The notes beneath the pieces are model-generated. The model saw only the letters and a list, made by a program, of their open reading frames with translations, was not told the DNA's origin and did no database searches. 64,000 nucleotides of DNA from NCBI GenBank assembly GCA_937924525.1, contig CALDSU010000005.1:434001-498000 (forward strand), in the 5' to 3' direction. Below, piece by piece: positions 1 to 64,000 of this stretch. The DNA comes from an uncultured Bryobacteraceae bacterium. Lineage in GTDB: Bacteria; Acidobacteriota; Terriglobia; Bryobacterales; Bryobacteraceae. Positions within the stretch are counted from its first letter, which is position 1, and each line of letters begins with the position of its first letter. Made by a program: the position numbers and the translations under genes.

Positions 1-266
1 GCATTGCCGCCGTCATAGAGCAGGCATCCGCCCATCTCCGATACCACGCGGCCTTCCCCCAGCGGATCGATCTCCCGGCGTTCGATCTGTTCCAGGTAGA
101 AGAGCAACAGGTGAACTCCGTGCGAGTCCACGCCGCGCAGATTGGCCGATACCAACGACCGGGCGGTCAGCGCGGCCGCTTCCGGCGGCACTCCCGCGGC
201 GCGAATCAGCGCGCGGGCGAATCCCTCGAGATTTTCCGCGGAGAGGACGTAGGCTGGCTCCGGCAT
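1..266 (-). CDS. Malate/L-lactate/ureidoglycolate dehydrogenase family (Ldh_2), N-terminal part, cut by window edge
   Basis: The reading frame opens at an ATG whose complement lies at 264-266 and stays open to base 1, giving 88 residues of the N-terminus. The segment SANLRGVDSHGVHLLLFYLE is the characteristic first conserved block of the Ldh_2 family, NAD(P)-dependent oxidoreductases that act on malate, L-lactate, ureidoglycolate or sulfolactate. In this fold the DSHG histidine lies in the catalytic region. The start fits well because family members begin about 40 residues before this block. No signal peptide is present, so the enzyme is cytoplasmic. The substrate cannot be told from the fragment, and the C-terminal half lies outside the window. 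Confidence 0.85.
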   Translation of the reverse strand, partial: MPEPAYVLSAENLEGFARALIRAAGVPPEAAALTARSLVSANLRGVDSHGVHLLLFYLEQIERREIDPLGEGRVVSEMGGCLLYDGGN

Positions 267-304
267 CGGTCCTCTTGAGTGTATCGTCCCCCTGAGTTCG
301 CTGC

Positions 305-1903
305 TCAGTTCATGAACTGGAACGCATACAATTTGGCTGAACGCATCTGGACGCGCAGCCGCACCGGTTTCCCCGCCAACGCGGAAACATCGGCCCGGCC
401 GGACCAGGTCACCGGCAACCGCACGCGGTTGCCGGTGAGTTGGTCCGCGTCGTGCATGGTGTAACCCGGTATCGGTTTGCCGGACGCCTCCAGGATCTCC
501 ACCCGCGCGACGCCGCCTGCGGAGGTATCCAGGTTCAACTCGAGCCGGGAGCCAGTGAACCGCAGCGGCGGCGTCATGAACCACGCGCCCTCATAGTCCG
601 CATCGGCCGACATGAATCCGTCCAATCGCAACACCGCCCGCGAGATGTAGTATTCATCCCGCTCCGCCAGCGGATCGCGGCGGTATGCATGATCGTGGTT
701 GGCGCCGGTGTAGTAGATCCACAGTTCATCGCCCATGCGCACCGGGCGCAGGACCGGATAGATCCACTTGGAGTCGAACGAGCCGTCCGGCCCGGTACGG
801 AGAAAGGGCTGCCGGGGAAGCGGCCGCGAAAAATGACGGCCGTCGCGGCTCACCGCCAGTTGAATATCCCCTGTGGAAGGCCAGGAATGCACGCCACTGT
901 CCCGCCAGTGGTGAAACACCGGAACCAGCGCTAGGTAGACTCCCTCGTAAGGAAACACCCCAGGACCATAGAAATCCAGCGGCGAGGTCGGAGTCAGGAC
1001 GGCGTCCTCGCCAGCGGTCTGCCCGGCTTGTCGCCTCTCCCGCGGCGGCAGGACGTCCTCGCCCCGCACTTCGACGTTCGCAGGATTGATGGAGAGCGCG
1101 GGCGCCGCGGCAAGGTCCCGTTCATCGGGCTCCAACGCCATGGCGAAGCTGTCCCAGTGAATCAGGTCATCCGACTCGTTGTAGGACGCCATCCGCGCGC
1201 CGAACCCGGCCTTTTCCCGCACCCACTCCCGGGAGTAGCCGACATAGCGGTTCACCCGGGGATCCCAAAACCAGGACGGCTGCGTGTCCGCCGCGCGCAG
1301 GCCGGTCATCAATCGCTCGTCCAGGAACCACTTCAGCCCGTCCGCCGAGTACCACAAGCGGTGCGGCCCGCGCAGGCCGCTGCCCGGTTTGGGGTAGTTC
1401 TTCATCCAGGACTTATAACGCCGCTCCGGCGGGCAGTTTGGATTGTCGTCCCGCCACACGGTGGCGCCGCCCACCGAGATCAGTTTGGGGTCGTGCGGGA
1501 GCACCAGGTTGTTCTCGCGGGAACCGTTCCGCTCCACGAGTCCCAGTTTCGGCTTCCGGAAGATCTTGCCATCGTCCGACTCCGCATAAGCCATGCCGAG
1601 GAACGGCGGGTTCTGTCCAGGCTGGTGCTCTCCGGCCAGCACGTTGTACCAGAGCCGGATCTTGCTCTCCTCCTGCACGACCGTGTGGTAGCTGCCGAGC
1701 CGCGCGTCGCGCTCCCAGGGAGCATCCGTGGTGACCAGTTTCTCCCGCGTCGGATGGGGAGGGTTCACCACCAGACGAACACCTTCGGACATCTCGATGA
1801 ACTTCTGATCAATGAAAAGCTGCTTCCGGGAGCCTACGTCGATAGGGCTTTCCGCGGAGGCTAGGAAGACCAGAGTGAAGAGGCAGGCGAGGTATCGGGA
1901 CAT
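305..1903 (-). CDS. Secreted five-bladed beta-propeller protein, glycosidase-like (GH32/GH43-like fold)
   Basis: This 532-residue protein has an N-terminal signal peptide ending near VFLASAES. Most of the chain looks like a five-bladed propeller of the GH32/GH43/GH130 type. Repeated blade signatures are visible: RLWYNVLAG, MAYAESDDG, RLWYSADGLKW, SYNESDDLIHWDS, QLAVSRDGRHF and LWIYYTGANHDH. The stretch IDVGSRKQLFIDQKFIE near the N-terminus is common in uncharacterised secreted proteins of Acidobacteriota and Planctomycetes. The last about 90 residues form a beta-sandwich-like tail. It probably acts on a carbohydrate in the periplasm or outside the cell. I cannot assign catalytic acids with confidence, so hydrolase activity is inference. 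It is separated from gyrB by 83 bases and may be its own unit. Confidence 0.6.
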   Translation of the reverse strand: MSRYLACLFTLVFLASAESPIDVGSRKQLFIDQKFIEMSEGVRLVVNPPHPTREKLVTTDAPWERDARLGSYHTVVQEESKIRLWYNVLAGEHQPGQNPPFLGMAYAESDDGKIFRKPKLGLVERNGSRENNLVLPHDPKLISVGGATVWRDDNPNCPPERRYKSWMKNYPKPGSGLRGPHRLWYSADGLKWFLDERLMTGLRAADTQPSWFWDPRVNRYVGYSREWVREKAGFGARMASYNESDDLIHWDSFAMALEPDERDLAAAPALSINPANVEVRGEDVLPPRERRQAGQTAGEDAVLTPTSPLDFYGPGVFPYEGVYLALVPVFHHWRDSGVHSWPSTGDIQLAVSRDGRHFSRPLPRQPFLRTGPDGSFDSKWIYPVLRPVRMGDELWIYYTGANHDHAYRRDPLAERDEYYISRAVLRLDGFMSADADYEGAWFMTPPLRFTGSRLELNLDTSAGGVARVEILEASGKPIPGYTMHDADQLTGNRVRLPVTWSGRADVSALAGKPVRLRVQMRSAKLYAFQFMN

Positions 1904-1986
1904 CGGCTTGACTGTATCCCATCTGCCTCCCGCCCGCCACCTTGCCCCTTCGCCCGTTTCCGCGTCCCGTGTTCAGACCGGCGGCC

Positions 1987-4428
<2,442 letters not shown>

Positions 4429-4451
4429 TTACCAGTAGGTTCTGCTGCCCA

Positions 4452-5564
4452 TCAGATGCGCATCGGCATCACAATGTAACGGTAGTGGAAGGACTCCGGG
4501 CCGCCCGCCGGAGTCAGCTCTCCCGCGCTCCGCTGATCTTTCAGCCGGAAACAAACTTCCTCGCCCGGAACCACTCGCAGAAAGTCCAGCAGGTACTGGG
4601 CGTTGAATCCAATATCGATCTCCGGGCCGGCGTAGTTCGTCGGAACGCTTTCCTCGCTCTCGCCGGTTTCCACCGACGAGGTGAACACCTTCACCTCACC
4701 CGGCGTGAACTGGAGACGGATCGCGCGCGAGCGTTCGTCAGCGAACTGCGCCACCCGCTCGACTGCGGCCTTAATCTCGTCCCGGGATAGCTGCGCGGTT
4801 TGGGTGTTGTCCTTTGGCAGCACGCGGTCGTAGTCAGGGAAGTTGCCCGTAAGCTTCCGGCTGATCAGCAACCGGGAGCCGAACTCGAAGAACAGATGGT
4901 TTTCGTCACCGGCGATGATCGCCTTGCCGTCGCCGGTTTCCTGCGCTAGCCGCAGAATTTCCGCCATCGCCTTCTTGGGCACCAGGACCCGCAGATTCTC
5001 GCCCGCCTTCTCCACGTCCTTCATCGTCTCCACAAAAGCCAGCCGGTGGCCATCCGTGGAGACCATGATCGAGCTGGCAGGCTTCAACAGCAGCAAGGCC
5101 CCGTTCAGCGTAAAGCGGGATTCTTCCGCGGAGATGGCGAAAATCGTCCTGACGATCATCGAGGACAGCAGACCCGCCGGAATCTCCGCGCTGGCCGGAG
5201 GCATGGGCGGCAGCTCCGGAAAACTCTCCCGGGACATGCCCGCCATTTTGGTGCGGGAGCGGCCACAGGTGATCTGCGCCCAATGGTTCTCCAGGAACTT
5301 GATCGTAATCTCAGCGTCGGGCAGCAAGCGAACGTAGTCCAAGAGCTTCTTGGCCGGGACCGTTCCGGAACCCTCTTTCTTGACCTTCGCCGGGCAGGCG
5401 GAACGAATGCCAAGTTCCAGGTCGGTGGCAGTCAACAGGATCTGCCCATCGCGGGCTTCGATCAGAACGTTCGACAGAATCGGGATCGTCGTTTTCTTCT
5501 CCACGACCCCCTGTGAAAGTCCGAGTTCGCGAACCAAGTCAGACTTGTTGACGGTGAACTCCAT
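4452..5564 (-). CDS. dnaN: DNA polymerase III subunit beta (sliding clamp)
   Basis: The 370-residue beta clamp encircles DNA and tethers polymerase III and other clamp-binding proteins. It begins MEFTVNKSDLVRELGLSQGV. Family motifs visible in order are PILSNVLIEA, TDLELGIRSACPA, ISRKLTGNFPDYDRVLP and the end SFHYRYIVMPMRI, which forms part of the C-terminal hydrophobic partner-binding pocket. Length matches the family (about 366-380 residues). A weak purine-rich site (AAGGAGCTGCGGGCT on the coding strand) precedes the ATG. It lies between dnaA and gyrB. The 242-base gap upstream carries DnaA-box-like sites, so DnaA may both use this stretch as an origin and repress or activate dnaN. Confidence 0.98.
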   Translation of the reverse strand: MEFTVNKSDLVRELGLSQGVVEKKTTIPILSNVLIEARDGQILLTATDLELGIRSACPAKVKKEGSGTVPAKKLLDYVRLLPDAEITIKFLENHWAQITCGRSRTKMAGMSRESFPELPPMPPASAEIPAGLLSSMIVRTIFAISAEESRFTLNGALLLLKPASSIMVSTDGHRLAFVETMKDVEKAGENLRVLVPKKAMAEILRLAQETGDGKAIIAGDENHLFFEFGSRLLISRKLTGNFPDYDRVLPKDNTQTAQLSRDEIKAAVERVAQFADERSRAIRLQFTPGEVKVFTSSVETGESEESVPTNYAGPEIDIGFNAQYLLDFLRVVPGEEVCFRLKDQRSAGELTPAGGPESFHYRYIVMPMRI

Positions 5565-5806
5565 AGCCCGCAGCTCCTTGTGCGATCACTCCTAGGCCTA
5601 GAAAAGTTCTTCTAGAAGAGAACCATATTCATAGGGCCTGTGGATGTGTGGATATCTTTCTAAATTATACAAAATTCTATGGCTTCCTGTTGTACCAACT
5701 GTGGAGCCGCCTGGGGACCGATGGAGCGAAAGCCGACCGTGCAACCAGATTTGCGCAGGTTTCAACACGGGCTGCTCGCACCGACCTGTGGAAAAACCCA
5801 ACAAGC
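5565..5806. other. oriC: Candidate chromosomal replication origin (oriC) between dnaN and dnaA
   Basis: This dnaA-dnaN spacer contains near-consensus DnaA boxes (consensus TGTGGATAA or its complement): TGTGGATGT at 5639-5647, TGTGGATAT at 5647-5655 and TGTGGAAAA at 5787-5795, each one mismatch away. TTATACAAA at 5665-5673 has two mismatches. Bases 5652-5680 are strikingly AT-rich for this GC-rich genome and could be the unwinding element next to the tandem boxes. The dnaA-dnaN gap is a classical oriC position in many bacteria. Part of it must also hold the dnaN promoter. GC skew was not calculated. Confidence 0.65.
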
Positions 5807-7123
5807 TCATTGTAATGTGTCGATTAGCTTGTGCACAAGCCTGTTCAAATCAGGGTTCTTCTGCCGGAGTTGCTCGATCTTCTGGATCGAGTGGATGACG
5901 GTCGTGTGGTGCTTCCCGCCGAAAGCGCGGCCAATCTCCGGCAGGGAGGCATTCGTTAATTCCTTAACTAGGTACATGGCGATTTGCCGGGGATAAGCGA
6001 TCGCCCGCGCGTTGCTCTTCTCCTTGAGCTGCCCCGGCTTAAGATGAAACTGTTCGCTAACCGCCCGTTGAATGGCGTCGATGGTGATCCTGCGGTCGGA
6101 GGAATGCGTGAGGTGCCGCAGCACTTGTTGCGCCATGGACAGATTGATCGGGTCGCCGGTGAGGGACGAAAGCGCGATCAGCTTCACCAGCGCGCCTTCC
6201 AGTTCGCGCACGCTTTGCTTGGTCTTGGTTGCGATAAAAGTGCGCACCTCCTCAGGCAGACAGATGCCCTCGCTCTCTGCTTTCTTATCGAGGATGGCCA
6301 TCTTGGTCTCGAGGTCGGGCGGCTGCATGTCCACGAGGAGCCCCCATTCGAACCTGGAGCGCAACCGGTCCACCAGACCCGGGATCTCCTTAGGCGTCAT
6401 ATCGCTGGAGAGAACGATCTGCCGCTGGTTATCGAAAAGCTCGTTGAACGTATGGAAGAACTCCTCCTGCGTGCGCTCCTTGCCACCCAGGACTTGGATG
6501 TCATCGACGAGCAGTACGTCCGCCGAGCGGTAGAACGCGTGAAACTGGGTCATCCGGTCCGTGCGGAGGCAGGTGATCATCTCGTTCATGAACCGCTCGC
6601 TCGACGTATAGATCACCCGCATGCCCGAGTACTGCGTCACCAGGCTGCGCCCGACGGCGTGCATCAGATGCGTCTTTCCCATCCCGGTGCCGGCATAGAT
6701 ATACAGGGGGTTATACCGCCGGGAGGGAAAGCTGGCCACCGCCTTCGCCGCGGCATGCGCCAGTTGATTGCAAGAGCCAACGACAAAACTCTCGAAGGTA
6801 AACTTGGGGTTGAGGGGGCCGCCCAAAGGCTCGAAGGGAGTATTCGGGGTGACTGGTTCCGGCTCCCGGTTGCTCGGTGGGGGAGGGATGGAGGGGACTT
6901 CGTACACTACCCGGTCGATGCCCAGGTCCAGCAGATTCAACGTCTGTTGAACCAGTTCGCCGTACTCCTCCTGCATCCAACGCTTCGTCTGCTCGTTGGG
7001 GGCATCGACCAGCAGGACATTTCCGTCAAGGCGATTGAACGCCGTCTTGCTGACCCAGTTGTGAAAACTGTCTTCACTCAGCTTGGTTTCCAGCCGGCGC
7101 TTGATGAGGTCCCAAGGATTCAT
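5807..7123 (-). CDS. dnaA: Chromosomal replication initiator protein DnaA
   Basis: The frame stays open further upstream, but the ATG at 7121-7123 is the better start because MNPWDLIKRRLETKLSEDSF is a typical DnaA domain I beginning. This gives 438 residues. Domain III (AAA+) shows NPLYIYAGTGMGKTHLMHAV (Walker A) and DVLLVDDIQVLGGKERTQEE (Walker B), then the sensor segment RLRSRFEWGLLVDMQPPD. Domain IV carries the DnaA signature ALPEIGRAF-like SLPEIGRAFGGKHHTTVIHS for box recognition. A short variable linker of Pro/Glu-rich sequence (PPPPSNREPEPVTPNTP) separates domains I and III. It initiates replication by binding DnaA boxes and melting the origin. The gene runs towards the candidate origin and dnaN. 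Confidence 0.98.
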   Translation of the reverse strand: MNPWDLIKRRLETKLSEDSFHNWVSKTAFNRLDGNVLLVDAPNEQTKRWMQEEYGELVQQTLNLLDLGIDRVVYEVPSIPPPPSNREPEPVTPNTPFEPLGGPLNPKFTFESFVVGSCNQLAHAAAKAVASFPSRRYNPLYIYAGTGMGKTHLMHAVGRSLVTQYSGMRVIYTSSERFMNEMITCLRTDRMTQFHAFYRSADVLLVDDIQVLGGKERTQEEFFHTFNELFDNQRQIVLSSDMTPKEIPGLVDRLRSRFEWGLLVDMQPPDLETKMAILDKKAESEGICLPEEVRTFIATKTKQSVRELEGALVKLIALSSLTGDPINLSMAQQVLRHLTHSSDRRITIDAIQRAVSEQFHLKPGQLKEKSNARAIAYPRQIAMYLVKELTNASLPEIGRAFGGKHHTTVIHSIQKIEQLRQKNPDLNRLVHKLIDTLQ

Positions 7124-7323
7124 CGCAAGAAAGCAATACCAACCCCTTCCGGCGCGCACAAAGCATGCCGAAGAGGGCACCGTCGGATTCAACTCGCTCG
7201 GGAGAGGCAGTGAGGGTTCTTCTCAGTTTCTCCGTTACGAAAACTGAAACGACAGTCTACCATAGAAGCGGAAACGGGGCACAGATTTATAAATCATTTC
7301 GAATGAATTACCTAGAGCTACGT

Positions 7324-7352
7324 TTGACAAACCGCGGAACGAGGCGTAACAA
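7324..7352 (+). promoter_or_regulatory. Promoter of tRNA-Gly
   Basis: A perfect -35 box TTGACA lies at 7324-7329. Seventeen bases later is TAACAA (7347-7352), a weaker -10. Initiation near 7359 would place the start about 9 bases before the tRNA. The flanking stretch 7265-7320 is AT-rich and must also hold the dnaA promoter on the opposite strand. Confidence 0.55.
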
Positions 7353-7367
7353 TAAAGTTCTCCCCGG

Positions 7368-7443
<76 letters not shown>

Positions 7444-7680
7444 AACCATTTCCAGGCGCTCTCCTCTCCCAATGGCATCCTGACCAAGGGCGGATCCCGG
7501 CAGCTTTTGCTCGACTGTGACGCTCCGCGGTTTTACGAGCACGACAGGGAACAACGCCCTCCGCGAGCCGCTTCACGGCGAGCGCTCTGCGACTAGGAAT
7601 AAAGACTGACTACACCTCAAGCCGCGGAAAATCTTTGACCCTGCCGGGCGCCAGTGGACTCCGGCGCCGCCCACGCCGAT

Positions 7681-10407
7681 CTAGTCAGGAAGCGCCGTCC
7701 TGCAAACAAACATCCGCGAGCCGCGCGGCTCCATGGTGTAGTAGAAGACCGATGCGAAGCCGTCGCGGGCGACCGCTTCCGGATCCACCCGGGTGCGCGG
7801 TCCCGGCTCCCCATCGTCGCAACGGGTGGCGAAAGGCGCGGCGGGGTCCAGACTGGCGATCCAGACATGCTGGTCGGTTTGGCCCGGCAACACCTCGCGC
7901 CGGTTCGAGACAATCATGCTCACGTACGAGCGCCCGTTGGCGGTGAACGGCTCCGGCGAACCGAGGTACGGATAGCCGCCTGCGGCTTCGGGCGAATCCA
8001 GGGTCAGCAACAACTGCCAACCAGTGTCATGCTGGCGCCAAACCTGGAGTTGTTTGCCATCCACCATGACCAGCGCTTGAAGCGCGCCGCCCGCCTCGGG
8101 GGCTCTCCAGCCATAGGGCATATCGAGCGCACCGGGCGGCGAGGCGATGCGGGTGGCGGCGCCGGTCGCGGTATCTACTAGCGTCAGGGCTCCCGGATGG
8201 CTGGGATGGTTACTGGTGAGGAAACTCCATGTGCCCTGGATCCAGCGCAAATCGGCGGCCGTGCGCTGCGGCACGGAAAGGATTTCGTGCCGTTGCTCCG
8301 GTGTGGCCAGATCCAGCCATACCGCCGTCGTCCAGGCGGTGGTGCCCGGCCTTAGGGCCAGCAGGCGGGTCGAGGCGGCTTGGGGGTTTTGCGTGGGGAG
8401 GGGCGAAAAGAGTTCCCCGCCGGGCACGATGTCCACTCGCGGAACGCCCTCGCGGATTTGGACCCGGGCAGCTTCATGGGCGCCCGACGGGCTTCGCCGG
8501 GTGTAGTAGATCGCCCACCCGTCGCGGTCGAGTCCAAACTCGGGACCGTTGAAAGTTTGCAGGAGCGGGGCGGCGCGCGTGGCGACGACCCGCGCATCCC
8601 GCAGGGCGTTATTTGGCAGATCCGCTTCGGCCAGCCAGATGCGGCTCTGTTCATCCTGCCAGGAGATCAGGGTCTGGTCCGGCAGGGCGAGAATTTCGGG
8701 GTCATAGGCCCAGGAGCCTGCCGCAGTGAGCTGGGTGGTCCAGGACGTCGAACCTGCTGTAGGACCGGGCACGTTCGGCAACGAAGGGCGCTGGCTCACC
8801 TGATCCCAAAAATCACACGCCTCGCGCTTCAGATCCTCGCCGGTCTCAAGCTGGGGCTGGAGAATCAGGAACGGCTCACCCGCACTGCTGGCGAAACTTG
8901 GCCACAACACTCGATCCGCGCCGTTCGGATTGCCTTCGGCGGCAAAGCGGGTCCAGTATTCGAGCATGTGTCTTTCCACCAGCCGGTCGTCGTCACTGGC
9001 TTCGAAGACCTCGCCCGCCATGTGCTGGAACAGGTAAAGAAGATCGGAGGCGTGGTAAGGGCCATCCCCGCTGCGCAGCGGTGTCGAAAGCGTCTGCCGG
9101 AAGTGATAGCGGTAGACGGGTTCGGACTGGCTGTGCGACAGTGCGCGCGCGATGGCGCGCGAACTGCACGTGAGGTTCCGGTCGGTCACTGCGTCGATCA
9201 CCAAATCGCGGGCGCTCGGGTAAGCCGAGCGGGGGTAGACCTCGAGGACCTGGCGCACAACGGGGCTGTTTAAGGGCAGGCCCAGCGCCTGAGCTAGGAC
9301 AGCGACATAAGTGGCGTCGGTGACGTTTTCAAACCGATGGGCGTACTCGGCAGAGGTGGAGCCGATCCCGAAGGGCACACGATGGTGAGCCCCGGTCTGG
9401 ATCCGGAGCGCCGGGGCAGCCGGCAGGAGAATGCCATCCACATAAGGATGGAGGCTGAAAGATCCCAACCCCCTGGGCTGCGCGGAGGATGCCAGGACGA
9501 GTTTTCGGGGATCCTCGATCCGGCGCAGACACTCCAAGGGATCGCCCTCGCCGGCGCAACCCATTTCGTTGAGAAACCGGCGGGTGTAGTCTTCCATCAA
9601 CGGCAGAGGATGGGCGTAGCAGACGCCGCTCATCATGAGGGCGCGTGAGAACAGGCCCTCCGACGATGGACTGGTGAGGTGGATGCAAACGTCGTAGGCG
9701 CCGCCGGATTGGCCGAACAAGAGCACGCGCGCGGGATCCCCGCCGAAGGCCTCGATGTTGCGTTGCACCCATGCCAGGGCGGCTTGCTGGTCGAGAATGC
9801 CGAAGTTGCCGCTTTCTTCCGACCCGGTGACGGTGTGCGCCAGGAAGCCTAGCGCGCCCAGCCGGTAGTTGGGTGTCACCACAAGCACCCGTCCGCGGGC
9901 GGCCAGCCTGGCGCCGTCGTAGGCCGGACCACCGTTGGTAACCTTCAGGAAGTCATCCAGCGGCTGAGCGTTGGAACCGGAAAAATTGCCGCCGCCGTGG
10001 AGGAAAACCAAAACCGGCAGTCGCTCTTCGGGGTTCCGCTCAGCAGGAGTCCAGACATTCAGGTATAGGCAGTCTTCCTGGCCAAGGTATTCGGGCGCAC
10101 GGCTTCCCATGCCGGCGGGGAACTGCGGGCAGGGCGAAGCGTAGGCGGTGGCGGCGCGCTCGCCGGACCAGGAGGGCGCCGGCGTCGGCGGACGGTAACG
10201 CAGATCGCCGACCGGTGGGGCGGCATACGGCACCCCCAGGAAGGCGTGCGCGTCCCCATCGACGGCTCCACGCAGCAGACCCGATTCGACGGTAACCAAG
10301 GGCGGTTCGGCATCTTCGGCGGAAGCCAAGGCGGTGAGGAGCGCGAACGCAAACACGAAAAACAGGCCCAACAGACCCCACCGTCGCGGAAAAGCCGAGT
10401 TACCCAT
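7681..10407 (-). CDS. Secreted type-B carboxylesterase with extra C-terminal propeller-like domain
   Basis: This 908-residue protein has a signal peptide (hydrophobic core GLLGLFFVFAFALLTALASA). Residues about 35-525 are a carboxylesterase family (type B, alpha/beta-hydrolase). They show AFLGVPYAAPPVGDLRYRPP, the disulfide-region motif EDCLYLNVWTP, the oxyanion-hole loop LHGGGNFSG, WVQRNIEAFGGDPARVLLFG, and the nucleophile elbow GQSGGA in place of the usual GESAGG. The likely acid is in TSAEYAHRF and the likely histidine in YHASDLLYLF. The remaining about 370 residues are not part of the usual about 500-residue enzyme. Repeats such as WTTQLTAAGSWAYDPEILAL, ISWQDEQSRIWLAEADL, RDGWAIYYTRRSPSG and GRSYVSMIVSN look like propeller blades. 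It probably cleaves esters outside the cytoplasm, with the propeller perhaps binding the substrate or a partner. Confidence 0.85.
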   Translation of the reverse strand: MGNSAFPRRWGLLGLFFVFAFALLTALASAEDAEPPLVTVESGLLRGAVDGDAHAFLGVPYAAPPVGDLRYRPPTPAPSWSGERAATAYASPCPQFPAGMGSRAPEYLGQEDCLYLNVWTPAERNPEERLPVLVFLHGGGNFSGSNAQPLDDFLKVTNGGPAYDGARLAARGRVLVVTPNYRLGALGFLAHTVTGSEESGNFGILDQQAALAWVQRNIEAFGGDPARVLLFGQSGGAYDVCIHLTSPSSEGLFSRALMMSGVCYAHPLPLMEDYTRRFLNEMGCAGEGDPLECLRRIEDPRKLVLASSAQPRGLGSFSLHPYVDGILLPAAPALRIQTGAHHRVPFGIGSTSAEYAHRFENVTDATYVAVLAQALGLPLNSPVVRQVLEVYPRSAYPSARDLVIDAVTDRNLTCSSRAIARALSHSQSEPVYRYHFRQTLSTPLRSGDGPYHASDLLYLFQHMAGEVFEASDDDRLVERHMLEYWTRFAAEGNPNGADRVLWPSFASSAGEPFLILQPQLETGEDLKREACDFWDQVSQRPSLPNVPGPTAGSTSWTTQLTAAGSWAYDPEILALPDQTLISWQDEQSRIWLAEADLPNNALRDARVVATRAAPLLQTFNGPEFGLDRDGWAIYYTRRSPSGAHEAARVQIREGVPRVDIVPGGELFSPLPTQNPQAASTRLLALRPGTTAWTTAVWLDLATPEQRHEILSVPQRTAADLRWIQGTWSFLTSNHPSHPGALTLVDTATGAATRIASPPGALDMPYGWRAPEAGGALQALVMVDGKQLQVWRQHDTGWQLLLTLDSPEAAGGYPYLGSPEPFTANGRSYVSMIVSNRREVLPGQTDQHVWIASLDPAAPFATRCDDGEPGPRTRVDPEAVARDGFASVFYYTMEPRGSRMFVCRTALPD

Positions 10408-10992
10408 CAGATGTGCCTTCCTCCTATGCTTGAAGACGGAATGACGCCACGTCAGGATTACCTGGGCGGTGGAATTCCATCCGACTCCTTCTCCCTAATC
10501 GGCAGCATCAGCGGGGAGGCCGAGGACCGCGGCGGGTAACGCCGCAGCCCTCGGCGCCGCTCCCGCACCTGGCCGGCCGGCTCGAGGGCTCCCCATGAAG
10601 GTGCACGCCAAGCGCACAGGCAAGGCAACCAGCCAACCGCTCTCCATGGCGACCCGTCGCGAAAGATCGTGAGAAACGCGCGGCACGCAGGCATTCTCAA
10701 CGGGGGAGCAACTCACGTGACGAAGGCGGCTCCGCAGGGGGAATAGTCGGCGCTCAAACAGTTTTTGACCGGTCGACCCGTGTGCTGAAGGAAGGGGATT
10801 CGCTTTTCACGCGCGCGCCGGGGATGGTTACCGTGGCGCATGTGGCGCAAACCATCGAGTGGTGGACCTCCCGTCCACCGTCATGGCGGTCGGACAAGGT
10901 AGAAGAGCAATCATCCCCAAGGCGGGTTCCTCGCCTTCCCGCAGGAGTTCTCGCGTGTCGAGCGGCAGCATTCCCGATGAAGGCTCAGGGCT
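10408..10992. other. 585-base stretch without a convincing gene
   Basis: The stretch lies between the esterase start and the 3' end of the DUF218 gene. Short open frames exist on both strands, but none has a credible ribosome site, codon bias or recognisable family. The part next to the esterase start must hold its promoter. No hairpin-plus-T-run terminator was recognised. Confidence 0.5.
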
Positions 10993-12207
10993 TCACGGGT
11001 CGAGAGGATCTCCCGGATCCGCGTGCAAGGATTCCAGCCGCGCGTTCCATTCCAGATCAAAGATGGAAATCCGCTTCAGAGAGGCGAAAGGCTCGTAGCC
11101 GAGTTCGGTGCGGCAGCGTTCGGCAAACACCGAAGACTCGATGTAGCGGCTTTGATAGACATCAGTGGTGATGAGAGCGCGGCGGTCAAGGGGAAGACCG
11201 TAGCGGTAGATCAGCCGAACAGCGTTCCGGATGTTGGTAGTGGTATGGCGGGCATGGGGATCGATGAGGATAGCGGATTCCGGCACGCCAAACTCGCTGA
11301 TCAGCGCCTTCTTCATTTCGATGGCTTCACAGTAGGGGGTCTGCTTAGGGTGGACAAAACCACCGGAGACGATCACAAAGGGAGCCTTTCCGGCATGATA
11401 GCGGCGGGCGGCGATGGCGGTGCGCAGCCTCCCGGCGGGCGAGAGCGGCAACCCGGGGCGGTCGGAGCCGGCGCCGGGAACGAGAATCGCGCTGTAGGGG
11501 TAGCGAGAGAAGTCCGTGCGGGCAACCTGCGCGTGGGCGGCGCGGTTCTCACCCAGATGCATCGGCTCGAAGCGCCCCGCTTCATCGCGGAGATTGAGCT
11601 CCAACAGCGCCAGCCCAAAACGGAGAGTGCGTTCAAAGAATAGCCCCGGTTCCGGCATCGTCTCCGCCAGATCCGCCACCATGTTATACACCAGACGGCG
11701 GTAGCCATCGGACTGCGTGTCGTACATCGGCGTGTCGATCGCCGGATAGCGGGGCGTCTTCCCGGCGCCATAAACGTCGATCAAGCGGTTCAACCCTGCG
11801 GCGGCTTCGCGCCACCCGCGCTCGAGCAGAACGCTGTCGCTCTGACTTTGGTGGCGGAATAACAGGCCCGCAGGGCGCAGCTTGTGCTGGAGGAGGTGCA
11901 GGAAGGGTGCGGAGGAAGAAAGGCGTGTCAAAGCCGAGGCGGCCTCCGAAATCTCCTCCTCCGTCCAACGGAAGGCGTCCAGCAAGCAGGGGAGGTTCGC
12001 CTCGCATTGCTCGAGCGCCTGCCGGTGGCGCTGTTGCTTCCCGGCAGCCAGCTGCCGGAGGGTCTCCTCCTGTGCGGCAAGCGCCCCCGCATTCGCATGT
12101 TGTTGCAAGGCGGCGAGAACAGGAAAGTTCTTTTCCAGCACCGGCTGGCGGTAGGGAAGCGGCTGGGCGGAAGCCACCGCCGCCAGAACTGTAAGGAGCA
12201 GCTTCAT
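10993..12207 (-). CDS. Secreted DUF218 (ElyC/SanA/YdcF-type) protein
   Basis: This 404-residue protein starts with a signal peptide (MKLLLTVLAAVASAQ). The C-terminal half is a DUF218 domain: AILVPGAGSDRPGLPLSPAG begins the Rossmann-like core, followed by APFVIVSGGFVHPKQTPYCE, SEFGVPESAILIDPHARHT and TTNIRNAVRLIY, all matching the family pattern of a glycine-rich loop, a SGG segment and the TxxNxxx helix. ElyC and SanA affect envelope integrity in enterobacteria, and the biochemical function is unknown. The N-terminal about 200 residues are helical and not recognised. It ends near a long non-coding stretch and is followed, 34 bases before its start, by the end of a TonB receptor gene on the same strand. 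Confidence 0.8.
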   Translation of the reverse strand: MKLLLTVLAAVASAQPLPYRQPVLEKNFPVLAALQQHANAGALAAQEETLRQLAAGKQQRHRQALEQCEANLPCLLDAFRWTEEEISEAASALTRLSSSAPFLHLLQHKLRPAGLLFRHQSQSDSVLLERGWREAAAGLNRLIDVYGAGKTPRYPAIDTPMYDTQSDGYRRLVYNMVADLAETMPEPGLFFERTLRFGLALLELNLRDEAGRFEPMHLGENRAAHAQVARTDFSRYPYSAILVPGAGSDRPGLPLSPAGRLRTAIAARRYHAGKAPFVIVSGGFVHPKQTPYCEAIEMKKALISEFGVPESAILIDPHARHTTTNIRNAVRLIYRYGLPLDRRALITTDVYQSRYIESSVFAERCRTELGYEPFASLKRISIFDLEWNARLESLHADPGDPLDP

Positions 12208-12241
12208 GGGATGGTTATTCTGTCACGGTGCGGCAGTCCGG

Positions 12242-15094
12242 TCAGAATTGGAAGCGGGTGCCAAACTGGAAAACACGCGCTGACCGGGCTGCCGTGAGGC
12301 GTCCAAAGTCGGCGGCGGAGCCCAACCGGACGACCGCGCCGCTGCAGCCACCCTCTGGAGTGCAGGCTGGATTCAATCGGTTGGTGAAGTTCTCTGTTTC
12401 GGCAATCAACTGCAATTCGAACCGTTCGCTGAAGGCGATGCGGCGGGTGAGGCGGCAATCCCACTGAAAGAAGGATGGACCCACCACCGCATTGCGGCCC
12501 ACGGCCAGCGGTCGGTCGTTCAGCACAAGGTCGCCGTTGAGGTCGGCGCCAGCGGTGACGTCCACCGGGTAGCCGCTGTTGGCGAAGACGATACTGGCGA
12601 ACTCGGTGCCGTTCCACCACTTCAGAGCCGAGGACCGGAAGGTAGGCGCCCACAATCCTTGCAGCACCAAATTGTGGCGCACGTTGGCGTTCATCCGCCC
12701 ATAGTCCCCGCGGCGGTTGGTCGGATCCTGCGGGCTGGTTCCGCCCTGCTGGCTGTCCCCGAGGGCGTTGCTATAGCTGTAGGTGGCGCTGAACTGCAAG
12801 CCCTTGGCAAAGCGCTGCCGCACCGTGATGTCAAGCGCATTGTAGTTGGTGTTGCCGCCATTCTGGATCAGGTTGATGATGCGGAAGTTGGGGTTCGGGC
12901 GTCCGGTCGCTCCGCTGAACAGCGGACGCCCGTCGGCGAGGGCGCCAACGGGAGCAGGCAGGTTGGCGTCGAGCGCGAACAAGCCCTGGCGCGTGGACAT
13001 CCACTGGTATTGCAGATTGACCGAGAGCGCGGAAGTGAGCGCCTGCTCAATCTGAAGCGTCGCCTGATGGGCGTACATGGTGCGGAGATCGGGGGAGAAG
13101 GCGTTCACATTGGGCGCCGTCGCGCGCAGACCCGGACTGCCGGGAGCGAGCAGGTTCGGGAATTGGGGTGCGTTGGGGTCGGCGCCCGGCACAGCGTAGC
13201 TGAGCAAACGGCGCCCGTTCAACACCGACGCGTCGAGGAATAACCCAAGATTCGGCGTGTCGAAGTAGGTGCCGTAACCGCCTCGGACTACCGTCCGCTT
13301 GGAGGCTAACGGGGACCAGGAGAAGCCAATACGCGGCGCCCAGTTGTTGGTGTCTCTATTCACTGTCCGCGACAACGCCAGCGGAGCTTCAGGATCCAGT
13401 TCTGGATACAGAATCAACTCGTAACGGACGCCGAGGTTCAAGGTCAGCCGCGGGGAGAGGCGGTACTCGTCCTGGAGGAAGAAGTTGAGAAAATGAAACC
13501 GCTTGTCCACGGTGGGGTCGCCGATGTCCTGTTGGAGCTGGGTGTAGGTGAACGGGCGCCCGGTGGCAGGATCCGTGATGCGGTTGAGCGTGTTGAGGTA
13601 TTGTTGCAGGGGCGTGACCGCAGGACGCCCGCCTGCCGCCGGCAGCCCGCCGAAAACGAAAGTGCGGTTGAGGGGGCGCTGCTGCTGGAACGCGGTGGTC
13701 TGGTAGTCCATGCCGCCCTTCACCGTGTGCCGCCCGCGGGTCCAGGTGAGGTTGTCCACCAACTGCGTGCTAGTCTCAACACTCGTGTTATTGTTTCCGA
13801 GATTGTTCCCGATATTCGCGACGCCTGTGATGTTGATGAAGGCATCCTGGGGCGACGGATCGCCATGTTGCACCCGCAATTCCTGGCGGCGGTTGATACC
13901 GAAACGCAGTTCATTCAGCAGCGTAGGGGTGATGATGGTAGCCAACTGCCCGGCGCCGCCATTCATGCGATCGGTGAAAGTCAGGCTGCGGCTCACGATC
14001 GTCAGCCCGCCGCCGCCGTTGTAGGGCGAATCATTGGTGAATCGGCTGTAGCGCAGAAACCCCCGGTTTTTGGGACTGAGCTCGAAGTTCAGCTTTCCCA
14101 TGGCAGTGTGGAACTCCTCGCCAAACATCGCGGGTGCCACTTCGGCGGCGGGCAGATTCAATGCCTGCGCATTAGCGGGGGTGATGGTTACCGGGCGCGG
14201 GATGACGAGAGGGTTCCATTCGTACTGGGCAAAGAAGAAGATTTTGTCCTTGCGGATGGGACCGCCCAGGGTGCCGGTCAGGTTTTTCCACTCTTGGTCA
14301 GGCTTCACCGCCGCCAATCCAGGCCGAGCGTTGGTCGCCTGGGGTCGGTAAAGAAAAAGCCCCTGACCGTGATACTCGTTCGTGCCGGACTTAGTGATAA
14401 TGTTGATCAGCCCGCCAGCGGCGCGGCCAAACTCCGCCGAGTACGTGCCGCCCACCACTTGGACCTCCTCAATCGCTTCGGGAGTGTAGATGACCAGGCG
14501 GATCTGGCGCCCAAAGCGCCGCTGGGTGTTATCCATGCCATCGGCAGCCCAAGTAGTCCGCTGCAGCCCACCGAAGCTGAACTGCGTGGTGCCGAAACCG
14601 CTGGAGGGCACGCCTTTGACTCCCGGTCCCAACAGGTTCATATTGAATAGGTTGCGCGAGACAATCGGTAGCGAACGCAGTGCGCGTTCCCCAACCACCT
14701 CCTGCATGGCGGGCGGACGTGATACGTCAATCAGGGAGGCATCGGCCTCGACGGTCACGCTTTCCACGACCTCACCCAGTTCCAGAACGGCATCCACACG
14801 AATTTGCCTGCCGACGCTCAGCGTGATGCCGGCCTGCCGGTACTCCTTGAACCCCGATTTTGCCAGCGTCAGCGTATAAGTCCCGATAGGAAGCAGCGGG
14901 AAGCGATAGTAGCCGATGTCATTGGTCGACACCTCCAGCCGCAAACCCGTCCCCTGGTTGGCGGCGGTGCAGACGACACCGCCAACGGGGGCTCCGCTAC
15001 GGTCAGTGACGTAGCCTTCCAAGGCGGAGTCGGTAGCATTGGACTGAGCAAAGACCAGCGCTGAGAAAGCGAACAGGGCGAGAAGGACTCTCAT
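12242..15094 (-). CDS. TonB-dependent receptor with carboxypeptidase-regulatory-like N-terminus (Oar-like)
   Basis: I chose the ATG at 15092-15094 because MRVLLALFAFSALVFAQS is a clean signal peptide; the frame extends further upstream without one. The protein has 950 residues. Residues about 25-110 form a carboxypeptidase-regulatory-like beta-sandwich (EGYVTDRSGAPVGG to YRFPLLPIGTYTLTLAKSGF). A plug follows, with TYSAEFGRAAGGLINIITKS and GTNEYHGQGLFLYR. The rest is a 22-strand barrel type that ends in aromatic FQFGTRFQF, as outer-membrane proteins do. Such receptors import oligomeric nutrients using TonB-ExbBD energy, and no SusD-like partner is nearby. The ligand is unknown. It is one of three receptors of this class in the window. 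Confidence 0.9.
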   Translation of the reverse strand: MRVLLALFAFSALVFAQSNATDSALEGYVTDRSGAPVGGVVCTAANQGTGLRLEVSTNDIGYYRFPLLPIGTYTLTLAKSGFKEYRQAGITLSVGRQIRVDAVLELGEVVESVTVEADASLIDVSRPPAMQEVVGERALRSLPIVSRNLFNMNLLGPGVKGVPSSGFGTTQFSFGGLQRTTWAADGMDNTQRRFGRQIRLVIYTPEAIEEVQVVGGTYSAEFGRAAGGLINIITKSGTNEYHGQGLFLYRPQATNARPGLAAVKPDQEWKNLTGTLGGPIRKDKIFFFAQYEWNPLVIPRPVTITPANAQALNLPAAEVAPAMFGEEFHTAMGKLNFELSPKNRGFLRYSRFTNDSPYNGGGGLTIVSRSLTFTDRMNGGAGQLATIITPTLLNELRFGINRRQELRVQHGDPSPQDAFINITGVANIGNNLGNNNTSVETSTQLVDNLTWTRGRHTVKGGMDYQTTAFQQQRPLNRTFVFGGLPAAGGRPAVTPLQQYLNTLNRITDPATGRPFTYTQLQQDIGDPTVDKRFHFLNFFLQDEYRLSPRLTLNLGVRYELILYPELDPEAPLALSRTVNRDTNNWAPRIGFSWSPLASKRTVVRGGYGTYFDTPNLGLFLDASVLNGRRLLSYAVPGADPNAPQFPNLLAPGSPGLRATAPNVNAFSPDLRTMYAHQATLQIEQALTSALSVNLQYQWMSTRQGLFALDANLPAPVGALADGRPLFSGATGRPNPNFRIINLIQNGGNTNYNALDITVRQRFAKGLQFSATYSYSNALGDSQQGGTSPQDPTNRRGDYGRMNANVRHNLVLQGLWAPTFRSSALKWWNGTEFASIVFANSGYPVDVTAGADLNGDLVLNDRPLAVGRNAVVGPSFFQWDCRLTRRIAFSERFELQLIAETENFTNRLNPACTPEGGCSGAVVRLGSAADFGRLTAARSARVFQFGTRFQF

Positions 15095-15434
15095 AAAAGT
15101 GAGGATAAAGACCAAAAGTAAAATGCGAATGTAGATGCGATTACAACTCAATGAGGAACCCTCCAGCCGCCCGTCGGGACCAGCAGATAGCGGAAGCGCG
15201 GCAAAGGGGAGCGTGGGATACCGCGCCACCAGGGCGAGCCATTCAGGCGGCTCCGAACCACTTGTTCACGAGGCCGCGGTTGTGCCCGCGACCTCGCCAT
15301 CCGTTGGCTGAAAATCGCCTCCGAATTGTTGGAAAGTTTCCACAGCCGGCGGCGCGAGGTGAGCCGCGAAATGCGCCGGACCCGCAGGAGCGCTGCAGCT
15401 TTCGTGCGCAAGGATTGACGGCGCGCCTGTTTGA
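15095..15434. other. 340-base intergenic stretch holding the TonB receptor promoter
   Basis: Bases 15095-15150 are AT-rich compared with the flanks and probably contain the minus-strand promoter of the receptor. TTGTAA lies on the minus strand at 15146-15141, with a poor -10 about 17 bases on. The rest (15151-15434) is GC-rich, with only implausible short frames. No terminator hairpin with a T-run was found after glnD. Confidence 0.4.
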
Positions 15435-17948
15435 TTATTGATTCTGGCCGCGACAGAGGCCTTCCAGCACCGGAGTCAATCGCGCCTGCGCGTCGTCGCT
15501 GAGTTTTGCTCCGTCATAGGTAAGGAAAAACACATCAATCGCCCGGTGCGCCTCCGTCTCGACCAGCACTACCTCGATATTGCAGCCTCCATCAGAGAGG
15601 GCCGAACTGAGGTCGTAAAGAAGCCCGGGGCGATCCTGGGCTATTACTTGAAGCAGCGTCGCGGTCGGGGAGGCCTCGTTGTCGAAGGAAACCCGCGGTT
15701 CGATACGGGCTTTGCGGCTTGGGGGAAGAACCGTCGGGCGGCTCTTCAGGAGCTGCTTCACATCCAACTTGCCAAGCGCGGCACGTTCAATCAGCGTCAA
15801 GAGCCGCTCGGCCTCCGGCGGGTTTAGCTCCAGCGTGCGGTGAGGGTCCGCGAAAACGAACGCATCCAAGACCTCGCCACGTTGATTCGAGTACGCTTCC
15901 GCCTTGAGGATGCTCGCGCCGAACGCGGCGAGCGTCCCCGCAAGTTGGGCGAACAGGCGCGGCCGGTCCAAGGCCGCCACCGTAAGTTGATGTGCGCCAT
16001 GGGACCTGCGCAGCCCTGCCGCAACCCCCCGTTCCGCCAGCCGCCTCGCCAGGGCGAAATGCTCCTGAATCTCTCCGATGCCGTGGGTCAGCAGGTACCG
16101 GCGCGGAAAGCCCGAAACAAACGCCTGGATTTCCGCCGGGAATCCCGCAGTCTCCGTAATGCGATCCGTCTCGAGTTCGCGGGTCAACTCGTGGTACACC
16201 AGGCGATACAAGCGAAAGAGCTCGGCAGACCGCCAGGGCGTCATGGCGTTGGGGTTCACCGCGCTCACGTCGCAGTAGGTGAGCAGCGCCAGAGCCCGCA
16301 AGCGTTCCACCGTGCCTACCTGGCCAGCCAGTTCCTGGATCGTTTCCTGGGCGGAAAGGTCGCGCGCCGACAGCGTCCGCGACAACACCAGATGGTGGTG
16401 AATCAGGAAGCGAACCACGTCCCGGTCCTCGGGCGGCATCTGGATTCTTTCCATGGCGCACTCGGCCAGCCAGACGGAACCCTCCACGTGCCCCTGCCCG
16501 GGCTGGCCTTTGCCGCCATCATGAAACAGCAGGGCGAAGACCACCAGATCCTGCCGGTCGCATTCGGCGAGGATCTCGGCAAAGGGCTTCGCCTTCGCTT
16601 CCGGGGCAGTCCCCAGTTCGAGCAGGGTCTGGACGGCGATCAGGGAGTGCTCATCCACGGTGTAGCGGTGATAAAAGTCGCGCACCACCAGGCAGTCGAT
16701 CGTTTCCAACTCGGGAAACAGCAGGAAAAGCACGCCTGTCTCGTGCATTTCCCGCAAGGCGGTGGCCGCGTGCCGCTGGCGGAAAATTTGCTGGATTTCA
16801 GGGAACCACGGGCCAGGGATGCCGAAGGAAGCCGCCAGCGTTCCGCGCTGCGCCGTGAGGCGCTCGCGGGCGTCCTGCGACAGAGGGAATCCGTGCCGCG
16901 CCACAAAAGCGAATAAGCGCAGCACCAGCGCCGGCTCCTGCTCAAGCCGCAGGGGCGCACGCAAGAAAACGCGTTCCCGCACGACAGTGAATTCCGCGTT
17001 CGAGAGGCGCGAACCCCGCCCCAGCAGGTGGCTGAACAGACTGGTTCCCGGCTGGGATTCCGCCGCATCCAGCGCGTTGAGCGCCCGGCGGTGAATCTCT
17101 CGCGCCGCGCGGAAGTACTCGCGCATCCATACGGCCGGATCGTGCTCTCCGGCTGCTTCCGCCGCCGCTTCCTGCGCATCGAACGTGAGCACATTGGCGT
17201 CGCGGGCGCTTTGATAGTGAAGAAAACAGCGAATGCCAAACAGGAACCGGCGCGCCGGTTCCTCGCCCGGACCCTGGGCTCGGGGAACCAGCCGGCGTCC
17301 GTCGCAGGACTGCAATTGCGACACCCAGCCGGCCACCTGCCAGTCCCGCAGGCCCCCGGGAGTCTCCTTAACATTGGGTTCCAGGTGGTAAATGGTCTGG
17401 CCGGCCTTCCGGTGCCGCTCCGCCGTGAGCCTGGCCAGACCGCGCACGAGCGGCCTGCGGCAACCGTGGAGGAAGGCGGGCAGCCGGTCACTGAGCCGCC
17501 CCGCCAGCGCCGCATCTCCCGCCAGGTAGCGCTGGTCGATCAGGCTGATATGGAGCTCCACGTTCCGCTCTTGCAGGGTCAGGCACTCTGCGAGCGTTCG
17601 CACGGACTGGCTGACTCGCAGTCCGGCGTCCCACAAGCTCTGGAGGAATGGCGACAGCAACGCCTGATACTCCGAGGCTTGCCGCTCGGTCTCACAAAGC
17701 AGCAGCAAATCCACGTCGGAGAAAGGAAACAGTTGATGCCGCCCGTAGCCGCCCGTCGCCACGACGGCGAATCCCGCGGGAGCGTCCGGCTGCACCCACT
17801 GCCGCCAGGCGGCAATCACGAGGCGATCCACCAAGGCGCTGCGCCAGGTCAGCATCCGGTCCGGGTCGCGGGTGCGCAGAAAGTCGGCGCGGATGGCGGC
17901 CAGGCTGTCCGCGGTGTTCCTTACCGCGCTAGAGAGCGGATTCTCCAC
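15435..17948 (-). CDS. glnD: [Protein-PII] uridylyltransferase / UMP-removing enzyme
   Basis: The 837-residue bifunctional nitrogen sensor adds UMP to PII when glutamine is low and removes it when glutamine is high. The nucleotidyltransferase motif is [19 protein letters not shown] (residues about 67-85), with the Gly pair and the Asp pair that bind Mg[14 protein letters not shown] is the typical GlnD-specific segment. The HD domain follows ([20 protein letters not shown]), the deuridylylation site. Two ACT domains end the chain: [20 protein letters not shown] and [20 protein letters not shown], which bind glutamine. The start ATG overlaps the glnB 3' end by 20 bases, so translation is probably coupled. 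Its substrate PII keeps Tyr51, which supports uridylylation in this organism. Confidence 0.95.
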
Positions 17949-18267
17949 GGTCGCCGTTGCGGATGCGAATGGCTTCGCGAATGTCGGACACGAAAATCTT
18001 GCCGTCGCCGATCTTGCCGGAACGCGCCGCCTGGGCCAGCGTGTCCACTACCTCCTGGCAGCGCTGATCGGTGACGACGATTTCAAGCTTGACCTTCGGG
18101 AGCAAGTCTACGTTATACTCCAGGCCGCGATAGACTTCCTTGTGCCCTTTCTGCCGGCCGTGACCGCGCACGTCGCTGATGGTCATCCCATCGACGCCGA
18201 TCCCCTTCAGCGCTTCTTTGACGTCGTCGAGCTTGAATGGCTGGATAATGGCTTCAATCTTCTTCAT
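17929..18267 (-). CDS. glnB: Nitrogen regulatory protein PII
   Basis: The 112-residue trimeric signal protein starts [20 protein letters not shown]. The T-loop segment is [18 protein letters not shown], with Tyr51 in the standard uridylylation position. The B-loop is [20 protein letters not shown], and the C-loop ends [16 protein letters not shown]. It senses ATP/ADP and 2-oxoglutarate and binds targets such as the ammonium channel. It sits 17 bases after amtB and overlaps glnD by 20 bases. Linkage to amtB suggests a GlnK-type role (plugging the channel when nitrogen is plentiful); the name glnB or glnK cannot be settled from sequence alone. Confidence 0.96.
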
Positions 18268-18284
18268 CGCGTCGACCCCGGATC

Positions 18285-19697
18285 TCAGGATTCCAGATTG
18301 TACCCCTCTTCGCCATGCAGGCTGAGGTCCAGGCCTTCGATCTCATGCTGATCATGAACCCGCAGACCCACCAGCACATCACAGACCTTCAGGATCACAA
18401 AGGTGCCCGCCGCCGCGAGGATCCACGCGATCAACGTCCCGGCGAACTGGTTGATGATCTGCCCAAAGTTGCCGTCCACCAGACCCAGAGGCAGGGCGTT
18501 GCCGCTCGCGTCCTTCAGACCGTCATTGACCTCCCGGGTCGCGAACACCCCGGTGAGGATCGCCCCGAGCGTGCCGCCCGCGCCGTGGATGCCAAAAGCG
18601 TCCAGGGAGTCATCGTAGCCGAAGCGATGCTTGACCGCGGTCACCATGTAGAAGCAACACACGCCGGCGGCGAAGCCGATGAAGAGCGCCGGCATCGGCT
18701 TGACGAAACCCGAGGCGGGGGTAATGGCTACCAGTCCCGCCACGGCGCCGGAGATGCCGCCCAGCACGCTCGGCTTGCCCATCTTCCGCCATTCCGCGAT
18801 CAGCCAGCCGATGGTGGCGGCCGCCGCGCCGAAATGAGTCGCGGCGAAAGCGCTCGTAGCCAATCCAGAAGCTCCCAGGGCGCTGCCTGCGTTGAAGCCG
18901 AACCAGCCCACCCATAGCAGACACGCGCCGATGAAACTCAGCACCAGACTGTGCGGCCGAATCATCTCGTGAGGATACCCGTAGCGCTTGCCCAGGTAGA
19001 CCGCGCAGACCAACGCCGATACTCCGGACGTGATGTGCACCACCGTGCCGCCGGCGAAGTCAAAGCAGGGAATCCGCCCGCCCAGGAAGGCATTGAACAG
19101 ACCGCCTTTGCCCCACACCATGTGCGCCATCGGCAAGTAGACCACCACCAGCCACAAACTCATGAACAGCAGCAAGGCGCTGTATTTCATGCGCTCGGCC
19201 ACGGCTCCCGTGATCAGCGCCGGGGTGATAATGGCGAACATCAGCTGGAACAACATGAACGTCTGGTGAGGAATCGTGCCGGCATAATCCCCGTTCGGTT
19301 CCGCGCCCACGCCGTTCAGGAACAGATAACGGAACCCGCCCGTAAAGGCATTTCCTTCGCTGAAGGCGAGGCTATAGCCGAACAGCGCCCATAAGACGCT
19401 GACGAGCGCCATCATGCTGAAGCTCTGCATCATTGTGCCGAGCACGTTCTTTTTGCGGACCAGGCCGCCGTAGAACAGCGCCAGCCCGGGCCCCGTCATC
19501 ATCAGCACCAGCGCGGTCGAGACGAGCATCCAGGCGTTATCGCCCGCGCCCTGGGCGGCCTGGGCCGCCGCTTCCAGGGCGGCGAGTCTTTCTTCGGCGG
19601 GCGAGGCGGCCTGCCCCCACGCGGCCAGGGGAGAGAGAGCAAAGCTCGCGCAGCACCAGCCGCGCTGCTTCCAGAAAGTGGCTACACGCAGTTTCAT
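18285..19697 (-). CDS. amtB: Ammonium transporter
   Basis: This 470-residue Amt/MEP/Rh channel has an N-terminal signal peptide ([13 protein letters not shown]) followed by about eleven membrane segments. The first, [20 protein letters not shown], is the Amt signature and is followed by [10 protein letters not shown]. The pore histidines are expected in [13 protein letters not shown] and in [15 protein letters not shown], as in E. coli H168 and H318. [19 protein letters not shown] is also a typical signature. It passes ammonium across the inner membrane. It is the first gene of the amtB-glnB-glnD series, and expression is probably nitrogen-controlled. I looked for a sigma-54 -24/-12 element in the 90 bases upstream and did not find a convincing one. 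Confidence 0.96.
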
Positions 19698-19787
19698 GGG
19701 ACAAACAAGGAACGTCTCGGAATACGGGAGAACTGCCCTGTCTCGCTATTATTCCTCCGCCCAGCCGGTTGGCCAAACGGAAGGTTT

Positions 19788-20660
19788 CTATGGGTCTGAT
19801 CGGATTTTTTTATTCTGTCCGCCGCTGCGAAGAAAGGCCAGCAAACCCTCCGGATCATCGGTCAGGATGCCGTCGAACCGAAGTTCCCGGTAGCGCTCCC
19901 ATGCCGCCCGGTCGTTGGCGGTGCTGGAAAAGACCCGAATGCCGGCTTGCCGCAGTTGGCGGATTTCTCCCGGCGTGGCGAAATCCGCGTGAATCATGAT
20001 GGCGTGGGCCGCCGTCGCGCGCGCGGCCTCCAGGTAGCGGCCCTGCCAGCGGCGAGTGTTGATCAGGCACCGGCGCACCTCCGGCGCCCGCCGCGCAATC
20101 GTCGCCAGGGTCCGCATGTCTCCGGATTGCAGCACGAAGCGCCGCTCCAAACCCAGGCGGCGAACCTCGGCGACCACCAGTTCCACGACGCGATCCGGCT
20201 CCACAAAAGCCGGCGAGCCGTCGCGGTCCATCTTGGCCTCCGCCAGGAACTCGGCCTGAGTCGAGCGGAAAGCGCGCAAGACCTCGCGCAGCGTAGGAAT
20301 CCCCGCCCCGGGCGCCGGTTGCCAGCGGGGCCACTCAGGGTGCGACCCCGACCCGCAGTCGAACGCGCGGATCTGCGCCAGGGTGAGTTCCCGGATCAGC
20401 GCGAACGGTGCGGACCTGCCTTCCGCCACCCGGCAGATCTCCGGGTTGACCCGGAGATCGTGATGGATCACGACTTCGTTGTCCGCGGTGACTACCATGT
20501 CGAACTCGAGCATGGGAACGCCCAGCCGTTGCGCGTGCCGGAATGCCGCGAGCGTGTTCTCCGGGCGCAACGCTTTCCCCCCGCGATGGGCGATCACCAT
20601 GGGCTCCGCCGCCCAAGCGGCGGTCGAGATGAGCACGAGAAGGAAGGCGCGAGGCCGCAT
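19788..20660 (-). CDS. Secreted glycerophosphodiester phosphodiesterase
   Basis: This 290-residue protein has a short signal peptide (FLLVLISTAAWA). The GDPD TIM-barrel motifs follow at once: VIAHRGGKALRPENTLAAF (catalytic His25/Arg26 and Glu34), MLEFDMVVTADNEVVIHHD (metal-binding Glu52/Asp54 and catalytic His about 67). Late in the chain are EFLAEAKMDRDG and IRVFSSTANDRAAWERY, the usual WTVN-like strand. The C-terminal FDGILTDDPEGLLAFL is a standard GDPD ending. It splits deacylated phospholipids into an alcohol and glycerol-3-phosphate, probably in the periplasm. It stands alone, with amtB downstream. Confidence 0.92.
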   Translation of the reverse strand: MRPRAFLLVLISTAAWAAEPMVIAHRGGKALRPENTLAAFRHAQRLGVPMLEFDMVVTADNEVVIHHDLRVNPEICRVAEGRSAPFALIRELTLAQIRAFDCGSGSHPEWPRWQPAPGAGIPTLREVLRAFRSTQAEFLAEAKMDRDGSPAFVEPDRVVELVVAEVRRLGLERRFVLQSGDMRTLATIARRAPEVRRCLINTRRWQGRYLEAARATAAHAIMIHADFATPGEIRQLRQAGIRVFSSTANDRAAWERYRELRFDGILTDDPEGLLAFLRSGGQNKKIRSDP

Positions 20661-20830
20661 GGCTCAAAGTCCGGAGTGTACCGCGAACCCGCCAAGGCGC
20701 GAAGCCACCCGGGCGGCCGCCTGCCAGCCGCACTCCGGTCGCCAGGCGGCCGTGGTCACCGGCGGGGCCATGGCGCGCGAAGCCTTGCGCCGGTGCCTTT
20801 CCATCTGTGGCGGGTAGTCGTCCCCGCCTT
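20661..20830. other. Non-coding stretch next to decayed genes
   Basis: No recognisable gene lies between the phosphodiesterase start and the methyltransferase remnant. With the remnants at 20831-21169 it makes a 544-base gap in intact genes. The minus-strand frame that leaves the remnant runs into GC-rich sequence unrelated to the family. Confidence 0.5.
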
Positions 20831-21082
20831 CCAGTCGTGCAGGATGTGCCCCCTCGTCACGACGTCCGCCTTCGGAAGGGGCTCCGTGAAGAAGTCGCCG
20901 GCCGGGAAGCGGACGCGCTCCGTGAGACCGTTGTCCGCACGGTAGTCCTCGAAAATCGGCGCGACTTCCGAGAGGTCAAAGCCGATGCCTTCGACATGCG
21001 GGTTGGCGAGCGCGATCTGCGCGACGAGATCGCCTTACGCGGCGCCCGCGTCCGCGACGCTCTGGTAGCGGGACCAGGGGAT
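20831..21082 (-). pseudogene. Remnant of a SAM-dependent O-methyltransferase gene
   Basis: Read on the minus strand from 21082, the frame gives IPWSRYQSVADAGAA, an in-frame TAA stop, then [60 protein letters not shown] and RGHILHDW. This matches in order the SAM-binding core of plant-type/hydroxyneurosporene-type O-methyltransferases (FVDVGxxxGDL, LPxVxP, GDFFxxPLPxAD, xxxHILHDW). The stop sits where a conserved Gln or Gly-adjacent residue would be. The match ends right after HILHDW, so both the N-terminal half and the last about 80 residues are gone. It is not expected to make an active enzyme. Confidence 0.8.
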
Positions 21083-21115
21083 CGCATGCGCATCCCCTGA
21101 CGCGTGATGACGCTG

Positions 21116-21169
21116 AGGTTTGCCGCCGAGGATTCGCGGGTCCACCGTGATGTGGTCACGCCAGTCCAT
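21116..21169 (-). pseudogene. N-terminal stub of a DUF433 (VapB-like antitoxin) gene
   Basis: The minus-strand ATG at 21167-21169 begins MDWRDHITVDPRILGGKP, the first 18 residues of the DUF433 family, which usually continues with (V/C)IRGTRI and a helix-turn-helix. Here the match stops after GGKP. The frame then runs directly into the methyltransferase remnant and its internal stop, so the only product would be a 44-residue chimera. This looks like a deletion that joined two decaying genes. Confidence 0.75.
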
Positions 21170-21204
21170 CGCTCAACCGGATCAGAACCGTACGCCGCCG
21201 GAGC

Positions 21205-22884
21205 TTATGCCGAGCGCTTCTGAAGCTTAGCCCAGGTGTCCCGCAGTTCGACGGTCCGATTGAACACGAGCCGCTCGGCCGTCGAGGTCTTATCGGTGCA
21301 GAAATACCCAAGACGCTCGAACTGATAGCGGTCCCCGGGCCGGGCCGTCGCCAGCGACGGCTCGGCTTTCCCCTGCACCACTTCGAGCGACTTCGGATTC
21401 AAGTACGCCGTGAACTCTTGCCCCTCCGGCGTCTCATTCGGATTTTCCACCGTGAAGAGCTTGTCATAGAGCCGTACCTCGACCGGGATCGCCTGCGCCG
21501 CGGAAACCCAGTGAATGGTCGACTTCACCTTGCGCGATGGCTGGCCACTCCGTGTCTGAGGATCGTAGGTGCAGTGAATCTCGGTGACCTCGCCCGTGGC
21601 GGGGTCTTTCACGAAATCATGACACCGAATGATGTAGCCGTACCGGAGCCGGACTTCATTTCCGGGATACAGCCGGTGGTAGCCCTTGGGCGGCGTCTCC
21701 CGGAAGTCTTCCTGCTCGATCCACAGTTCGCGGCCGAAGGGCACCGATCGCGTGCCGGCGGCTGCGTCCTCGGGGTTATTGGCGGCTTCGAGGAACTCCA
21801 CCTCGCCCTCGGGATAGTTCGTCAGCACCAACTTGAGGGGGCGCAAGACCGTCATCACGCGCAGCGCCGTCCGATTCAGATCCTCCCGAATGTAGTACTC
21901 GAGCTTCTCGAATTCCGTAACGCCGTTCGTCTTCGACACGCCCACGTTGCGCGCAAAGTTACGCAGGCCTTGCGGCGAGTAGCCTCGCCGGCGCATCCCG
22001 CTGATGGTCGGCATGCGGGGATCATCCCAGCCCTCCACTACGCCCTGTTGCACGAGTTGCAGGAGCTTGCGCTTGCTCAAGATCGTGTGTGTCAGGTTCA
22101 ACCGGTCGAACTCGATCTGTTGCGGGTGGAAAACGCCGAGTTGCTCGAGATACCAGTCGTAGAGCGGACGGTGATCTTCAAACTCCAAGGTGCAGATCGA
22201 GTGGGTGATGCCTTCGATGGAATCGCACTGCCCGTGGGCCCAGTCGTACATGGGATAGATGCACCAACGATTGCCCGTACGATGATGCTCGGCGTGCAGG
22301 ATGCGGTACATGACGGGGTCCCGCAGGTTGAAATTCGGCGACGCCATATCGATTTTGGCGCGCAGCGTGCGCGAGCCATCCGGAAACTCCCCGTCCTTCA
22401 TGCGCGCGAAGAGGTCCAGATTCTCCTCGACGCTCCGGTCCCGATAGGGACTGTTTTGTCCTGGTTCCGTCAAGGTGCCCCGCGTCGCCCGCACCTGCTC
22501 GCTGCTCAGATCGCAAACGTAGGCTTTGCCTTTTTTGATGAGCTCGACGGCCCAATCGTAGAGCTGCTGGAAGTAGTCCGACGCGTAAAAAACCCGGTCG
22601 CCGAAATCACCGCCCAGCCACCGCACATCCTCGATGATCGCGTCGACGTACTCTTGCTCCTCCTTGGTGGGATTGGTGTCGTCGAAGCGCAGGTTGCATT
22701 TGCCCCCGAACTCCTCGGCGAGACCAAAGTTGATCATGATGCTCTTGGCATGGCCGATGTGCAGATAGCCATTGGGTTCCGGAGGAAAGCGCGTGTGCAC
22801 CCTTCCGCCATACTTGCCGCTCGCAATATCGGCCAGGATCCAGTCGCGAATGAAATTCGAGAGGGGGGAACCGGCGTCGTTCAT
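21205..22884 (-). CDS. glnS: Glutaminyl-tRNA synthetase
   Basis: The frame is open far upstream, but the ATG at 22882-22884 overlaps the gltX stop as ATGA and gives [20 protein letters not shown], a typical GlnRS start. The length is 559 residues (E. coli 554). HIGH-type motif: [25 protein letters not shown]-type motif: [31 protein letters not shown] and [13 protein letters not shown] are GlnRS signatures, and the C-terminal anticodon-binding barrels follow. It charges tRNA-Gln directly with glutamine, so this organism does not depend only on the Glu-tRNA-Gln amidotransferase route. It is co-translated with gltX. Confidence 0.97.
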
Positions 22885-24311
22885 GAAACAAGTCCTAAAG
22901 CAAAAGTGAGACGGGCCAGCACGGTGTCCCGCCCAAGCACCTCGAGCGTTTCGAACAGCGGCGGCGCATGCTTCCGCCCGCATACCGCGACGCGAATGGG
23001 CTGGAACATCTGGCCGCTCTTCAGCTTGAGTTCTGCCGCGGCGGCGCGGAGCGCCGCTTCCAGCGTGGCGTGGTCGAAAGCGGGCGCCGTCGACAGAACC
23101 TCCCTCGCCTTGCGGAGCGCCTGCGCGGCCAACGTGGCGTCCCCTTTTTGTGGAATCAGTTCCGCGGGATCGTACGACCGCGGCTCCGTGAAGAAGAAAT
23201 CGGCGACGGCGCCCACGTCGCGCAACAAGCGGATTCGCTCGCGGATCAGGGGAGCCACCGCGCGCAGTTTCTCCGGCGTGGCATTCGAGAAGCCGGCTCG
23301 TGCGGCGTAGGGGAGCAAGCGCCGCGCGAGGTCGTCGGCATCCAGCGCCCGGAGATGCTCGGCGTTCAGCCACACGGCTTTGGGATCAAAGGGGTCCTCG
23401 TCGGTAAAGTTGATGGTCGCGTTGCTGCGGTTGATGCCCTCGAGCGTGAAGCGCTCGACCAGTTCCTCGCGTGACATCATCTCGCGGTCGTTCTTGGGCG
23501 ACCAGCCCAGCAGGGCGAGGAAGTTCACGAACGCATGCGGCAGGAAACCAGCGTCCCGATAGGTGGTGACGGCGACCACGGGACCATGCACACGCTTGGA
23601 TAGCTTGGCGCCGTCCGGGGCCATCAACAGCGGCAGGTGAGCCAGCTTGGGCGTTTCGACGCCCAACGCTTCGAAGATCAGCGCGTGCTTAAAGGTGTTC
23701 GCCAGATGTTCCTGGCCGCGGAGGATGTCGGTGATGCGGAGATCGGCATCGTCGGCGCAGGAGGCCAGGTGGTAGGTCGGCATGCCCGTGGAACGCAGCA
23801 GCGCGAAATCCTCAAGGTCGCCGGTGGACTTGCTCACACGCCCGTAAACGCTATCCGAAATTACGACTTCGCGGCGCGACTCCCGCGGCACGCGGAAGCG
23901 CAGCACGAACGGTTCGCCCGCGCTAGCCCGGCGGTCGCTCTCCTCCCGCGTGAGCTCGCGCATGCCCGGATTGCAGAGCCATCCTCCGCCGGGGTTCTCC
24001 GGCGTCGCGGACGCCGGCGTGAAGTCGCGATACGCCAGCCCCTTTTCGAAAATCGCCCAGGCGGCCCGGCGATGGATCTCGAGGCGCTCGGACTGGCGGT
24101 AGAATTCGTCCCAGCCCAGTTCGAGCCATTCGAGACCTTCATAAATGGAATCGAGGGAGGTCTGCGTGTTTCGTTCCACGTCCGTGTCGTCGATGCGGAG
24201 AACCACCACGCCGCCCTGGTGCCGCGCATAAAGCCAATTGAAGATGAAAGTTCGAGCGCCGCCAATATGAAGGTAACCGGTGGGCGAAGGCGCAAATCGC
24301 ACGCGTGTCAT
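22881..24311 (-). CDS. gltX: Glutamyl-tRNA synthetase
   Basis: This 476-residue class I synthetase starts [20 protein letters not shown], with the HIGH motif at residues 14-18. [12 protein letters not shown] is the GluRS signature, and the KMSKS-type loop is [10 protein letters not shown] near residue 237. [12 protein letters not shown] and [16 protein letters not shown] also fit. The last about 120 residues form the helical anticodon-binding domain. It charges tRNA-Glu, and its product also feeds tetrapyrrole synthesis. The TGA stop overlaps the glnS ATG by four bases, a strong sign of coupling. It is transcribed towards glnS from a 112-base gap shared with the metallohydrolase 3' end. Confidence 0.97.
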
Positions 24312-24423
24312 GCTCAGGACTTTTAAGGATAGCTTACAACCGCCCGACTGCCCAGGCTTTCCGTTCCGCGAATTTCGCCCGGGTCGCGTCGCCCTCCAAG
24401 ACCGCCGCCCGACCCTCGCCGGC

Positions 24424-25989
24424 CTACCGCGCCGGGGGTCGGCGTAACACCGCCAGCGCCCGCTCGGCCATGGCGAAGAACTCCATCCGGCGCTTGTCGG
24501 AACCGAAATCGAGGTCTTGCGCGCGATACCAGTCGACCTCCGCCTGCCACCGGGCGGCGACCTGCTGTCTCACCTCGGGCTGATAACAACCGGGACGCAG
24601 GTAGAGCGCATTGGTATGCGCCTGGATTTCCGGTTCGCCTTCCTGGTGGGGCGCTGTCACGTGGGCGGCGGCCCAGCAGGCCTGAGCCGGGATCTCGACT
24701 TCCGCGGTCAGGCGGGTGCGTGCGCCATCTCCCGGAATTACCGCCGCCGGGCGGCCGTCGACGATCACGCTCAAGCGCTCGAGCGGCGTATCGTACTCTC
24801 CGCTCGCGGCCAGCCGCCCATCCCGCTGCGTCAACTCCACCAGGGGGCCGGTCGTCACGATCGCGTCTCCCCGGCGAACCGCCGCCGCCCAGTCCTGGTA
24901 GGAGCGTTCGCCCGGCCGCGCCCGTACGAGCGTGCGCTCCGGACCCAGCAGCGGAATCCGCCGTGGCCACGTTTTCACGCGTGGCAGCGGCACCGGGAAA
25001 TCGCTGCCCGCGATCCCGGTCAGCCGAAGGCCCGCGTTCAGCAATTCGTACCACTCTGCCGTTTTCAGAACGCCGAATTGCAGCACTTCTACAAAGTCGA
25101 TCTGGCCGAGCGCCAGATCCATCAGCATCGTCGAGTGGGGCATCGAACCGTAGAAATGCGCGTAGCCCACCGTGGCGCCCAGCCGCCGCCCTTCCGCGAA
25201 CCAGACCGACGGATACGGATAAGCGCCCGGCTCATTGCCGTACATCGCGCCGACGCTGAGAGGGCGGATCAGCCGGCTGCCGCCGAGCAGGTTCGTGTGG
25301 CCGAAATGCTCGCAGCGCGACTCGTGACCCGGCCGGATGGCGTACCCGTTCCGCCTGGCTTCGCCGGCTTCGCCAAACGCATACTGCACGGCGGCGTCCG
25401 CCTGGCGCTGCAATTGCAAAAAGTTGCCGACGGTCAGGTCCTCCGCTTGCAGCCAGCCGAGATAGATCGGGTCTTCCTCGCGGGCGCGGGTCAGGTGAAT
25501 GTGATCGTCGCCCGCAATCCACTGCGCGCGGCGGCCGCCGGTCCAGTCGCGCATGCGCAAGGTCACTTCCGTGGTTTGACCCGCCTTCAGTTCGAAACTC
25601 TGCCGCGCCGGCTCGTAGAAGGTGCCGCGGTACGCCTCCAGGCGATAGGACCCGGCGGGAAGCACGTAACGGGCTTCTCCCTCGAGGAGCAGAAAGTGCG
25701 ACTCCTCGCGATGGCGCACTTCCAGTGTGCGCACTGCCGGGCCGCGGGTCCACAACCGGTCGCGGTAGAACACATCCACGCGCAGCGGCAGGAAAGCCTC
25801 CACCGGACTCAGGCGGAACGGCCGGTTGTTCTTGAACAAGTAGAGGCGCGCGGGCATGCGCGGCTCCGTGCGAACCACCAGCCGGGCGCTCAGCGCGAGA
25901 TCGCCTTCCTGGGCCTCCAGATACGCCAAGGCTAACGCGGAGAGAAAGGCGAGGACCAGCAGCATGCGGCGGGACAAGGGTCTGGGCAC
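24424..25989 (-). CDS. Secreted CehA/McbA-type metallohydrolase-like protein
   Basis: This 521-residue protein has a signal peptide whose core is [16 protein letters not shown]. The start shown is a GTG; an ATG at 25963-25965 is possible, but the first option supplies a basic n-region (SRR). After a beta-sandwich domain (residues about 60-145, [20 protein letters not shown]) comes [15 protein letters not shown], whose D-H-x-H is the metal-binding start of the PHP-like CehA/McbA fold. Later motifs are [20 protein letters not shown] and [20 protein letters not shown], the usual conserved SDFH-like end with the His missing. It may cleave a phosphate or carbamate ester outside the cell, but the missing histidine makes activity uncertain. 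It is divergent from a larger homologue at 26128. Confidence 0.7.
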
Positions 25990-26127
25990 TCCCGCAACTT
26001 ACAGCCGAAGCCGGGTGGAAGCAAGCACTCGCGCCCTCCCGCCGGCGGGGCGCGGACCTCCCGGTTGGCCTGGCTTCCTCCCTGCCGAATGTGATACACC
26101 TTCGGAATCTTGACCGTGAGGTGTCGC

Positions 26128-28344
26128 ATGCGCTGGCTCCTGTTGTTTGCCGCTGTCTTCGCTTCCGCTCTTCGTGCCGAAGAGTTGCCGCTGGTTCCGG
26201 AGGTCGAATTTCAACCCTTAGCCGCCCAAGCCGCGCGCGTGCTACAAGCTCTGGAGCTGATCGGCGAACCGCTCGCTGCGGAGGATGCCGTCACTTTGCG
26301 CAAAATCACCGAAGCCGGCGCGGGGGGCCCGGCACAGGTCGAGCGCATCCAGCAGTTGCTGGACAGACACTGCCTGGTGGGGGTCCACATCAACCCAGAA
26401 AGCCGCGTCAAGGTGCAGCAGGGCCCCGTCCGCGCCGAATTGATGGAACAGGGCTGGCGGTCGTTTCTCGTGAAGGTTCACAACGAAGCCGGCGTCACCG
26501 CCGTGCTGGCGGCGGAAAGCCCCCACGCCGGCCCCCTGCCGAATGTGCCGGCCGGCGTGGGCGCCCGCCGCTGGATGGACCTTCAGATGTTCAACAAGCA
26601 GCCCATGCGCGTTCACCTGTCTGGCCTCGAGGTCGAGTACCGCATCCTGCAACTCTACGCCCAAGAAGCGGGCAAGCGCGAAGCCAAGCTGGCTTTCGAC
26701 GTCGGGCAGGGCTCGCAGGACCTGGGCTTCCGCAATGAGGTCGATATCCTCTTCACCATCAAGCCCGCGGCCAAGGTCACGCTGCGGGTGTTGGACTATG
26801 ACGATCAACCCACCACCGGCGAGTTCCTGATCCGCGACGACCGGCAGCGGGTCTACCCCTCGCAGGCCAAACGCCTGGCGCCCGACTTCTTCTTTCATCC
26901 CCAGGTCTACCGCGCGGACGGCGAGTACGTCATGCTGCCGCCCGGCAAGTACACCGTCACGTATGCGCGCGGCCCCGAATACCGCCGAAAATCGCAGCGG
27001 CTGGAAATCGAGAACACGGAGCCGCGCACCCTCACCTTCCGCCTGGAACGGTGGATCGATCCGGCCAAGCGCGGCTGGTACTCCGGCGACCACCACATTC
27101 ACGCCGCCGGTTGCGCGCACTACGAGCGGCCCACCGAAGGCGTCTACCCCAAAGACATGATGCGCCACCTGCTGGGCGAGGATCTCAAGGTGGGCTCCGT
27201 GCTGACCTGGGGACCCGGCTGGTATTTCCAGAAGACCTTTTTCGAGGGCAAGGAACACGCCCTCTCCACCAAGGAGCACCGCATCCGGTACGACGTAGAG
27301 GTGTCCGGACACCCCTCCAGCCACACCGGCCATCTCTGCCTGCTGGGGCTGAAGGAGCAGGACTACCCCGGCACTCAGCGCATCGAGGACTGGCCAAGCT
27401 GGGGCCTGCCCATTCTGAAGTGGGCCAAGAGCCAGAACGCCGTCACGGGCTACTCCCACTCGGGGTGGGGGCTGCAAATGCCCGACGAGAAGGTGCTTTC
27501 CTACGCCCTGCCTCCGTTCGACGGCATCGGCGCCAACGAGTACATCGTCAGCGTGACGCACGGCCTGATCGATTTCATCTCCACGGTGGATACCCCGTTT
27601 CCCTGGGAACTGAACATCTGGTATCACACGCTCAACGTCGGGTACCGGGCGCGCATTTCCGGGGAGACCGATTTCCCTTGCATCTACGGCGAGCGGGTAG
27701 GCTTGGGCCGCAGCTACGTGCGCCAGAAAGAGCTCGACTACCAGGATTGGGTCTACGGGATCCGCGAAGGCCGCAACTACGTGGGCGACGGCAAGAGCCA
27801 CCTGCTCGACTTCCGCGTGAACGGGGTGGAGATGGGCGCGGACGGAGAAGTCAAACTGGGTGCGCCCGCCGCGGTGCAGGTGACGGCCCAGGTGGCCGCC
27901 CTGCTGGACGAGAACCCGGACGAGAGCCTGTGCGGCCGCCGCGCCGACGAAAAGCCCTACTGGGACCTGGAACGGGCGCGGATCGGCAACTCCCGGCGTG
28001 TGCCGCTGGAACTGATCGTCAACGGGCAAGCCGTCGAGCGCCGGGAAATCGAAGCCGACGGCGTCGTGCGCAACGTGAGTTTCTCGCCGCGCATCGGCCG
28101 GAGTTCCTGGGTGGCGTTGCGCATTCTGCCTTCCTCCCATACCAACCCGATCTGGGTCATCGTGGGCGGCCAGCCGGTCCGGGCGTCGCGCAAGAGCGCG
28201 GAGTGGTGCCTCCAGGCCGTCGACAAATGCTACGGACAGAAGGTGCATCGCGTGCGGTTGGCCGAACGGGGAGAAATGGAACGGGCCTACGAACACGCCC
28301 GCCGCGAGTACCGGCGATTGGCGGCCGAGAGTCCGGTCGACTAA
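26128..28344 (+). CDS. Secreted CehA/McbA family metallohydrolase
   Basis: The ATG at 26128 follows a GAGGTG ribosome site (26117-26122) and gives MRWLLLFAAVFASALRAEE, a clear signal peptide, so I prefer it to the TTG at 26110. The protein has 738 residues. Beta-sandwich modules (residues about 130-310) precede KRGWYSGDHHIHAAGCAHYE, the D-H-H-I-H metal-binding motif. Then come VSGHPSSHTGHLCLLGL, AVTGYSHSGWGLQMPDEKVL and the closing GETDFPCIYGERVGLGRSYV, again lacking the SDxH histidine. A C-terminal about 200-residue region looks like another beta domain. It belongs to the PHP-like group of CehA and McbA, which hydrolyse carbaryl or modify other substrates; here the substrate is unknown. Confidence 0.8.
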   Translation: MRWLLLFAAVFASALRAEELPLVPEVEFQPLAAQAARVLQALELIGEPLAAEDAVTLRKITEAGAGGPAQVERIQQLLDRHCLVGVHINPESRVKVQQGPVRAELMEQGWRSFLVKVHNEAGVTAVLAAESPHAGPLPNVPAGVGARRWMDLQMFNKQPMRVHLSGLEVEYRILQLYAQEAGKREAKLAFDVGQGSQDLGFRNEVDILFTIKPAAKVTLRVLDYDDQPTTGEFLIRDDRQRVYPSQAKRLAPDFFFHPQVYRADGEYVMLPPGKYTVTYARGPEYRRKSQRLEIENTEPRTLTFRLERWIDPAKRGWYSGDHHIHAAGCAHYERPTEGVYPKDMMRHLLGEDLKVGSVLTWGPGWYFQKTFFEGKEHALSTKEHRIRYDVEVSGHPSSHTGHLCLLGLKEQDYPGTQRIEDWPSWGLPILKWAKSQNAVTGYSHSGWGLQMPDEKVLSYALPPFDGIGANEYIVSVTHGLIDFISTVDTPFPWELNIWYHTLNVGYRARISGETDFPCIYGERVGLGRSYVRQKELDYQDWVYGIREGRNYVGDGKSHLLDFRVNGVEMGADGEVKLGAPAAVQVTAQVAALLDENPDESLCGRRADEKPYWDLERARIGNSRRVPLELIVNGQAVERREIEADGVVRNVSFSPRIGRSSWVALRILPSSHTNPIWVIVGGQPVRASRKSAEWCLQAVDKCYGQKVHRVRLAERGEMERAYEHARREYRRLAAESPVD

Positions 28345-28405
28345 GGAGCGGCCCTCCGCGCCAGGGCTCGAACCCGGCGTGCGCCGGACCTATAATGGAC
28401 GTTTC

Positions 28406-29950
28406 ATGGATTACCTGCTGAGCTTGGTTTTGTTCATTCCGCTGGCCGGCCTGGTTCCTCTCGTCCTGATTCCTTCGTCCAACCGCAACGCGATTCGGTT
28501 GACCGCCATCGGTTTTGCGGCCCTCAGTTTCGTCGCGTCCCTTGTCCTTTGGGCGGGATTTGACCCCCGGCAGGATTTCCAGTTTGTCGAGCGCGTCCCC
28601 TGGATTCCCTCCATCGGCGCCTCTTACCACCTGGGTATCGACGGCATCAGCCTGCTGCTGGTGGTGATGACCACCCTGGTGGGATTGATCGCCATCCTTT
28701 CCAGTTGGAACGCCATCCAGCACCGGGAGAAAGAATACTACGCGTTCTTCCTGGTCCAGCAGACGGGCATGCTGGGCGTCTTCATGGCCCTCGACGCCCT
28801 GCTCTTCTTCGTTTTTTGGGAGCTGACCCTGATCCCGATGTACTTCATCATCGCCATCTGGGGCGGTCCGCGGCGCGCGTACGCGGCCATCAAGTTCGTC
28901 ATTTACACCCTCATCGGTTCGGTGCTGATGCTGCTCGGCATCCTCACGCTCTACGCCCAACACCGCGCACAGTTCCAGACCGCCAGCTTTGCGCTCGCGG
29001 ACCTGATGAAGGTGCAGATGCCGGAAACGATGGGATGGTGGGTCTTCTGGGCGCTATTCCTGGGATTCGCCGTCAAGGTGCCGATGTGGCCCTTCCACAC
29101 CTGGCTGCCGGATGCGCACGTCGAGGCGCCGACGGCCGGCTCGGTGGTGCTGGCCAGCGTCCTGCTCAAATTGGGAACGTACGGCTTCATCCGCTTCTCC
29201 CTGCCCCTGCTGCCAGACGCGGCCCGCGATCCTGGAATTGTCAGCGTCGTGGCGCTGCTGTCCATCATCGCCATCGTCTACGGAGCGTTAACCTCGCTCA
29301 TGCAGACGGACTGGAAAAAACTGGTGGCCTATTCCTCGGTCAGCCACCTGGGTTTCTGCACGCTCGGCATCTTCGCGCTGAATCCCATCGGCATCGCCGG
29401 CAGCGTGTTGCAGCAGGTCAACCATGGCATCTCCACCGGCATGCTTTTCTTGATTGTCGGCGTGGTGTACGAGCGCCGCCATACGCGCGACATCGGCCAG
29501 TACGGCGGGCTGCTGCGCGTGATGCCCGTGTTCACCATGATTTTCCTGATCGCGGCGTTGAGTTCCATGGGGATGCCTCCGCTCAACGGCTTTATCGGGG
29601 AGATGGCGATCCTGCAAGGCGTTTACCAGATGTCCTTCTGGTGGGCTTTCTGGTGCGCCGTGGGCATTGCGTTGGGCGCGGCCTATCTTTTCTGGCTGTT
29701 CCAGCGGACCATGCTCGGGACGCTCACGGAGGCGAACGCGCAGCTGAAGGACTTGTCCCCGCGGGAGATCCTGGTATTCGCCCCGCTGGTGCTCTGGGCG
29801 TTTTCCATCGGGCTGTATCCGAAGCCCTACTTTGACGTCATGGAACGCTCGGTCGCCCAGATCGTCGAGCGTGTCCGGCCGGGATATCACGCCCAGCACC
29901 ACCTGCCGAATCCGCTGGACGTCGGCTCCCGCGCCGCCGCGTCGCGTTAA
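28406..29950 (+). CDS. nuoM: NuoM/ND4-like proton-translocating subunit, stand-alone
   Basis: I chose the ATG at 28406 (MDYLLSLVLFIPLAGLVPLV); the frame opens at 28379. TATAAT at 28391-28396 lies just upstream but has no clear -35. The 514 residues form about 14 membrane segments. The ND4/NuoM marks are GIDGISLLLVVMTTLVG, FFVFWELTLIPMYFIIAIWG with the key Glu139, FHTWLPDAHVEAPTAGSVVL, LLKLGTYGFIRF, and YSSVSHLGFCTLGIFALN with LQQVNHGISTGMLFLIVGV. Length fits NuoM (E. coli 509). In complex I it carries one of the proton channels. No other nuo gene is adjacent, so it may belong to a scattered complex or to another membrane complex that uses Mrp-type subunits. Confidence 0.88.
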   Translation: MDYLLSLVLFIPLAGLVPLVLIPSSNRNAIRLTAIGFAALSFVASLVLWAGFDPRQDFQFVERVPWIPSIGASYHLGIDGISLLLVVMTTLVGLIAILSSWNAIQHREKEYYAFFLVQQTGMLGVFMALDALLFFVFWELTLIPMYFIIAIWGGPRRAYAAIKFVIYTLIGSVLMLLGILTLYAQHRAQFQTASFALADLMKVQMPETMGWWVFWALFLGFAVKVPMWPFHTWLPDAHVEAPTAGSVVLASVLLKLGTYGFIRFSLPLLPDAARDPGIVSVVALLSIIAIVYGALTSLMQTDWKKLVAYSSVSHLGFCTLGIFALNPIGIAGSVLQQVNHGISTGMLFLIVGVVYERRHTRDIGQYGGLLRVMPVFTMIFLIAALSSMGMPPLNGFIGEMAILQGVYQMSFWWAFWCAVGIALGAAYLFWLFQRTMLGTLTEANAQLKDLSPREILVFAPLVLWAFSIGLYPKPYFDVMERSVAQIVERVRPGYHAQHHLPNPLDVGSRAAASR

Positions 29951-30196
29951 AGCCCGCGCCGCCGCGCCACAACGCTAAGCCGCCATCGTAATCGCTGGTC
30001 CCATCCCCAACCCCCAGGGTTGACGGTCGCCGTGAGGCAAGTCTCCGGCTTGCCCTTCCACTTGCTGGATTCCTCTCCAGGCTGTAAGCCGGCGCGACCG
30101 CCGCGCCCACTGGCTACCGGTCGTGGCTCGGAACGTGGGCTCGGAGCGATCGAACTCCACGTCGCTCGGCGACCGGCACGGCCTTGAGTTCACCTC

Positions 30197-30646
30197 CTAG
30201 AGTTCCGATGCGGACTTCGCGGCCAGTTCGCCCACGATCGGCAGGGAATAGTTCCGGTTCTGCGAAACCTTGATCAGCATGAAAATCATTGCGCCAATCA
30301 CGGTCAGCTCCAACAGGCCTCCCAGCGGGAACCCGCGATGCGCCACCCGCAGGAAGGGGTGGACCACCTGGTTCACCAGCAGCCACGCCACAAATAAGTA
30401 AAGTCCCTGGTACGCGTGAAAGCGCACGATCCGCTCGGTCCGGAACCGTTCCGCCGCCAGCACGGCGATGGCGGCGATCCATCCCACGTAAGGAATGTAA
30501 CAGAGCAGCGCGGCGCGGTTGGCGGGCAGGCGCGTCAGCGAATCGGCGGCCGCCGGAGGATAGCTGACCGGCTGGCGCGCTCCGCAGGCCGCGCAATAGA
30601 AATCCTGCTCGCGAACCGCTTTTCCGCATTGGCTGCAGTAAGGCAT
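30197..30646 (-). CDS. Zinc-ribbon integral membrane protein (DUF4870-like)
   Basis: This 149-residue protein begins with a zinc ribbon: MPYCSQCGKAVREQDFYCAA has Cys4, Cys7, Cys18 and Cys21. A Pro/Ala linker (residues 24-45) leads to three membrane segments: AALLCYIPYVGWIAAIAVLA, the RFHAYQGLYLFVAWLLVNQV segment, and LLELTVIGAMIFMLIKV. The FHAYQGL motif is shared with DUF4870/YtxH-like small membrane proteins. No function is known. It is divergent from the YihY gene across a 127-base gap that contains an inverted repeat. Confidence 0.75.
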   Translation of the reverse strand: MPYCSQCGKAVREQDFYCAACGARQPVSYPPAAADSLTRLPANRAALLCYIPYVGWIAAIAVLAAERFRTERIVRFHAYQGLYLFVAWLLVNQVVHPFLRVAHRGFPLGGLLELTVIGAMIFMLIKVSQNRNYSLPIVGELAAKSASEL

Positions 30647-30689
30647 GGGGTCACCGGACCGTCTGGGCCGAGCTCCAAACGTCCTCTTT

Positions 30690-30733
30690 CACTTGAACAT
30701 ACGTTATGACAGCCGCAAAGGTTCATTCAAGTG
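30690..30733. repeat. Inverted repeat between divergent genes
   Basis: CACTTGAA at 30690-30697 is mirrored by TTCAAGTG at 30726-30733, with a 28-base centre that contains ATACGTTATG. Its position between two divergent promoters suggests a protein-binding site, but no regulator is recognised. Confidence 0.4.
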
Positions 30734-30773
30734 CGACGGTGGCGCCGCCCGGATATGATGAGGAGAAGCCTCC

Positions 30774-31673
30774 GTGCCGCGTCCCGATCCCGATTCGCCG
30801 CCTCGCTCCGCGCCGGTATGGCGGAATCCCGTCCAGCCGGTCCTGATCTCCCTCAGCCGCGGGGGCGGTTGGTGGCCGATGCTACGCCCGATCGTGCGCT
30901 ACTGGGCGGAGGTAGAGGTACATGTCTATGCGCTCTCGGTCGCGGCGGCGGTGCTGTTGTCGTTCTTCCCTTTCCTGATCGTGATGGTTTCGCTGTTTCG
31001 CTACGTCTTCGAGTGGCCCGCCGGCGTGCGCGCCATCGAGATCGCCCTGGCGGACTTCTTCCACCCCGATCTGTACGAGTTCATGCGGCGCAACCTGCTG
31101 CAAACCGTCTACGCTTCGGCCAAGGCGCACGGCGGCGTGCAGCTCACCTCGCTGTTTCTCCTGCTGTTCACGGCGAATGCGGTGTTTGTGCCGTTTGAAG
31201 TGGCGCTCAACCGGGCCTGGGGCGTCACGCAGAACCGCACCTATCTCAAGAACCAGTTGGTTTCTCTCGGTCTGATTTTTGTCTGCGGCAGCCTGGCGCT
31301 GGCGTCTTTTGTCCTCACCGCCCTGAACCGCGAATTCCTGGCGGGCTGGACGTGGCTCCCCGCCTGGGTCGCGATCGCCGCTTTCAAAGTGTTGGCGGTT
31401 CCCATGTCGATTCTGGCCCTGGCGCTCATGTACTGGCTGCTGCCGAACCGGCCCGTGCGATTCCTGAGTGTGGCGCCCACCGCCGTGCGGGTGGGCCTGG
31501 CCCTGGAAGTTCTGAAATGGGTAAGCCGCTTCGCCTGGCCCCTGGTGGAGGCGAAGTTGCGGTACGAGTACGGTCCGTTCCGGATTTCCGTCGGCATTTT
31601 GCTGTGGAGTTTTGCGGCGGCGATGATCATCCTGGCGGGCGCCGACCGGCTCGCCCGCAACGTCCGCGCCTGA
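30774..31673 (+). CDS. YihY/BrkB family integral membrane protein
   Basis: The start is a GTG preceded by AGGAG at 30761-30765 with 8 bases between, better than the other in-frame choices. The 299 residues contain about six membrane segments. The family patterns are LRPIVRYWAEVEVHVYALSV, AAAVLLSFFPFLIVMVSLF, ANAVFVPFEVALNRAWGV (the YihY-specific ExALNxIW-like signature) and MYWLLPNRPVRFLSVAPTAV. YihY proteins have long been mislabelled ribonuclease BN; the real role is unknown, perhaps export across the inner membrane. It follows the divergent zinc-ribbon gene. Confidence 0.88.
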   Translation: MPRPDPDSPPRSAPVWRNPVQPVLISLSRGGGWWPMLRPIVRYWAEVEVHVYALSVAAAVLLSFFPFLIVMVSLFRYVFEWPAGVRAIEIALADFFHPDLYEFMRRNLLQTVYASAKAHGGVQLTSLFLLLFTANAVFVPFEVALNRAWGVTQNRTYLKNQLVSLGLIFVCGSLALASFVLTALNREFLAGWTWLPAWVAIAAFKVLAVPMSILALALMYWLLPNRPVRFLSVAPTAVRVGLALEVLKWVSRFAWPLVEAKLRYEYGPFRISVGILLWSFAAAMIILAGADRLARNVRA

Positions 31674-31837
31674 GGGACCGGCCTCGCACACACTACCACG
31701 GGGAACCCATGACGGAATTCCTGGGGGCCCTCTTGTGCATGCTGGCGATCCTATGGCTGGGGCGTTCCGGAGGCGGTTGAGGCGTGTCCGGACCGGGCGG
31801 GCGGCCCGGCGGTGGTTGCGGAGGGCGGCCGCGGCGC

Positions 31838-32563
31838 TCACTCGATCTCGGTGACAAAAGCGTCGGCCAGCGCGGCATGTTCGCGGCGGACCCGGGCGGC
31901 AAGCGATTCGGCTTCCTCCCGCGTGGCGGGCGCGCCCACCAGCACCCGGTACCACACGGGCGATGCCTGCCGGCGCTGGACCCGCGCCGCGCCGTAAGCC
32001 TCCTCCATTTCCGCGCGAAGGAGTTCCGCCGCGGACTCGTCGCGAAACGCCGCGACCTGCACCGCGAACCGGCGCGAGGGCGCCGATGGCTGCGGGGTCT
32101 GGGGCGGCGTGGCTGGCGCGCGCGGCGCGGACGCCGCCGGAGCGGAAATCACCTCCAGCCGCACCTTCGCCAGTCCCGCGATCACCATGTCCAACAGTTC
32201 CGCCGCCCTGCGCGAAAGATCGATGATCCGCCCGTCGATGAATGGCCCGCGGTCGGTGATGCGCACCTCGACTTGCTTTAAATTGGTCAGGTTCGTCACG
32301 CGCACCCAGGTTTCGAAGGGCAGGGTCCGGTGCGCCGCGGTCATGCCGTTCATGTCGTACGTTTCGCCATTGGCGGCTTGCCGCCCATGGTAGGGGTAGC
32401 CGTACCAGCTCGCAATGCCGGTCTCGGTCCAACCCGGCGGCCGCGGAATCGCCTTCGGCGCGGCCGCGGGAGGCGGCGCGGGAATCCGCGCGCGTTTCGG
32501 CTTCTTGCCGCAGCCGGCCAGTAGCGTCAGCAGAGCCAGCGCTCCCGCCGTGAGCAGCCTCAT
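31838..32563 (-). CDS. rlpA: RlpA-type lipoprotein with SPOR domain
   Basis: This 241-residue lipoprotein has the lipobox LLAGC with Cys18. The double-psi beta-barrel domain is at residues about 50-135: ETGIASWYGYPYHGRQAANG, TYDMNGMTAAHRTLPFETWV and VRITDRGPFIDGRIIDLS, with the catalytic-type Asp in TDRGPF. A Pro/Ala linker leads to a C-terminal SPOR domain (FAVQVAAFRDESAAELLRAE to VWYRVLVGAPATREEAES) that binds denuded septal glycan. RlpA cuts stem-peptide-free peptidoglycan during division in Pseudomonas. It is divergent from lctP across only 47 bases, so their promoters must overlap. Confidence 0.92.
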   Translation of the reverse strand: MRLLTAGALALLTLLAGCGKKPKRARIPAPPPAAAPKAIPRPPGWTETGIASWYGYPYHGRQAANGETYDMNGMTAAHRTLPFETWVRVTNLTNLKQVEVRITDRGPFIDGRIIDLSRRAAELLDMVIAGLAKVRLEVISAPAASAPRAPATPPQTPQPSAPSRRFAVQVAAFRDESAAELLRAEMEEAYGAARVQRRQASPVWYRVLVGAPATREEAESLAARVRREHAALADAFVTEIE

Positions 32564-32610
32564 TGAATGTGATACTATCGTGCGCTTGCCGCGGGCGGCA
32601 ATCCTTCCTC

Positions 32611-34257
32611 ATGACCACCTGGACGCAGAACTACAACCCCCTCGGGAACGCCTGGCTGTCGACCGCCGTGGCCGCCACGCCGGTCGTGCTGCTGTTTTAT
32701 CTCCTCGCCGTGCGGAAAATCATCGCCTACCGTGCGGCGCTGTACTCCTTTGCGGTAGCCGTCGTGCTGGCCGCGTTCGTCTTCGGCATGCCGGCGCCGA
32801 TGCTGACCGGGGCGGTCGCGCACGGACTGGTGTACGCGGTGGTCCGCATCGCCTGGACGCTGCTCGCCGCCGTGTTCGTTTACGAGTTGACGGTCGCGAG
32901 CGGGCATTTCGAGGTCATCAAGGAGTCGATCGGCGGCGTCACTCCGGACCGGCGCCTGCAAGTGTTGCTCATCGCCTTTGCGTTCGGCGCGGTGCTGGAG
33001 GGCGCGGGGGGCGGCGGGGCGCCGGTCGCCATCGCCGGCGCCATGATGGCGGGTCTGGGGTTCCGCCCGTTCGACGCCGCCGTCCTGTGCCTGATTGCGA
33101 ACACGGCGCCGGTCGCCTTCGGCGGCGTCGGCAATCCCATCCGCGTGCTGGTGGCGGTCACCGGCCTGCCCGAGGCGGATCTCAGCGCCATGGTGGGCAG
33201 AATTCTGCCGATCACCGCCCTGATCCTACCCTTTTGGCTGGTGCGCTCGATGACCGGCTGGCGCGGCACGTTTGCCGTCTGGCCGGGGTGTCTCGCCTGC
33301 GGCGCGGTCTTCGGCGCGTGCCAGTTCTACTGGTCGAACTATCAGGACGCCGCGCTCGTCGACATCATCGGCGGCATGGTCACGCTGCTGGTGCTCGCCT
33401 GCTTCTTCCGCGCCTGGAGACCGGCGGAAACCTGGCGCTACCCCAATGAACCGCCTCCCACCCTCAAACCGCGCCCCTATACGCCGCGGGAGATCATCCA
33501 CGCCTGGTCGCCGTTCCTGCTGCTCTCGGCCTTCGTCATCCTCTGGGGCATGCCCGCGCTGAAGCAAGTCCTGAACGCCTCCACCCTGAGCATCCCGGCT
33601 CCCTGGCTGCACAACCAGGTCATCCGGGTCGCGCCGGTCGTCGACCAGCCGCACGCCGAACCCGCCATCATGGAGTTCGCCTGGCTCTCGGCGGTGGGTT
33701 CGGCCACGTTTCTCGCCGGCTTGATCTCCGGTCCGATTCTCGGTCTGAGCGTCCGCCGCACCTTTGAGGTTTTTTTCCGCACCTGCTACCGCATGCGTTT
33801 CAGCATGCTCGCGATCCTGGGCATGCTGGGCCTCGGCTTCGTCACCCGCTATTCGGGCATGGACGCCGTGATGGGTCTCGCCATGACGCACACCGGCTGG
33901 CTGTTCCCGTTCTTCGGCACCATGCTCGGCTGGCTCGGCGTGGCGCTCACGGGAACCGACGCGGGGTCCAACGCGCTCTTCGGCAGCTTGCAGGTGATCA
34001 CCGCGCACCGCCTGGGCATCAGCGAAGTGCTGATGGCTTCGGCCAACTCCGCGGGCGGCGTGATGGGCAAGATGATCGACGCGCAGTCGATCATCGTCGC
34101 CTGCGCGGCGGTCGGCGAGGAAGGCCGCGAGGGCGATCTGTTCCGCGCGGTGCTGTGGCACTCCATCGCCCTCGCCGCCATCGTCGGCCTGATCGTCTAC
34201 TGGTTCGCCTATCACGGCCAGCAGTTCATCCCCGCGGGGCGCGTCTGGGGCGGTTGA
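32611..34257 (+). CDS. lctP: L-lactate permease
   Basis: I chose the ATG at 32611 (MTTWTQNYNPLGNAWLSTAV), where lactate permeases usually begin; the frame opens at 32563. The 548 residues contain about 13 membrane segments. Family marks are VYELTVASGHFEVIKESIGG, IAFAFGAVLEGAGGGGAPVA, LCLIANTAPVAFGGVGNPIR and LGVALTGTDAGSNALFGSLQ, plus SANSAGGVMGKMIDAQSIIV near the end. It takes up lactate or glycolate with protons. The gene ends 45 bases before a strong terminator hairpin. No lactate dehydrogenase gene adjoins it here. Confidence 0.94.
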   Translation: MTTWTQNYNPLGNAWLSTAVAATPVVLLFYLLAVRKIIAYRAALYSFAVAVVLAAFVFGMPAPMLTGAVAHGLVYAVVRIAWTLLAAVFVYELTVASGHFEVIKESIGGVTPDRRLQVLLIAFAFGAVLEGAGGGGAPVAIAGAMMAGLGFRPFDAAVLCLIANTAPVAFGGVGNPIRVLVAVTGLPEADLSAMVGRILPITALILPFWLVRSMTGWRGTFAVWPGCLACGAVFGACQFYWSNYQDAALVDIIGGMVTLLVLACFFRAWRPAETWRYPNEPPPTLKPRPYTPREIIHAWSPFLLLSAFVILWGMPALKQVLNASTLSIPAPWLHNQVIRVAPVVDQPHAEPAIMEFAWLSAVGSATFLAGLISGPILGLSVRRTFEVFFRTCYRMRFSMLAILGMLGLGFVTRYSGMDAVMGLAMTHTGWLFPFFGTMLGWLGVALTGTDAGSNALFGSLQVITAHRLGISEVLMASANSAGGVMGKMIDAQSIIVACAAVGEEGREGDLFRAVLWHSIALAAIVGLIVYWFAYHGQQFIPAGRVWGG

Positions 34258-34302
34258 AGGCCCGCGGCTGGCAGAAACATTTTCTTCATTGTGTGTTTTA
34301 GG

Positions 34303-34333
34303 GCGCCGGCGGGCCTCCGGCGCGCATTTTTTT
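34303..34333 (+). terminator. Rho-independent terminator after lctP
   Basis: The stem GCGCCGG/CCGGCGC (34303-34309 with 34317-34323) has a 7-base loop and is followed by a run of seven T at 34327-34333. It lies 46 bases after the lctP stop. Confidence 0.8.
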
Positions 34334-34334
34334 C

Positions 34335-34363
34335 TTGACATCGCCGGGGAAGCACTCTATATA
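34335..34363 (+). promoter_or_regulatory. Strong sigma-70-type promoter of the Lys/Ala peptide gene
   Basis: A perfect TTGACA lies at 34335-34340, and after exactly 17 bases TATATA lies at 34358-34363. Initiation is expected near 34370, leaving a leader of about 50 bases. It begins one base after the T-run of the preceding terminator. Confidence 0.8.
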
Positions 34364-34418
34364 TGAATCACCTGCGATTTTTTCAATCGCAAACTTTGAT
34401 GTTAGGGAGAATCAATCG

Positions 34419-34490
34419 ATGAAGACCGCAACGAAGAAGGCCGCGAAGAAGGCTCCGGCGAAGAAAGCCGCGGCGAAGAAGAAGAAGTAA
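34419..34490 (+). CDS. 23-residue Lys/Ala-rich basic peptide (histone H1-tail-like)
   Basis: The ATG at 34419 follows the ribosome site AGGGAGA (34404-34410) at a good distance. The peptide has 11 Lys, 8 Ala, 2 Thr and 1 Pro after Met, arranged as KKAAKKAPAKKAAAKKKK, so its net charge is about +11. The pattern equals the repeats in histone H1-like proteins and in the Lys-rich tails of bacterial HU/Hc1/Hc2 proteins, but here it stands alone without a globular domain. The gene has its own consensus promoter and a strong terminator, so it should be well expressed. It may bind DNA or RNA and compact the nucleoid. A non-coding RNA that happens to hold this frame is the alternative. Confidence 0.65.
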   Translation: MKTATKKAAKKAPAKKAAAKKKK

Positions 34491-34525
34491 GCAAGACGTC
34501 CCAGGAGGACGTGGAAACTTTCCCC

Positions 34526-34558
34526 AGACCCCGGGCTCTCCCGGGGTCTTTCGTTTTT
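34526..34558 (+). terminator. Rho-independent terminator of the Lys/Ala peptide gene
   Basis: A perfect 10-base-pair stem AGACCCCGGG/CCCGGGGTCT (34526-34535 with 34540-34549) has a CTCT loop and is followed by TTCGTTTTT to 34558. A smaller hairpin (ACGTCC/GGACGT, 34496-34501 with 34507-34512) lies between the stop codon and this one. Confidence 0.92.
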
Positions 34559-34571
34559 GGGGCGGCGTGCG

Positions 34572-35552
34572 ATGATACCTCTGACGATGTCCGCCCGCGC
34601 CGCTTTCCTGCTGCTGGCCTTCCTCCCTGCCCTTCCCGCGCACGTCCTCAGCATCAGCAACGGCGACCTCGCGGTGGACGGCGTCCGCGCGCACTATCAG
34701 TTGCGGATGCCCGTCTACGAAGCGCCGCACATCCGCGACCCCCGCGACCTGCTGCGGGCGGTGCGCTTCTTTGCGCGCGGCGAGGAGGCGCGGCGTTCCG
34801 GCGAGCGCTGCGCGGAACGCGCGGCCGACGCGGTGATCGTCTGCGAGACCACCCTGGAATTCTCTTTCGCGCCCGAGCGGCTGGAGGTGGAGTGCCTGCT
34901 GCACTCCATCACCGTCCCCAACCACGTGCACCTGTTGCGCGCCAGCAGGGGATCGGGCAAAGACCAGGCGGCGTTCGACCTGTCGTTCACCCGCGCCGAA
35001 CTGCGTTTTGTTCCTCCCTCGGCGTTTGAACTGGGTGTGAAACATACGGCCGCCGGGGCGAAGCGGGCGTTGGGCGGCATCGAGCAGTGGTTGTTCCTGC
35101 TCACTTTGGCGGTGGCCGCCCGGAGCCGGCGCGAGTGGGCGGCGCTGGTGGGATCGTTCCTGACCGGACTGGCGCTCTCGGCCGTGATTACGCCGCGCAC
35201 CGGATGGGAGCCGGCGCCGCAGTTTGTCGAGTCGGCGATGGCCCTGACGGTCGCCTACCTCGCGGTGGAAGTGTTGGCGCTGCCCCAGGGAGGTTATCGC
35301 TGGCTGATCGCCGCGGTGCTGGGCGTGTTCCACGGCTGGTATTTCAGCCTGTTCCTGGTGAGTTCCGGGTATCCGGCGGCGCCGGTGCTGGCCGGCGCGT
35401 CGGTGGCCGCCGCGCTGCTGGCGGGGCTCTTCGCCTGGGGACTTGCCCAGGCAGGCCGCCTGCTTGCACCCCCGCGCGTAGCGCAAGCGCTGGCCGGGCT
35501 TTTGGTTTGCGCCGGCCTTGGCTGGTTCTTCCTGCGGCTAGGCGGCGGCTGA
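34572..35552 (+). CDS. HupE/UreJ_2-like membrane protein
   Basis: The start is either the ATG at 34572 or the one at 34587, which would begin the signal peptide exactly (MSARAAFLLLAFLPALPAHV). The length is 326 residues from 34572. After an extracytoplasmic domain of about 150 residues comes HTAAGAKRALGGIEQWLFLL, the HupE/UreJ_2 signature (in this family usually G-x-x-H-I-x-x-G-x-D-H). Here the metal-ligand-type His and Asp are replaced, since GIEQ stands where GxDH is expected. Six or seven membrane segments follow. HupE proteins take up nickel or cobalt, but the lost ligands argue against that here. It lies between the peptide gene and guaB. Confidence 0.65.
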   Translation: MIPLTMSARAAFLLLAFLPALPAHVLSISNGDLAVDGVRAHYQLRMPVYEAPHIRDPRDLLRAVRFFARGEEARRSGERCAERAADAVIVCETTLEFSFAPERLEVECLLHSITVPNHVHLLRASRGSGKDQAAFDLSFTRAELRFVPPSAFELGVKHTAAGAKRALGGIEQWLFLLTLAVAARSRREWAALVGSFLTGLALSAVITPRTGWEPAPQFVESAMALTVAYLAVEVLALPQGGYRWLIAAVLGVFHGWYFSLFLVSSGYPAAPVLAGASVAAALLAGLFAWGLAQAGRLLAPPRVAQALAGLLVCAGLGWFFLRLGGG

Positions 35553-37049
<1,497 letters not shown>

Positions 37050-37054
37050 ACCTC

Positions 37055-38155
37055 ATGCCCATCCCCGCCAACGATTTCCCGCGCATGTGGCGGGACGTCG
37101 AAGCCGAGGCGGTGGCCGTGTTCCGCGAGGTCGGCGCCGGCGGCTGGTACATCCTCGGCCCGTCCGTGCGCGCTTTTGAGCAGGCCCTCGCGCAGGCGTG
37201 GGGCTTGCCCCACGCTTGCGGAGTCGCCAGCGGCCTGGACGCCCTGGAGATCGGTTTGCGCGCGCTCGGCTGCGGTCCGGGGAGCCGCGTGCTGACCACC
37301 CCCGTGTCGGCGTTCGCCACCACGCTGGCCATTGTGCGCCTGGGCGCGGAACCGGTCTTCGCCGACATCGACGAATACGGACTCATTGACCTCGCCGCCT
37401 GCCGCGAGGCCTTCGCCCGCGACCCGGACCTGCGCTGGTTCGTGCCGGTCCATCTGTACGGTCACGCGCTGGACCCCGCGCTGCTTCGCGCCCTCCACAA
37501 AGAGAGCGGCTGCGTGATGGTCGAGGACTGCGCCCAGTCGATCGGCACGCCGTCCGGCTTGACGGGCGAAGCCGCCGCCACTAGTTTCTACCCGACCAAA
37601 AACCTGGGCGCGCTCGGCGACGGCGGCGCGCTGCTCACCCGGAGCGAGGCGGTGGCGTCCGCCGCCCGCGCGTTGCGCGACTACGGCCAGACCGCCAAAT
37701 ACCGCCACGCGCACGTGGGCTGGAACAGCCGTCTGGATGAACTGCACGCCGCCTTGCTGCATCGCGTCTTCCTCCCACGGCTGGCCGGCTGGACGGCGCG
37801 GCGGCGCGAAATCGCCGCCCAATACCTGGCGGGCATCCGGAATCCGGCGATCCGGGCGCCCGGCGCTCCGCCCGGCGCCGTCAGTTGCTGGCACTTGTTC
37901 CCGGTGCTGGTGGAGGACCGCGCCGCCTTCCTGCGGCGCCTCCGCGCGGAGGAGATTACCGGCGGGGAACACTACCCGGTGGCGATTCCGGATCAGCCCG
38001 TCATGCAAACCGTCCGCTGGCATGCCGCCGGTTCGCTCGAGCGCGCCCGGGCATGGTGCCGCGCCGAGGTCAGCCTCCCGATCCATCCTTACCTGACGGA
38101 TCTCGAGATCAACCGCGTCATCGAGGCCTGCAACCGCTATGCGCCCGGCCACTGA
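37055..38155 (+). CDS. DegT/DnrJ/EryC1/StrS-type PLP-dependent aminotransferase
   Basis: This 366-residue enzyme belongs to the sugar aminotransferase family. Visible marks are GPSVRAFEQALAQAWGLPHA, GVASGLDALEIGLRALGCGP (PLP-phosphate loop), PVHLYGHALD, VMVEDCAQSIGT (the Asp that contacts the pyridine N) and FYPTKNLGALGDGGAL with the Schiff-base Lys182. GWNSRLDELHAALL completes the pattern. Enzymes of this type aminate 3- or 4-keto sugars of nucleotide-linked donors for cell-surface glycans. No partner sugar-nucleotide gene adjoins it; its only close neighbour is guaB, 5 bases upstream. The substrate is therefore unknown. Confidence 0.93.
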   Translation: MPIPANDFPRMWRDVEAEAVAVFREVGAGGWYILGPSVRAFEQALAQAWGLPHACGVASGLDALEIGLRALGCGPGSRVLTTPVSAFATTLAIVRLGAEPVFADIDEYGLIDLAACREAFARDPDLRWFVPVHLYGHALDPALLRALHKESGCVMVEDCAQSIGTPSGLTGEAAATSFYPTKNLGALGDGGALLTRSEAVASAARALRDYGQTAKYRHAHVGWNSRLDELHAALLHRVFLPRLAGWTARRREIAAQYLAGIRNPAIRAPGAPPGAVSCWHLFPVLVEDRAAFLRRLRAEEITGGEHYPVAIPDQPVMQTVRWHAAGSLERARAWCRAEVSLPIHPYLTDLEINRVIEACNRYAPGH

Positions 38156-38224
38156 CCCTGATGGCCGGCGGGTGAGAATGGCGCAAACTGCTCACCGGGT
38201 CGAGCGGAAACGGAACGGCCGAGG

Positions 38225-39541
38225 TTACAGCTTCATCCGTTCCAGCTTGCGGTACAGGGTCTTCCGCTCGATGCCCAGGATCTGGGCGGCGCGGCTCTTG
38301 TTGCCCCCGGTCGCGGCCAGCACTTTGCGGATCTGCTCCGCTTCGGCGTCTTCCAGGGTTTCCACCGCGTGTGCGCGCGGCTCCATCGCCTCCAACGCGT
38401 CGCGCACCGCCTCGCGGTCGATCCGCTCGTGCGGCGCCAGGATCACCAGCCGCTCGATCAGATGTTGAAGCTGCCGCACGTTGCCGGGCCAGGCGTACTC
38501 TTCCAACTCGCGCAAGCCGGACTCGGCGAGCCGGGCGCCCCGTTCGTACCGCTGGTTGTATTTTTGCAGAAAGAACTGGACCAGCAGCGGAATGTCGCCG
38601 CGCCGCTCGCGGAGGGGCGGCAGCACCAGGCGCACTACGTTGAGCCGGAACCACAAGTCCTCGCGGAATTTGCCGCTATCGACCATCTTCTTGAGGTCCC
38701 GGTTGGTGGCCGCCACCACCCGCACGTCCACCGGCTTGGCGCGCGCCGAACCCAGCGGCCGCACCTCGCGTTCCTGCAGGAAGCGCAGCAGCTTCAGCTG
38801 AAAGCTCAGTTCGATCTCGCCGATTTCGTCCAGGAACACCGTGCCCCGGTGGGCCGACTCAAACACGCCCACCCGGTCCCGATCCGCGCCCGTGAACGCC
38901 CCTTTCAGCGACCCGAACAGCTCGCTTTCCAGCAGCGTCGGCGCGATCGAAGCGCAATCCACGGGGACAAACGCCTGCTGCGCGCGCGGCGACCAGCGGT
39001 GGATCAGGCGCGCCACCAGTTCCTTTCCGGTGCCCGTTTCTCCTTCGATCAGCACGGTGGCGTCGGTCGGCGCGACCTGGGAGAGTGTCTTATAAATTTC
39101 CACCATCGGCGCCGAAGAGCCGATCATTTCCGTTTCGGGCAGTTCCTCGGTTTCCACCTCGTCCTGGGGCGCGGCATGCAGGGCTTCGGCGCGCTTGACG
39201 GCGTCGATCATGCTGTCGAGTTCGAAAGGCTTGGCCAGATAATCGAACGCGCCGCCCTTGGTCGCGGCCATCACCGTTTCCATGGTGCCGCGCGCGGTCA
39301 TCAGAATCACCGAGCAGGCCGGATCCCGTTTCCGCGCCGCTTCGAGCACGTCCAGACCCGTCCGGTCGTCGATATAAATGTCGGTGATGACGATGGGATA
39401 GGATTCGCGTCCCAGACGCTCCATCGCCTCGGACGTGGAGGAAGCCGCGTCGACCGCATAGCCCTCCATCTCCAGGCAAGTCACAATGGTTTCGCGGACT
39501 CCGGGGTCGTCCTCCACGACCAGCAAGCGCGGTTGCGTCAT
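38225..39541 (-). CDS. NtrC-type sigma-54-dependent response regulator
   Basis: The ATG at 39539-39541 has AGGAGG almost touching it. The 438 residues comprise three domains. The receiver (residues 5-120) shows [15 protein letters not shown], phospho-acceptor Asp54 in [10 protein letters not shown], and Lys in [10 protein letters not shown]. The AAA+ core shows Walker [19 protein letters not shown], the sigma-54 contact loop [13 protein letters not shown], Walker [20 protein letters not shown] and [22 protein letters not shown]-terminal Fis-type helix-turn-helix ([20 protein letters not shown]) binds DNA. It activates sigma-54 promoters once phosphorylated. Its likely partner is the kinase that ends 11 bases upstream; targets are unknown. 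Confidence 0.96.
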
Positions 39542-39552
39542 GTCCTCCTGAA

Positions 39553-41394
39553 TCAGGCGGGCGCGCCGGCCTCGCGGCACGCCGGTATTACCAAGGTAAA
39601 ACAGGACCCCTGGCCCGGGCTACTTTCCACCTCAATCGTTCCGCCGTGCTGCGTCACAATCTGCTGCACAATCGAGAGTCCGATCCCGGTGCCGGCCTCG
39701 CCGGATTCTTCTGCACGTTTGGTCCGGTAGAAACGCCGGAAGATCTCCTTCACTTCCCGGGCGTCCATGCCCATTCCCTGGTCTCGCACCGAAATGCGCA
39801 GCGACTCGCCCTGACGGCGCGCGTAGACCCGCACCTCGGTATCGGCTGGCGAATACTTCACCGCGTTGGTGAGCAGGTTGTAGAACGCATACTCCATCAG
39901 TTCGCGGTCGCCGGACACCTGCGGGCCGGCGAAGGGCTCCAGTTCCACGCGGATGCGTTTGCGCTCGGCCAGCGCGCGGGCGCGCTCCACGCACGTCTCC
40001 ATCAAGGGGTACGCCTCAAAAACTTCGCGCTTCAGCTCCATTTGCCCCGCGCCGAGCCGTTCGACGTCGAGGAAGACACGGATCATGCGTCCCATCCGCT
40101 TCGACTCGTTGTTGATCAGCGCAGCGATCTGTTTGCGCTTTTCTTCGGGCAGATTCGGGTAGCGGCCCATCAACTCGCTCGATCCCTGAATGGCCGTCAG
40201 CGGCGTGCGCATCTCGTGCACCACAAAGTGCATCGCCTGCTGATACCGCTGCCGTTCGCCTTCGGCCCGGAGCAGACCGCGGCGCACCACGAAGTACTGG
40301 AAACCGGCCGCCGCGCCGGCGCTCAACCACGCCGAGAACACCGGCATGGTGAACGACAGCACCTGCGAGGCGGAGAACAGGGCCAAGGGAAGCGCATGCG
40401 CGGCCAGCAGGACAGCCGCGCCCAGCACATACGCCGTCCAGCCGGAGAACCACCAGAAGCTGACGCCGGTCAGGACGACTACCGTCAGGCTCAGCGCCAG
40501 CGCGACCCCGCCCGGCGCCGGCTTCAGAAACAGGCCGTGCGCCAGGGTCTCGTAGACGCTGGCGTTGATTTCGACGCCGGCGACCTGGGCCCGCCCCGAG
40601 TATGGCGTCTGCAAACGGTCCTTGGCCGCGCTGATGGCGGTGACGCCGACGAACACGACCTTCCCGCGCAGCAGTTCCCGTTGCTTCGGATCGCGCTGCA
40701 AAGCGGCGGCGGAAACCACGGGGATAGGATCCTCGGGCGGACGGTAGCGGATCAGCAGCGCCCGGTCCTGCCGGTTGCCGGCGGGAATCGTCAGCGGGCC
40801 GGCGCGCAGCTCGTGCGGCGTCTCTTCAATCCAGGGCACGCCGTGCGCGGCGCGATACGTCTCCAGCGCCAGCGCCCAGCGCCGGTCGCGGCCGGCCACT
40901 TTGTGGAGCAGGACCTCGCGGCTGACCGGATCCGGCTCCGCGTGGACGTGTCCCGTGCCGACGGCGGCCCTCCGGAAACGCGGCAGGGGATCCTCCCAGG
41001 CGCCGCCCTGCGGAAGCAAGTCGCAAGCCAGCACCGCGCGGGCGGACGAGCGTAAGGCGTCCTCCAGCCGCTGGTCCTCTTCTTCCTCGCCCGGATCGGC
41101 GAGCACCAGGTCGACGGCCACCGCGCGCGGCTCGGCGGCGCGCAACCGTTCCAGCGCCGCGGCCAGAATCGTGCGCATCCGCCGCACGCCGCCGCCGGTT
41201 TGTAGCGTCTCCTCGTCAATGGCCAGGACCGCGGTTTGCGGCGCCGGCGAAGAGGGCCGCAACAGCCGAAACATCCAGTCGTACGCGTTCCCGTCGGCAA
41301 GCGCGCCCGGTTCGCTCCAACTCGCGGCCATGGCCAGCACAAACGCGGCCGCCAGCACGCTTGCGTACAGACCGCCTTGTTTCCAATCGCGCAT
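39553..41394 (-). CDS. CHASE2-domain sensor histidine kinase
   Basis: I chose the ATG at 41392-41394 because MRDWKQGGLYASVLAAAFVL starts a membrane segment. The frame extends another 137 residues upstream with poor composition. The 613 residues begin with one membrane helix, followed by a periplasmic CHASE2 domain (residues about 45-270, with AVLAIDEETL, AVAVDLVLADPGE and GKVVFVGVTAISAAKDRLQT). Three more membrane helices come next (about 285-365). The HisKA part is HFVVHEMRTPLTAIQGSSEL with phospho-acceptor His393. The HATPase part shows YNLLTNAVKYSP, VRDQGMGMDA and GTGIGLSIVQQIV. It senses an unknown external signal and should phosphorylate the NtrC-type regulator encoded next. Confidence 0.93.
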   Translation of the reverse strand: MRDWKQGGLYASVLAAAFVLAMAASWSEPGALADGNAYDWMFRLLRPSSPAPQTAVLAIDEETLQTGGGVRRMRTILAAALERLRAAEPRAVAVDLVLADPGEEEEDQRLEDALRSSARAVLACDLLPQGGAWEDPLPRFRRAAVGTGHVHAEPDPVSREVLLHKVAGRDRRWALALETYRAAHGVPWIEETPHELRAGPLTIPAGNRQDRALLIRYRPPEDPIPVVSAAALQRDPKQRELLRGKVVFVGVTAISAAKDRLQTPYSGRAQVAGVEINASVYETLAHGLFLKPAPGGVALALSLTVVVLTGVSFWWFSGWTAYVLGAAVLLAAHALPLALFSASQVLSFTMPVFSAWLSAGAAAGFQYFVVRRGLLRAEGERQRYQQAMHFVVHEMRTPLTAIQGSSELMGRYPNLPEEKRKQIAALINNESKRMGRMIRVFLDVERLGAGQMELKREVFEAYPLMETCVERARALAERKRIRVELEPFAGPQVSGDRELMEYAFYNLLTNAVKYSPADTEVRVYARRQGESLRISVRDQGMGMDAREVKEIFRRFYRTKRAEESGEAGTGIGLSIVQQIVTQHGGTIEVESSPGQGSCFTLVIPACREAGAPA

Positions 41395-41603
41395 CAACCG
41401 CCTGCGCCTCCGCGCGCCTCCGCCAGGCCCTCCAGCGTCATTGTCCGCCACTCGTGCCCTCGCTTCAACAAGCCTGCACCCGCCGGTTCCCGAAACGGCT
41501 GAAAATCCCGGTACGTCGAACCTTCTGAGACCCAAAAGGTTAAACAAGTCACGTGCGGCAGCGGCGCGCAATCCGACTGTCCGGCGTAACGGGAGGAAAA
41601 ACG

Positions 41604-41837
41604 ATGATCCGAAAAATGCGCTATCTCTGCTCCTTTCTTGCGGTAGCCTGCCTGCTCGCCGCGATCTGGTCGCTGGCCCAGGGGTATACCTTGTTGCTGG
41701 ACGGCTTTTTCCTGGTGTCCGCCTGCGTGTTGGCGGCGATCGTCTTCTGGCTGAAGGCCAAAGACCCGCTCCCCACCGACATCGGCAGCCCGGAGAACAA
41801 GTCACGGATTCTTTTCGGCTATCGTCGGAAGGCGTAA
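41604..41837 (+). CDS. Small two-helix membrane protein, unknown function
   Basis: The ATG at 41604 is preceded by GGGAGG (41591-41596) with a 7-base gap, which makes this start convincing. The 77 residues hold two hydrophobic helices (YLCSFLAVACLLAAIWSLA and GFFLVSACVLAAIVFWL) and a polar tail rich in charged residues. I do not recognise a family. It is divergent from the CHASE2 kinase. The 209-base gap contains AACCTTCT/AAAAGGTT, an imperfect inverted repeat at 41519-41541 that could be an operator. A role linked to the kinase is possible, but only on grounds of position. Confidence 0.7.
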   Translation: MIRKMRYLCSFLAVACLLAAIWSLAQGYTLLLDGFFLVSACVLAAIVFWLKAKDPLPTDIGSPENKSRILFGYRRKA

Positions 41838-41846
41838 GGGCGGCGG

Positions 41847-42986
41847 TTATTCCAGCCCCCGCGCCGCCGCCAGCCGGACCTGCCGACGCTCTTCTTTCTG
41901 TTCGATGACCAATTCGCCTCGCTCCCAGCGGACCTCATCCACCCGATGCATCCCCGGGGGAGCGGCGGCGTAAAACATGAAATACGTCGCTTCAATCGAC
42001 GACCTGGCGGGTAGCCAGCGGAACGTCGGCGCGCCGAACATCGCGCCGGTCGAGATGGCTTCCCGCCGGGGCACGTCATACGGCTGCGTGGAGAACTCCA
42101 GGCCGCGCGCCAGCCTTCCGTCTTCCGGAAAATGCTCCCACGTCTGCACCCAGGGGAAATCCGCCCGCCGGAACAAGTAACCGAACACCAGTTGCTGCTT
42201 CGGGTTCAGAGCCGTCACCCAAACCCATTCGCGATCCGGATCCAGCAGGGAGGTGGTGTGATCCCCGGTGCCGAGCTGAGCCGGCGTCACCCGGACGTCG
42301 ACCGTGCCGCCGTCCACTGCCGGCGCTTGGGGCCAGGTGAACTCCATCCCGCCCCGCAAACGATGCTTCACCCGCCAACTCTCCAGATAGGGCCTAGTGC
42401 TCGCCCGGCGCGCCGGCATATCCACCACCGTGACCCCCGGTTCGAGGAACGGCGACCCGATCGTCCCGTGCTCAGCCCAGTTGACCGGCCGGTCGAACGC
42501 CAGCAGGTTCTCCAGGCGGCTATGTACCCGCACGACAGACTCACCCTCGTCCATCCGGACGGTGCGCTCGAGCGACTCGTGCAGCGCCGGCAGGTGCACG
42601 GTCTGGGTCAGCGTTAGCGATTTGCCCCGGCGCTCAAACAGGCGGGTACTCCAAGGCAGGGTGTGCGCCTCTCCATGCCCCGGCAGACCAGCGGCTCGTT
42701 CCTCCTCTGAGACCGGTCCAAACCCGTCGACGCACACAAAGTGGCCGACCGATTGTCCGAACTGGCTCTTCCCTGTCTCCCTCGCATCCCGCAGCGGATC
42801 CCAAATCGGATTGATCCGGCGGGAATCCTCCTTGATCAGCAGGCGGACAAACGCGCCTCCCTGCGGAAACACCGTAAGTTCCAATTTGCCGTTGTCCAGC
42901 AGCAGCGCCGGGCGGCCCTCGAACTCGGTGGTGGATTGAGCGGAGGCGGCAATGGTCAGCATCAGCATGGTGGGGAACACGCGCAT
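41847..42986 (-). CDS. Secreted galactose mutarotase-like (aldose epimerase fold) protein
   Basis: The ATG at 42984-42986 follows GGGAGG (7-base gap) and starts a signal peptide (MRVFPTMLMLTIAASAQS). The 379 residues read as a large beta-sandwich of the mutarotase-like superfamily: ALLLDNGKLELTVFPQGGAF, INPIWDPLRDAR, LTLTQTVHLPALHESLERTV, VNWAEHGTIGSPFLEPG (the H-x-x-x-x-P-F-like active-site area) and EFSTQPYDVPRREAISTGAM. Such proteins epimerise sugars or only bind them; catalytic residues cannot be fixed here. It converges with the 77-residue membrane protein gene, with 9 bases between their ends. Confidence 0.65.
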   Translation of the reverse strand: MRVFPTMLMLTIAASAQSTTEFEGRPALLLDNGKLELTVFPQGGAFVRLLIKEDSRRINPIWDPLRDARETGKSQFGQSVGHFVCVDGFGPVSEEERAAGLPGHGEAHTLPWSTRLFERRGKSLTLTQTVHLPALHESLERTVRMDEGESVVRVHSRLENLLAFDRPVNWAEHGTIGSPFLEPGVTVVDMPARRASTRPYLESWRVKHRLRGGMEFTWPQAPAVDGGTVDVRVTPAQLGTGDHTTSLLDPDREWVWVTALNPKQQLVFGYLFRRADFPWVQTWEHFPEDGRLARGLEFSTQPYDVPRREAISTGAMFGAPTFRWLPARSSIEATYFMFYAAAPPGMHRVDEVRWERGELVIEQKEERRQVRLAAARGLE

Positions 42987-43082
42987 TCGGTTGCCTCCCA
43001 TTATAGGGTGGCGAGGTTCGCCCGAAACCGCCACGGGGCGGGGCCTCGGCGAAAAAACCGAGCAGGACGGGCCATTTTGCTC

Positions 43083-43102
43083 TATAATTCCTCTACTGGA
43101 GG
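43083..43102 (+). promoter_or_regulatory. -10 box and ribosome site of the 102-residue protein gene
   Basis: TATAAT lies at 43083-43088 and GGAGG at 43098-43102, only 6 bases before the TTG start at 43109. No good -35 is visible. The transcript would have a very short leader. Confidence 0.5.
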
Positions 43103-43108
43103 CGCCTC

Positions 43109-43417
43109 TTGCACGACGAAACGCCATTTGACAGCATCGAGGGTTCGCATTGTTATGTGGACATGCTGGCTGAGGCGATTGCCGAGGCCCGTCGGGACGT
43201 GGAAGGCTTGCTGGCTCAAGCAGAAGCAGAGGGCGCGGACCGCCGGAAGCAGGCTTTACTCCTGGTTTCCTACAACCTCCTCAAGCTGGAAGGGCACATG
43301 ACCACCAGCCGCCGTATTCTCAATGATTTGCGAACATTGCGCAGGCTCCTGCTGGACGAGCGGCGTCCGCAGCAGCCCGGTTCGCTCGTGGCCCGGCGCG
43401 CGGCCGCGGCGGATTGA
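43109..43417 (+). CDS. Small helical protein, unknown function, TTG start
   Basis: The start is a TTG placed 6 bases after GGAGG (43098-43102), and no ATG or GTG serves better. The 102 residues are almost all helix-forming: VDMLAEAIAEARRDVEGLLA, then DRRKQALLLVSYNLLKLEGH, then SRRILNDLRTLRRLLLDERR, which reads as a coiled-coil-like bundle with Arg-rich ends. No Cys pair, membrane helix or signal peptide is seen. I do not recognise the family. It stands alone between a minus-strand secreted protein and the CarD gene. Confidence 0.6.
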   Translation: MHDETPFDSIEGSHCYVDMLAEAIAEARRDVEGLLAQAEAEGADRRKQALLLVSYNLLKLEGHMTTSRRILNDLRTLRRLLLDERRPQQPGSLVARRAAAAD

Positions 43418-43684
43418 CCTCTGGCATCGCGCCGCCCTACACCCCCTATCTCGCAGATGATTCGCAGCTTAGCTCCCTGCGGGCTACTGCTTTTCGTCTG
43501 TGTGTATACAGCTCTGCGGAGAGGCGGCTGGCTCGCGCTCGGGTCCTCTAGTACCACTTAGAGTCGTGGCATGAGCGGTGGCGAAACGTCCCTCCTCTGA
43601 AACGCGAGCGCCACCCGCCATCGCGCCGAATCGCCGATGGCTCATGGAAATAGCCAGATCCGATATACTTCGCGTCACATTCTA
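43418..43684. other. Non-coding stretch upstream of the CarD promoter
   Basis: Together with the promoter and leader below, this makes a 360-base gap. It is less GC-rich than its flanks and holds no credible frame. GCTTAGCTCCCTGCGGGC and similar short GC hairpins are present, but no T-run terminator was recognised for the preceding gene. Confidence 0.4.
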
Positions 43685-43714
43685 TTGACACTCCGGAGAA
43701 GCTTCGGTTATTAT
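43685..43714 (+). promoter_or_regulatory. Promoter of the CarD gene
   Basis: A perfect TTGACA lies at 43685-43690, and TATTAT at 43709-43714 follows after 18 bases. Initiation near 43721 leaves a leader of about 57 bases before the ATG at 43778. The box quality suggests a housekeeping-level promoter. Confidence 0.7.
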
Positions 43715-43777
43715 CAAGGCTCAATCTGCTGTCGAAAATCTAACACCTAACCCTAGTGGCTAAAGGATCCGGGGACG

Positions 43778-44290
43778 ATGACGACCTTTGTGATCGGGGA
43801 CAAGGTAGTGTATCCGAATCAAGGAATTGCGACGATCGAAAACATCAGCACGCGATCGTTCGGCAACCAGTTCGAAAGGTTCTATCTGCTTCGTCTGATG
43901 TATACCAGCATGACGGTGATGGTGCCTTTCTCCAACGCAGCCAGCGTCGGGCTGCGCCGGGTGACCAAGGGTACGGAGGTCAATAAGGTCCTGACGTTCC
44001 TGGCAGGCGGGCTCTGTGAATGTTCGGCCGACTGGAAAGCCCGCTTCAAAGAGAACTCCGACAAGATGCAGAACGGGTCGATGTTGGAGGTTGCGCAAGT
44101 CCTCAAGAGCCTCTTGCGCCTGCAAGCGGAGAAGCCGCTGTCGTTCCGCGAGAAGAAGATGTTGGACCGGGCGCGCCACCTGCTGGTGAGCGAGGTGTCC
44201 ATCGCGCGCAGTGTCAAGGCGGCGGAGGCGGAATCACTGCTGGACAAGGCGCTCCAGAAAGCCGGGCTGGCCTTGCCTGACTCCCTGTAG
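43778..44290 (+). CDS. carD: CarD family RNA-polymerase-binding transcription regulator
   Basis: This 170-residue protein starts MTTFVIGDKVVYPNQGIATI, the CarD/CdnL/TRCF-type beta-barrel that contacts the RNA polymerase beta subunit. YLLRLMYTSMTVMVPFSNAA and SVGLRRVTKG complete that domain (residues 1-65). The rest is the helical CarD part that touches DNA at the -10 region: GSMLEVAQVLKSLLRLQAEK, PLSFREKKMLDRARHLLVSE and SVKAAEAESLLDKALQKAGL. Length matches CdnL-type proteins (about 160-170). CarD stabilises open complexes, chiefly at ribosomal promoters. It has its own promoter and is monocistronic. Confidence 0.95.
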   Translation: MTTFVIGDKVVYPNQGIATIENISTRSFGNQFERFYLLRLMYTSMTVMVPFSNAASVGLRRVTKGTEVNKVLTFLAGGLCECSADWKARFKENSDKMQNGSMLEVAQVLKSLLRLQAEKPLSFREKKMLDRARHLLVSEVSIARSVKAAEAESLLDKALQKAGLALPDSL

Positions 44291-44457
44291 GCCCGACGGC
44301 TGGTTTCGCGCCGGCTGGCGCGCCCGCTGGCGGATGCGTGCGTCCGTTTGTATCCCGCCCGCGGGTCCTGCTATACTTCTTCCTAGCCGCGCCGCCCCGT
44401 TGCGAAGGGGACCAGGAAAATACAAAAACAGGGTCAATTCTGTTCGACGCGGCGGGT

Positions 44458-44481
44458 GGGGGTGAACTCCGGTTCACCCCC
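44458..44481. repeat. 10-base-pair inverted repeat, possible terminator
   Basis: GGGGGTGAAC (44458-44467) and GTTCACCCCC (44472-44481) form a perfect stem with loop TCCG. TCGCCCTTTT follows on the plus strand, a weak T-run. It lies between the convergent CarD and arginine genes and could end transcription from one or both sides. Confidence 0.6.
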
Positions 44482-44514
44482 TCGCCCTTTTAGGGCGGTA
44501 TTCACCGCGGCGCG

Positions 44515-45117
44515 TCACTCCGTGCGGACCGCCGGCAACTGGATCAGCCCGAACTCTTCGTGTTGCGAAGCAAAGGTGTGGGCGGAGGCGGCCCACTGGG
44601 CGGGCCGCAGAACCCGCAGCACGGCGATTTCGTCGCAGTTCTGAAACTTCGGGCACCGCAGGCAGTCTTTCCACGCCTTCAGCGGGAGCACCCCCCGTTC
44701 CACCACCTCAAAGCCGGCCTTGCGGAAAAACTCGGTCACGTAGGTGAACGCGAACACAGCGTCCAAACCGTAGGTTTCCGCTTCCGCCACCAGCGCCTCA
44801 ATCAGCCGCCGGCCGATCCCGTGAGATTTCCACTCGGCGTCCACCGCCAGCGAACGAATCTCCCCCATCGTCGGACTGTAGAAGTGGAGCGCGCCACACC
44901 CCGCCAGGCGGCCTCCCGCGTAAAGCACCGTAAAGTCCCGAATGTTCTCCGATAATTCGAATTCGGTGCGCGGCAGCATCACGCCCTTGGCCGCGTAACC
45001 ATTGATCAGATCCAAAATGGGGCCGATGTCGCCCATGGCCGCCTTGCGGATCTGCAACGGCGTATCTCCTTCCGCGAAATCCGCCAGCGCCAGGTCGTGA
45101 GTCAATCCGCTGATCAT
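44515..45117 (-). CDS. argA: GNAT N-acetyltransferase, likely N-acetylglutamate synthase (ArgA-type)
   Basis: This 200-residue GNAT protein starts at an ATG 6 bases after argB. The fold reads as IRKAAMGDIGPILDLINGYA, then RSLAVDAEWKSHGIGRRLIE, with the acetyl-CoA loop (V)DAEWKSHGIGRRL, then AFTYVTEFFRKAGFEVVERG. It lacks the amino-acid-kinase half of E. coli ArgA, so it is the short stand-alone type seen in several phyla. CPKFQNCDEI near the C-terminus has two Cys that are common in this subgroup. Its place at the end of argC-argB makes acetylation of glutamate, the first arginine step, the best guess. Confidence 0.82.
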   Translation of the reverse strand: MISGLTHDLALADFAEGDTPLQIRKAAMGDIGPILDLINGYAAKGVMLPRTEFELSENIRDFTVLYAGGRLAGCGALHFYSPTMGEIRSLAVDAEWKSHGIGRRLIEALVAEAETYGLDAVFAFTYVTEFFRKAGFEVVERGVLPLKAWKDCLRCPKFQNCDEIAVLRVLRPAQWAASAHTFASQHEEFGLIQLPAVRTE

Positions 45118-45123
45118 GGTCGC

Positions 45124-45897
45124 CTACTCCGCCACCAGCCGCGTACCGAGGGCCTCTCCCGCAAGCAGGCGCGGCAGGATACCCGGTTCGGCGCCGTAGG
45201 CAATCGAAACCTGCCCCACGCCTTGCTCCAACGCCGCTACGGCAGCGTTCAGCTTGGCCTGCATCCCGCCGGTGGCCACGCCCGACTCGATCAATCTCCG
45301 GCAGTCCGCCACGGTCAGGCAGGCCAGCGGACGCCGCTCGGCGTCCAGGACCCCCTGCACGTCGGTGAGAAAGATCAGGCGGTCCGCCCGGAAGCCAACC
45401 GCGCATGCCACGGCCATCTGGTCCGCATTCACGTTATACATCCGTCCGGCGGCGTCTCCGGCCAGACAAGCCACCACCGGCGTGTAGCCGTGCGCAGTGA
45501 GCAATTCCAGCAGCGCGGGGTTCGAACCCACCACGCGGCCCACCCACCCCAGTTCCGGGTCCATCTGCCGGGCCTCGACCAGACCGCTGTCCAGGCCGGT
45601 CAGTCCCACCGCCCGCGCGCCCGCCTGGGTCAGCGCCGCCACCAGTTCATGATTCACGGTGCCGGCCAGCACTTTCACCACCGCGTCCATGGTTTCCGGC
45701 GTCGTGACGCGCAAACCGCCCACGAACCGGCTCTCAATGCCGCGCTCGGCCAAGAAGCGGGTCATCTGCTTTCCGCCCCCGTGGACGACTACGGCGTGTG
45801 CGCCTGCCGCCGTCAGCCCGCCGATCTGGCCCGCCAGCGCCGCACGCGAAGCCGCCTCGTCCAGCAGCGTGCCGCCCAACTTGACCAGCACTCTCAC
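45124..45897 (-). CDS. argB: Acetylglutamate kinase
   Basis: The 257-residue amino-acid kinase starts MRVLVKLGGTLLDEAASRAA, with the first Lys and Gly-Gly of the ATP site. VVVHGGGKQMTRFLAERGIE and SRFVGGLRVTTPETMDAVVK bind the substrate. ADQMAVACAVGFRADRLIFL and LTDVQGVLDAERRPLACLTV (the Asp of the phosphate site) follow, then GVATGGMQAKLNAAVAALEQ. Length matches the family (about 258 in E. coli). It phosphorylates N-acetylglutamate. Its start overlaps argC by four bases. Confidence 0.97.
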   Translation of the reverse strand: MRVLVKLGGTLLDEAASRAALAGQIGGLTAAGAHAVVVHGGGKQMTRFLAERGIESRFVGGLRVTTPETMDAVVKVLAGTVNHELVAALTQAGARAVGLTGLDSGLVEARQMDPELGWVGRVVGSNPALLELLTAHGYTPVVACLAGDAAGRMYNVNADQMAVACAVGFRADRLIFLTDVQGVLDAERRPLACLTVADCRRLIESGVATGGMQAKLNAAVAALEQGVGQVSIAYGAEPGILPRLLAGEALGTRLVAE

Positions 45898-46901
45898 CGC
45901 AAGCCTGCCGTTTCCGGCAACCCGAACATCAGGTTCATGTTCTGCACCGCCTGCCCCGCGGCGCCCTTCCCCAGATTGTCGATCGCCGCGATGACGACCG
46001 CGCGCTGGGAGGCGGGCTCAAAGACCACTCCCACATCGCAGTAGTTGGTCCCGCGCACGCCGCGCAGGTCCGGAGCATGCCCGGGCGGGTAGAGCCGCAC
46101 GAACGGTTCGTCAACGTAGGCTTGTCTGTACACTTCCAACAGATCCTGGGCCGAGCCGAGGTTGCGGGTGCGGACATAAATGGTTTCGAGAATGCCCCGG
46201 TCGAGCGGCAGCAACTGGGCCGTAAAGCAGAACTGGCTTTCCTCCAGACCGGAATTCAGCAGCACCTCGGGTACGTGGCGGTGGTGCAGCACCGAGTACG
46301 CCGAAAAGTTCTCGGTCACCTCGCAGAAGCTGGTCTTCAAACTCGGCTTGCGGCCGGCGCCGCTGACGCCGGACTTGGCATCGCAGATCACGCCGGCCCC
46401 GAGATCCACGAACTGGCCGCGCACCAGGGGGCGAATCGCCAGGTTCGCCGCGGTGGGGTAGCAGCCGGGATTCGCGACCAGGCTGGCGTCCCGGATCGCG
46501 TCCCGGTAGAACTCGGGCAGTCCGTACACCGCGCGCTCCAGCAACTGCGGCTGGGTGTGTTCTTCCTGGTACCACCGCTGGTAGCGCTCGGCGGTGCGCA
46601 GCCGGAACGCCCCGCTCAGATCGATCACTTTCGCGCCCGCCTTCAGCATCTCGGGCGCAAGCTGCATGGAAACGTCCGCGGGTGTGGCCAGAAACACGGC
46701 GTCCAGCCGGTGAGACCCGACGGTCGCGGCTTCGCAGGGGGCGCGTTCGGGCTGCGGGAAACCCAGGGGCGCCGGCCGGTCGCCGGCGTCCGAGCGGTGC
46801 TCCAGCAATACCGGTTCGGCGTGAGGATGCCGCGCCAGAATCGCCACCAGTTCCGCGCCGCTGTAACCGCGAAAGCCGACAATGCCCGCCCGGATGGCCA
46901 T
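45894..46901 (-). CDS. argC: N-acetyl-gamma-glutamyl-phosphate reductase
   Basis: This 335-residue enzyme reduces acetylglutamyl phosphate with NADPH. It starts MAIRAGIVGFRGYSGAELVA, the Rossmann GxxGxxGxxL motif. The catalytic Cys147 is in VANPGCYPTAANLAI, and GVSGAGRKPSLKTSFCEV is the next conserved block. HHRHVPEVL (with the His of the active site) and FVRLYPPGHAPDLRGVRGTN complete it. The last four bases overlap argB, so argC-argB-GNAT is one operon. Upstream, minus-strand TGAATAATTA (46916-46907) resembles half of an ARG box, but this is too weak to call. Confidence 0.97.
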   Translation of the reverse strand: MAIRAGIVGFRGYSGAELVAILARHPHAEPVLLEHRSDAGDRPAPLGFPQPERAPCEAATVGSHRLDAVFLATPADVSMQLAPEMLKAGAKVIDLSGAFRLRTAERYQRWYQEEHTQPQLLERAVYGLPEFYRDAIRDASLVANPGCYPTAANLAIRPLVRGQFVDLGAGVICDAKSGVSGAGRKPSLKTSFCEVTENFSAYSVLHHRHVPEVLLNSGLEESQFCFTAQLLPLDRGILETIYVRTRNLGSAQDLLEVYRQAYVDEPFVRLYPPGHAPDLRGVRGTNYCDVGVVFEPASQRAVVIAAIDNLGKGAAGQAVQNMNLMFGLPETAGLR

Positions 46902-47063
46902 TGGTTAATTATTCATCTCCATGCATAAATATACCATAGCGTCCCCCGACTTGCGGAGCCGCGATCGGCAGGGAGTGGGCCTGATGCGGCCTCTGCGAAC
47001 TCTCGACTACGGGCCGCTAAAGCTCAGCGCTCAGCCGCCCGATCAGAGGAAAAGGGAGAAAGC

Positions 47064-47720
47064 GTGCGCGTCTGCTGGCGCTGTTTGTCGATCGGCCTCC
47101 TGCTGCTGCCGCCCGGGGAAGCCGCGTTGCGGATTGTAACGCGCCGTCTGCCGGAAGCCGCCGTCTGGCGCGGATACCTGGCCCGCATCGAAGTTGCCAT
47201 CACGTCGCCCTGTCTCGCTTCGGATAGTTATCTTTCCGCCGAAGGACTTCCCGAGGAATTCCGCCTCTCGCCGGTGGGCGTGCTCGAAGGATTCCCGAAG
47301 CAGGCGGGAGAATACCAGATCCGGTTCCACGCCGCTTCGCCCTGCGGGAACGCCAGCAAGGATCTGCGGTTGCGGGTGCTGCCCGCCGCCGAGTGGCAGG
47401 TCCGGCCGCCGGAGTTGGTGATCGAGGTGACCGCGGGCGGGGCGCCGGTTCGGCGCCAGATCCGCGTGAGCGCGACTTGGCCCGACCTTCCCTATCGTGT
47501 AGACGTGGACCCGCCCAAACTTCCCTGGCTGCGCGTCCTGCCCGCGCTTGGCGCGGTGCCGCCAGAAGGCGTCGCCGGCGGGGAAGATACCGTGGAGATC
47601 GAAATCGACGCTGCCAAACTGTCGCCGGGACATCACCAGGTCCGCCTGCGATTCTACGCCGAGCCGGCCCTGCGACCGGCTGAGGCGCCCATCCTCGTGC
47701 GAGTGACGCCCGCAAACTAA
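47064..47720 (+). CDS. Secreted protein with Ig-like beta domains, unknown function
   Basis: The start is a GTG after GGGAGA (47054-47059). The 218 residues begin with a signal peptide ([14 protein letters not shown]). Two beta-sandwich-like segments follow: [20 protein letters not shown] to [20 protein letters not shown], and [20 protein letters not shown] to [19 protein letters not shown]. No catalytic motif is visible. The second half resembles the BACON/Ig-like class common in exported carbohydrate-related proteins. It precedes the TonB receptor at 47831 on the same strand by 110 bases, so a role in the same uptake system is possible. Confidence 0.55.
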
Positions 47721-47830
47721 ACGGGGGAAAACCCGGGACAGCCACCGCTTTCGAACCGCAATTCGTTGATTCCTCGCTACCGCGGACGCCAAAGCGCTCG
47801 TCCGCTGGTAAGATACGGACAGAACCGGCA

Positions 47831-50800
47831 ATGAGCATTCTGCGGAACCTGGGGGGGATCGGGTGTCTGTGGCTGATCCCGCTCGGGGCGCAGACCACCG
47901 GCACCATTGCCGGACTCGTGTTCGATCCCAACTCCGCCGCGATTCCCTCCGCCCGCGTGAGCGCCCGGCAGACGGAAACCGGCGCGATCCGCATCGCCCG
48001 GACCGACGCCGAAGGGCGCTACCTGCTGGCGGCGCTGCCGGCGGGCGAATACGAATTGCGCGCCGAAGCCGAGGGTTTCCGGCTCCTGCTGCACAAGGGC
48101 ATTCGCCTGAATGTCGGCGAACAAGCCACGGTGGACTTCCCGATGCAGATGGGCGGCGTCGACCAGGAAATCACCGTCGTCGGCGACGCACCCCTGGTGA
48201 ACACCCGCTCGTCCGAACTGAGTTACCTGGTAAGCGAGGAGGCGATCCGGGAACTGCCGCTCAACGGACGCAACTTCACCGACCTGGCGCTGCTGCAACC
48301 CGGCGTGGTGGCGTTTCCGCATCGCGACGGCGGCTCGGTTGTGGCCCACGGTCTCGCCACCAGCGTGAACGGCGCCGATCCGCGCTCCAATACGTACCTG
48401 CTGGACGGCACGCCCCTCAACGACTTCACGAACGGTCCCGCGGGCAGCGCCGCCGGCACGGTGCTCGGCGCGGAGACGATCCGCGAGTTCCGCGTCGAGT
48501 CCAACGCCTACTCCGCGGAGTTCGGCAGGACGTTTGGCGGGCAGATCAACGCCATCACCAAGTCCGGCGCCAATGCCTTCCACGGCAGCGCGTACGAGTT
48601 CTTCCGCAACGACAATTTTGATGCGCGGAATTTTTTCGACCCCGCCCGGATCCCAGAGTTTGTGCGCAACCAGTTCGGGGGAACCCTGGGCGGGCCGCTG
48701 CGGCGCGACCGGTCGTTCTTCTTTGTGGGCTACGAAGGGCTGCGCGACCGTTTGGGGCGGACCGTCACCACCATCGTCCCCGACCTGAACGCCCGCCAGG
48801 GCATCCTGCCGGATCCGGCGAACCCCGGCGCCACCATCACCGTGCCGGTTCACCCGGCGGTGCGCCCGTTCGTGGATGAATATCCGCTGCCCAATGGCCC
48901 AAGCCGCGGCGGAGGACTGGCCGACTTCGCGTTCCTGTTCCGGCAGCGCACCGACCAGGACTTTTTCCAGACCCGGTTCGATCAGAACCTGGACGACCGC
49001 CAGCAACTGTTTGCGCGCTACACCCATGACGCGGGCGAGCAGCGTCTGCCGACCGATTACCCGCAGTTCCCGCGGACCTTTCTCTCCCGCAACCAGTTTG
49101 CGACCGCCGAACACCGCTGGATTCTCTCTCCCCGCACCCTGCATACGCTGCGGGCGAACTTCAGCCGGACACGGATCGGGCAGAACGTGGAAGCCAACAC
49201 CAACCAGGCGCTCCCCGCCTTCGTGCCGGGACGCGGCCTGGTGGGTTCGATCGACATCGGGTCCAACCCGCGCTTCGGCACGCAGTCCTCGGTCAACGTG
49301 CAGCTGGTGCAGAACGTGTTTGGGTTTGAAAACCAGGCGGCCATGACGCGCGGGCGGCACTTTCTGCGCCTCGGCGGCATGGTGGAGCGCTACCGCAACA
49401 ACATGTTCAACCCGACCTTCTCGCTGGGTATTTACAACTTCGGCGACTGGCGGAGCTTTCTGGAAAACCGGCCGACCCGTTTCGTGGGGCTGCCGCCGGA
49501 CGGAGCGCTGGACCGCTACTGGCGGTTCACGCTGTTCGGCATGTACGTGCAGGACGACTGGCGCGCAGCGGGGCGGTTGACCTTGAACCTGGGACTGCGG
49601 TACGAGTTCTCCACCCTGCCTGTCGACATCTACGGCCGCGACTCGGCGCTGCGGAGCCTGGGCGATGCCGCGCCGACCGTCGGGCCGCTCTACCGGAACC
49701 CCACTTACCGGAACGCCGCGCCGCGCTTTGGGTTCGCCTGGGACGTGTGGGGCACTGGCCGGCTGGCCCTGCGCGGCGGGTACGGGCTGTTTTTCAACAC
49801 CAACAATCAACAGAACCTGATTGTGACCGTGACCAATCCGCCGGCCACGCCGCGCGTGATCATCGCCAATCCCACGTTCCCGCATCCGCCGTTCGAACGT
49901 GGCGTCGGCAACTCCATGCGCCCGGTGGAGTGGAACCTGAAAAATCCGTATCTGCAAGTTTGGAATCTGAACCTGCAACAGCAATTGCCTTTCGATTCCG
50001 CGCTAACGGTCGGGTACGCCGGTTCGCGGGGCGTGCACCTGCTGCGTTCGGGCGACGTCAATATCCCGCCGCCGCAGCGCCTGGCGGATGGCGCGCTGTT
50101 CTGGCCGGTGGGTGCGCCCCGTCCGAATCCGGCGTTTTCCACGATCGAACTCAAGAAGAGCGACGGGAACTCGTGGTACCAGGCGCTGCTGGTGGAGTGG
50201 CGCAAACGCTGGAGCCGCGGCTTCCATTTCCAATCGTCGTATACTTTCGCGCGCAACATCGACACCACGCAGGCCTCGACGTTCTTTTCCGACGCGACCA
50301 ACGGCACCACTTCCGCGTTTCCGGAATTTCCGGGCTTCTCGTATAACAAGGGGCTCGCCGACTTTCACGCCAAGCACAACTGGGTGGCGAATGCGCTGTG
50401 GGAACTCCCGCTCGGCCGCGGGTTGACCGGGGTCGCGGGCGCGCTGGCGCGGGGCTGGCAGATTGCCTCCATCGCCAGCGTGCGGAGCGGGTCGCCGCTG
50501 ACCGCTTTCGTGTCGCGGAACCGCTCGCGTTCGCAGTGGTCGCCTTCGCTTGGACCTGGCCTCGGCCAGGACCGGCCGAGCATGGCCCCGGGACGCACCC
50601 ATGCCAGCGCGGTGCGGGGCGGCGCGGACCAGTACCTGGATCCTGCGGCCTTTGTTCTGCAACCGGCGGGCGCCCTGGGCAACCTCGGTCGCGGCGCGCT
50701 GATCGGGCCGAATCTCCGCAACGTGGACTTCGCTGTTATGAAAAACTTCCCGACCGCCTGGCTGGGAGAAGACGGCAACCTCCAGTTCCGCGCGGAGGCG

Positions 50801-50956
50801 TTTAACCTTTTCAACCGCGCGAACCTGGGCATTCCGCAGTTGACCGTGTTCAACGGCGCCGCCGACGGCGAAGCGCCCCTGGCCGGATTTGGTAGAATCC
50901 GCTCGACGGTGACGCCCGCGCGGCAAATTCAACTCGGCCTGCGCCTGCGTTTCTAA
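47831..50956 (+). CDS. TonB-dependent receptor with carboxypeptidase-regulatory-like N-terminus (Oar-like)
   Basis: This 1041-residue outer-membrane protein starts [20 protein letters not shown], a signal-like sequence. Residues about 20-105 are the carboxypeptidase-regulatory-like domain ([20 protein letters not shown] to [20 protein letters not shown]). The plug shows [40 protein letters not shown] and [20 protein letters not shown]. The C-terminal barrel ends in [11 protein letters not shown]. TonB-energised import of a complex substrate is the expected function. It opens the 47-64 kb carbohydrate region. No SusD homologue follows, as is typical of Acidobacteriota receptors. Confidence 0.92.
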
Positions 50957-50997
50957 CCAAGATTCCCATGACAATTCCCTCGCCGAAAGGAAAGCCG

Positions 50998-51444
50998 ATG
51001 AACTGGGTTTGGTTCGCGTTTGGGGCGGCGCTGTTCTGGGGCGTGTACGGCCCGTCGCTGCACAAGGGGCAGGTGATGCTGGGCAACCCGCTGCGGGCGC
51101 TGCTGTGCGTGGGGGTTGCGTACTTTCTGGTCGGAGTGCTGGTGCCGGTCTTCTGGCTGCAAGCGCAGGGCGCTCTCAACCACTTTCACGCCGCCGGAAC
51201 CACCTGGGCGACGCTGGCCGGGGCGCTGGGCGCCGTGGGCGCGGTGTGCATCATTCTCGCGTTTAAGTCCGGCGGTTCGCCGGCGTATGTGATGCCGCTG
51301 GTCTTCGCCGGCGCGCCGCTCGTGAACGTGTTGGTTTCCATGGCTACGCATCCGCCGAAACAAACGCCCCATCCGCTGCTGTGGGTTGGTTACGTGCTCG
51401 CCGCGTCCGGCGCTTGGCTGGTGTTGCGGTACAAGCCGCAGTAG
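50998..51444 (+). CDS. Small EamA/DMT-like membrane protein
   Basis: I prefer the ATG at 50998, since AAAGGAAAG (50986-50994) lies just before it; another ATG at 50968 has no such site. The 148 residues form about five membrane helices: WVWFAFGAALFWGVYGPSLH, ALLCVGVAYFLVGVLVPVFW, TLAGALGAVGAVCIILAFKS, AYVMPLVFAGAPLVNVLVSM and LLWVGYVLAASGAWLVLRYK. Pattern and helix spacing resemble half of a DMT (EamA) transporter, such as small multidrug-resistance-sized members. The substrate is unknown. It lies 41 bases after the TonB receptor and 124 bases before the toroid protein gene. Confidence 0.6.
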   Translation: MNWVWFAFGAALFWGVYGPSLHKGQVMLGNPLRALLCVGVAYFLVGVLVPVFWLQAQGALNHFHAAGTTWATLAGALGAVGAVCIILAFKSGGSPAYVMPLVFAGAPLVNVLVSMATHPPKQTPHPLLWVGYVLAASGAWLVLRYKPQ

Positions 51445-51568
51445 GGCACATTTGACACGGACGCCGGAAAAACCTCCCCGGTCCCGCCGCGCTGTCTCCG
51501 GCAAGTGCTTGAGCGCGTTCGCTCGGGCGTTTGGAACCTCGCCTGCTCCCTACACGTCGGGTAAACAG

Positions 51569-52789
51569 ATGCGCCAAGTGTGTGTCCTGTTGGTAACTTC
51601 TTTCGCGAGCGCCGGAGTGGCGGCGGAAGCCGACGCGCTGGCCATTTCGCAAATCATCCGGGAGCGCCACCTTCCCCACTCGGTGATCGTCGATCCGATG
51701 TTTGCTTCGCCCGATAGCCAGCAGATTGCGCACTATACGCGCTGTGGCGACGCGGCGATCTGGACTGGGCATTACCTGGCCGCCGAATCCTTCCGCTGGC
51801 GGGTTACCAAGGAGCCCGCCGCGCGGGAAGCCATTCTGGAAGCGCTCCAGGGCATCCGCTACCTGCTGGACGTGACTGGGCGCGATGTGCTGGCGCGCTG
51901 CGTCTTTCCGGTGGATTCGCCGTGGGCGCCGGACTTTTCGCAGGAAGAGCAGCATCATGGCGTACACCTCGGCGCGGTGGATGGCCGGCCTTATTTCTGG
52001 ATTGGCAACACTTCCCGCGACCAGTACATCGGGGTGATGTTCGGCCTGGGCGTCGCGTTCGAGTTTGCCGGGGACGAGCCGGGGATTCGCGAGGCCTCGC
52101 GCTGGCTGGGTGAGCGCCTGTTGAACCGCCTGCTCGCCGATGGCTGGCTGGTGCGCATGCCGGGCGGGCAGGTATCGACCACCTTCGTCCAGCGCCCGGA
52201 CCAGCAACTGGCGTTCCTGAAGATCGGGCGCATGCTGAACGCGTCGAGGTTCGAGCGCCCCTACCAGTGGAATGCGGCGCTGATGTCGCTGGGCGTCTGG
52301 GCGCCGGTCGCCACGGAGGTTCTCGAACCGCATGGCTCCTACTTCAAGTTCAATCTCAACGCGGCGACTTTCTTTCACTTGCTCCGCCTGGATGGCAGCG
52401 GGTTCATCCAAAACAATTGCCGCCTCGCCTACGACCTCTTCCGGCGCGCGGTGGCGGACCACGGCAACGCCCACTTCAACATGGTCGACCGGGCGGTGCG
52501 TGGACCGAATCCGGAGCGGGACGAGGAGACGCGCAGGCTGCTCGAGGAATGGCTGACGCGCCCCCGGCGCGACGTGTGGGTGGATCTCCGCGGCAAGTAT
52601 CCGGCGTGCAAAGACGACAACCGTGCCTGCCAGCCGATTCCCGTGCCCGAGCGGGCGACCACGGATTTCCTGTGGCAGCGGAGCCCCTTCCAGTTGTCCG
52701 GCGGCGGTGGGGGCGTGATCGAAGGCGCGGGCATCGACTACCTGCTGCCTTATTGGATGGGGCGCTATTACGGCGTCATCTGGGAGTAG
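51569..52789 (+). CDS. Secreted alpha/alpha-toroid (six-hairpin-like) protein, probable carbohydrate-active enzyme
   Basis: I chose the ATG at 51569 because MRQVCVLLVTSFASAGVAAE is a signal peptide; the frame opens at 51386. The 406 residues look mainly helical. RCGDAAIWTGHYLAAESFRW, then EAILEALQGIRYLLDVTGRD, GVMFGLGVAFEFAGDEPGIR and KFNLNAATFFHLLRLDGSGF have the alternating inner and outer helix pattern of alpha/alpha toroids (polysaccharide lyases, GH88/105). Conserved polar residues such as HHGVHLGAVDG and YWMGRYYGVIWE could line an active cleft. No specific CAZy family is recognised. It precedes the FCD regulator gene. Confidence 0.5.
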   Translation: MRQVCVLLVTSFASAGVAAEADALAISQIIRERHLPHSVIVDPMFASPDSQQIAHYTRCGDAAIWTGHYLAAESFRWRVTKEPAAREAILEALQGIRYLLDVTGRDVLARCVFPVDSPWAPDFSQEEQHHGVHLGAVDGRPYFWIGNTSRDQYIGVMFGLGVAFEFAGDEPGIREASRWLGERLLNRLLADGWLVRMPGGQVSTTFVQRPDQQLAFLKIGRMLNASRFERPYQWNAALMSLGVWAPVATEVLEPHGSYFKFNLNAATFFHLLRLDGSGFIQNNCRLAYDLFRRAVADHGNAHFNMVDRAVRGPNPERDEETRRLLEEWLTRPRRDVWVDLRGKYPACKDDNRACQPIPVPERATTDFLWQRSPFQLSGGGGGVIEGAGIDYLLPYWMGRYYGVIWE

Positions 52790-52842
52790 GCTCAGGAGCC
52801 GTGTCGCAATCGCGATACGAAACGTTCGTCAGTCTGCGTACC

Positions 52843-52854
52843 GATTGATCAATC
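52843..52854. promoter_or_regulatory. Candidate operator of the GntR regulator
   Basis: GATTGATCAATC is a perfect 12-base palindrome 115 bases before the gntR-type start. It shares TTGATC with the pair at 53653 and 53739. GntR-family proteins of the FCD type commonly bind such short palindromes near their own gene. Confidence 0.5.
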
Positions 52855-52855
52855 C

Positions 52856-52878
52856 GAGCCGCGACCGCAAGGGCGCGG
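52856..52878. repeat. Copy of a dispersed GC-rich intergenic motif
   Basis: GAGCCGCGACCGCAAGGGCG continues into GG and resembles the short element often mistranslated as SRDRKGA in Planctomycetes and Acidobacteriota genomes. It lies in the leader of the gntR-type gene, next to the candidate operator. Only one copy was noticed in this window. Confidence 0.35.
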
Positions 52879-52968
52879 GCGAATGGCCTTTCGAAGGCAT
52901 GCTTGAGGAGTCCGGCCGGGCGACGCCGTTTGCTCTCCGGGGGGCTCCCCAAGTAGGATCTTCGAGAG

Positions 52969-53652
52969 ATGCAACGCATTCCCCAAGCCTTGGACCGTTC
53001 GGCGCCCATCCGGATCGGAGCCGCGAACCTGCTCCAGGAGGCCATTCTGAGCGGGCAGGTAAAACCCGGCCAGGAAATCCCGCAGTTGCCCCTGGCCAAG
53101 CGGCTCGGCCTGTCGCAGAGTTCCGTCCGGGAAGCGCTCCAGGAACTGGAGTACCGCGGCGTCATCCGCAAGCGGGGCCGGAACTGGATTGTCACCGAAC
53201 TCAGCGAAGGGGAACTCGCCGGGTTGTATGAAGTCCGCGCCCTGTTGGAGCCGTACGCGTGCCGCCTGGCGGCCATGCTGTGGACCGACGCGGGCTCCGC
53301 CCAGTTGGAAGAGTGCATGCGGCGCATGCGGCGCGCCGCCGCGCGCCGCAACTACCGCGATCACTGGAACGCCGACATCGAGTTTCACCAGACGATCTGG
53401 CGCGTCCAACCGAACCGCTCGCTGGAACGGCAGTTGAATCTGGTCTGCATGCCGATTTTCGCGCACGGGGTGCTCCAGCACGCGACCATCCCCGCCAGCA
53501 GCTACCAGCGCAGCCTGGGCTGGCACGCGCTGATCCTCGATCTGCTCCGGCAGCGGGATGCGGTGCGCGTGGAGCAGGCGGTCCGGCGTATCGTGCGGGG
53601 ATTTCACCGGCTGAACCTCAAGGATTTCGGACACACGGCTCGGGCGAGCTGA
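52969..53652 (+). CDS. GntR family transcriptional regulator, FCD subfamily
   Basis: This 227-residue protein starts MQRIPQALDRSAPIRIGAAN. The winged helix-turn-helix (residues about 15-80) shows LLQEAILSGQVKPGQEIPQ, LPLAKRLGLSQSSVREALQE and LEYRGVIRKRGRNWIVTELS, the GntR signature. The C-terminal FCD domain shows YEVRALLEPYACRLAAMLW, then WNADIEFHQTIWRVQPNRSL and HALILDLLRQRDAVRVEQAV, with the Asp and His residues that bind a metal and an acidic effector. FCD members sense hexuronates, gluconate, lactate and similar acids. It lies inside the polysaccharide region and is followed by a paired operator-like repeat. Confidence 0.93.
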   Translation: MQRIPQALDRSAPIRIGAANLLQEAILSGQVKPGQEIPQLPLAKRLGLSQSSVREALQELEYRGVIRKRGRNWIVTELSEGELAGLYEVRALLEPYACRLAAMLWTDAGSAQLEECMRRMRRAAARRNYRDHWNADIEFHQTIWRVQPNRSLERQLNLVCMPIFAHGVLQHATIPASSYQRSLGWHALILDLLRQRDAVRVEQAVRRIVRGFHRLNLKDFGHTARAS

Positions 53653-53750
53653 TTATCGATCAAACAAGTCTCTACTTTCGTCCGACAGGCAGGACTCGTG
53701 ATGAGATGCTCGTAATCTGCAGCCTTGACACGAGCGCCTTTGATCGATAA
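53653..53750. promoter_or_regulatory. Paired operator-like inverted repeat with promoter box
   Basis: TTATCGATCAAA (53653-53664) and TTTGATCGATAA (53739-53750) are perfect reverse complements, 74 bases apart. TTGACA at 53725-53730 would pair with a weak -10 at about 53748-53753, which the second arm overlaps. A bound repressor would block this promoter and could loop to the first arm. The regulator gene ends at 53652, so these are candidate sites for it. Confidence 0.6.
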
Positions 53751-53761
53751 GCTTTCGGGCA

Positions 53762-56700
53762 GTGAACCGCGTCGTTCCAGGCGGAGGGGGTCTCCGCGAA
53801 GTTTTGAGCGTGGCGCGCCGCGCGCCTGGCTTGGTTGGCTTGTTGCTGGCGGCCGCGGGGGCCGGCTTCGCGAGCCCTCCCGATCCGGGCGTCCGCGCCA
53901 ATCTGGCGTCCTTCGGAAAGCCCTTGCCGGCGCCATCGGACGGGGAACCCGGCTGGCAATATCACGGCGTCGAGTGGGACGAGGCCCGCGAGATTCACGA
54001 AGTCCGCTACCGGCTGGCCAACCCCGCCGGCGCGGTGCGCCTGGAGTATTGGGTGCACAACTGGCCGCCGAAAGAGGGGCGCGGCGGGTGGACCACTACG
54101 GATTCGCCCTTCCGGGGCGAATGGCGAACCGCGCAGGTCACCGCCCGGACCGAAGACGGCGTCCAGGTGCTGCGCTTCCGTCCGCTCACGCTGGAAGAGA
54201 ACCCGAATCTCAAGGAGCGGCCCGGCTACGCGCCCACCTTCCGGCAAACGTTGCGGCTGCGGTTAGCGCTGCGCACGGCGGGGGCGCCCGCGGTCGAGCA
54301 GTTCGAAGTCTACGGCGCCGCCGTCTGGAACCGGAGGACGGTCAGCGTTGAAACCGGCGGCGAGGGTAAACCGGCGCTACCGGTGACGTTTTCGGTCTAT
54401 AACGGGGCGTTGCGGGGACGGCGTCAGGTCGACGCCAGAATCCTGCTCGACATCGCCTACCTGGAACATCCTCCCGAGTCGGCGGACCGCACCGTTTTGC
54501 AGGTGGCGTCAGCGGAGTGGGCGTTCGGCGTCGCGCTGGACGACCTGATTCGCCATCGCGAGATCTACGTGCGCGACCTCGGCGTGTTCCTCACCGCCGC
54601 CGCCGGGTTGGATCCGCTGGCTGCCTTTCTCGCCTCCGGCAAACTGCGCCCGGGCCGCGACATTCACAGCCGGGTCGGCGCCGCGCCCGAACAATCGCTG
54701 GAAAAGGCGCGCGGCGAGATCCCTGCCTTATCCCACACGGGCAACAACGGGCGTCACCCCGTGCGGTATGTCCCTCTCGGTTTTCCCGGCAATCGCGAGA
54801 AACTGGCGCTTGAATACAACGGAAACCTGTTCATCAGCAAGCATGGCGCGAAGACCTTCGCCGACGAGCGCGCACGCCTGCGATGGGAGGGCGACAAGAT
54901 CCGGTTCCGCCTCGGGACCGGCGCGGGAGCCGATTTCCGCGAGCGGCCATCTTCGGCGCGCCAGTATCCATTGAACGCCTACCAGCCCGTGTTTGTGACG
55001 GAATGGAGCGAGGGCGATCTCGCCTACCGCGCGGAGGCGTTCGGCGCGCCGTACCAGGCGCCGCTGGATCCGTGGAGCAATCGCGGCGATGAGCCCGCCG
55101 CGGCGTTTGTGCGCCTGCGTGTGACCAACACTGGTAATCAGCCGGCGGCCGCCGTGACGTGGTTCCACATCAGCCCGGAAGAAACGCTGTCTTGGGACGG
55201 TGATTGGCTGCGCGGCGAACCGGGATTACGGGCTTGGCTGAAGCCTTCGGCCGGCAAACGGGAGTTGCGCGCGCTTCCTCTCTCGTCGCCATATCCGGGC
55301 CAGGCGGCCGTGTGGGAATGCCCGCTGGGGCCGGGCGCGTCCGCCACGCTGGACGTTCGCATCCCATTCCGCACGCCGGAGTCCCGCCAGGAGGGGCGCA
55401 CCCTGGAAGTTGTGGACGCGGACGCGCTCCGCGCCGGCGTCATCGCATTCTGGGACCGCGCGGTCGAGCAGGGTATGCGGGTCCGCACTCCGGACGTGCT
55501 GCTGAACCGGTTCTGGGACAGCGTGTTGCAGCACATCCTGGCTTCCGTGTATCGCGACGTTCCCACCGGCCTGTTCATGGCGCCGTGCGGGACGTACGAC
55601 TACAACATGTTCCTGAACGAGACGAACATGCAGGTAAGGCTGCTGGACCAGCGCGGCCTGCACGACCTGGCGGCGAAGTTCCTGGAGCCCGCGCTCGCCC
55701 GGCAGGGCTCGAAACCCTTCCCCGGCATGTTCCGCAACACGGATGCCATTTTTCATGGTGTTCTCATCGACGAGCAGCACGATTACACGCATTCGGGCTA
55801 CAACCTGAATCACGGGTGGACGCTGTGGACGCTGGCGGAGCACTACTGGTTCAGCCGCGATCTGGCCTGGCTGCGCGCCAAACTGCCGAACCTCCGCCGG
55901 GCGGCCTGGTGGATCGTGGAAGAGCGCAAAGCCACGCAGCGCCTGCGACCGGACGGCGCGCGCGTGTGGGAATACGGCCTCCTGCCCGCGGGGCAACTGG
56001 AAGACAACGAGGAGTGGCAGTACTGGTTTGCGGTGAACGCCTACGCGCACAAGGGGCTGAAGGCGGCCGCGGAGGTGATCGCGGAGATCGAACCGGCCGA
56101 GGGGGCGCGGCTGCGCGAAGAAGCGCGCCGTTATCGCGAGGACATTCGCGCGGCGCTGGGCCGCTCGATGGCGGCGGCGCCCGTCGTGCCCAGGGGCGAC
56201 GGGACGTGGATTCCCTACCTGCCCTCGCGCACGCACCTGCACAGCCCCGATTACGGCTGGATTCGCAACATCCTCTACGGCGCGCACGCCCTGATCGATG
56301 GCGAGGTGGTCGACCCCGAGGAGACCTGGGCGGTGTGGATTCTCCAGGACCTCGAGGACAACCGCTTCATGGCGCCGGACTCGTTCTCGGTGGCGGAGCA
56401 GGACTGGTTCAGCCGGGGCGGCATCACCCTCCAACCGAACCTGGTGAACACCCCTATGACTTACCTGGCTCGGAACGAGATCCCGCAGGCGCTGCGCGCC
56501 TTCTACAATACGTTCGCCGCCAGCTACTTCGCGGATGTGAACATCTTCGCCGAGTGGGTCCCGTCGTTTGGCCGGCCGGGCGGCCCGTATTACAAAACCT
56601 CCGACGAGGCGGGCTTCCTGACGTGGTTGCGGATGCTGCTGGTGCGGGAAGACGGCGGCACGCTGCAACTGGCGCGAGGCGCGCCGCGGCGCTGGTTCCG

Positions 56701-56989
56701 CCACGGCGAGGTCATTGAAGTGGGCGACGCGGCGACGTTCTTCGGCAAGATCTCCTTCCGCATTGCGTCGCAGGTCGCCGCACGGCGCTTGGTGGCGGAA
56801 ATCCGCCCCGCGGCGGACTTTCGGGCCAAGAGCATCGCCTTGAGTTTGAGACACCCCGAGCAGAAACGGCCCCGCCGGATTCGGGCGGCTGGCGCCGAAC
56901 TGACGTCCTCCTGGGATCCGAGGACGGAAACTCTAAAGATTCCGGCCCGGCCGGGAACCATGCAGATTGAGGTTGACTATGATGATTAG
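53762..56989 (+). CDS. Large secreted protein with alpha/alpha-toroid (six-hairpin glycosidase-like) domain
   Basis: The frame opens at a GTG (53762), giving 1075 residues. An in-frame GTG at 53810 would give a cleaner signal peptide (ARRAPGLVGLLLAAAGAGFA). Residues about 40-230 and 330-560 are beta-rich. The C-terminal about 450 residues form a helical toroid: HILASVYRDVPTGLFMAPCG, TYDYNMFLNETNMQVRLLDQ, YTHSGYNLNHGWTLWTLAEH, YWFSRDLAWLRAKLPNLRRA and SYFADVNIFAEWVPSFGRPG. This resembles glycosidases of clan-like six-hairpin type (GH63, GH78 or related), though I cannot pick the family. The two ends, GTYDYNMFLNE and NIFAEWVP, hold Asp/Glu residues that could be catalytic. The TonB receptor gene overlaps its stop. 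Confidence 0.65.
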   Translation: MNRVVPGGGGLREVLSVARRAPGLVGLLLAAAGAGFASPPDPGVRANLASFGKPLPAPSDGEPGWQYHGVEWDEAREIHEVRYRLANPAGAVRLEYWVHNWPPKEGRGGWTTTDSPFRGEWRTAQVTARTEDGVQVLRFRPLTLEENPNLKERPGYAPTFRQTLRLRLALRTAGAPAVEQFEVYGAAVWNRRTVSVETGGEGKPALPVTFSVYNGALRGRRQVDARILLDIAYLEHPPESADRTVLQVASAEWAFGVALDDLIRHREIYVRDLGVFLTAAAGLDPLAAFLASGKLRPGRDIHSRVGAAPEQSLEKARGEIPALSHTGNNGRHPVRYVPLGFPGNREKLALEYNGNLFISKHGAKTFADERARLRWEGDKIRFRLGTGAGADFRERPSSARQYPLNAYQPVFVTEWSEGDLAYRAEAFGAPYQAPLDPWSNRGDEPAAAFVRLRVTNTGNQPAAAVTWFHISPEETLSWDGDWLRGEPGLRAWLKPSAGKRELRALPLSSPYPGQAAVWECPLGPGASATLDVRIPFRTPESRQEGRTLEVVDADALRAGVIAFWDRAVEQGMRVRTPDVLLNRFWDSVLQHILASVYRDVPTGLFMAPCGTYDYNMFLNETNMQVRLLDQRGLHDLAAKFLEPALARQGSKPFPGMFRNTDAIFHGVLIDEQHDYTHSGYNLNHGWTLWTLAEHYWFSRDLAWLRAKLPNLRRAAWWIVEERKATQRLRPDGARVWEYGLLPAGQLEDNEEWQYWFAVNAYAHKGLKAAAEVIAEIEPAEGARLREEARRYREDIRAALGRSMAAAPVVPRGDGTWIPYLPSRTHLHSPDYGWIRNILYGAHALIDGEVVDPEETWAVWILQDLEDNRFMAPDSFSVAEQDWFSRGGITLQPNLVNTPMTYLARNEIPQALRAFYNTFAASYFADVNIFAEWVPSFGRPGGPYYKTSDEAGFLTWLRMLLVREDGGTLQLARGAPRRWFRHGEVIEVGDAATFFGKISFRIASQVAARRLVAEIRPAADFRAKSIALSLRHPEQKRPRRIRAAGAELTSSWDPRTETLKIPARPGTMQIEVDYDD

Positions 56990-59900
56990 ATTTACCCTAT
57001 TTCGCTACGTGCTGATGTTGTTCTTGTTCGCGTCCCTGGCCGCGGCGCAAACCAGCTTTGGCACCATCATCGGCTTCGTCACGGATTCGTCCGGCGCCGC
57101 CGTACCTGAGGCTACCATTACGATCACCAATCAGGACACCGGCGCCCGAAGGGTGGCCACCACGGGCGTGCTCGGCGCCTACTCGGCGCCTTCGCTGGTG
57201 GCCGGTACTTACACGGTCACGGCGGAAGCGCCGGGCTTCAAGCGCCAAGTGCGCCCGACCATCCGCCTCCGCGTGAACGAGACAAGCCAGGTTGACTTCC
57301 AGATGCAGGTGGGCGAGGTGCAGGAAAGCATCGAAGTGGTGGACGAGGCCCCTTTGCTCAACACGACCTCCTCGACGCAGGGCGGCGTGGTGACCAACGA
57401 GAAAATCGTGAACATGCCGCTGAACGGCCGGCAGTTCACCCAGCTGATTCTCCTGATGCCGGGCGTCAGCGGCCGCCAGCCCGCGGCGAGCGGCCTCGAT
57501 AACAACCTCAGCGGCGTTTCGCCGAGCGTCAACGGGGCGCGGCCGCAGAACAACAACTTCACGCTGGACGGTGTCGAGAACAACGAATCGTTCTTCAACA
57601 GCTTCGCGATTTCGCCGTCGGTGGACGCCATTCAGGAATTTAAAGTGCAATCGCACATCAGCTCGGCGGAGTTCGGCAAGGCGGCGGGCGCCAACATCAA
57701 CGTCCAGTTCCGGTCGGGAACCAACCAAATTCATGGCGTGGCCTACAACTACCTGCGCAACGCCAAGCTGGACGCGCGCAACCCGTTTGTGCCCAGGCGT
57801 GGCCAATTCCAGCAGAACCAGTTCGGCGGGACGATCGGCGGACCGGTGTACATTCCCAAACTCTACGACGGGCGCAACCGGACCTTCTTCTTCTACGCCG
57901 CCGAGGCCTTCCGGCAGGTGCGCGGGCTGACGCCGCCCACTGCTTTCGTGCCGACCCCCCAGGAACTGGCGGGCGATTTGAGCGGCGGGCGGCCGATCTT
58001 CAACCCCTTCACCACCCGCCCGGGCCCCACTGGCGGCTTGGTGCGCGACGCTTTCCCGGGGAACCGCATCCCGGGCAGCCTGATCAACCGGGCGTCCTCG
58101 ATCATCGCGCAGCAGTTCTACCCCGCCCCCAATCTGACCGGGGTGCCGGGCCGCAACGTGATCAACCCCAAAAACCAGGTGCAGGACGACGACCAGTGGA
58201 ACATCAAGTTCGATCATCGCTTCAGCGACAGCAACAACATGTTCTTCCGTTACTCCGCCAACGACCGGCATCGCATCACGCCCACCTCGCTGCCGGTGAT
58301 TGACACCACGTTGTTTAACCGCAACACCAACGCCGTGCTAAGCGACACCCACGTGCTGAACCCCACGACGATCATCGATCTCAAGGTGGCGCTCAACCGC
58401 ACGTACCTGGGCAACGCCAACACGCCGCAGGACCCCGCGGTGCTGTTCCAGCAGACCGGCATCCAAGGCTACGTCGTGCAGAGCCAGGAATTCCCTATGT
58501 TCCCCATCATCTCGGTGGCGGGTTACGCAGGCGTTGCCCAGGATGCAACGGTCTTTGGGCCGTTCAACAACTTCCAGTACCTCGGCACGGCCACGAAGAT
58601 CCGCGGCCGGCACACGATGAAGGCAGGCTTCGACATCCGGCGGCAGCAACTGTTCACGGGCAGCTACCGCGCGGGGAACATCAGTTTCGATGCGATTCCT
58701 TCTTCGGACCCGCAAAACCGGGCGAACACCGGCCAATCGCTGGCTAGCTTCCTGCTCGGGTTGCCCTCCACCGCCCAGCGCGCGGTCGGCGACACCAACG
58801 TGCGGATGCGGGGCACCAATCTGCACTTCTTCCTGCAAGACGACATCCGCGTGAGCAGCCGCCTCACCTTGAACTTCGGCCTGCGTTATGAGTACAACCA
58901 ATTGCCGTACGACAAGGACGGGCGGGTGAGCGCCTTCGACTTGCGGAACGGCAATATTCTGTTCGCGGCGCGGAATCCGATTACCGGCGAACCGGCGAAC
59001 GTGCGGCGGGGTCTCACCGACCCGGATTGGAACAACTTCGCTCCCCGCTTTGGCTTGGCTTGGACGGCGACGTCCAAAACCACGGTGCGCATGGGCTACG
59101 GCTGGTTCTACAACTCGAATTTCATGCAGGAGCAGCAAGGGGGCCGAGGCCAGTGGCCGTTCGCGCTGAACCAGAACGAAACCAACCTCAACGTCGATTT
59201 CCCCACGAACCCGCTGCAAAACATCTTCCAGCGGGACCCGGCCTCGACCATCGCTTTTGGCAGCACGCGCGCGATCGCAGGCCGCACGGCGTACTCGCAG
59301 CAGTGGAACCTCAGCGTGCAGCGGCAGCTTGGCGGAAACCTCGTCGTGGAAGGATCGTACGTAGGCGGCAAGGGCACCAAGCTCTACACCAACTGGCGGG
59401 GCAACCCGGCGACTCCCGGCCCTGGGCCAGTGAACCCGCGCCGGCCATTCCCGCAGTTCGGCACCATCACCGAGTCCAATCCGCGGGGCGCTTCCACTTA
59501 CCATGCCATGCAGTGGCGGGTGGAGCGGCGCTTTGTGAACGGGTTCTCGCTGCTTACCTCCTACGCCTGGGCCAAGTCGATCGACGATTCGTCCACGCTG
59601 ATTACGCTGAGCCAGCACAACCCGTTCGACCTGCGCCAAGAGAAGGGCCGCAGTGAATACGACCTCCGCCACAACCTCACGGTGACGTATGTGTATGAGT
59701 TGCCGTTCGGGCCGGGCAAGCCGATGCTGAGCGGCTTGGGCGGATTCGGCAAAGCGCTGCTGGCCGGCTGGCAGGTGAACGGCATCACCAGCTTCCGGAC
59801 GGGCCTGCCGATTCGGATCGTGGTTCCCGGCGATCCGGCCAACACCGGCGTCAGCGGAGGGCAGCGGCCCAATCTGATCGGCAACGCGATCTTGCCCGCT

Positions 59901-60209
59901 GCCGAGCGCACCACCGAACGCTGGTTCAACACCGCGGCCTTCGCGGTCCCGCCCGCCTACACGTTTGGCAACCTGGGCCGCCATCCCATCAGCGGGCCGG
60001 GGGTGGCCAACTGGGATTTCGGCGCTTACAAGAACTTCCCCATCCGCGAGCAGATGGCGATTCAGTTCCGGGCGGAGATTTTCAACATCTTCAACCACAC
60101 CAATCTCGCGCTGCCGGGTGGAACGGTGACCACGGCGCAGTTTGGCCGCATTGCCAGCACCAGCACTGACGCCCGCGACGTCCAGCTTGCGCTGAGGTTC
60201 CAGTTCTGA
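56979..60209 (+). CDS. TonB-dependent receptor with carboxypeptidase-regulatory-like N-terminus (Oar-like)
   Basis: I chose the ATG at 56979, which follows TTGAGG (56967-56972) and overlaps the preceding stop by 11 bases. The 1076 residues begin with a signal peptide (RYVLMLFLFASLAAAQ). The regulatory-like domain is at about 20-110 (TSFGTIIGFVTDSSGAAVPE to YTVTAEAPGFKRQVRPTIRL). Plug: NMPLNGRQFTQLILLMPGVS, FTLDGVENNESFFNSFAISP and QSHISSAEFGKAAGANINVQ. The barrel ends RDVQLALRFQF. Import of a degradation product made by its neighbours is likely. The overlap with the toroid enzyme gene means co-translation. Confidence 0.93.
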   Translation: MMIRFTLFRYVLMLFLFASLAAAQTSFGTIIGFVTDSSGAAVPEATITITNQDTGARRVATTGVLGAYSAPSLVAGTYTVTAEAPGFKRQVRPTIRLRVNETSQVDFQMQVGEVQESIEVVDEAPLLNTTSSTQGGVVTNEKIVNMPLNGRQFTQLILLMPGVSGRQPAASGLDNNLSGVSPSVNGARPQNNNFTLDGVENNESFFNSFAISPSVDAIQEFKVQSHISSAEFGKAAGANINVQFRSGTNQIHGVAYNYLRNAKLDARNPFVPRRGQFQQNQFGGTIGGPVYIPKLYDGRNRTFFFYAAEAFRQVRGLTPPTAFVPTPQELAGDLSGGRPIFNPFTTRPGPTGGLVRDAFPGNRIPGSLINRASSIIAQQFYPAPNLTGVPGRNVINPKNQVQDDDQWNIKFDHRFSDSNNMFFRYSANDRHRITPTSLPVIDTTLFNRNTNAVLSDTHVLNPTTIIDLKVALNRTYLGNANTPQDPAVLFQQTGIQGYVVQSQEFPMFPIISVAGYAGVAQDATVFGPFNNFQYLGTATKIRGRHTMKAGFDIRRQQLFTGSYRAGNISFDAIPSSDPQNRANTGQSLASFLLGLPSTAQRAVGDTNVRMRGTNLHFFLQDDIRVSSRLTLNFGLRYEYNQLPYDKDGRVSAFDLRNGNILFAARNPITGEPANVRRGLTDPDWNNFAPRFGLAWTATSKTTVRMGYGWFYNSNFMQEQQGGRGQWPFALNQNETNLNVDFPTNPLQNIFQRDPASTIAFGSTRAIAGRTAYSQQWNLSVQRQLGGNLVVEGSYVGGKGTKLYTNWRGNPATPGPGPVNPRRPFPQFGTITESNPRGASTYHAMQWRVERRFVNGFSLLTSYAWAKSIDDSSTLITLSQHNPFDLRQEKGRSEYDLRHNLTVTYVYELPFGPGKPMLSGLGGFGKALLAGWQVNGITSFRTGLPIRIVVPGDPANTGVSGGQRPNLIGNAILPAAERTTERWFNTAAFAVPPAYTFGNLGRHPISGPGVANWDFGAYKNFPIREQMAIQFRAEIFNIFNHTNLALPGGTVTTAQFGRIASTSTDARDVQLALRFQF

Positions 60210-62422
60210 CCCGCGCGTTCGCTCTCAGCTTGGGGGCCGCGGCGCTGGCCGCGGCCCAGGTTTCCATCGATCTGGTGGCGGAGGAGACCGCGGGCGTTCG
60301 CCGCCGCGGCGTCGTCGTCAGTCAGGGAGTGCCCGCCGAACCCATGCCGGCGGATGCGGTCGGGAATCTCCGATTGCGGACGGCGGCGGGCGCGGAGGTG
60401 CCCGCGTTGATCGAGGCCGACGGCCAGGCGCCCGCCGGAAAAGTGCGCTGGCTGCGCGTGGCGGCGCGTCTGGATTTGGCGCCGAACCAGCGGTTGCCGC
60501 TACGCCTTGAAACCGGGCCGCGGGCGCCAGCCGCACCGTTATCGGTCCGGCGCGAGGGTGAAACCATTGAGGTGACCGGCCCCCGCCTGCGCTTGCGCAT
60601 CGCCCCTCCGGCGCGCGTGAGCCTCTGGTTTGACGATCAGCCGGTGCTGGATGGTCCGCTGCGTGTCGAACTGTTCCCGGACGCGCGCAGCATCATCAAC
60701 GCGGGCGGCAGGACCACCGTGCTGTCGCCTTTTGAACCGGGCGCGTATGACCTGGACCAACCCACTCCACACCGGGCGACGGTGCGTCTGCGCGGCCGGT
60801 GTCCGAAACAAAAACCGTACAACTACCAGCCCGGGAACAACGACCCTACGCTCGGTTTCGACGTCGAGGTGCGCTTTCATCTCTCCGCGCTTACCGGCGC
60901 GGTGGACTTTGATTGGCGCGCCGTGAATCAGACCGGATACAAGAGCTGGCTGGAGCGCTACGCGCTCGTGCTGCCGCTGGCGACGGGCCTTCGCCAGACC
61001 GGGAGCGAGCGCACGGCCGGGGGGCCGTCCCGCTGGTTGCAGTTGCAGCGCGGCGAGTTCCGCGTGGGCGTCACCGCGCCGTTCGCGCAGGATTTGGGCG
61101 AAGGCGGCGGCGTGGCTCTGGAAGGAGGAGTCCTGGCGCATGGCGGGTTGCGCATGCCGCCCGACGGCGGCTTCGGGGGGCTCGTGCCCGAGATCCGCCG
61201 CGTGTTCTACGAAGGGACCACCCGGACCTTCGCGGGCACGCTGTGCCCGGGCGAGTGCGCCCCCGCCGAAGTCGACCGCCCGCATTTCGTGCTGTCGCCG
61301 GAATGGTATAGCCGGCTCGGTCTGCTGCCGGAGGCGGGGGACCGCCCCTTGGCGCGGGAATTCGCCCGCCCGGTGGCCCGTTCCGCCCAGTGGCTGCTCG
61401 ACCGCCAATGGCGCGGCACGCTCTGGTGGGGCGAGTGGTGGCGGGAATGGGACGCCACCCGGGCGCAGGGAGCCGAAGAGGCCAGCAACGGGCAGAGTTT
61501 GCTCGCGCCGCTGTATCATTACTTCCGCACCGGCGACCGGCGCTTTCTGGACGCTGCGAGCCGGGCCGCCTGGTTTGTCTACGATGTCCAGCAGACGCGC
61601 CGGCGGAGCGGCTTCGGTCCCATGCTGCACACGCGGCGCCACCTGCTGGACGAACTCGACTGGATTCACCCGCGCTACCAGCGGATGGCCGGCCCGCTGC
61701 TGGCCTCGCGCGTCCTGCTGGCGGGCCGGGAACGCGAGGAACTCGCCGCCACGCTGCGCCACTTCGTCACGCAAATTCAAGCCGAAGACGGAACGCCTTA
61801 CAACTGGGATGAGCGGGCCAACCGCCGCGCCGCCTCCGAAACCGGGGTCGATACCGCGAACATCATTGAGTCGCTGGTGGCCGCTTGGCGCGAGACCGGC
61901 GACCCCTTCTTTCTGGACCGAGCCCGCGGGTACGCCCGCTGGACTGTGCAAAAGTGGCGGACGCGCCAGGACGACACGTTCTGGAACTGGAACCTGACCC
62001 GCTATGTGCTCACCGGCCTGCTGGCCATCTGCCGCGAGGCCGAACGCGACCCCAGCCGCATTCCCGAGCGCGAAAGCTTCCGGCAGGCCGCGATCGAAAT
62101 CGGCCGCCACACGCTCACGCATCCCGAACTGGCCGCCGTGGCCGGCACCATCGCGGGCGGCGAGTTGCACTACGTGTTTTATCACGCGTGGCTGGGCGCG
62201 GAGGTCAGCCGCCTGGCCGGCGACCCCACCCTGCTGAAACCCTTGCTGGGGAAAGTGCGCGAGCAGATGGCGCGCCAGGCGCTGGACGGCAGTTTCCCCA
62301 TGGAGATGGGCAGCCTGTGGAGCCAGTATCCGCACACCGTGGTGAGTTACTATGACCCGAAATCGGTGGTTGCTTATATTCCTGTGCTGGAAGCGCGGCT
62401 GGCCGCGCTGGAACGGCAGTAG
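60206..62422 (+). CDS. Secreted PcRGLX/YetA-like protein (probable PL26-type exo-rhamnogalacturonan lyase relative)
   Basis: No ATG or GTG opens this frame in the right place. A TTG at 60230 would cut the signal peptide in two, while the CTG at 60206, overlapping the receptor stop (TTCTGA) and 8 bases after GAGG (60194-60197), gives LTRAFALSLGAAALAAAQVS, a full signal peptide. The 738 residues follow the PcRGLX/YetA layout. The N-terminal RIFT barrel (GVVVSQGVPAEPMPADAVGN and VPALIEADGQAPAGKVRWLR) is followed by a central beta-sandwich (VEVRFHLSALTGAVDFDWRA), then a C-terminal alpha/alpha toroid (WRGTLWWGEWWREWDATRAQ, FGPMLHTRRHLLDELDWIHP, DGTPYNWDERANRRAASETG). PcRGLX removes terminal disaccharides from rhamnogalacturonan I; the exact substrate here is inference. 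Confidence 0.68.
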   Translation: MTRAFALSLGAAALAAAQVSIDLVAEETAGVRRRGVVVSQGVPAEPMPADAVGNLRLRTAAGAEVPALIEADGQAPAGKVRWLRVAARLDLAPNQRLPLRLETGPRAPAAPLSVRREGETIEVTGPRLRLRIAPPARVSLWFDDQPVLDGPLRVELFPDARSIINAGGRTTVLSPFEPGAYDLDQPTPHRATVRLRGRCPKQKPYNYQPGNNDPTLGFDVEVRFHLSALTGAVDFDWRAVNQTGYKSWLERYALVLPLATGLRQTGSERTAGGPSRWLQLQRGEFRVGVTAPFAQDLGEGGGVALEGGVLAHGGLRMPPDGGFGGLVPEIRRVFYEGTTRTFAGTLCPGECAPAEVDRPHFVLSPEWYSRLGLLPEAGDRPLAREFARPVARSAQWLLDRQWRGTLWWGEWWREWDATRAQGAEEASNGQSLLAPLYHYFRTGDRRFLDAASRAAWFVYDVQQTRRRSGFGPMLHTRRHLLDELDWIHPRYQRMAGPLLASRVLLAGREREELAATLRHFVTQIQAEDGTPYNWDERANRRAASETGVDTANIIESLVAAWRETGDPFFLDRARGYARWTVQKWRTRQDDTFWNWNLTRYVLTGLLAICREAERDPSRIPERESFRQAAIEIGRHTLTHPELAAVAGTIAGGELHYVFYHAWLGAEVSRLAGDPTLLKPLLGKVREQMARQALDGSFPMEMGSLWSQYPHTVVSYYDPKSVVAYIPVLEARLAALERQ

Positions 62423-64000
62423 TCGCGCCACCCCGCTGTTGACGCTGGTCTTGGCGCTGCCGCTGGCCGCGCAGGACGTGGCGAGCGGGCGCATCGTCGA
62501 GCGCCACGGACAGGCGCGGACCGCCGCCATCCTCGAACAGGGCGTGCCGGTGCCGCCGATGTCCAGGGACGAAGCCGCCCGGCTCACCTTGGCGCGGAAG
62601 GACGGGCGGCCGCTGGCGGCGTTTGTCACGCCGGAGGGCTTCGACGAGCACGGCCGGGTCCGCTGGGTCCGGGTGTGCGCGCGCACGGCGCTGGCGGCCC
62701 GCGGCGGGCTCGACGTGGTGCTGCGCCCCGGCGAGACGACCGCGCCGCCCCTTTCTCTGCGCGAAGAAGCCGGAAGCATCGTGGTGGAAAACGAGGGCTA
62801 CACGCTGCGCATCTCCGCCCCCGGCTCGATCGAACTGACTCACGCGGGACGCACCCTGCTCGCCGGACCCTGGTCCGTCCAACTGATCTCGGACGCGCGC
62901 TCGATCTTGTGGGGCGCCTATTTCCGCGAGTTCACGCCCCTGGGCGTCTCCGTCGAGGACCGCGGACCGCATCATGCGACGCTGCTGCTGCGCGCGCTCT
63001 ACACCAAAAACCAGCGCAAGGCGGTGACCACGCTCGACCAAGGACGGCACTTCGTGTGCGAACTGCGCCTGCACGTGAATAGCCTGTCGCCGGCGATCCG
63101 CTTCGCCTGGCGGCTGACCAATCTCACCGGCGTCAAGATGTGGCTGCAACGTTACGCCCTCGAACTGCCGCTGGCCGCCGGCGCGCGGGCCTTGCCGGGA
63201 TCCACCCCCGGCGTCTTGCGGCTGGGGATTGGCGAATCCGGGCGGCTGGCGGTCAACGCGGATTTCATCGACGACCTGGGCAAAGGCGCGGGCATGCGCG
63301 TCGATGGCCGCCGCCTGCTGCACGGCGGGCTTGACCTGGCGCCGGACGGGGGCGTCAACACCGGCCAAGCGCCCGAGATCCGCCGTCTCTGGTTCCAGGG
63401 AATGTCGCGCACGTTCGAGGGGGCGCTGGTTCCTTCCGGAGACCCATCGAGCGTGCAGCGCCCGGTCGACCTGGTGCTGCCCGCCCAGTATTACAGCGAC
63501 ACCCGGGTCCTGCCGGAGGCCGGCGATCCGGTCACCTTCGGCGAGTTCGCCGAACCGGTTCGCAAAGCCGCCGAGTGGCTGCTGCGCACGCAATGGCGCG
63601 GCACGCTCTGGTGGGGCGAGTGGTATCGCGAATGGGATGAAACCCGCGACATGGGCGTCGAGGAGGCCAGCAACGGCCATAGCGCGCTGGCCCCGCTCTA
63701 TCATTACTGGCGCACCGGCGACGCGCGGTTTCTGGAGTGCGCGCGCCGCTCGTTCTTCTACACCATCGACGTCCAGCTTTCCAAATCTCCGGACGGCGTG
63801 GGGCCCATGTTTCACACGCGGCGCCACCTGTTTGACGAACTGGACTGGATCCACCCCCGGTATCAGCGGGCCACGGGCAGCCTGGTGGCCAGCCACGTCT
63901 TTTTGCATCCCCCGGCCCGCGAGGAAGTGATCCGGACCATCCGTTCGTTCCACGACCGGCTGTTCGTGAACGGAGTGCCGCACGACTGGGACACGAAGAA
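62352..64000 (+). CDS. Second PcRGLX/YetA-like protein, paralogue of the preceding gene, cut by window edge
   Basis: The frame opens after a stop at 62343-62345, and its only ATG near the start is at 62352, inside the previous gene (71-base overlap); GGTGAG at 62341-62346 can serve as ribosome site. The first about 45 residues are unusual, and a second hydrophobic stretch (TPLLTLVLALPLAAQ) looks like the true signal peptide. The rest matches its neighbour module by module: ILEQGVPVPPMSRDEAARLT, DEHGRVRWVRVC, WRGTLWWGEWYREWDETRDM, VGPMFHTRRHLFDELDWIHP and VPHDWDTKK at the edge. About 549 codons are visible and the C-terminal part is missing. Tandem duplication is the simplest origin. Confidence 0.68.
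   Translation, partial: MTRNRWLLIFLCWKRGWPRWNGSSRATPLLTLVLALPLAAQDVASGRIVERHGQARTAAILEQGVPVPPMSRDEAARLTLARKDGRPLAAFVTPEGFDEHGRVRWVRVCARTALAARGGLDVVLRPGETTAPPLSLREEAGSIVVENEGYTLRISAPGSIELTHAGRTLLAGPWSVQLISDARSILWGAYFREFTPLGVSVEDRGPHHATLLLRALYTKNQRKAVTTLDQGRHFVCELRLHVNSLSPAIRFAWRLTNLTGVKMWLQRYALELPLAAGARALPGSTPGVLRLGIGESGRLAVNADFIDDLGKGAGMRVDGRRLLHGGLDLAPDGGVNTGQAPEIRRLWFQGMSRTFEGALVPSGDPSSVQRPVDLVLPAQYYSDTRVLPEAGDPVTFGEFAEPVRKAAEWLLRTQWRGTLWWGEWYREWDETRDMGVEEASNGHSALAPLYHYWRTGDARFLECARRSFFYTIDVQLSKSPDGVGPMFHTRRHLFDELDWIHPRYQRATGSLVASHVFLHPPAREEVIRTIRSFHDRLFVNGVPHDWDTK

Follow-up and report, generated by a model that had tools for sequence, protein, structure and literature searches.

The lysine-rich unit in the window—the whole 64,000-nucleotide stretch of DNA analyzed here—is a real protein-coding gene. 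We assign a probability of roughly 0.55 to the reading that it is an independently transcribed gene for a minimal, H1-tail-like polycation, which would bind DNA by charge and help to organize the nucleoid. Below, we lay out the evidence for the gene from its parts in the window and its conservation among relatives, and then weigh DNA against other candidate partners of the peptide.

A short lysine-rich gene with its own promoter and terminator

The first-pass annotation of this DNA had described a TTGACA-17-TATATA promoter, a ribosome site, an 11-lysine, 23-residue peptide, and a 10-base-pair terminator. All four parts are in place (Table 1): the two promoter boxes stand at the claimed spacing, an AGGGAG precedes the ATG, and the ORF runs through 23 codons, 11 of them for lysine, to a TAA. 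With a G+C content of 65%, the 64-kb window contains exactly one ATG-initiated ORF of 15–120 codons with at least 30% lysine, namely this one, and the same criterion returned none in 40 first-order Markov sequences of window length. By DNA match, no other copy of the unit was found in its own genome.

Table 1 Features of the lysine-rich unit and its upstream context in the window
Feature	Position	Strand	Evidence
Lysine-rich peptide ORF, product MKTATKKAAKKAPAKKAAAKKKK	34419–34490 (stop included)	+	In-frame pN/pS; leader-defined sites
Promoter, TTGACA (34335–34340), 17 nt, TATATA (34358–34363)	34335–34363	+	Conservation in relatives
T-tract GCATTTTTTTC abutting the –35 box	34324–34334	+	Sequence; column counts in 114 distinct relatives
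5′ leader hairpin TGCGATT-TTTTC-AATCGCA	34373–34391	+	Covariation, 40 leaders
Shine-Dalgarno AGGGAG	34404–34409	+	GGAGA invariant in 45 aligned promoter-leader sequences
Small hairpin ACGTCC-CAGGA-GGACGT in the interval from stop codon to terminator	34496–34512	+	Sequence and predicted fold
Intrinsic terminator, 10-bp stem (34526–34549) with T-rich tail	34526–34558	+	Terminator scan
Presumed RlpA/SPOR-like lipoprotein gene (named from its motifs), usual upstream neighbor in relatives	31838–32563	–	tblastn; context only

A terminator scan of the window gave two terminator-like sites against 1.1 expected per shuffle, so that the match is weak by itself. Among relatives, 122 of 127 non-redundant loci have a terminator-like hairpin 3′ of the ORF. 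These 127 are what remained of 131 non-redundant closed ORFs once four with less than 30% lysine were dropped; ORFs cut off by a contig end or longer than 200 aa had been excluded beforehand. Short hairpins resembling the one upstream of the terminator are visible in several relatives.

Selection acts on the reading frame

Coding capacity was assessed by comparing same-length ORFs that differ at no more than 25% (679 pairs, limited to ORFs of up to 60 aa at loci that match the promoter regex). In frame, pN/pS was 0.131 versus 1.18 and 3.05 in the other frames, so that the peptide is under purifying selection. Codon positions 1, 2, and 3 account for 1407, 640, and 4231 differences, respectively (680 pairs, stop codons included), and ten different DNA sequences code for one identical peptide; the pairs in these codon comparisons overlap and are not independent, and the numbers are descriptive and carry no significance test.

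We also searched with a covariance model made from the promoter and leader of 45 sequences, devoid of any ORF sequence, whose training loci all had a lysine-rich ORF. With this leader-only model, 136 of the family's 150 genomes (104 of 108 good-quality ones) each yielded a single site; of the 14 genomes without a match, ten are outside the good-quality set. Behind the 136 sites lie 133 closed lysine-rich ORFs and two that run lysine-rich to the contig end, and the ORF is lost in one case (L342). Where several starts fitted, the one giving the highest lysine fraction was taken, except for four loci that were read from the leader instead. The promoter–peptide–terminator layout that had been proposed for a search in relatives is kept, with changes that are mostly synonymous. 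Frameshifts combined with a conserved RNA structure, named in the first-pass annotation as the mark of a non-coding RNA, are not the rule: a leader hairpin is conserved, but the ORF is intact and lysine-rich at 133 of 136 sites found by the leader alone. Three genomes in which the ORF is lost or truncated, all of one genus, are exceptions (see below).

Promoter and leader form a conserved module

The pattern TTGAC(A/T)-16 to 18-T(A/T)TA(A/T)A is present in 115 of the 127 non-redundant loci. In the 114 distinct relatives bearing it, the spacer measures 17 nt in 112, every –10 box is followed by CA (114 of 114), and neither the three central T nor the last C of ATTTTTTTC varies; these statistics are restricted to ORFs of up to 60 aa at loci that match the regex and are thus conditional on it. 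Within the window’s genome, TTTTNNCTTGAC-N17-19-TATAWA occurs a single time. A sigma-70 scan of the window did not list the promoter because the scan rule requires the sixth base of the –10 box to be T; accordingly, it is conservation in relatives, not the scan, that backs the promoter.

The T-tract GCATTTTTTTC is probably an upstream promoter element. In the window, lctP (32563–34257) separates the unit from the RlpA-like gene, and the T-run of the lctP terminator (34303–34334) coincides with this tract. It had been stated that the promoter starts one base after the lctP terminator, which holds for the position; the T-run, however, is part of the promoter module itself, since three central T and the last C are invariant in relatives although lctP was found in only two of 30 loci, window counted.

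The leader hairpin covaries. Across 40 leaders, picked for variety from 87 listed, 92.4% of cells are paired, compared with 30–49% in slid controls, and double changes occur at eight of nine pairs. The 30 double-change cells compare with 7.0 in shuffles, and none of 500 shuffles scored as high. Among all 101 distinct leaders, 93% have a stem of at least 6, as against 60% of mononucleotide shuffles. Folding of the whole transcript was mildly better than that of shuffles (z –1.6; 13 of 200 shuffles equally good), and we therefore claim structure for the leader hairpin alone. Transcription is predicted to start at A34370; if the start is the conserved A, the 5′ end is separated from the stem by three or four bases. 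A stem near the 5′ end of an mRNA is a known means of slowing 5′-end-dependent decay, and the leader hairpin probably acts in this manner.

Composition and length of the peptide

Over the 3,445 residues that follow the first Met in 133 relatives, the composition is 47% lysine, 35% alanine, 8% proline, and 5% threonine (1631 K, 1200 A, 266 P, 167 T, 90 N, 3 R, and 1 E). Given the high G+C content of the genome, the retention of lysine and avoidance of arginine hint at a need for lysine as such. Low-complexity peptides made up half of lysine are expected to be disordered, and the product is expected to be a disordered polycation.

At the 133 leader-defined sites, the product measures 18–97 aa with a median of 23; 116 products are shorter than 30 aa and 13 have at least 40. 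Longer forms come from several genera: behind the same leader, ORFs of genus g5 span 38–120 aa, those of g51 50–66 aa, and those of g59 and g67 76 and 44 aa, respectively. Genus g12 has products of 73 and 79 aa plus two genomes with 24 aa, and g52 has 52 aa in one genome and 20 aa in another. The repeat units of the long forms—AAAPAKK, AAAPKK, AAPAKK, and KKATKKA—differ from each other, which suggests several repeat expansions.

Distribution and gene neighborhood

When the 235-base unit served as a DNA query, 45 of 61 genomes gave a match, the window’s own counted. The weaker or short matches were lysine-rich stretches in other genes and were not counted as the unit. All 30 loci from this search (window included) have an intact lysine-rich ORF of 18–27 codons with a similar promoter and leader. 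By tblastn, an RlpA-like gene was found in 20 of these loci, a methyltransferase-like gene in 21, and at least one of the two in 26; by ORF clustering, 19 loci have the RlpA-like gene upstream in divergent orientation, and 21 have the methyltransferase-like gene downstream in convergent orientation. These directions of the flanking genes argue that the unit is transcribed alone.

A pattern scan of named genomes returned at least 118 stretches. Among the 80 listed, 75 carry acidobacterial titles, many of them naming Bryobacterales, Bryobacteraceae, or Solibacteraceae; three listed matches (L041, L096, and L109) turned out to be unrelated or different ORFs. The unit was also seen in records titled Acidimicrobiia and Bordetella parapertussis (L070 and L072), whose titles look wrong.

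When 200 genomes sampled from the class were searched with the leader model, matches came from 39 genomes of the window’s family, f1, and seven outside it; the latter matches are weak (E 1.3e-5 to 5.3e-4) and precede ORFs of 14–21 aa such as MKCATKKPAKKKAKKK and MATKKKAAKKAAKKKH. In family f11 of the same class, a start pattern occurred in 85 of 109 genomes; when reversed, it occurred in none of the 399 genomes listed. The f11 ORFs were read in 34 of the 85 genomes (37 rows, three places counted twice), and 34 of 34 are lysine-rich, 12–24 aa long, and preceded by a promoter-like sequence. Neither the RlpA-like nor the methyltransferase-like gene was found in any of 33 f11 loci compared, and orthology with f11 is consequently argued from the module alone. 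A second start pattern in families f5, f6, f7, and f13 (six genomes) led to other ORFs in the five cases read (L374–L378). Outside the class, start-pattern matches in two of 349 genomes were the starts of unrelated longer proteins, and a second scan matched one of 299 genomes at two places, of which the one read is unrelated. No lysine-rich peptide of such kind was thus seen among the places read outside the class.

Loss of the unit and second lysine-rich genes

Genus g52 departs from the general pattern. Two of its genomes, G120 (L342/L365) and G220 (L352/L364), retain the promoter and hairpin and have lost the ORF; in a third, G308 (L366), the ORF is truncated and the hairpin is not evident by eye. 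In four further g52 genomes, the leader was not detectable. Loss or truncation in three genomes, together with an undetectable leader in four more, argues that the unit is dispensable in this genus. Six g52 genomes (L379–L384) have another MATKK-type lysine-rich gene, coding for 25–97 aa behind a different promoter. This second gene is present in three of the seven g52 genomes with a missing or damaged unit and was not seen in the other four, and it may be a replacement for the lost unit.

Extra MATKK-type lysine-rich ORFs of 22 and 94 aa were also noted in G402 (L385) and G232 (L386), where the main unit is present as well. In genus g8, two genomes (G007 and G417; L387 and L388) encode H1-like proteins of 100–114 aa beginning MATKKP; their genes have a leader hairpin and GGGAGAAT, yet other neighbors.

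Relation to known families

The first-pass annotation had called the peptide “H1-tail-like”. The composition and the in-frame growth to H1-like lengths bear this out, but no family cut-off is reached. The window peptide had no match among Pfam or NCBIfam models, nor had the 76- and 87-aa relatives, and the 79-aa relative had none in Pfam. A 52-aa relative matched HC2 (PF07382) with an E-value of 1.2e-5 and 26 bits, below the cut-off of 40, and scored 26.9 against a required 80 bits for NF038053 and 16.7 against 135 bits for NF038052; a further match of this relative is to Extensin, a plant family of low complexity.

Hc2 (Chlamydia hctB) and the Hc2-like proteins of Bordetella and Burkholderia are described as Lys-Ala-Pro-rich, with length variation by repeat number (PMC2848022). 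The acidobacterial peptide is likewise dominated by these three residues, with one acidic residue in 3,445 (133 relatives), and varies over 18–97 aa, repeats being visible in the long forms; both are thus low-complexity Lys-Ala-Pro polycations of variable length (PMC2848022). They differ in size, 149–237 aa for Hc2 and Hc2-like proteins and usually 18–27 aa for the acidobacterial peptide, and, set against Hc2, the latter has a promoter and leader conserved over the whole family. We infer that the peptide is H1-like in its proposed action, yet outside HC2 by the cut-off.

AlgP of Pseudomonas aeruginosa offers a second comparison. It is described as having a KPAA-rich tail with a composition like that of the H1 C-terminus and DNA and polyphosphate granules as partners, and as being required for even granule spacing (PMC9239181). 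AlgP is larger, consisting of an N-terminal part and a repeat tail of 154 aa, whereas the acidobacterial peptide is free-standing. The HU/IHF-type proteins (PF00216), four of which are encoded in the window’s genome, are small basic nucleoid proteins as well, but HU has a fold. None of the three that were read has a lysine-rich tail.

At Rfam gathering scores, the window contains a tRNA only. A covariance-model match to sX6 (RF02225) over the ORF and terminator reached 22.1 bits versus a gathering score of 40 and was gone when a shorter stretch was searched at E 0.1; as a sub-threshold match, this identity was set aside. sX6 of Xanthomonas resembles the unit in being a short separate transcript and was first taken for an sRNA and later reported to encode a protein (PMC5559785). 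In the literature searched, no description was found of the gene, or of free-standing H1-tail peptides of 12–30 aa under a conserved module.

Mode of action and alternative explanations

In the mechanism that we favor, a strong promoter and an mRNA-protecting 5′ hairpin would give rise to many copies of the peptide. Disordered and with about 11 positive charges, it would bind DNA by charge and with no sequence preference, much as has been proposed for the tails of H1, Hc2, and AlgP, and the bound peptide would help to compact or organize the nucleoid. Length would be tolerated because charge density counts, and some genera may gain valency by repeating Lys-Ala-Pro units. It counts for this reading that the three HU proteins read, of four in the genome, have no lysine-rich tail that could do the same work.

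The main rivals to DNA as the partner are RNA and polyphosphate, which the same chemistry would bind. That the peptide serves mainly RNA or the ribosome, as a small basic RNA-binding or ribosome-associated factor, fits its composition and size equally and had been raised in the first-pass annotation; short basic ribosomal peptides also exist in other bacteria. However, the range of 18–120 aa among relatives is unlike that of ribosomal proteins, and no sequence match with a ribosomal family was found, and we consider this partner unlikely. Polyphosphate or another storage polyanion, with the peptide nucleating or tethering granules, ranks next and is likewise unlikely: AlgP, with its KPAA-rich, H1-like tail, does associate with polyphosphate granules (PMC9239181), but the AlgP N-terminal region is absent from the acidobacterial peptide, whose usual neighbors are the RlpA-like and methyltransferase-like genes.

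A small structured RNA as the functional product, with the ORF incidental, would account for the covarying leader hairpin, for the two loci that retain promoter and hairpin but no ORF (L342 and L352), and for the sub-threshold sX6 match. The low in-frame pN/pS and the 133 of 136 intact ORFs make it very improbable, as do the unremarkable fold of the whole transcript, the truncated G308 locus with no evident hairpin, and the four g52 genomes lacking the leader; sX6 itself, moreover, is reported to encode a protein (PMC5559785). More improbable still is a secreted antimicrobial or signal peptide, which the small size and strong cationic charge would suit: no hydrophobic face or signal sequence can be seen in the sequences, and the unit is found in 136 of 150 family genomes, unlike bacteriocins. 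Hardly credible, finally, is an attenuator leader peptide that senses lysine supply for a downstream gene, despite lysine making up half of the codons and a terminator following them, because in 21 of 30 related loci the gene that follows lies on the opposite strand, the lysine-rich ORF grows to 120 codons, and the window’s next gene, although co-oriented, has no known connection with lysine.

Implications

The DNA-binding polycation remains the reading that we carry forward. A gene conserved across the family, with a promoter pattern unique in its genome, has no Pfam or NCBIfam model. At 23 codons, it falls below the usual length limits of gene calling, and automatic gene callers plausibly miss it. 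If the peptide acts like an H1 tail, few candidate chromatin or condensate proteins would be smaller, and its relatives would provide natural length variants for asking how DNA compaction depends on charge and valency. Tentatively, and at somewhat less than an even chance, we propose that H1-tail micropeptides of 12–30 residues are an ancestral, class-wide architectural factor, retained under a single conserved promoter–leader module, from which H1-like proteins of ordinary length arose repeatedly by in-frame repeat growth without change of locus. If so, a minimal form of H1-like proteins would still exist today, with natural lengths grading from 12 to 120 residues, and the unit would offer a concrete route for their origin.
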